DNA of 16,596 bases from Gammaproteobacteria bacterium (GTDB lineage: Bacteria; Pseudomonadota; Gammaproteobacteria; Granulosicoccales; Granulosicoccaceae). Under the pieces are notes generated by a model that saw only the letters and a program-made list of their open reading frames with translations, was not told the origin of the DNA and did not search any database. The position numbers and the translations under genes were made by a program. The stretch spans positions 1 to 16,596 of the forward strand of contig JAGRHW010000030.1 of the NCBI GenBank assembly GCA_020444765.1, read 5' to 3'. Of this stretch, positions 1-16,596 are shown piece by piece (positions within the stretch are counted from its first letter, which is position 1; each line of letters begins with the position of its first letter).

Positions 1-846
1 GGGGTGATCCGGGTCATGGACCCCAGGCCCTACGAGTTCAGCTTCGGCAGCACCCCCGAGGAGCAGACGGCGAACAACCTGCGCTACCTGGAGGAGGTGA
101 TCACCTACGAGGGTCCCCAGACGATCGCGGCCATGTTCATAGAGACGGTGACCGGGACCAACGGGATCCTGCCCCCGCCCCCGGGCTACCTGCAGGGGCT
201 GCGGGCGCTGCTCGACAAGTACGGGATCCTGCTGGTGTGCGACGAGGTCATGTGCGGCTGGGGCCGCACCGGCAAGCTCTTCGCCTTCGAGCACGGCGGG
301 ATCGTGCCGGACATCGTCACCATGGCCAAGGGCGTGGCGTCCGGCTATGCAGCCATTTCCTGCACGGTGACAACCGAGGAGGTGTTCAATCAATTCAAAG
401 ACGATGAAAACGATCCGATGAGTTACTTCCGCGATATTTCAACGTTTGGCGGCTGCACCGCCGGGCCTGCCGCGGCGCTTGAAAACATGGCGATCATCGA
501 GGAGGAAAACCTGCTGCAGAACGTTACCGAAAACGGCGAATACTTGCTCAGCCGTCTGGAAGAACTCAAGGCCAAACACCCGATCGTCGGTGATGTGCGC
601 GGAAAGGGTTACTTTGCCGGCCTGGAACTCGTCGCGGACCGGGACACGAAAGAACCGGTGCACGAATCGGTGGCCGCCAGTGTGGTCAGCGATTGTCTGG
701 CGCAAGGCGTGATGATTGGCAGAACCAACCGCAGTTTCGCCAAGTTCAATAATACGCTGTGCCTGAGCCCCGCACTGATCGCCGGCAAGAGTGAACTCGA
801 CGAAATCATCACAGCCATCGACAAGGCGCTGGGAAAGGTCGGCTGA
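1..846 (+). CDS. Class III PLP-dependent aminotransferase, taurine-pyruvate-type (C-terminal part, 5' truncated)
   Basis: Family members transfer an amino group to pyruvate or another oxo acid using pyridoxal phosphate. The frame is open to base 1, so the gene starts upstream; about 280 residues remain of the usual 450-460. Visible landmarks are the cofactor-binding Asp in CDEVMCGWGRTG (Asp about 80 of the fragment) and the Schiff-base lysine in TMAKGVASGY (codon 328-330). The stretch YFRDISTFGGCTAGP and the later DVRGKGYFAGLELVADR resemble, from memory, taurine-pyruvate aminotransferases (Tpa), but the substrate is not proven. The fold appears intact to the TGA at 844-846, 14 bases from the end of convergent rlmJ. 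Oddity: from base 4 to 345, 112 of 114 codons end in G or C; from 346 on, codon use is mixed like the rest of the window. The protein reads smoothly across this switch. Confidence 0.88.
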   Translation, partial: GVIRVMDPRPYEFSFGSTPEEQTANNLRYLEEVITYEGPQTIAAMFIETVTGTNGILPPPPGYLQGLRALLDKYGILLVCDEVMCGWGRTGKLFAFEHGGIVPDIVTMAKGVASGYAAISCTVTTEEVFNQFKDDENDPMSYFRDISTFGGCTAGPAAALENMAIIEEENLLQNVTENGEYLLSRLEELKAKHPIVGDVRGKGYFAGLELVADRDTKEPVHESVAASVVSDCLAQGVMIGRTNRSFAKFNNTLCLSPALIAGKSELDEIITAIDKALGKVG

Positions 847-860
847 GCAAAGCGGTCGAC

Positions 861-1703
861 TTATTCGCCGACCAGGGTTTCCGAGCGAAATACGCCTCTG
901 CCGCTCTCGCCAAGTGTGGCGGCGAGATAAGGCAAGGTCTCGTCCATCGAAGCCTGCAAGGTCCAGGGCGGATTGACCACAAACAGTCCGGAGCCGGTCA
1001 TGCCGTCATTGAAAGCATCCGGGCGCACGGATAATTCAAACTGCACGATTCGCCGGACACCGCTCTGGCGGATCGCCTGCTCCAGACGCTGCACCCGGCG
1101 GCGTTCGACCACCGGATACCACAGCATAAACACGCCGACGGCGAATTTTTTATAGGCCTTGATCAGCGTTTCGGTAACCGCCTCGTAGTCCGACTTGATC
1201 TCGTAAGACGGATCGATCAACACCAGCGCACGACTCTGCGCGGGCGGCAGAGAGGCCAGCAAGCCCTGCAGGCCATCACTGTTGAACAGCTTGACGCGAG
1301 GGTCTTTGGCAAAACGGGCGGTCAGGCCGCGGTATTCGTTATTATGCAACTCGAAAAGCCGCAGGCGGTCTTTTTCACCGAGCAAACGCGCGGCAATTTG
1401 CGGCGAACCCGGATAGACGGCCAAGCCGCCATCCGGATTCACGCCGCGCAACAGGTTCAGATAATCGCCCACCATTTCCGGCCGATCGCCGGCCTTCCAC
1501 AGCAAGGCAGCGCCACGGCTGAACTCCGCTGTTTTAAGCGCCTCGGCGTCAAGCAGCGAATATCCTCCGGCTCCGGCATGCGTGTCGATATAGACCAGCG
1601 GCGGAGCTTTCCGCTTCAGATAAGTCAGAATATGAACAAGCGCTGAATGCTTCAGCACATCAGCGTGGTTTCCGGCATGAAAGGCGTGTTTGTAGCTTAA
1701 CAA
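861..1703 (-). CDS. rlmJ: 23S rRNA (adenine(2030)-N6)-methyltransferase RlmJ
   Basis: RlmJ uses S-adenosylmethionine to methylate A2030 of 23S rRNA in E. coli; it acts in the cytoplasm on naked or early rRNA. The 280-residue product has the same length as the E. coli protein and matches it from memory throughout: N-terminal MLSYKHAFHAGNHADVLKH, the SAM-binding YIDTHAGAGGY (38-48), YPGSP (97-101), motif IV at 164-167, LWYPVV, and GLFVVNPPW near the C-terminus. The start is a TTG (complement of 1701-1703); it is chosen because the conserved N-terminus begins exactly there, although no clear Shine-Dalgarno precedes it. Oddity: motif IV reads D164-P-S-Y instead of the usual DPPY. The catalytic Asp is kept. 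The gene is monocistronic and converges on the aminotransferase. Confidence 0.95.
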   Translation of the reverse strand: MLSYKHAFHAGNHADVLKHSALVHILTYLKRKAPPLVYIDTHAGAGGYSLLDAEALKTAEFSRGAALLWKAGDRPEMVGDYLNLLRGVNPDGGLAVYPGSPQIAARLLGEKDRLRLFELHNNEYRGLTARFAKDPRVKLFNSDGLQGLLASLPPAQSRALVLIDPSYEIKSDYEAVTETLIKAYKKFAVGVFMLWYPVVERRRVQRLEQAIRQSGVRRIVQFELSVRPDAFNDGMTGSGLFVVNPPWTLQASMDETLPYLAATLGESGRGVFRSETLVGE

Positions 1704-1733
1704 GTGGGCGGGCCGTGTGACATTCCAGCGCAG

Positions 1734-1762
1734 ATCATACAGATTGTGCCGTCAATATTGAA
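1734..1762 (-). promoter_or_regulatory. Candidate promoter for rlmJ
   Basis: On the minus strand a TATGAT (complement of 1734-1739, five of six bases of the -10 consensus) lies 17 bases downstream of TTCAAT (complement of 1757-1762, weak -35). Transcription from here would give a leader of about 25 bases before the TTG start of rlmJ. Found by eye only, so it remains tentative. Confidence 0.3.
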
Positions 1763-1893
1763 TAATTTAGAGTCTGTCCAGAACCGCTGAATGGCAGATG
1801 CAATTTTCCCGCCCTCCGCCCCGACGCTGGCAACTGCAAACAGGCATCCGCGACACCGATACGCGCAGCAGCAATCATCAATCTGGAATTGCA

Positions 1894-1921
1894 TTTACAT
1901 AATACAAGCATGGATTATAAA
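1894..1921 (+). promoter_or_regulatory. Candidate sigma-70 promoter, importer side
   Basis: TTTACA at 1894-1899 (five of six of TTGACA) is followed after 16 bases by TATAAA at 1916-1921 (five of six of TATAAT). It is the best-matching pair I found in the gap. Transcription would start near 1928, leaving a leader of about 430 bases before the binding-protein start at 2359; such a long leader would contain the hairpins at 2126-2199. Confidence 0.35.
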
Positions 1922-2125
1922 AAGTAATTATTTCTGCTGAAAACAGCCACATTTTCGACACGCTGTTACATCAGGCCTTTGTCTGGTTTTGAAAAAATCT
2001 ATAAATCTGCCGAAAATTGCCTGAATTTTGTGAGCATTCACCCCACATCACCGAAATTTTTGGCTTTGTCTAAAACATCGGCCGCAATCAGCCGTAGCCT
2101 CTGTTGCTGAATTTTTCAAAAAACA

Positions 2126-2199
2126 GGCGGTTTTTACGCGATTTTTCGACAGAAAACGCCTAGTCCTGCACCTGACGGGGATTTTTTTCCATTCGGGTG
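2126..2199 (+). other. Two adjacent hairpin-forming sequences in the importer leader
   Basis: First hairpin: GGCG(g)TTTT at 2126-2134 pairs with AAAACGCC at 2153-2160, an eight-pair stem with one bulged G. Second hairpin: CACCTGA at 2169-2175 pairs with TCGGGTG at 2193-2199 (one G-U pair), and its loop contains a T run. The two follow each other 160-230 bases before the importer start. They could be leader structures or weak terminators; I recognise no known riboswitch. Confidence 0.25.
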
Positions 2200-2358
2200 G
2201 ATTTTCGTGGCTGGACTCTGTAGGATAAAAAATGACATTCGTTGATGAGTAGTTTATTGTTTAGAAATAAAACCAATATCCTCATTTCTTCTCTTTTGTC
2301 GGCAAACCCATTCTGCCGGCATGTCAATCAGTTCCATTTAATCAAGGGTAACTTCATC

Positions 2359-3363
2359 GTGAAGACAAACTACAAATTTTTGCGTGGTCCGCTGTTTTTT
2401 GCGGCAATCGCGCTTTCCGCCAGCGCCAACGCCGCCGATTGCGGCAAGGTCACCATCTCCGACATGAACTGGGCATCGGCCGAGTTCGCCGCCTATCTCG
2501 ACCAGTTCATCCTCAACAATGGCTACGACTGTGACGCCGAGCTGGTGCCGGGCGATACCGTGCCGACCACCACCTCCATGATCGAAAAAAACGAACCGGA
2601 TATCGCCCCCGAACTGTGGGTTAATTCGGCACGCGCGGCGATTGATCAGGCCGTAACCGACGGCAAACTCGCGATCACCGTAAATATTCTGAAGGACGGC
2701 GGCGAGGAAGGGTGGTGGGTGCCGCGCTACACCGCCGAAGCACACAATCTGAAAACCGTCGCCGACGTGCTCGCCCACCCGGAACTCTTCCCAGCCCCGG
2801 AAGACAGCAGCAAGGGCGCTTTTGTAACCTGCCCGTCGGGCTGGGGTTGCGAAATAAACAACGGCAACCTGTTCAGGGCTTTCGAGCTGGAAAAAGCCGG
2901 CTTTGTCAAAGTCGATCCGGGCTCCGCGGCCGGTCTTGACGGCTCCATCGCCAAAGCTTTCGAACGTGAGGAAAACTGGTTCGGCTATTACTGGGCGCCA
3001 ACGTCCATTCTCGGCAAATACGATATGGTCAAACTCGATTTCGACGCCGACTACGATCCTGACAACTGGAACAACTGCATCGTCAAGGAAGGCTGCGAAA
3101 ATCCGCAGAAAACCTCCTGGACCGTGTCCGACGTACGGACCGCGGTGACCCAGCAATTCATCGACCGCGTGCCTGCTGAAGTCGTCGATTACCTGAGCAA
3201 GCGCAGTTATCACAATCCCGTGCTTAACAACCTGCTGGCCTGGATGACCGACGAACAGGCGACCGGCGAGGACGGTGCCCTGTACTTTCTGAAGAATCAC
3301 GAAGACCTCTGGAGCCAATGGGTGACAGAAGCGGCGGCGGCGAAAATCAAGTCCTCACTCTGA
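2359..3363 (+). CDS. proX: Betaine/choline-type ABC transporter substrate-binding protein (OpuAC domain)
   Basis: This is the periplasmic binding protein of a quaternary-amine ABC importer, handing ligand to the permease encoded next door. The start is GTG 2359, preceded by AAGGG nine bases upstream; it gives a clear Sec signal peptide with predicted cleavage after SASANA (residue ~25). Upstream in-frame starts would put ~39 unlikely residues before this signal. The mature part fits the OpuAC family: many aromatics that could cage a trimethylammonium group (W38, W87, W119-W120, W207, YYW at 210-212). Four extra cysteines sit in YDCD, TCPSGWGC and NNCIVKEGC and may form disulfides. Length, 334 residues, is normal. 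The exact ligand (glycine betaine, choline, taurine betaine or another) cannot be read from the sequence. A terminator follows immediately. Confidence 0.92.
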   Translation: MKTNYKFLRGPLFFAAIALSASANAADCGKVTISDMNWASAEFAAYLDQFILNNGYDCDAELVPGDTVPTTTSMIEKNEPDIAPELWVNSARAAIDQAVTDGKLAITVNILKDGGEEGWWVPRYTAEAHNLKTVADVLAHPELFPAPEDSSKGAFVTCPSGWGCEINNGNLFRAFELEKAGFVKVDPGSAAGLDGSIAKAFEREENWFGYYWAPTSILGKYDMVKLDFDADYDPDNWNNCIVKEGCENPQKTSWTVSDVRTAVTQQFIDRVPAEVVDYLSKRSYHNPVLNNLLAWMTDEQATGEDGALYFLKNHEDLWSQWVTEAAAAKIKSSL

Positions 3364-3383
3364 GGTTTTATCCAGGGAGCACG

Positions 3384-3424
3384 AAAAGCTCGCTTCGGGA
3401 TCGTTCGGGGCGGGCTTTTTTTTT
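3384..3424 (+). terminator. Intercistronic rho-independent terminator between binding-protein and permease genes
   Basis: AAAAGCTCGC (3384-3393) pairs with GCGGGCTTTT (3410-3419) in a ten-pair stem with one G-U, followed by a run of nine T (3416-3424). It lies 20 bases after the stop of the binding-protein gene and 29 before the permease start. As the next two genes are clearly part of the same importer, partial read-through would give more binding protein than membrane components, a known pattern in ABC importer operons. Confidence 0.8.
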
Positions 3425-3452
3425 GACAACCAATCGACAGGGGTAGCAAGAC

Positions 3453-4340
3453 GTGGACTGGCTAAGCGAATTTCCGGCAATGTCGCGCGAATCACTACGT
3501 GCACTGAACAAGACTATCGACCTCAGTTACCGAGACTTTTCACGCGCTTACGGTGAATCGATCGAAAATTTCTTCGACCCACTGTTGCATTTTCTCGTTT
3601 GGCTGGAAAATTTATTGCTGAATACGCCCTGGCCCTTGATCATCCTGGCTATCGCGGCAGTCGCCTGGCTTGGCAGCCGTAGCGTAAAGATCGTTATCGG
3701 CGTAATCATCTCCCTGCTGCTGATCGGTTATTTCGGCATGTGGGAAAACACCATGCGCACGCTCAGCATCATCACGGTATGTACACTGGTTTCCATCGCG
3801 CTCGGTCTGCCGATCGGTATTCTGATGGCGCGTTCGGATCGTGTGCAGGCCATGATCACACCGGTGCTCGACATCATGCAGACCATGCCGAGTTTCGTTT
3901 ATCTTATCCCTGTGGTGATGCTGCTCGGTATCGGCAAGGTCCCCGGTGTGATCGCGGTGATCATTTATGCCATTCCACCGATGATTCGCCTGACCAACCT
4001 TGGCATACGCCATGTCGACAAAGCAGTGCTGGAGGCAGCCGATGCATTCGGTGCCACGCCCTGGCAAAAACTCAGGCAGGTTCAGTTGCCGCTGGCTCTG
4101 CCGTCCATCTTCGCCGGCATCAACCAGACCATCATGATGTCGCTGGCGATGGTGGTTATAGCGTCGATGATCGGCGTCAAGGGTCTCGGTCAGCCGGTTC
4201 TCAAGGCCATCACTAACCAATACTTTGCGATGGGATTATTCAATGGACTGGCAATCGTGGTATTGGCCATCATCTTTGATCGCGTCTCGCAGAATTACGG
4301 CAAACGCCTGCAGGCACACCGGGCAGGAGGTCCGCAATGA
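3453..4340 (+). CDS. proW: Betaine-type ABC transporter permease
   Basis: This inner-membrane subunit forms the translocation path of the importer. The start is GTG 3453 with AGGGG nine bases upstream. The 295-residue protein has a short cytoplasmic N-terminus, hydrophobic segments at about 60-72 and 78-95, then a BPD_transp_1 core from about residue 100 with several more helices. The EAA loop that docks on the ATPase is visible at 194-213 (EAADAFGATPWQKLRQVQLP). Length is shorter than E. coli ProW (~354) but common among betaine permeases with a short N-terminus. Its stop overlaps the ATPase start (ATGA at 4337-4340), indicating translational coupling. Confidence 0.92.
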   Translation: MDWLSEFPAMSRESLRALNKTIDLSYRDFSRAYGESIENFFDPLLHFLVWLENLLLNTPWPLIILAIAAVAWLGSRSVKIVIGVIISLLLIGYFGMWENTMRTLSIITVCTLVSIALGLPIGILMARSDRVQAMITPVLDIMQTMPSFVYLIPVVMLLGIGKVPGVIAVIIYAIPPMIRLTNLGIRHVDKAVLEAADAFGATPWQKLRQVQLPLALPSIFAGINQTIMMSLAMVVIASMIGVKGLGQPVLKAITNQYFAMGLFNGLAIVVLAIIFDRVSQNYGKRLQAHRAGGPQ

Positions 4341-5404
4341 GCGATGTGAAAATTTCCATCCAGAATCTTTACAAGATATTCGGCAAGAATCCCCGCACTG
4401 CAATGGAGCACGTCAATAACGGTGTCGGCAAACAGGAGCTGCTGAACAAATACGGGCATGTGCTGGGCTTGCAGAATATCAACCTGGACTTACATGAACG
4501 CTCGATCGAAGTGATCATGGGTCTGTCCGGTTCCGGCAAGTCGACGCTTATTCGCCATATCAACCGCCTGCTCGACCCCACCACCGGCAGCGTGGTCATC
4601 GATGGTGAGGATATACTGAAGATGAGCGCGGCCGGCTTGCGCGAGCTCCGGCAAAACAAAGTCTCGATGGTTTTTCAGAAATTCGCTCTGATGCCGCATC
4701 ACACGATTTTGCAAAATGTCGAATTCGGACTCGACCTGCGGGCCGACGTAGCCGCGAGTGAAAAACGCGAACGCGCCGAGTACTGGCTGCAGCGTGTCGG
4801 GCTGAAGGGCGTCGAGGCGCAATATCCGGGACATCTGTCCGGCGGCATGCAGCAACGTGTCGGCCTTGCCCGGGCGCTGGCGACCGACGCCGATATCCTG
4901 TTGATGGATGAAGCCTTCAGCGCGCTTGACCCGCTGATCCGTACCGATATGCAGGATATGCTGCTGGAACTGCAGGCCGAGTTGAACAAAACCATCATTT
5001 TCATCACCCATGATCTGGACGAGGCCTTGCGTATCGGCGACCGTATCGCAATCCTCAATGACGGCGCACTCGTCCAACAGGGTTCCGCCCAGCAGATTCT
5101 TCTGCATCCGCAGGATGATTACGTGCGGCGCTTCGTCGCCGATGTCAATCGGGTCAAGGTGTTGCGGGTCAATGCGATCATGACGCCTGTCACCGATCTC
5201 ACCGAAGAGGTGGACGATTCCAGGCCAATGACCGTCAAATCCGGGCAGCGTGTCGAACATTTGATGAACAAGGTGGTACTGACCAACCCGTCCTCTATCT
5301 GGGTGCTTGATAGCGATGGTCAGCGTACCGGCTATATTTCCCGGGCTGCGCTTGCCGAAACCATCGGCCGGGACGAGGATGCCAGCTGGAACAGCGCAGC
5401 CTGA
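4337..5404 (+). CDS. proV: Betaine-type ABC transporter ATP-binding protein
   Basis: The cytoplasmic ATPase powers the importer. The start ATG 4337 overlaps the permease stop and has GGAGG (4326-4330) in front. Motifs in order: Walker A GLSGSGKST (62-70), Q-loop Q114, signature LSGGMQQR (167-174), Walker B ILLMDE (187-192), switch His in FITHD (H225). The insertion between the first beta strand and Walker A, with HVNNGVGKQELL, is typical of the ProV/OpuAA group. The 355-residue chain is shorter than E. coli ProV (~400): after the nucleotide-binding domain only about 85 residues remain, resembling a single or degenerate CBS-like unit (MTPVTDL... IWVLDSDGQRTGYISR) where many relatives have two. 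Ionic-strength sensing through the CBS pair may therefore differ. Confidence 0.93.
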   Translation: MSDVKISIQNLYKIFGKNPRTAMEHVNNGVGKQELLNKYGHVLGLQNINLDLHERSIEVIMGLSGSGKSTLIRHINRLLDPTTGSVVIDGEDILKMSAAGLRELRQNKVSMVFQKFALMPHHTILQNVEFGLDLRADVAASEKRERAEYWLQRVGLKGVEAQYPGHLSGGMQQRVGLARALATDADILLMDEAFSALDPLIRTDMQDMLLELQAELNKTIIFITHDLDEALRIGDRIAILNDGALVQQGSAQQILLHPQDDYVRRFVADVNRVKVLRVNAIMTPVTDLTEEVDDSRPMTVKSGQRVEHLMNKVVLTNPSSIWVLDSDGQRTGYISRAALAETIGRDEDASWNSAA

Positions 5405-5410
5405 TTACCG

Positions 5411-5436
5411 GCCGGCTTTACTCAGGTAAATCCGGC
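5411..5436 (+). other. Hairpin just after the importer operon
   Basis: GCCGGCTTTAC (5411-5421) pairs with GTAAATCCGGC (5426-5436) around a four-base loop, eleven positions with one mismatch. It begins six bases after the ATPase stop. No T run follows, so it may be a 3'-end stabilising or weak termination structure instead of a classical intrinsic terminator. Confidence 0.45.
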
Positions 5437-5472
5437 GCCTGTCCGCTCAAGATCTATGCGCCGCTGCTGCGC

Positions 5473-5478
5473 TATAAT
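5473..5478 (+). promoter_or_regulatory. Perfect -10 box for the EamA permease gene
   Basis: A consensus TATAAT lies 24 bases before ATG 5502. No good -35 hexamer is visible 16-18 bases upstream, so it may need an activator. If used, transcription begins near 5485, which rules out the upstream GTG at 5481 as the start and supports ATG 5502. Confidence 0.4.
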
Positions 5479-5501
5479 CGGTGTCTTTAGCGGAAATTAG
5501 C

Positions 5502-6374
5502 ATGTCGCCTGTGCTGATCAACTGGCTGCTGTTCAGCGCCCTGGTATTACTCTGGGGCACGTCCTTTCTGTTCACCTCACTTGCGGTCGACTCGATCCCC
5601 CCGCTCATCATCGTCTTTGTGCGGGTGTTGCTGGGCGCGGTTACGCTGTTTCTGGTTGTCAGCTATAAGGGCCTTCGACTACCCCGCGAGCTAAAAGCCT
5701 GGGGCGCTTTTTCCCTGCTGGGCGTACTTGGTAACCTGCTGCCCTTTTTTCTGATCGCCTGGGGACAACAATTCGTTAACTCCGGAATAGCCGGGGTGAT
5801 CATGGCAGTCATGCCGCTGATCACCATTCTGCTGGCCCATTATTTTATCGAGGGAGAAACCATCAATCGCTTCAAGCTGGCCGGCTTTGCCACCGGCATT
5901 AGCGGAGTTGTATTGTTACTTGGTCCGGTATTCGGCGGAAGCCGGCAGGAAATTCTCGGCGCGGCAGCGGTTTTTTTCGCTGCCGGCTGCTATGCAAGCA
6001 ATACCATTGTCGCCCGCCGTCTGCCCAACTACGGCCCTTTGGTAACCGGCGCAGGTGTTCTGATCAGCAGCGTCCTGATCGCTTTGCCGTTCTGGTTGCT
6101 GTCCGTGACAAATACAGACATCGAACAGATCAGCACCATATCAATCGCCGCCCTCTTGTGGCTGGGTATAGGGCCGACCGGCCTGGCCGCCCTGGTTTAC
6201 TTTCTGATCATCCAGCGCGCCGGACCGACCTTTCTGTCGAATATCAATTATCTGATTCCGGCCGTGGCCTTTTTTGCCGGCGCATTTTTTCTGGGGGAAA
6301 AAATCAGCGTGCAAAGCCTGCTCGCGCTGCTGATCATTCTATCCGGCATCGGAATCAGCCGTTTACGCGCCTGA
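5502..6374 (+). CDS. EamA/DMT-family permease (drug/metabolite exporter)
   Basis: Members of the drug/metabolite transporter superfamily export amino acids, metabolites or drugs across the inner membrane; the substrate here is unknown. The 290-residue chain has about ten hydrophobic segments arranged as two EamA repeats. The first runs from LLFSALVLLWGTSFL through ITILLAHYFIEGE, the second from LGAAAVFFAAGCYA through IPAVAFFAGAFFLGEKIS. The paired endings E-GE and LGEKIS are typical of the family's repeat ends. ATG 5502 is preferred over GTG 5481 because a perfect -10 box ends three bases before the latter. The gene converges on the MATE gene with a 16-base gap. Confidence 0.88.
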   Translation: MSPVLINWLLFSALVLLWGTSFLFTSLAVDSIPPLIIVFVRVLLGAVTLFLVVSYKGLRLPRELKAWGAFSLLGVLGNLLPFFLIAWGQQFVNSGIAGVIMAVMPLITILLAHYFIEGETINRFKLAGFATGISGVVLLLGPVFGGSRQEILGAAAVFFAAGCYASNTIVARRLPNYGPLVTGAGVLISSVLIALPFWLLSVTNTDIEQISTISIAALLWLGIGPTGLAALVYFLIIQRAGPTFLSNINYLIPAVAFFAGAFFLGEKISVQSLLALLIILSGIGISRLRA

Positions 6375-6382
6375 GCGGGCTC

Positions 6383-6406
6383 GACCGGAACTATAATGTG
6401 CCGGTC
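6383..6406. terminator. Possible bidirectional hairpin at the convergent gene ends
   Basis: GACCGG (6383-6388) and CCGGTC (6401-6406) form a six-pair stem with a 12-base loop, straddling the stop codon of the minus-strand MATE gene eight bases after the EamA stop. There is no T run of note on either side; termination here is only suggested by position. Confidence 0.25.
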
Positions 6407-7791
6407 TTCAATAACCCGCGTTTACCCTGCACATATCTCTGGCTGACCTTGAACAATCTGCCGACATTGATAAACGATGCGCATGATATCGCGATCAGCA
6501 TGGCCAGCCAGATACCGTCCAGCCCCAGCCCGTCACCGAACAGAGTCGGACGCGATAAAAAATAAGCCAGAGGAAAACCGATCAGCCAATAAGAAACAAT
6601 CTGCATAAGCGCGGGAATCAGCGTGTCCTGATAGCCCTTAAGCGCGATGCCGGCGGCAATCTGCAAGCCATCGAAAAACAAGTGGATGCTGCATATTGCA
6701 AGTATGCTCATCCCCAGCCCAAGCACCTGTATATCGACTGTATAAACACCAAGCAGCAACTCTCGGTTAAGAAAAATAAATCCGCCGAAAACACTCATCA
6801 ACGCAGCCACCACCAGCATGGTGAAAAGAGCCTGATGCCTGGCTTGCAGAAAACGCCTCTGCCCGATCGAGCGTCCGACCAGAATTGCCGCCGCCTGACC
6901 AAGCGCAATCGGCACGATCAACGACACCAGCGTAATATTCAGAACGATTTGATGCGCAGCCAGGTGATTGGTACCCATCGGCGCAACCAGCAGCGCCGTT
7001 GAGCTAAAAAAACCTTCTTCCAGCGTGAGTGCGAGTCCGGCAGGAACACCCAGTATTGACAGTGTTTTCAGGGTGCCGAACTCTGGCCATTCAAAGCGAT
7101 GCAACAGTTTGTAGCGACTCAGATCGCGATGACGGTGTGTCAGCAGAAGATACAAACCGCTCTGGACGAGCACGACCACGACGCTGGCCACGGCACATCC
7201 GCTTACGCCCATCTGCGGAAAACCGGCCTTGCCGAAGACCAGCAGATAATCAAGCACGATGTTCAGCAGGAAAACCGCCAGACTGATCAACATGTTCAGG
7301 CCGGTATGATGCAGGCCGTCAAGCGTATTACGAATTGCCGTGTTGGCGCCGACAAACGGCAAGGACCAGCAAATGATCTGCAGATATCGGCCGGCAGCCT
7401 GTTCAACCTCATCCGCCAATCCCAACAGACCGAGTAAAGGCAGGGCCAGGAGCATCAGCATCACCAATAGAACGCCAACCGTGACACCCAGCCACATGGC
7501 TTGATGCGTTTCGCCGGCTATTTCCTCGACGCGCTCCGCGCCGAGCTTCCAGGAAACTCTCGGAGCGACCACCGACAGCAAACCGATCAGCAACATGACG
7601 CTGACAAAGTACAGATTCGTACCGATCGCCAGCGCGGCCAAATCCCGGGTACTTGCCAGTCCGACCATGAAAGTATCGGTCACACCGAGACCGATCAGCG
7701 CCGCCATGCTGACGACAATAGGCAAGCCTAATTTTAAAAGCTCCTGCAGCAGTACAAGTCGTTGCCGCCATGAATGTGAATTTTCAGACAC
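6391..7791 (-). CDS. MATE-family multidrug/cation antiporter, NorM-like
   Basis: MATE proteins export organic cations and drugs in exchange for Na+ or H+. The 466-residue protein has about twelve hydrophobic segments in two MatE halves. Family marks are LGLPIVVSM near the N-terminus, VTDTFMVGLAS, LAALAIGTNLYF, the inter-repeat ILGVPAGLALTLEEGFFSSTALLVAPMG and IALGQAAAILVGRSIGQ. The start is GTG (complement of 7789-7791); no Met codon occurs in frame before the first helix, so this start is likely even without a strong ribosome site. Length is typical (450-470). No regulator is adjacent. Confidence 0.9.
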   Translation of the reverse strand: MSENSHSWRQRLVLLQELLKLGLPIVVSMAALIGLGVTDTFMVGLASTRDLAALAIGTNLYFVSVMLLIGLLSVVAPRVSWKLGAERVEEIAGETHQAMWLGVTVGVLLVMLMLLALPLLGLLGLADEVEQAAGRYLQIICWSLPFVGANTAIRNTLDGLHHTGLNMLISLAVFLLNIVLDYLLVFGKAGFPQMGVSGCAVASVVVVLVQSGLYLLLTHRHRDLSRYKLLHRFEWPEFGTLKTLSILGVPAGLALTLEEGFFSSTALLVAPMGTNHLAAHQIVLNITLVSLIVPIALGQAAAILVGRSIGQRRFLQARHQALFTMLVVAALMSVFGGFIFLNRELLLGVYTVDIQVLGLGMSILAICSIHLFFDGLQIAAGIALKGYQDTLIPALMQIVSYWLIGFPLAYFLSRPTLFGDGLGLDGIWLAMLIAISCASFINVGRLFKVSQRYVQGKRGLLKTGTL

Positions 7792-8143
7792 GTTTGCTCA
7801 CACTAATCCATACCTGTTTTATCTTACCGTCACGGGCTTGAAAAGCTGTATCCACAGCCAGCCTTATTATCCACCGACGTGTGGATATTACATTTACGCA
7901 AAGCAACCGAGATACGTATTGAACAAACCCGGAACTCCATGACACACTTGTATTTTAACCGGATTATTTAATTCCGGCCTGCTTGAACCGCCATGACACA
8001 CAAAATTCCGCAATCACTGAAAAGTAAATTTATCAGTGCCGAATTTATTTTGTGTTTTAATTGGCCAGATTGTACAGAACCATCCTCGTCAAAAAAACGG
8101 CATGGCGAGCGCACACTCAACACACACCTCCAGGGAGAAAACA
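7792..8143. other. 352-base intergenic region between divergent MATE and OmpA-like genes
   Basis: No gene is supported. The region holds the DnaA-box-like cluster at 7848-7888 and a perfect 11-base direct repeat CCATGACACAC (7937-7947 and 7991-8001, 54 bases apart). It also has an inverted repeat CACTGA/TCAGTG (8015-8020 and 8033-8038). The OmpA-like frame is open upstream to 8036, but the strong ribosome site before 8144 argues against using it. Promoters for both flanking genes should lie here; I could not find a convincing -35/-10 pair. Confidence 0.5.
7848..7888. promoter_or_regulatory. Cluster of three DnaA-box-like sites
   Basis: Against the consensus TTATCCACA, three sites match at eight of nine bases within 41 bases: GTATCCACA (7848-7856, plus), TTATCCACC (7867-7875, plus) and ATATCCACA (7880-7888, minus). 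The last two form an inverted repeat TATCCAC-6-GTGGATA. This could be a DnaA-binding regulatory cluster, or the operator of another protein. Confidence 0.4.
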
Positions 8144-8872
8144 ATGATCAAAAACATTATTGGTATCGCAGCTGCCGCCACACTCACTACCGGATGCGGC
8201 ATGATGACCAAAGGCGGCACACCGGTCTCGGGCCAGGTGGAAGGTAACAGTTCCTATCTGGTCGATGGCGCCGGCAATGTCGTCATTGCAACCGGCCGTG
8301 GCGAATGCGTAAAGAACGGCTCTTATAATAAAGAAAATATGTTGCTGGGTTGCGATCCGGATGCTGCCGCCAAAGCACAGGCCGAAGCCGACGCGGCTGC
8401 AAAAGCTGCTGCCGAGAAAGCCGCCGCTGAAAAGGCCGCTGCCGAGAAAGCCGCGGCTGATAAAGCGGCCGCCGATAAAGCAGCAGCCGCTGCTGCAGCG
8501 GCTGCCGCAGCCCAACCCGTTGTCATGAACCTGAGCGGCAAAGCACTTTTTGCAACAGGTTCATCCACACTGAGCGGCAATGGCGAAACAGCCATGCAGA
8601 AACTCGCTGGGCAACTGGGTGAATACAAGGAAATCAAATCACTGAAAATCATCGGTCACACCGACAGTCAGGGTTCAGACGCCGTCAACCAGGCGCTGTC
8701 CGTACAACGTGCCGAGTCGGTACGCGACTACCTGGTGCAGTCCGGTGTAGCCGGCAGCGCGCAAATCGATGTCATCGGCATGGGTTCAAGCCAGCCTGTC
8801 GCTTCGAACGACACCGCTCAAGGCCGCCAGGAAAATCGCCGTGTGGAAATCGAGGTTGTCGGCACCAAGTAA
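8144..8872 (+). CDS. OmpA-domain probable lipoprotein with TolA-like alanine-rich rod
   Basis: OmpA-like C-terminal domains bind the diaminopimelate of peptidoglycan and tether the outer membrane or membrane complexes to the wall. ATG 8144 is chosen for the ribosome site AGGGAG (8132-8137). Residues 1-17 form a signal peptide ending LTTGC18, a slightly atypical lipobox with Thr at -3, so lipidation is probable but not certain; +2 is Gly, compatible with the outer membrane. Residues 19-72 form a small Gly-rich region with two Cys (C55, C70). Residues 74-123 form an Ala/Lys/Glu rod built on AAAEK and AAADK pentads, like TolA domain II. Residues 127-242 are the OmpA domain: GHTDSQGS with D174, LSVQRAESVRDYL with R189, and GRQENRRVEI near the end. 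A strong terminator follows, so the gene is probably monocistronic. Confidence 0.9.
   Translation: MIKNIIGIAAAATLTTGCGMMTKGGTPVSGQVEGNSSYLVDGAGNVVIATGRGECVKNGSYNKENMLLGCDPDAAAKAQAEADAAAKAAAEKAAAEKAAAEKAAADKAAADKAAAAAAAAAAAQPVVMNLSGKALFATGSSTLSGNGETAMQKLAGQLGEYKEIKSLKIIGHTDSQGSDAVNQALSVQRAESVRDYLVQSGVAGSAQIDVIGMGSSQPVASNDTAQGRQENRRVEIEVVGTK
8393..8512 (+). repeat. 15-base-period repeat coding AAAEK/AAADK rod
   Basis: The segment encodes three AAAEK-like and two AAADK pentads followed by eleven or so alanines. The period is 15 bases, with synonymous variation between copies (gaaaagccgccgct, gaaaaggccgctgcc and similar). The peptide should form a long helix that sets the distance between the N-terminal anchor and the peptidoglycan-binding domain. 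Copy number could vary by slippage without frameshifting. Confidence 0.75.
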
Positions 8873-8892
8873 TCGCCCACACTACCGACCCG

Positions 8893-8921
8893 AAACGGGC
8901 CGCTTTCAGCGGCCCGTTTTT
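8893..8921 (+). terminator. Strong rho-independent terminator after the OmpA-like gene
   Basis: AAACGGGCCGCT (8893-8904) and AGCGGCCCGTTT (8908-8919) form a perfect twelve-pair stem with a three-base loop, followed by TTTTT (8917-8921). It lies about 20 bases after the stop and insulates the kinase operon downstream. Confidence 0.95.
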
Positions 8922-9100
8922 ACCCGCCAGAGTTATCTCCGCTTCCTCCTCCGTTCACTCAAGCTCAGCACAAACCGTCTGTTTTCAAGCACTCCACCTT
9001 CGGATGGTGGCTTCGATCTTGGATGGGCTAAAAAAATCAATTAAAAATCAGATAATTAGAAATCCTGCTGCATGTCCATGACATCTTGAACGGACTCTTA

Positions 9101-9145
9101 ACACTAAATGCTAGTGTCTCGTAACGGCCTCAATACGCTAGCATT
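9101..9145 (+). promoter_or_regulatory. Overlapping inverted repeats before the kinase gene
   Basis: ACACTA (9101-9106) can pair with TAGTGT (9112-9117). Alternatively AATGCTAGTGT (9107-9117) can pair with ACGCTAGCATT (9135-9145), eleven positions with one G-U and a 17-base spacer. The two stems share 9112-9117 and exclude each other. They end 25 bases before the TTG start of the kinase. A TACAAT at 9152-9157 could be a -10 box, in which case the repeats would be an operator over the -35 region instead of an RNA switch. Apart from this, the 298-base gap between the OmpA-like and kinase genes shows only the terminator at its start and an AT-rich stretch around 9028-9060. Confidence 0.45.
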
Positions 9146-9170
9146 ATGAGATACAATAAGGGACCCGGTC

Positions 9171-11009
9171 TTGGCCAGCACATCACAACCCCACTACCCT
9201 GATGACGCCCTCCTGCCGGGCGTTGATCTGAATGGCTATATCATCAAAAAAGTCCTGGGTCGGGGCGCCTTCGGCATTACGTATCTTGCCGAGGAAAGCC
9301 ATCTGGAGCGGCTGGTCGCCATCAAGGAATATCTGCCGGAGGTCGCCGCGGTACGTGACCGGGACAGCCAGGTACACGCCCGCTCCGGAGAACAGGGACG
9401 TTTGTTCCGCTACGGGCTGGAAAATTTTCTGGCCGAGGCGAAAACCCTGGTCAAGTTCAACAACCCCAATATCGTCCGCGTACTGACTTATTTCCCCCAT
9501 CACGGCACGGCTTATCTGGTGATGGAATACGAAGTCGGCATGGATTTGAACCACTTTCTGCAAAAAAATCCGCAACCACCCGAAGACGCCCTGATCCGGA
9601 TTTTTTCGCCGATCAACAAAGGTCTCGCCGCGGTTCACGCCAGTGGCTATATTCATCGCGACATCAAGGCCGACAATATTTATATCCGCGAAGATGAAAG
9701 TCCGGTGCTGCTGGATTTCGGCGCGGCGCGCAGCGTACTCAGCAACGATCTGAACCAGTTGACCCGCATTCTGACTATCGGCTACGCCCCCTACGAACAG
9801 GACAACCCGACCTGGGCCGAGCAAGGTCCCTGGACCGATATCTACGCTCTTGGAGCAACCTTGTATTATTGCGTAACCGGCAGACGTCCGGTCAGCGCGA
9901 CGGAGCGGGCCGGCGCGATTATCAGCAATCAAAAAGACCCGTTGTACTCGGCCCTCTCACTCAAACCGCCCGGCTACAGCCTGCATTTTCTAGCCGCTAT
10001 CGACAAGGCCCTGCGGTTCAGACCGGAAGAAAGGCCGCAATCGATCGGGGAATGGGACGCCATGCTGAACAATGCCTCAGCCGATGCGGCCACGATCATC
10101 TCTCTATCTGAAGGCGATAAAACCGAAGCGCCGGATATGACTGTCATTCGGCGCAACGACGGCAAACAAGCACCGACCGTCGCGACAGCACAGCCCTTGG
10201 TAACATCAGCCAGAAAATCCAGGGCCGGCACCGGCTTGGTACTGACCGGCCTGCTACTCGCAGGAACCGGCGCCGGTGCATTTCTGTTGTTAAATCTTCC
10301 CGGCAATCCGGACATCGCAGCGATTACGGAACAGGAACAGGAACAGGAACAGGAACAGGAACAGGCAGAGTCGGCACCGGTCACAACAACGACCGATGCC
10401 ACGGCGGATGATGGCAAAGCTAGTGTCGAAGATCAGATCGCAACCCGGCAGTCCGAGCCTCTGCGGGAAGCTCCCTTGACGACAACAGCGACGCATGAGT
10501 CGACAGAAAAAACCGACAAACCCGTCGCTATGATCGACACAGCGGAGCCCCCGCCCGTCCCTACACAGGAAAAAACCAACGGCGAACTCGAACAATCGAA
10601 AAGCCTGGTTTTGTCGACAATGGTGCTGGCAAAAACAGCCTGCTGGCATTATGCACGCGGTCAGAAAATCACCGAGCTTATCGACAAGATCAAAGCCCTG
10701 CCGGAAACCAGCGACCGGACAAAGTTCATCGTCGATCAAAACCGCAAATTAAACGAGGCGCAATCCGGCTTTGAAAGCAATTTTGCACAATATAACGAGT
10801 CTCTAGAAAAACTGCGCGGCTACGACAAGAATACCGTCGAGTCCGCCATACAGGCTTTTTTCCAACAACCACAGTACGAAAACGACCAGACCTACCGCAA
10901 ACTCGGCGACACCCTGCTCAAACACACACACGCTGAAACCAACAATCAGCAGACTCTGAAGAGCGATCTGATGACGATCAGTACCTCAGGCGTTTTTTCA
11001 GAGTCCTGA
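9171..11009 (+). CDS. Membrane-spanning Hanks-type serine/threonine protein kinase
   Basis: This is a predicted cytoplasmic Ser/Thr kinase with one transmembrane helix and a C-terminal extracytoplasmic tail. The start is TTG 9171 with AAGGGA about seven bases upstream; no ATG or GTG alternative lies before the kinase fold. Kinase elements: Gly-rich loop GRGAFGITYLA (30-40), VAIK K52, alpha-C E89, HRD with D164 and N169 (HRDIKADN), DFG 182-184, YAPYEQ (205-210), and D223. All catalytic residues are present, so activity is expected. It carries the EYLP insertion after VAIK that I associate with a large gammaproteobacterial kinase group. A helix at about 354-376 is followed by a (EQ)6 tract at 387-398, a low-complexity Thr/Pro/Glu linker, and an alpha-helical domain at about 475-612 of no family I recognise. 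There are no PASTA repeats and no PP2C phosphatase nearby. It is the first gene of a tight four-gene operon. Confidence 0.93.
   Translation: MASTSQPHYPDDALLPGVDLNGYIIKKVLGRGAFGITYLAEESHLERLVAIKEYLPEVAAVRDRDSQVHARSGEQGRLFRYGLENFLAEAKTLVKFNNPNIVRVLTYFPHHGTAYLVMEYEVGMDLNHFLQKNPQPPEDALIRIFSPINKGLAAVHASGYIHRDIKADNIYIREDESPVLLDFGAARSVLSNDLNQLTRILTIGYAPYEQDNPTWAEQGPWTDIYALGATLYYCVTGRRPVSATERAGAIISNQKDPLYSALSLKPPGYSLHFLAAIDKALRFRPEERPQSIGEWDAMLNNASADAATIISLSEGDKTEAPDMTVIRRNDGKQAPTVATAQPLVTSARKSRAGTGLVLTGLLLAGTGAGAFLLLNLPGNPDIAAITEQEQEQEQEQEQAESAPVTTTTDATADDGKASVEDQIATRQSEPLREAPLTTTATHESTEKTDKPVAMIDTAEPPPVPTQEKTNGELEQSKSLVLSTMVLAKTACWHYARGQKITELIDKIKALPETSDRTKFIVDQNRKLNEAQSGFESNFAQYNESLEKLRGYDKNTVESAIQAFFQQPQYENDQTYRKLGDTLLKHTHAETNNQQTLKSDLMTISTSGVFSES
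10329..10364 (+). repeat. Six perfect GAACAG hexanucleotide repeats inside the kinase gene
   Basis: Six identical in-frame copies encode (Glu-Gln)6 directly after the transmembrane helix of the kinase. Perfect identity of copies points to slippage. Changes would add or remove dipeptides without breaking the frame, altering the linker between membrane and sensor domain. Confidence 0.95.
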
Positions 11010-11025
11010 GCAAATGGAGATAGAC

Positions 11026-11679
11026 ATGTCAAACAAGACAAAATCATTTATTACAACTCTGGCTATTTTGGTGATCTTATCGGCTTGTGCCAAAGACATG
11101 AAGCAGTCCGACAAGCTGACCATACAGGGTTGCACAGTTGGCGGATTCGGCGCCGGCGCCCTCGCTTTTATCAAATACTCGGGACAAAAAGACGCCAAGG
11201 AAAAGATCGCGATTTCCAGCATGCTCGGTTGTATTGCCGGCACGGTGGTCGGTTATCACATCGGTAAAAGGACGGAACACTATACCAATGCTCAGCAAGC
11301 CGCCGATGAGGAAATCGCTTTTAACCGCAACAGCACCAAAGAACTGAAAAAATACAACCAGCAACTGGCGACAAACATCAGCGACTACGAACAGCAGATA
11401 TCCATGATCAGGGATTCAAAGGAATCTGCCGCCGACAAGAAAAAGAACCTGCAGGAAACCAAGTCGATTATTGCAAAACAGCGTAACAAGGCCCAAACCG
11501 CCCTGGCCGATGTCGAAGCGGAACTGCTCGCGGCACAGAACCAGTACGCACAATACAAGGACAGTACGCCGCCGGAAACATCCACCGACTGGAGACAGGA
11601 ACTGGCCGCCCTGCAACAGGAAAAGGAGATCCTCTCCAGCCATGTTTCGACACTCAACGCAATGGATGCCAGTATTTAG
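11026..11679 (+). CDS. Glycine-zipper, coiled-coil lipoprotein (kinase operon gene 2)
   Basis: I do not recognise a named family. ATG 11026 is preferred over ATG 11014 because GGAG (11017-11020) sits five bases before it; the gene starts 16 bases after the kinase stop. The 217-residue product has a signal peptide ending in the lipobox LSAC21, with Ala at +2, compatible with outer-membrane sorting. Next comes a Gly/Ala-rich hydrophobic section at about 36-80 (CTVGGFGAGALAFI and CIAGTVVGYHIGK) resembling the glycine-zipper part of small outer-membrane lipoproteins. From about residue 85 to 175 it is a highly charged helix likely to form a coiled coil, and 187-210 is a second short one. It may interact with the next gene's coiled coil or with the kinase tail; this is inferred from co-transcription. 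Confidence 0.82.
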   Translation: MSNKTKSFITTLAILVILSACAKDMKQSDKLTIQGCTVGGFGAGALAFIKYSGQKDAKEKIAISSMLGCIAGTVVGYHIGKRTEHYTNAQQAADEEIAFNRNSTKELKKYNQQLATNISDYEQQISMIRDSKESAADKKKNLQETKSIIAKQRNKAQTALADVEAELLAAQNQYAQYKDSTPPETSTDWRQELAALQQEKEILSSHVSTLNAMDASI

Positions 11680-11687
11680 GAACAGCC

Positions 11688-12212
11688 ATGAACCTTCATG
11701 ATCAGAAAAAAAACTGGCAGGCAGTGGCTGTCGCGCTGATGCTCGCACAACTTCAGGCCTGCTGCTCACCGGACGTCAAACCTGGCGAGGCAAATATCTT
11801 TCAGGCGGCCTGCGGCGTCTCGTCGGGACAATACCAGCAGGATCTCGACAAGAAACAGGCCGAAGCGGACCGCTCGCGGAGCGAATTACAAGCCGAGCAG
11901 GGCCGTTCCGACGATTTGCAGGACGACCTCGCAGTCGCGCGTTTCCGCCGCCAGCAGGCCGAGACCGAGCTGCTTGAGATGGAGCAACAGAACCACCTGC
12001 TCGAACAGGAAATCAGGCAGATGAGCGCGACAACCGAGCAGGATAAACAAACGCGGCAACAGAAGCTCGCCGAGCTGGAAAAACTCAACACTGAAATCGC
12101 CGTACTCAAGGCGAATCTGCGAAACGAACCGGACAATCCGCAATACCTGGACGAACTCGATGCGCTCAAAAAAGAAGTTGAAACCCTGCGCATGATCGTA
12201 CTGGAGCAATAA
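11688..12212 (+). CDS. Coiled-coil lipoprotein (kinase operon gene 3)
   Basis: This is an unrecognised 174-residue protein. ATG 11688 is eight bases after the previous stop, with AGGA overlapping that stop as ribosome site. The signal sequence ends in the lipobox LQAC25 followed by a second Cys. Residues 33-50 hold a short CGVSSGQYQQDL segment. From about 48 to 172 the sequence is one long Glu/Gln/Lys/Arg/Leu-rich helix with heptad-like Leu spacing, interrupted near 146-155 by a Pro/Asn turn (NEPDNPQ). It probably forms a rod or adaptor in the periplasm. Its stop TAA (12210-12212) lies within the apparent start region of the protease gene, so the two are translationally coupled. Confidence 0.8.
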   Translation: MNLHDQKKNWQAVAVALMLAQLQACCSPDVKPGEANIFQAACGVSSGQYQQDLDKKQAEADRSRSELQAEQGRSDDLQDDLAVARFRRQQAETELLEMEQQNHLLEQEIRQMSATTEQDKQTRQQKLAELEKLNTEIAVLKANLRNEPDNPQYLDELDALKKEVETLRMIVLEQ

Positions 12213-12214
12213 CG

Positions 12215-13438
12215 ATTCGTCTTCTGCTCGGCGCCGCAAGCCTTCTGGCCGTACTTGCGGGTGCCTTGCTGTTTTTCAGCGCAGCATCCGATCCTCAATC
12301 GCCGCAAAACCCGCCGGCGGTATCCGCCACGGAGGTGTCACCCGCTTCCGCGTCACAACCGCCACCACCTGCCAACCTAATCGCAGATCAACAGGCAGCT
12401 GGCGAAAACGCTGCAACCGAAGGGGCCGGCAACCCTGAAATCGCCGGCCTGATCAGCCGTCACCACTACAAGAGTCCGGATTATAAAACAGTCCTGAAGA
12501 AAACCATTTCCGCCGAGATTTTGAAACACTACCTGGCCGATCTCGACCCCTATTCACGCCTGATTTCCGCCGAGCAGGTCCGCTTTAACGAAAACCGCGC
12601 AAAATACCGGCGTATCGGGCCAGGCCTGGATTATTTGATCGACAGGGACAAAGTTCTCGGCGTGCCTGTTTTCGATGGACCACTGTATAAACAAGGTCTA
12701 AAGAACGCCATTCGGATCGAGCACATCAACGATCAGGTTATTGACTATGATGAGTTCGACAGTTACCGGTTTTTGGATGACTTCAGCGAAGGCGACAGGG
12801 TTATCATCAGTTACAGGCACAATGACACAGCAGCACTTGAGACGCTCAGCCTGCAGGCGGCCAGCTATCAATACGAACCCGCCCGCTTCTACCGGCTTGG
12901 CAAAACCGCGGTACTGGAAATACGGCGCTTCCGAACCGGTAAAAACCGGCTTATCCGCGACGCTCTGCAAAACGCCGCCGACGCCGAACGGCTGGTGCTG
13001 GATCTGCGCTTCAGTCCGGGTGGCGATATCTACGCCATGACCGACTGGTTGTCCTTGTTTTTACCGGAAGGCATGGAAGTCGCACGCCTGCGCAGGCAAA
13101 ACGACCTTGCGCCGCTGGTTTTGAAAACGCTGTCCGGCCGGGTCAACCTGCCGGTGCCGGTCGTGATTCTGGTCAGCAGATTCACCGCAAGCTCTGCGGA
13201 AATCTTCGCCCGCGTGCTGGCGGCCTCCCTGCCGTCGGCATTGACGATTGGCGAACACACCAGAGGCAAGTGTCTTGCACAAAATACCTTCCGGCTGAGC
13301 AACGGTGACTCGCTGTCGCTATCGACCTATGAAGTCGAGCTGGCCGGCGGCCTCTGCAACAATACAAGCCTGCAGCCGAATGTGGAGATCCCCGGTGTGG
13401 AGTACAGCAATCTCGCCGATCTGCTGGATAAATTCTGA
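12215..13438 (+). CDS. S41-family C-terminal-processing-like protease with membrane anchor (kinase operon gene 4)
   Basis: S41 proteases (CtpA/Prc) trim or degrade envelope proteins with a Ser-Lys dyad. Numbering below is from the first standard start, TTG 12266. Conserved features: LADLDPYSRLIS (90-101), a PDZ-like stretch RIGPGLDYLI to INDQVIDYDEF (116-164), DLRFSPGGD (246-254), the nucleophile region FTASSAEIF with S309, and HTRGK with K335. By alignment to Prc, S309 and K335 correspond to the catalytic pair. The frame has no ATG, GTG or TTG between the upstream stop at 12179 and 12266, yet codons 12215-12280 encode an ideal anchor (IRLLLGAASLLAVLAGALLF). GGAG at 12203-12206 is eight bases from ATT 12215, which I take as the likely start; ATA 12209, CTG 12224 or a sequencing error are alternatives. 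A Pro/Ala-rich linker follows the anchor. Confidence 0.85.
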   Translation: MRLLLGAASLLAVLAGALLFFSAASDPQSPQNPPAVSATEVSPASASQPPPPANLIADQQAAGENAATEGAGNPEIAGLISRHHYKSPDYKTVLKKTISAEILKHYLADLDPYSRLISAEQVRFNENRAKYRRIGPGLDYLIDRDKVLGVPVFDGPLYKQGLKNAIRIEHINDQVIDYDEFDSYRFLDDFSEGDRVIISYRHNDTAALETLSLQAASYQYEPARFYRLGKTAVLEIRRFRTGKNRLIRDALQNAADAERLVLDLRFSPGGDIYAMTDWLSLFLPEGMEVARLRRQNDLAPLVLKTLSGRVNLPVPVVILVSRFTASSAEIFARVLAASLPSALTIGEHTRGKCLAQNTFRLSNGDSLSLSTYEVELAGGLCNNTSLQPNVEIPGVEYSNLADLLDKF

Positions 13439-13456
13439 CCCTGCCCAGATGCCAGT

Positions 13457-14650
13457 CTAGCTTCCTGAATCATGGCGTTTCGCAAGCCGGAAGGTCAGCA
13501 TGCTCAACAGACCACAGGCGGTCATCAGCAGGAACAGACGGACCTGGCCGTCGTTCTGCACAAACCCGATGATAAACGTCAGCATGGACGCCATACCGAT
13601 TTGCAGGGCGCCGGCGATACCGGAGGCGGCCCCGGACATCGACGGCCGCACGCTGAGCGCTCCTGAGGTTGCGCTGGGCAACACCAGACCGTTGGACAGG
13701 GTAATCAGCAGCATCGGCAGGCTCATCGCCAAAGGATGCATGACGCCATGAAAGAACCACAGCAGCGACAAACCCAGTGCTGAACAAACCAGTCCGGCGG
13801 ACATCAGGCGGTTGGTGCCGACGTGCACCGCGAAGCGGCCGGATATGAAATTACCCATCGCGTAACCGATCGCGTTGAGCGTGAAATATAAGCCCATTTG
13901 CGAGGGCGGCGTGTTCATCAAATGCGTGAAAATATAGGGCGCGCCGCCAAGAAATAAAAAAAACATGCCCGAGGCAAAGGCAATCGTCAAGGCATAGCCG
14001 GTAAAAGCCGGCTCCTTGATCAGGGTAAGCGCGCTGCTTCGCAGGCCGGGCCGAACCGATTCCGGCTCATGGGGCTTGCGCGTCTCGTGCTGGAAAAAAT
14101 AAACCAGTACGAGTATGACAAGCGCCAGTATCAAGGTCGTCCAGAAAATAAACCGCCAGGAGGCAAACTGCGTCAGAAAGCCTCCGATCACCGGCCCCAG
14201 CATCGGCGAGATCACCATCGCCATAGTGATGTAGCCAATCACACTGGCGGATTTTTCCCGATCAAAGACATCTCTGACGATCACTCGCGACAAGCTGATA
14301 CCCACCGAGCCGCCCAGTCCCTGCACGACACGCCCCAGTAACAGGGTTCCGGTATCGGAAGCCAGTGCGCAAATCATCGAGCCGACAATAAAGATCACGA
14401 AACCCGCCAGCATCACCGGTCTTCGTCCGTAAACGTCCGACAGCGAGCCGAGAAACAACTGGGAAACCGCCGTTGACAACAGGTACAAGGTCAGCACAAG
14501 TTGAGCGACACCATAGCTTGAACCAAGGTCCCGCATCAGCTCGGTGGTCGCGGGCAAGGTGATATTCATCCCCAGTGGTCCGACTCCGGCAACCAGAATC
14601 AACAACCAGACCGGCGGCAAGGCCTGTCGATAGGCTAGCCGTGCCTGCAT
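13457..14650 (-). CDS. Bcr/CflA-family MFS multidrug efflux transporter
   Basis: Inner-membrane drug:H+ antiporters of this group export chloramphenicol, bicyclomycin and other compounds. The 397-residue protein has about twelve hydrophobic segments. Diagnostic motifs are the N-terminal MNITLPATTELMRDLG, loop 2-3 motif A GSLSDVYGRRPVMLAG, GRVVQGLGGSVGISLSRVIVRD in helix 4-5 and MLGPVIGGFL (motif C-like, the antiporter signature) in helix 5. ATG is at the complement of 14648-14650, with a GGGGTGAG ribosome site before it. It converges on the protease gene (18-base gap) and diverges from the DUF4389 gene across 77 bases. The drug specificity is not deducible. Confidence 0.92.
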   Translation of the reverse strand: MQARLAYRQALPPVWLLILVAGVGPLGMNITLPATTELMRDLGSSYGVAQLVLTLYLLSTAVSQLFLGSLSDVYGRRPVMLAGFVIFIVGSMICALASDTGTLLLGRVVQGLGGSVGISLSRVIVRDVFDREKSASVIGYITMAMVISPMLGPVIGGFLTQFASWRFIFWTTLILALVILVLVYFFQHETRKPHEPESVRPGLRSSALTLIKEPAFTGYALTIAFASGMFFLFLGGAPYIFTHLMNTPPSQMGLYFTLNAIGYAMGNFISGRFAVHVGTNRLMSAGLVCSALGLSLLWFFHGVMHPLAMSLPMLLITLSNGLVLPSATSGALSVRPSMSGAASGIAGALQIGMASMLTFIIGFVQNDGQVRLFLLMTACGLLSMLTFRLAKRHDSGS

Positions 14651-14727
14651 GGACGCTCACCCCGCCGGAATATTGAAATCACACACTTGATACCCATATT
14701 TCTCATGAATGAGTGGAGGACGTCTCA

Positions 14728-15018
14728 GTGAACGAAACGGCTAAAAATATCGTGGTAAAAGATGATTTATGGAAACGCGCGCTTTATATCGTACTTTTTC
14801 TGTTTATCAACAGCCTGCTCAAAACTATTGTGCTGGCAGCGTCCATCACGCAGTTTTTATTTCTTGCCATCAAGGGTGAATCGAACCGGTTTATCGCCGA
14901 TTTCAGCCAGGGGCTCAGTAATTACAGCTACCGGCTTACCCGCTATGTCACCTGTCTGAGTGATGACAAGCCGTTTCCGTTTTCCCCATGGGATGACAGA
15001 GAGCCGCGGTCACGGTAA
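14728..15018 (+). CDS. Small DUF4389 membrane protein
   Basis: The 96-residue protein of unknown function matches the DUF4389 pattern: a charged N-terminus, one long or two short membrane segments (about 17-48, with FLFINSLLKTIVLAASITQFLFLAIKG), then a conserved tail FSQGLSNYSYRLTRYVTCLSDDKPFPFS. GTG 14728 is chosen because GGAGG (14715-14719) lies eight bases upstream; the in-frame GTG at 14713 overlaps this site. Members occur as small orphan membrane proteins in many gammaproteobacteria. Its divergent arrangement with the MFS gene may share a regulatory region, but I see no clear promoter pair. Confidence 0.85.
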   Translation: MNETAKNIVVKDDLWKRALYIVLFLFINSLLKTIVLAASITQFLFLAIKGESNRFIADFSQGLSNYSYRLTRYVTCLSDDKPFPFSPWDDREPRSR

Positions 15019-15029
15019 ACGCGTATTCG

Positions 15030-15047
15030 ATCAGGATATGTTCTGAT
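15030..15047 (+). terminator. Hairpin after the DUF4389 gene
   Basis: ATCAGGA (15030-15036) pairs with TTCTGAT (15041-15047), seven pairs with one G-U and a four-base loop, 12 bases after the stop. An ATACT/AGTAT repeat and TTTT follow at 15046-15060. It may be a weak terminator. Confidence 0.3.
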
Positions 15048-15190
15048 ACTCAAGTATTTTCAGTATGAAATTTTGTGATGACAGGTTCGTTCCTGCAGCC
15101 TGCCATCACACACTCTCAGATCGGTTTTGCCGCAAACCCGTCAGCATCGAATAAAACCCCGTCCAAGTTTTTCTCTCCGTTGCTTTTTGA

Positions 15191-15236
15191 CCGGCAAACC
15201 ATTTGCAGTCTGCCGGCAAAACAGGCCGGATTTTTA
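15191..15236 (+). other. Alternative stems upstream of the repeat lipoprotein
   Basis: CCGGCA (15191-15196) pairs with TGCCGG (15211-15216); alternatively CCGGC (15213-15217) pairs with GCCGG (15225-15229), followed by ATTTTTATTT. The second stem looks like a short terminator and excludes the first. CCGGCAAA is also directly repeated (15191-15198, 15213-15220). The rest of the 293-base gap (15019-15311) shows no gene; a 60-codon frame at 15075-15257 has no ribosome site. Confidence 0.3.
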
Positions 15237-15257
15237 TTTCGGGAAACAGTGATTTAA

Positions 15258-15266
15258 TGCTATCCT
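15258..15266 (+). promoter_or_regulatory. Candidate extended -10 promoter for the repeat lipoprotein
   Basis: TGCTATCCT fits an extended -10 (TGn followed by a four-of-six TATAAT). The -35 position (15238-15243, TTCGGG) is poor. Transcription would begin near 15273, about 40 bases before ATG 15312. Confidence 0.35.
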
Positions 15267-15311
15267 AGGCGCGGATTATCCCGCCCCCTGTTGCCCGACA
15301 CGGAAGTGATC

Positions 15312-16457
15312 ATGACGCGTTTCTTCCTCAGCTTAATCCTGCTTTTCGGTCTGATCGCCTGTAGTGGCGGAAACACCGGAATGACCGCCAGCGACGCGGG
15401 CCTGATCGATACCTACACGACCGGCACCGATCAAGCCACCACGGACGAACTGTTGAACACCGGAACATCCGCCGGCAATCCGCATGATGATACGGCCCGT
15501 CAGTTACAGATTTGCGCCACCCGCCTGGGCCGTAAACCCGCTGAGCTGGACCGGGAAATACAAACACTCATTCGAAAGGAACGCTATATCATCAGCACCG
15601 ACGCCGCCGGCACGGATGGCATCAACATCACCTGGGATCACAGCAGCGCCGATGTGATCTGCACCAGCCCGCCCGCGGAGGCCGGCGGACTGAATCTTGT
15701 CCAGAAGATTAATACAGGCCAGATACTCTACGGCAGCAGCGGCAGCGAATACATCAGCGTATTAAACGGCGGCATCGTATTTGCCGGTGACGGCCGTGAT
15801 ATCGTCGCAACGCTGGATAAAGGCGTGTTCTATGGCGAAGATGGCAACGACCTGGTTGCTTCACCACTCGATCACGGCTTGTATAACGACTGGACTTTCG
15901 CGCCATTCGACTCCGCCGGTCTGCGTAACGGCCTGTTCGTCGGTGGCAAGGGCGATGACCATATCAGCCTGATGAGCGGTGGCGAATTTCACGGCTCAGA
16001 TGGTCAGGACAGTGTTTATCAACTGCGGGCCGGCACCTTCTATGGAGGCAAGGATCAGGACTCGATATCCGACCCTGTAGCCGGCGAGCCCGGCACCATG
16101 AGTGGCGGCCTTTTTTACGGCGAGGCCGGTAATGACTGGGTCGATAATCTTTCCGGCGGCAGCTTTAAAGGCGGCGCCGATGACGACCTCGTGCATAAAA
16201 TAAGCTCGGCAAGCTTTGAGGGCATGCAGGGCAAGGATACCGTCTACGCGCTCGGAACCGATGGCGTCTTTACCGGCGGCAGCGGCGCCGATACCGTGGA
16301 CAGCATGTCCGATGGCACTTACGATGGCGGTGAGGATATCGACAGGCTGGAGGTTTATGCCGAAGGCAGCGTCATCAATGTCGAATCCGTTCCAGCCTGT
16401 CTGCAGGACGTAACAAACCGTTCCAAATGCCTGGTACTCGCACACAACCCTGATTGA
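15312..16457 (+). CDS. Lipoprotein with 17-residue RTX-like repeats
   Basis: No exact family is recognised. ATG 15312 has GGAAG (15302-15306) five bases upstream and gives a signal peptide with lipobox LIAC17; Ser at +2 suggests the outer membrane. Residues 20-130 form a non-repetitive N-terminal domain with two cysteines (C68, C117). From about 136 to 352 the protein consists of repeats with consensus G-x-F-x-G-x-x-G-x-D-x-V-x-x-L-x-x. Their starts fall at residues 171, 207, 224, 241, 266, 283, 300, 318, 335 and 352, so most steps are exactly 17 with two insertions. Half of each unit looks like the RTX calcium nonapeptide GGxGxDxUx. A short tail carries two cysteines (C363, C373). Calcium binding and a beta-roll or beta-helix fold are inferred. 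381 residues in all. Confidence 0.88.
   Translation: MTRFFLSLILLFGLIACSGGNTGMTASDAGLIDTYTTGTDQATTDELLNTGTSAGNPHDDTARQLQICATRLGRKPAELDREIQTLIRKERYIISTDAAGTDGINITWDHSSADVICTSPPAEAGGLNLVQKINTGQILYGSSGSEYISVLNGGIVFAGDGRDIVATLDKGVFYGEDGNDLVASPLDHGLYNDWTFAPFDSAGLRNGLFVGGKGDDHISLMSGGEFHGSDGQDSVYQLRAGTFYGGKDQDSISDPVAGEPGTMSGGLFYGEAGNDWVDNLSGGSFKGGADDDLVHKISSASFEGMQGKDTVYALGTDGVFTGGSGADTVDSMSDGTYDGGEDIDRLEVYAEGSVINVESVPACLQDVTNRSKCLVLAHNPD
15717..16364 (+). repeat. Diverged 51-base-period coding repeat (17-residue units)
   Basis: About eleven units of the Gly/Asp-rich peptide repeat are encoded here. They are similar at protein level (G, F/Y, G, D, V/I positions) but diverged at base level, suggesting old duplications under structural selection instead of recent slippage. 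Insertions of about 19 and 8 residues interrupt the array after the third and sixth units. Confidence 0.75.
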
Positions 16458-16516
16458 AGCGGAACCCGGCAAGCCGTGTCAGCACGACGACAGCGGAAGC
16501 GGATACCCGCAAGCCG
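16458..16516. repeat. Imperfect 19-base direct repeat after the repeat lipoprotein
   Basis: AGCGGAACCCGGCAAGCCG (16458-16476) and AGCGGATACCCGCAAGCCG (16498-16516) differ by one inserted and one deleted base and lie 40 bases apart, directly after the lipoprotein stop. Function is unknown; no intrinsic terminator is evident here. Confidence 0.6.
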
Positions 16517-16522
16517 ACAGCA

Positions 16523-16596
16523 TCACTGCCCGCTGCAGGCGAACTCTTCCAGGGTCTTCTCCAGCGCGGCGACACCGGCCGGCACATCCACCGGAC
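16523..16596 (-). CDS. Possible C-terminal end of a minus-strand protein (truncated by window)
   Basis: Reading leftwards from the right edge, a frame stays open and ends with TGA (complement of 16523-16525). It encodes 23 residues ending LEKTLEEFACSGQ, an amphipathic, natural-looking C-terminus with codon use like its neighbours. Convergence with the lipoprotein gene is plausible. At this length no family can be assigned and a chance frame cannot be excluded. Confidence 0.35.
   Translation of the reverse strand, partial: PVDVPAGVAALEKTLEEFACSGQ

Follow-up and report, generated by a model that had tools for sequence, protein, structure and literature searches.

A four-gene operon for a PpkA-type kinase, two lipoproteins and an S41 protease in a Granulosicoccaceae genome looks like a pared-down relative of TagQRST-PpkA

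In the available text of the papers cited here, TagR of the TagQRST-PpkA-Fha-PppA pathway of Pseudomonas aeruginosa, a threonine-phosphorylation pathway of type VI secretion (T6SS), activates the kinase PpkA, probably via its periplasmic domain (PMC6082577), and outer-membrane damage is read through TagQRST-PpkA, for which an unknown signal is proposed (PMC11881912). TagQRST is said to be restricted to Pseudomonas (PMC6082577). In RtkS-PpkA (Serratia) and TssW-PpkA (Acidovorax), both encoded in T6SS clusters, a periplasmic or outer-membrane partner is likewise described as acting on the PpkA kinase (PMC6082577, PMC12607579), and it is by this description of partners that they are likened to the operon analysed below. 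Another group of relevant systems comprises the S41 CTP proteases CtpA and Prc with their lipoprotein partners LbcA and NlpI, both of which carry TPR. Indeed, CtpA requires LbcA (PMC11021448; PMC6050968), and wall hydrolases are degraded by CtpA-LbcA (PMC6050968); no kinase is reported in the available text of these papers. Finally, SrfB/SrfC-associated VWA/ABC/FtsX/FGE/LP1/LP2 operons occur in Enterobacter sp. 638 (pENTE01) and in host-associated deltaproteobacteria, and ppkA is placed in the SrfB/SrfC-type neighbourhoods of the latter study (PMC3608642).

The window, that is, the whole stretch of DNA analysed, comprises 16,596 nucleotides (contig JAGRHW010000030.1, assembly GCA_020444765.1) of a gammaproteobacterium of the Granulosicoccaceae. 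It contains the following features:

8892..8920, + strand: intrinsic terminator of the upstream OmpA-family gene, found by folding energy, insulating the operon
9171-11009, + strand: transmembrane Ser/Thr kinase, 612 aa, TTG start
9237..10037, + strand: catalytic domain of the kinase (residues 23-289)
10236..10292, + strand: single transmembrane span of the kinase (residues 356-374; hydropathy 2.09, next non-overlapping window 0.87)
10329..10364, + strand: perfect hexamer repeat (GAACAG)6, encoding Glu-Gln, within a low-confidence linker of the kinase
10566..11003, + strand: X domain (kinase residues 466-611), all-helical in the model, periplasmic by topology
11026-11679, + strand: lipoprotein LP1, with a glycine-zipper segment and a coiled coil
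11688-12212, + strand: coiled-coil lipoprotein LP2, with a conserved N-terminal motif
12215-13438, + strand: S41 (CTP-type) protease with a hydrophobic helix at its N-terminus, probable ATT start
13457..14650, - strand: convergent Bcr/CflA MFS gene (TIGR00710, 263 bits, above cut-off), boundary of the operon

An earlier note on this DNA had described four co-directional genes set off by a strong terminator upstream and a convergent gene downstream, and this layout holds: the gaps are 16, 8 and 2 bases, the hairpin at 8892-8920 has a folding energy of -23.1 kcal/mol (z -5.3; none of 200 shuffles was equally low), the Bcr/CflA gene ends 18 bases from the operon, and no PP2C phosphatase was present among the neighbouring genes scanned. 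A simple pattern-based terminator scan did not list the hairpin. The kinase gene starts at TTG 9171, preceded by AAGGGA, LP1 at ATG 11026 after GGAG (giving 217 aa, rather than the 221-aa ORF from 11014) and LP2 at ATG 11688. In the S41 gene, the first ATG, GTG or TTG occurs only at 12266; translation probably begins at ATT 12215, which sits 8 nt past a GGAG and is aligned with the starts of homologues. The protein collection places the S41 start later (367 aa).

The kinase matches PF00069 with 110.1 bits (cut-off 31.7), as a Hanks-type Ser/Thr kinase does, and its catalytic residues are intact, as had been noted: K52, D164, N169 and D182 (catalytic K, HRD, DFG). Structure comparisons were run with the whole kinase and whole S41 models; PpkA is the closest match of the kinase domain among solved structures, the matching rows spanning residues 12-312, and the kinase domain is PpkA-type. 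No VWA-model match was obtained in the window and no VWA domain by Pfam, so that the architecture of a P. aeruginosa-type PpkA is absent. The kinase does not belong to the PASTA kinases (PknB/Stk1) either, with 128 bits against NF033483 (cut-off 450) and no PASTA match.

The S41 protein scores 79.2 bits against PF03572 (3.5e-22; cut-off 24), which assigns it to this family, and 76.7 bits against TIGR00225, below the curated cut-off of 218.6. The Ser-Lys dyad claimed for it is found: in an alignment of 23 rows (the window and 22 others), S326 and K352 do not vary and Q356 hardly does, and S/K/Q is present in all 13 S41 proteins of a separate alignment. Most of the model's length can be superposed on CtpA, CtpB and D1P (TM-scores of about 0.5-0.6), and Foldseek ranks CtpA-LbcA first (8.4e-24). 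Pfam finds no PDZ domain in the protein, and the fold match to PDZ-bearing CTPs spans most of its length. In a tree of 64 rows, in which ordinary CTPs were represented by 24 of the 97 listed (P0024-P0120) and by five loci, 28 ordinary rows grouped together with support of 92/88 (below the tool's star) and one, L010, was unplaced; on the other side stood 24 rows of the window's S41 family, the S41 of locus L002 and ten rows from FGE modules, the last not forming a single clade. The tree allows a common origin for the S41s of the modules, without proving it.

The two lipoproteins named in the earlier note are recognized by their lipoboxes, LSAC in LP1 and LQAC in LP2. Neither has an Asp at position +2, and by the sorting rule known from E. 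coli both are probably on the outer membrane. Every Pfam match of LP1 and LP2 was below the family cut-off, and LP1 matched NF053611 at 9.7e-6, also under cut-off; in the protein collection, LP1 is assigned to PF13441, a glycine-zipper family. The similarity of LP1 to TagQ (E 7e-7) is restricted to 76 columns at the end with the glycine zipper. Given this restriction and the stronger matches of LP1 to ordinary OmpA lipoproteins with a glycine zipper (E 8e-11), the identity of LP1 with TagQ is unproven. Partial-model matches to LP1 were discarded, and those checked were glycine-zipper OmpA lipoproteins. Pfam gave no TPR match for either lipoprotein, even at E values up to 1, unlike in LbcA and NlpI, and the Prc-NlpI and CtpA-LbcA precedent invoked earlier remains an analogy. 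Those systems share with the operon an S41 CTP protease of matching fold and lipoprotein partners; a further difference is the kinase of the operon.

The operon is real and not private to its contig. Indeed, another Granulosicoccaceae draft genome (G001, locus L001) has the complete set in identical order between different flanks, a recurrence that is beyond chance, and five contigs of the protein collection, which was searched for the kinase, LP1 and S41, hold two or three of the products each, as paired by the same contig size. Kinase-X matches share same-sized contigs with S41 matches in four of five cases (5,207,524; 23,808; 45,651; 13,508), and LP1 matches do so in three of four, the window aside (5,207,524; 23,808; 3,972). 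With this recurrence, a private oddity is ruled out. A Motiliproteus locus (L003) is a deletion remnant in which the 5' end of the kinase gene is fused to roughly the final two thirds of the S41 gene, and the stretches L063 (G370), L064 and L065 gave neither an LP2 nor an S41 match. Two clostridial loci (L005/L006) were left out: their kinase and S41 are 4-6 kb apart, and LP1, LP2 and X all lack a match there. Cargo of phages or plasmids was also dismissed, since LP1 matched none of 72,556 plasmid records and S41 matched only three of them, weakly, one of which (Azospirillum) is the wider module described below, besides a weak match to one phage record. The genome searches gave matches in 29 of 369 (G001, G287 and G137 kept), 15 of 48 (G001 kept) and 7 of 244 cases (five examined at length, G932 and G815 left out); the FGE alignment search gave 11 of 390, eight examined in longer stretches (L126, L127, L129, L143-L147) and L140-L142 as short loci only. 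The operon scan of genome contigs used S41 patterns and would overlook any kinase operon whose S41 has different motifs. The four-gene operon is rare among bacteria.

Five Pfam families were reported for the kinase and none extends beyond residue 289, in line with the unrecognized extracytoplasmic domain of the earlier note; that domain does, however, resemble something. Indeed, X (block pLDDT mostly 76-92) matches the C-terminal domain of FGE-type (TagR-like) proteins with an hhalign score of 51.9 (E 1.2e-7). When the L002 protein was added the score was 50.3, compared with at most 20.2 for 100 column-permuted controls and for the real coiled-coil profiles of LP1 and LP2, and 18.3 for the reversed control. 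X-like domains also lie beside LP1-LP2 in a 436-aa protein of L002 (1.5e-6) and in a zinc-ribbon-TM protein of L113, which reaches 51 bits with a merged model of X and the FGE C-terminus and no better than 0.0096 with a model of X from the kinases alone. Compared directly, X does not match the C-terminus of T6SS TagR (E 0.42, score under the permuted mean), nor does the merged model pick up that C-terminus in the TagR-like protein of L143. The link from X to T6SS TagR is thus indirect, running only through the FGE proteins of S41 modules.

The genes of these FGE-X proteins immediately precede homologues of LP1, LP2 and S41. They are part of a wider module with the order VWA / ABC ATPase / FtsX permease / FGE-X / LP1 / LP2 / S41, found in L108-L112 and L131. 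Three T6SS-type loci (L143-L145), whose Tag names were assigned by gene order, have the arrangement (kinase-VWA)-ABC-permease-FGE-LP1-like. The VWA of the module matches that of a PpkA-like kinase (E 3e-147), and the C-termini of TagR-like proteins, which are FGE proteins, match FGE C-termini, which in turn match X. TagT, TagS, TagR and the VWA of PpkA are members of the module family. The window shares with the P. aeruginosa pathway a PpkA-type kinase with a periplasmic domain and a glycine-zipper lipoprotein, but its kinase is fused to X rather than to VWA, TagR, TagS and a module-type ABC gene are missing (the window's ABC match is a betaine-type ATPase), no PppA or Fha is seen nearby, and LP2 and an S41 protease are added. 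Neither the window nor L001 gave a permease, FGE or VWA match, which sets both apart from TagQRST in composition, and G001 has no PF03781. The claim that no system of this composition had been described is borne out by the literature searched as far as precisely these four genes are concerned; their parts, however, fall within a PpkA/TagQRST-type family, which the earlier note did not recognize. The SrfB/SrfC-associated operons share a homologous LP1-LP2 pair and an FGE protein; no S41 was found in the stretches of six SrfC-associated versions, which have srfC instead (also srfB in pENTE01), or in those of three T6SS-type versions. Together with LP1-LP2 pairs that have no X or S41 match (L061, L125), these versions indicate that neither X nor S41 is needed everywhere.

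The relationship to the TagQRST-PpkA family is well supported, and we lean towards reading the operon as a compact relative that works independently of T6SS: envelope damage would be passed on by the lipoproteins to X, the kinase would then fire, and S41 would tune or reset the receptor. For signalling direction, substrates and protease role we infer the following. LP1 and LP2 would form a coiled-coil sensor or scaffold spanning the periplasm; on envelope disturbance they would contact the helical X on the periplasmic side of the kinase, leading to its dimerisation and to phosphorylation of targets in the cytoplasm, possibly FHA-type proteins from other loci. The membrane-anchored S41, with LP1/LP2 as adaptors, would act on the complex or on envelope substrates, its proteolysis setting the gain or resetting the signal. 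The envelope module proposed in the earlier note, which ties a kinase to lipoproteins and an S41 protease, is supported as a conserved block (L001, module loci), to which signalling is attached by inference.

The direction of signalling might be the opposite: a cytoplasmic cue would act through the kinase, and X and the lipoproteins would switch S41 on or off over cell-wall hydrolases, as in Prc-NlpI and CtpA-LbcA. ABC-FtsX transporters are a class known for inside-out control of periplasmic enzymes, and such a pair occupies the kinase's place in many modules; CtpA-LbcA, top-ranked for the S41 model, has wall hydrolases as substrates. This reading is nevertheless unlikely, given the S41-free versions and the inward signalling described in the available text for the best-studied relative, TagQRST-PpkA. 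Co-transcription of envelope genes with no common pathway, LP1-LP2-S41 serving the cell wall and the kinase acting separately, would fit the missing functional annotation of LP1 and LP2 and their occurrence without X or S41 in L061 and L125, but X beside LP1-LP2 reappears on different carriers and in distant genomes, which makes this reading quite improbable.

Regulation of a T6SS encoded elsewhere, as PpkA performs, is suggested by the PpkA-type kinase domain and by VipB in the Motiliproteus genome with the remnant (G003). However, VipB had no match in G001, a draft and the only examined genome with the full operon, nor in 12 of the 18 genomes examined (drafts may be incomplete), and we give this reading little credence; T6SS families were likewise not found among the window genes scanned. 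There is also a slight chance that the match between X and the FGE C-terminus reflects shared helical or coiled-coil composition only, as might be expected from the all-helical model of X, from shallow alignments of seven sequences each and from the negative comparison with T6SS TagR; against this, the controls stay well below the real score, and X and the FGE C-terminus hold the same position next to LP1. 

A bolder and more tentative reading, which is less likely than not, takes X as a docking domain of the periplasm that can sit on various carriers (kinase, FGE, SH3-like protein, zinc ribbon with TM), LP1-LP2 being the unchanging part. X would then be a general envelope-damage receptor far beyond type VI secretion, which here would drive the kinase directly and be reset by a dedicated S41.

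The natural fusion of a PpkA-type kinase with a TagR-type helical domain, beside two lipoproteins, hints at which parts touch, and the four-gene version is small enough to rebuild. The S41 partner in many modules brings proteolysis into the scheme. Related VWA/ABC/FtsX/FGE/LP modules were found in groups other than Pseudomonas, including the Azospirillum record, which, together with the genomes lacking a VipB match, suggests that the sensor is broader than type VI secretion; the operon looks like a pared-down cousin of an outer-membrane-damage alarm, without the weapon that this alarm normally fires.

The window appears to comprise an entire contig, since the longest contig recorded for its own proteins in the protein collection is likewise 16,596 bases long. 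The kinase, the two predicted lipoproteins (LP1 and LP2) and the CTP-type S41 protease are encoded by four consecutive genes of the window:

9171-11009, forward strand: kinase gene, first of the four operon genes
11026-11679, forward strand: LP1 gene, second of the four
11688-12212, forward strand: LP2 gene, third of the four
12215-13438, forward strand: S41 gene, fourth of the four

The insulation claimed for this operon in the earlier note, by a terminator upstream and a convergent gene downstream, was confirmed: according to fold computation, a strong hairpin ends the upstream OmpA-family gene, ahead of the kinase operon, and a convergent Bcr/CflA gene is located 18 bases downstream. The S41 frame contains no ATG, GTG or TTG before 12266; the ATT at 12215, which is preceded by GGAG 8 nt upstream and aligns with the start of the homologues, is likely the start codon. 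The kinase linker encodes a perfect (GAACAG)6 repeat (10329-10364), which could allow in-frame length variation between strains. The window also encodes a betaine/choline-type ABC transporter (2242-5404, forward strand; OpuAC binding protein, permease and ATPase), an OmpA-family lipoprotein (8036-8872, forward strand) with a 15-base tandem repeat in its middle coding for Ala/Glu/Lys, and a putative lipoprotein of 388 aa (15291-16457, forward strand), whose short repeated GG-rich and D-rich units look RTX-like to the eye and which had no match in Pfam and NCBIfam searches.

The four genes occur together elsewhere, as the earlier note had proposed to check. Indeed, locus L001, in a Granulosicoccaceae draft genome (G001), encodes kinase, LP1, LP2 and S41 in identical order, with flanking genes that differ from those of the window. 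In the protein collection, contig sizes were exactly equal between kinase-X matches (kinases carrying the C-terminal domain X) and S41 matches in four of five cases, and between LP1 and S41 matches in three of four, the window left out, which suggests co-location of the three genes; the S41 match on the L001 contig, whose size is 153,470 both in the protein collection and in the genome scan, bears this reasoning out. In L003 (Motiliproteus, genome G003; 9784-10780), approximately the first 66 kinase codons run directly into approximately the last two thirds of S41, an apparent deletion remnant of the same operon, or an assembly join. When genome_contigs (84,980 species) was scanned with S41 patterns, 17 loci were retrieved; L001, L002 and L003 were foremost among them (31-38% identity, E <=1e-45), followed by L004 (25%). 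The four-gene operon is rare.

With partial matches removed and full-length relatives counted, the LP1 profile matched 3/369 genomes sampled from the class of G001 (G001, G287 and G137), 1/48 in the order of G001, 2/5 in the order of G137 and 7/395 in the phylum sample of G416 (E 2.4e-28 or lower), where G680 (E 1.3e-14) also has the wider module described below. In the order sample of G003, 7/244 genomes matched at 1e-12, some not full-length.

LP1, LP2 and S41 also belong to this wider module. Neighbourhood labels were assigned with local profiles built in part from the same loci, so that E-values are partly by construction and gene order is not. The order VWA, ABC ATPase, FtsX permease, FGE protein (TagR-like), LP1, LP2, S41 recurs in L108, L109, L110, L111, L112 (permease split over two frames) and L131. 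It is kept in L062, with the VWA gene approximately 4 kb away, and interrupted by contig ends in L004, L114 (LP2 score under the threshold used) and L116. In L002, the VWA, ABC and permease genes precede two genes for proteins of 678 aa and 436 aa, the latter with an X-like domain, and LP1, LP2 and S41 come next; the taxon label of L002 (Saprospiraceae) may be a binning artefact, because the rest of its order sample lacks LP1 at 1e-12 (1/198 genomes, G002 itself only). Six SrfC-associated versions (L126, L127, L129, L130, L146, L147) comprise VWA, ABC, permease, FGE and LP1, the LP1 of L130 being called from a separate search and not from the joint labelling; LP2 passes in L126, L130, L146 and L147, its match in L127 and L129 being weak, and no S41 follows LP1 within the stretches examined. 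Among 13 aligned S41 proteins (L002, L003, L004, L062, L108-L112, L114, L116, L131 and the window), eight have both cysteine 353 and cysteine 381 and five have neither; the two probably form a disulfide beside the catalytic lysine.

The domain X (kinase residues 466-611) resembles the C-terminal part of the FGE proteins, with an hhalign score of 51.9 (probability 94, E 1.2e-7; seven sequences each). When the L002 protein was included, X scored 50.3, against 20.2 for the best of 100 column-permuted controls and 18.3 for the reversed profile; the coiled-coil LP1 and LP2 profiles gave <=20.1. The X profile matched the L002 protein at 1.5e-6. In L113, the zinc-ribbon/TM protein encoded immediately before LP1-LP2 scored 51 bits when X and the FGE C-termini were combined in one model, but only 0.0096 with the kinase-only model. 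Judging from these profile matches, X-like domains therefore lie beside LP1-LP2 on several carriers: kinase, FGE, SH3-like and zinc ribbon, the last two labels being read from the sequence by eye. L113 (G566:C218), where LP1-LP2 adjoin the zinc-ribbon/TM/X-like protein and one that combines Tubulin_2 with GYF_2, is another use of the pair. L061 and L125 have LP1-LP2 in the vicinity of kinase and PP2C genes, and X and S41 profiles gave no match in either; in L125 (G1022:C12) the pair adjoins the PP2C gene and a kinase that shares 45% identity with the kinase domain of the window and has, by eye, SEL1-like repeats.

An FGE alignment search matched 11/390 genomes in the order sample of G003. L143-L145 encode (kinase-VWA), ABC, permease, FGE and an LP1-like protein, which is the order ppkA-tagT-tagS-tagR-tagQ, the Tag names being assigned from gene order and PMC6657622, where tagQ to tagT are PA0070 to PA0073. 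By eye, a PP2C gene adjoins the kinase in L144 and L145, and a TssM-like gene lies farther out in L144. The module models matched L144 at 3e-147 (VWA, on the kinase protein), 5e-92 (permease) and 6e-84 (FGE). FGE C-termini of the S41 module matched the TagR-like C-terminus (seven rows, five genomes) at E 8e-7, with a best score of 18.3 among 60 permuted controls. Direct profile comparison of kinase X with the TagR-like C-terminus gave no match (E 0.42), so that the link between them takes one intermediate step, bridged by the FGE C-termini; the merged X/FGE model did not find the L143 TagR-like protein. LP1 resembles TagQ only at its glycine-zipper end, and ordinary OmpA lipoproteins outscore TagQ there. 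The type VI secretion marker VipB was matched in six of 18 genomes (G003, G728, G1022, G839, G1042, G1002) and not in the other 12, G001 among them, some of which may be incomplete drafts. The G001 draft, possibly incomplete, had no FGE-sulfatase family match; FHA was matched five times in it and PP2C twice, with one match of each <1 kb apart, so that it encodes candidate kinase targets and a candidate off switch away from the operon.

In Pseudomonas aeruginosa, TagQRST-PpkA reads outer-membrane damage (PMC11881912), TagR probably acts on the PpkA periplasmic domain (PMC6082577), and CtpA is helped by the lipoprotein LbcA (PMC11021448; PMC6050968). Among the titles and abstract openings listed in searches of open-licence papers, none describes a single system composed of a kinase, a lipoprotein pair of this type and an S41 protease. 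From the homologies evident in the sequence comparisons, we infer the interactions, the stimulus and the role of proteolysis as follows: LP1/LP2 would relay damage of the envelope to X, the kinase would dimerise and phosphorylate cytoplasmic targets, and S41, aided by LP1/LP2 as CtpA is by LbcA, would trim the receptor or its envelope targets. The main competing reading is inside-out control, in which the kinase would govern the protease. The four-gene operon is classed as a variant of the PpkA/TagQRST kind, in which, under the preferred reading of signalling from the envelope to the kinase, the receptor domain would be built into the kinase itself.
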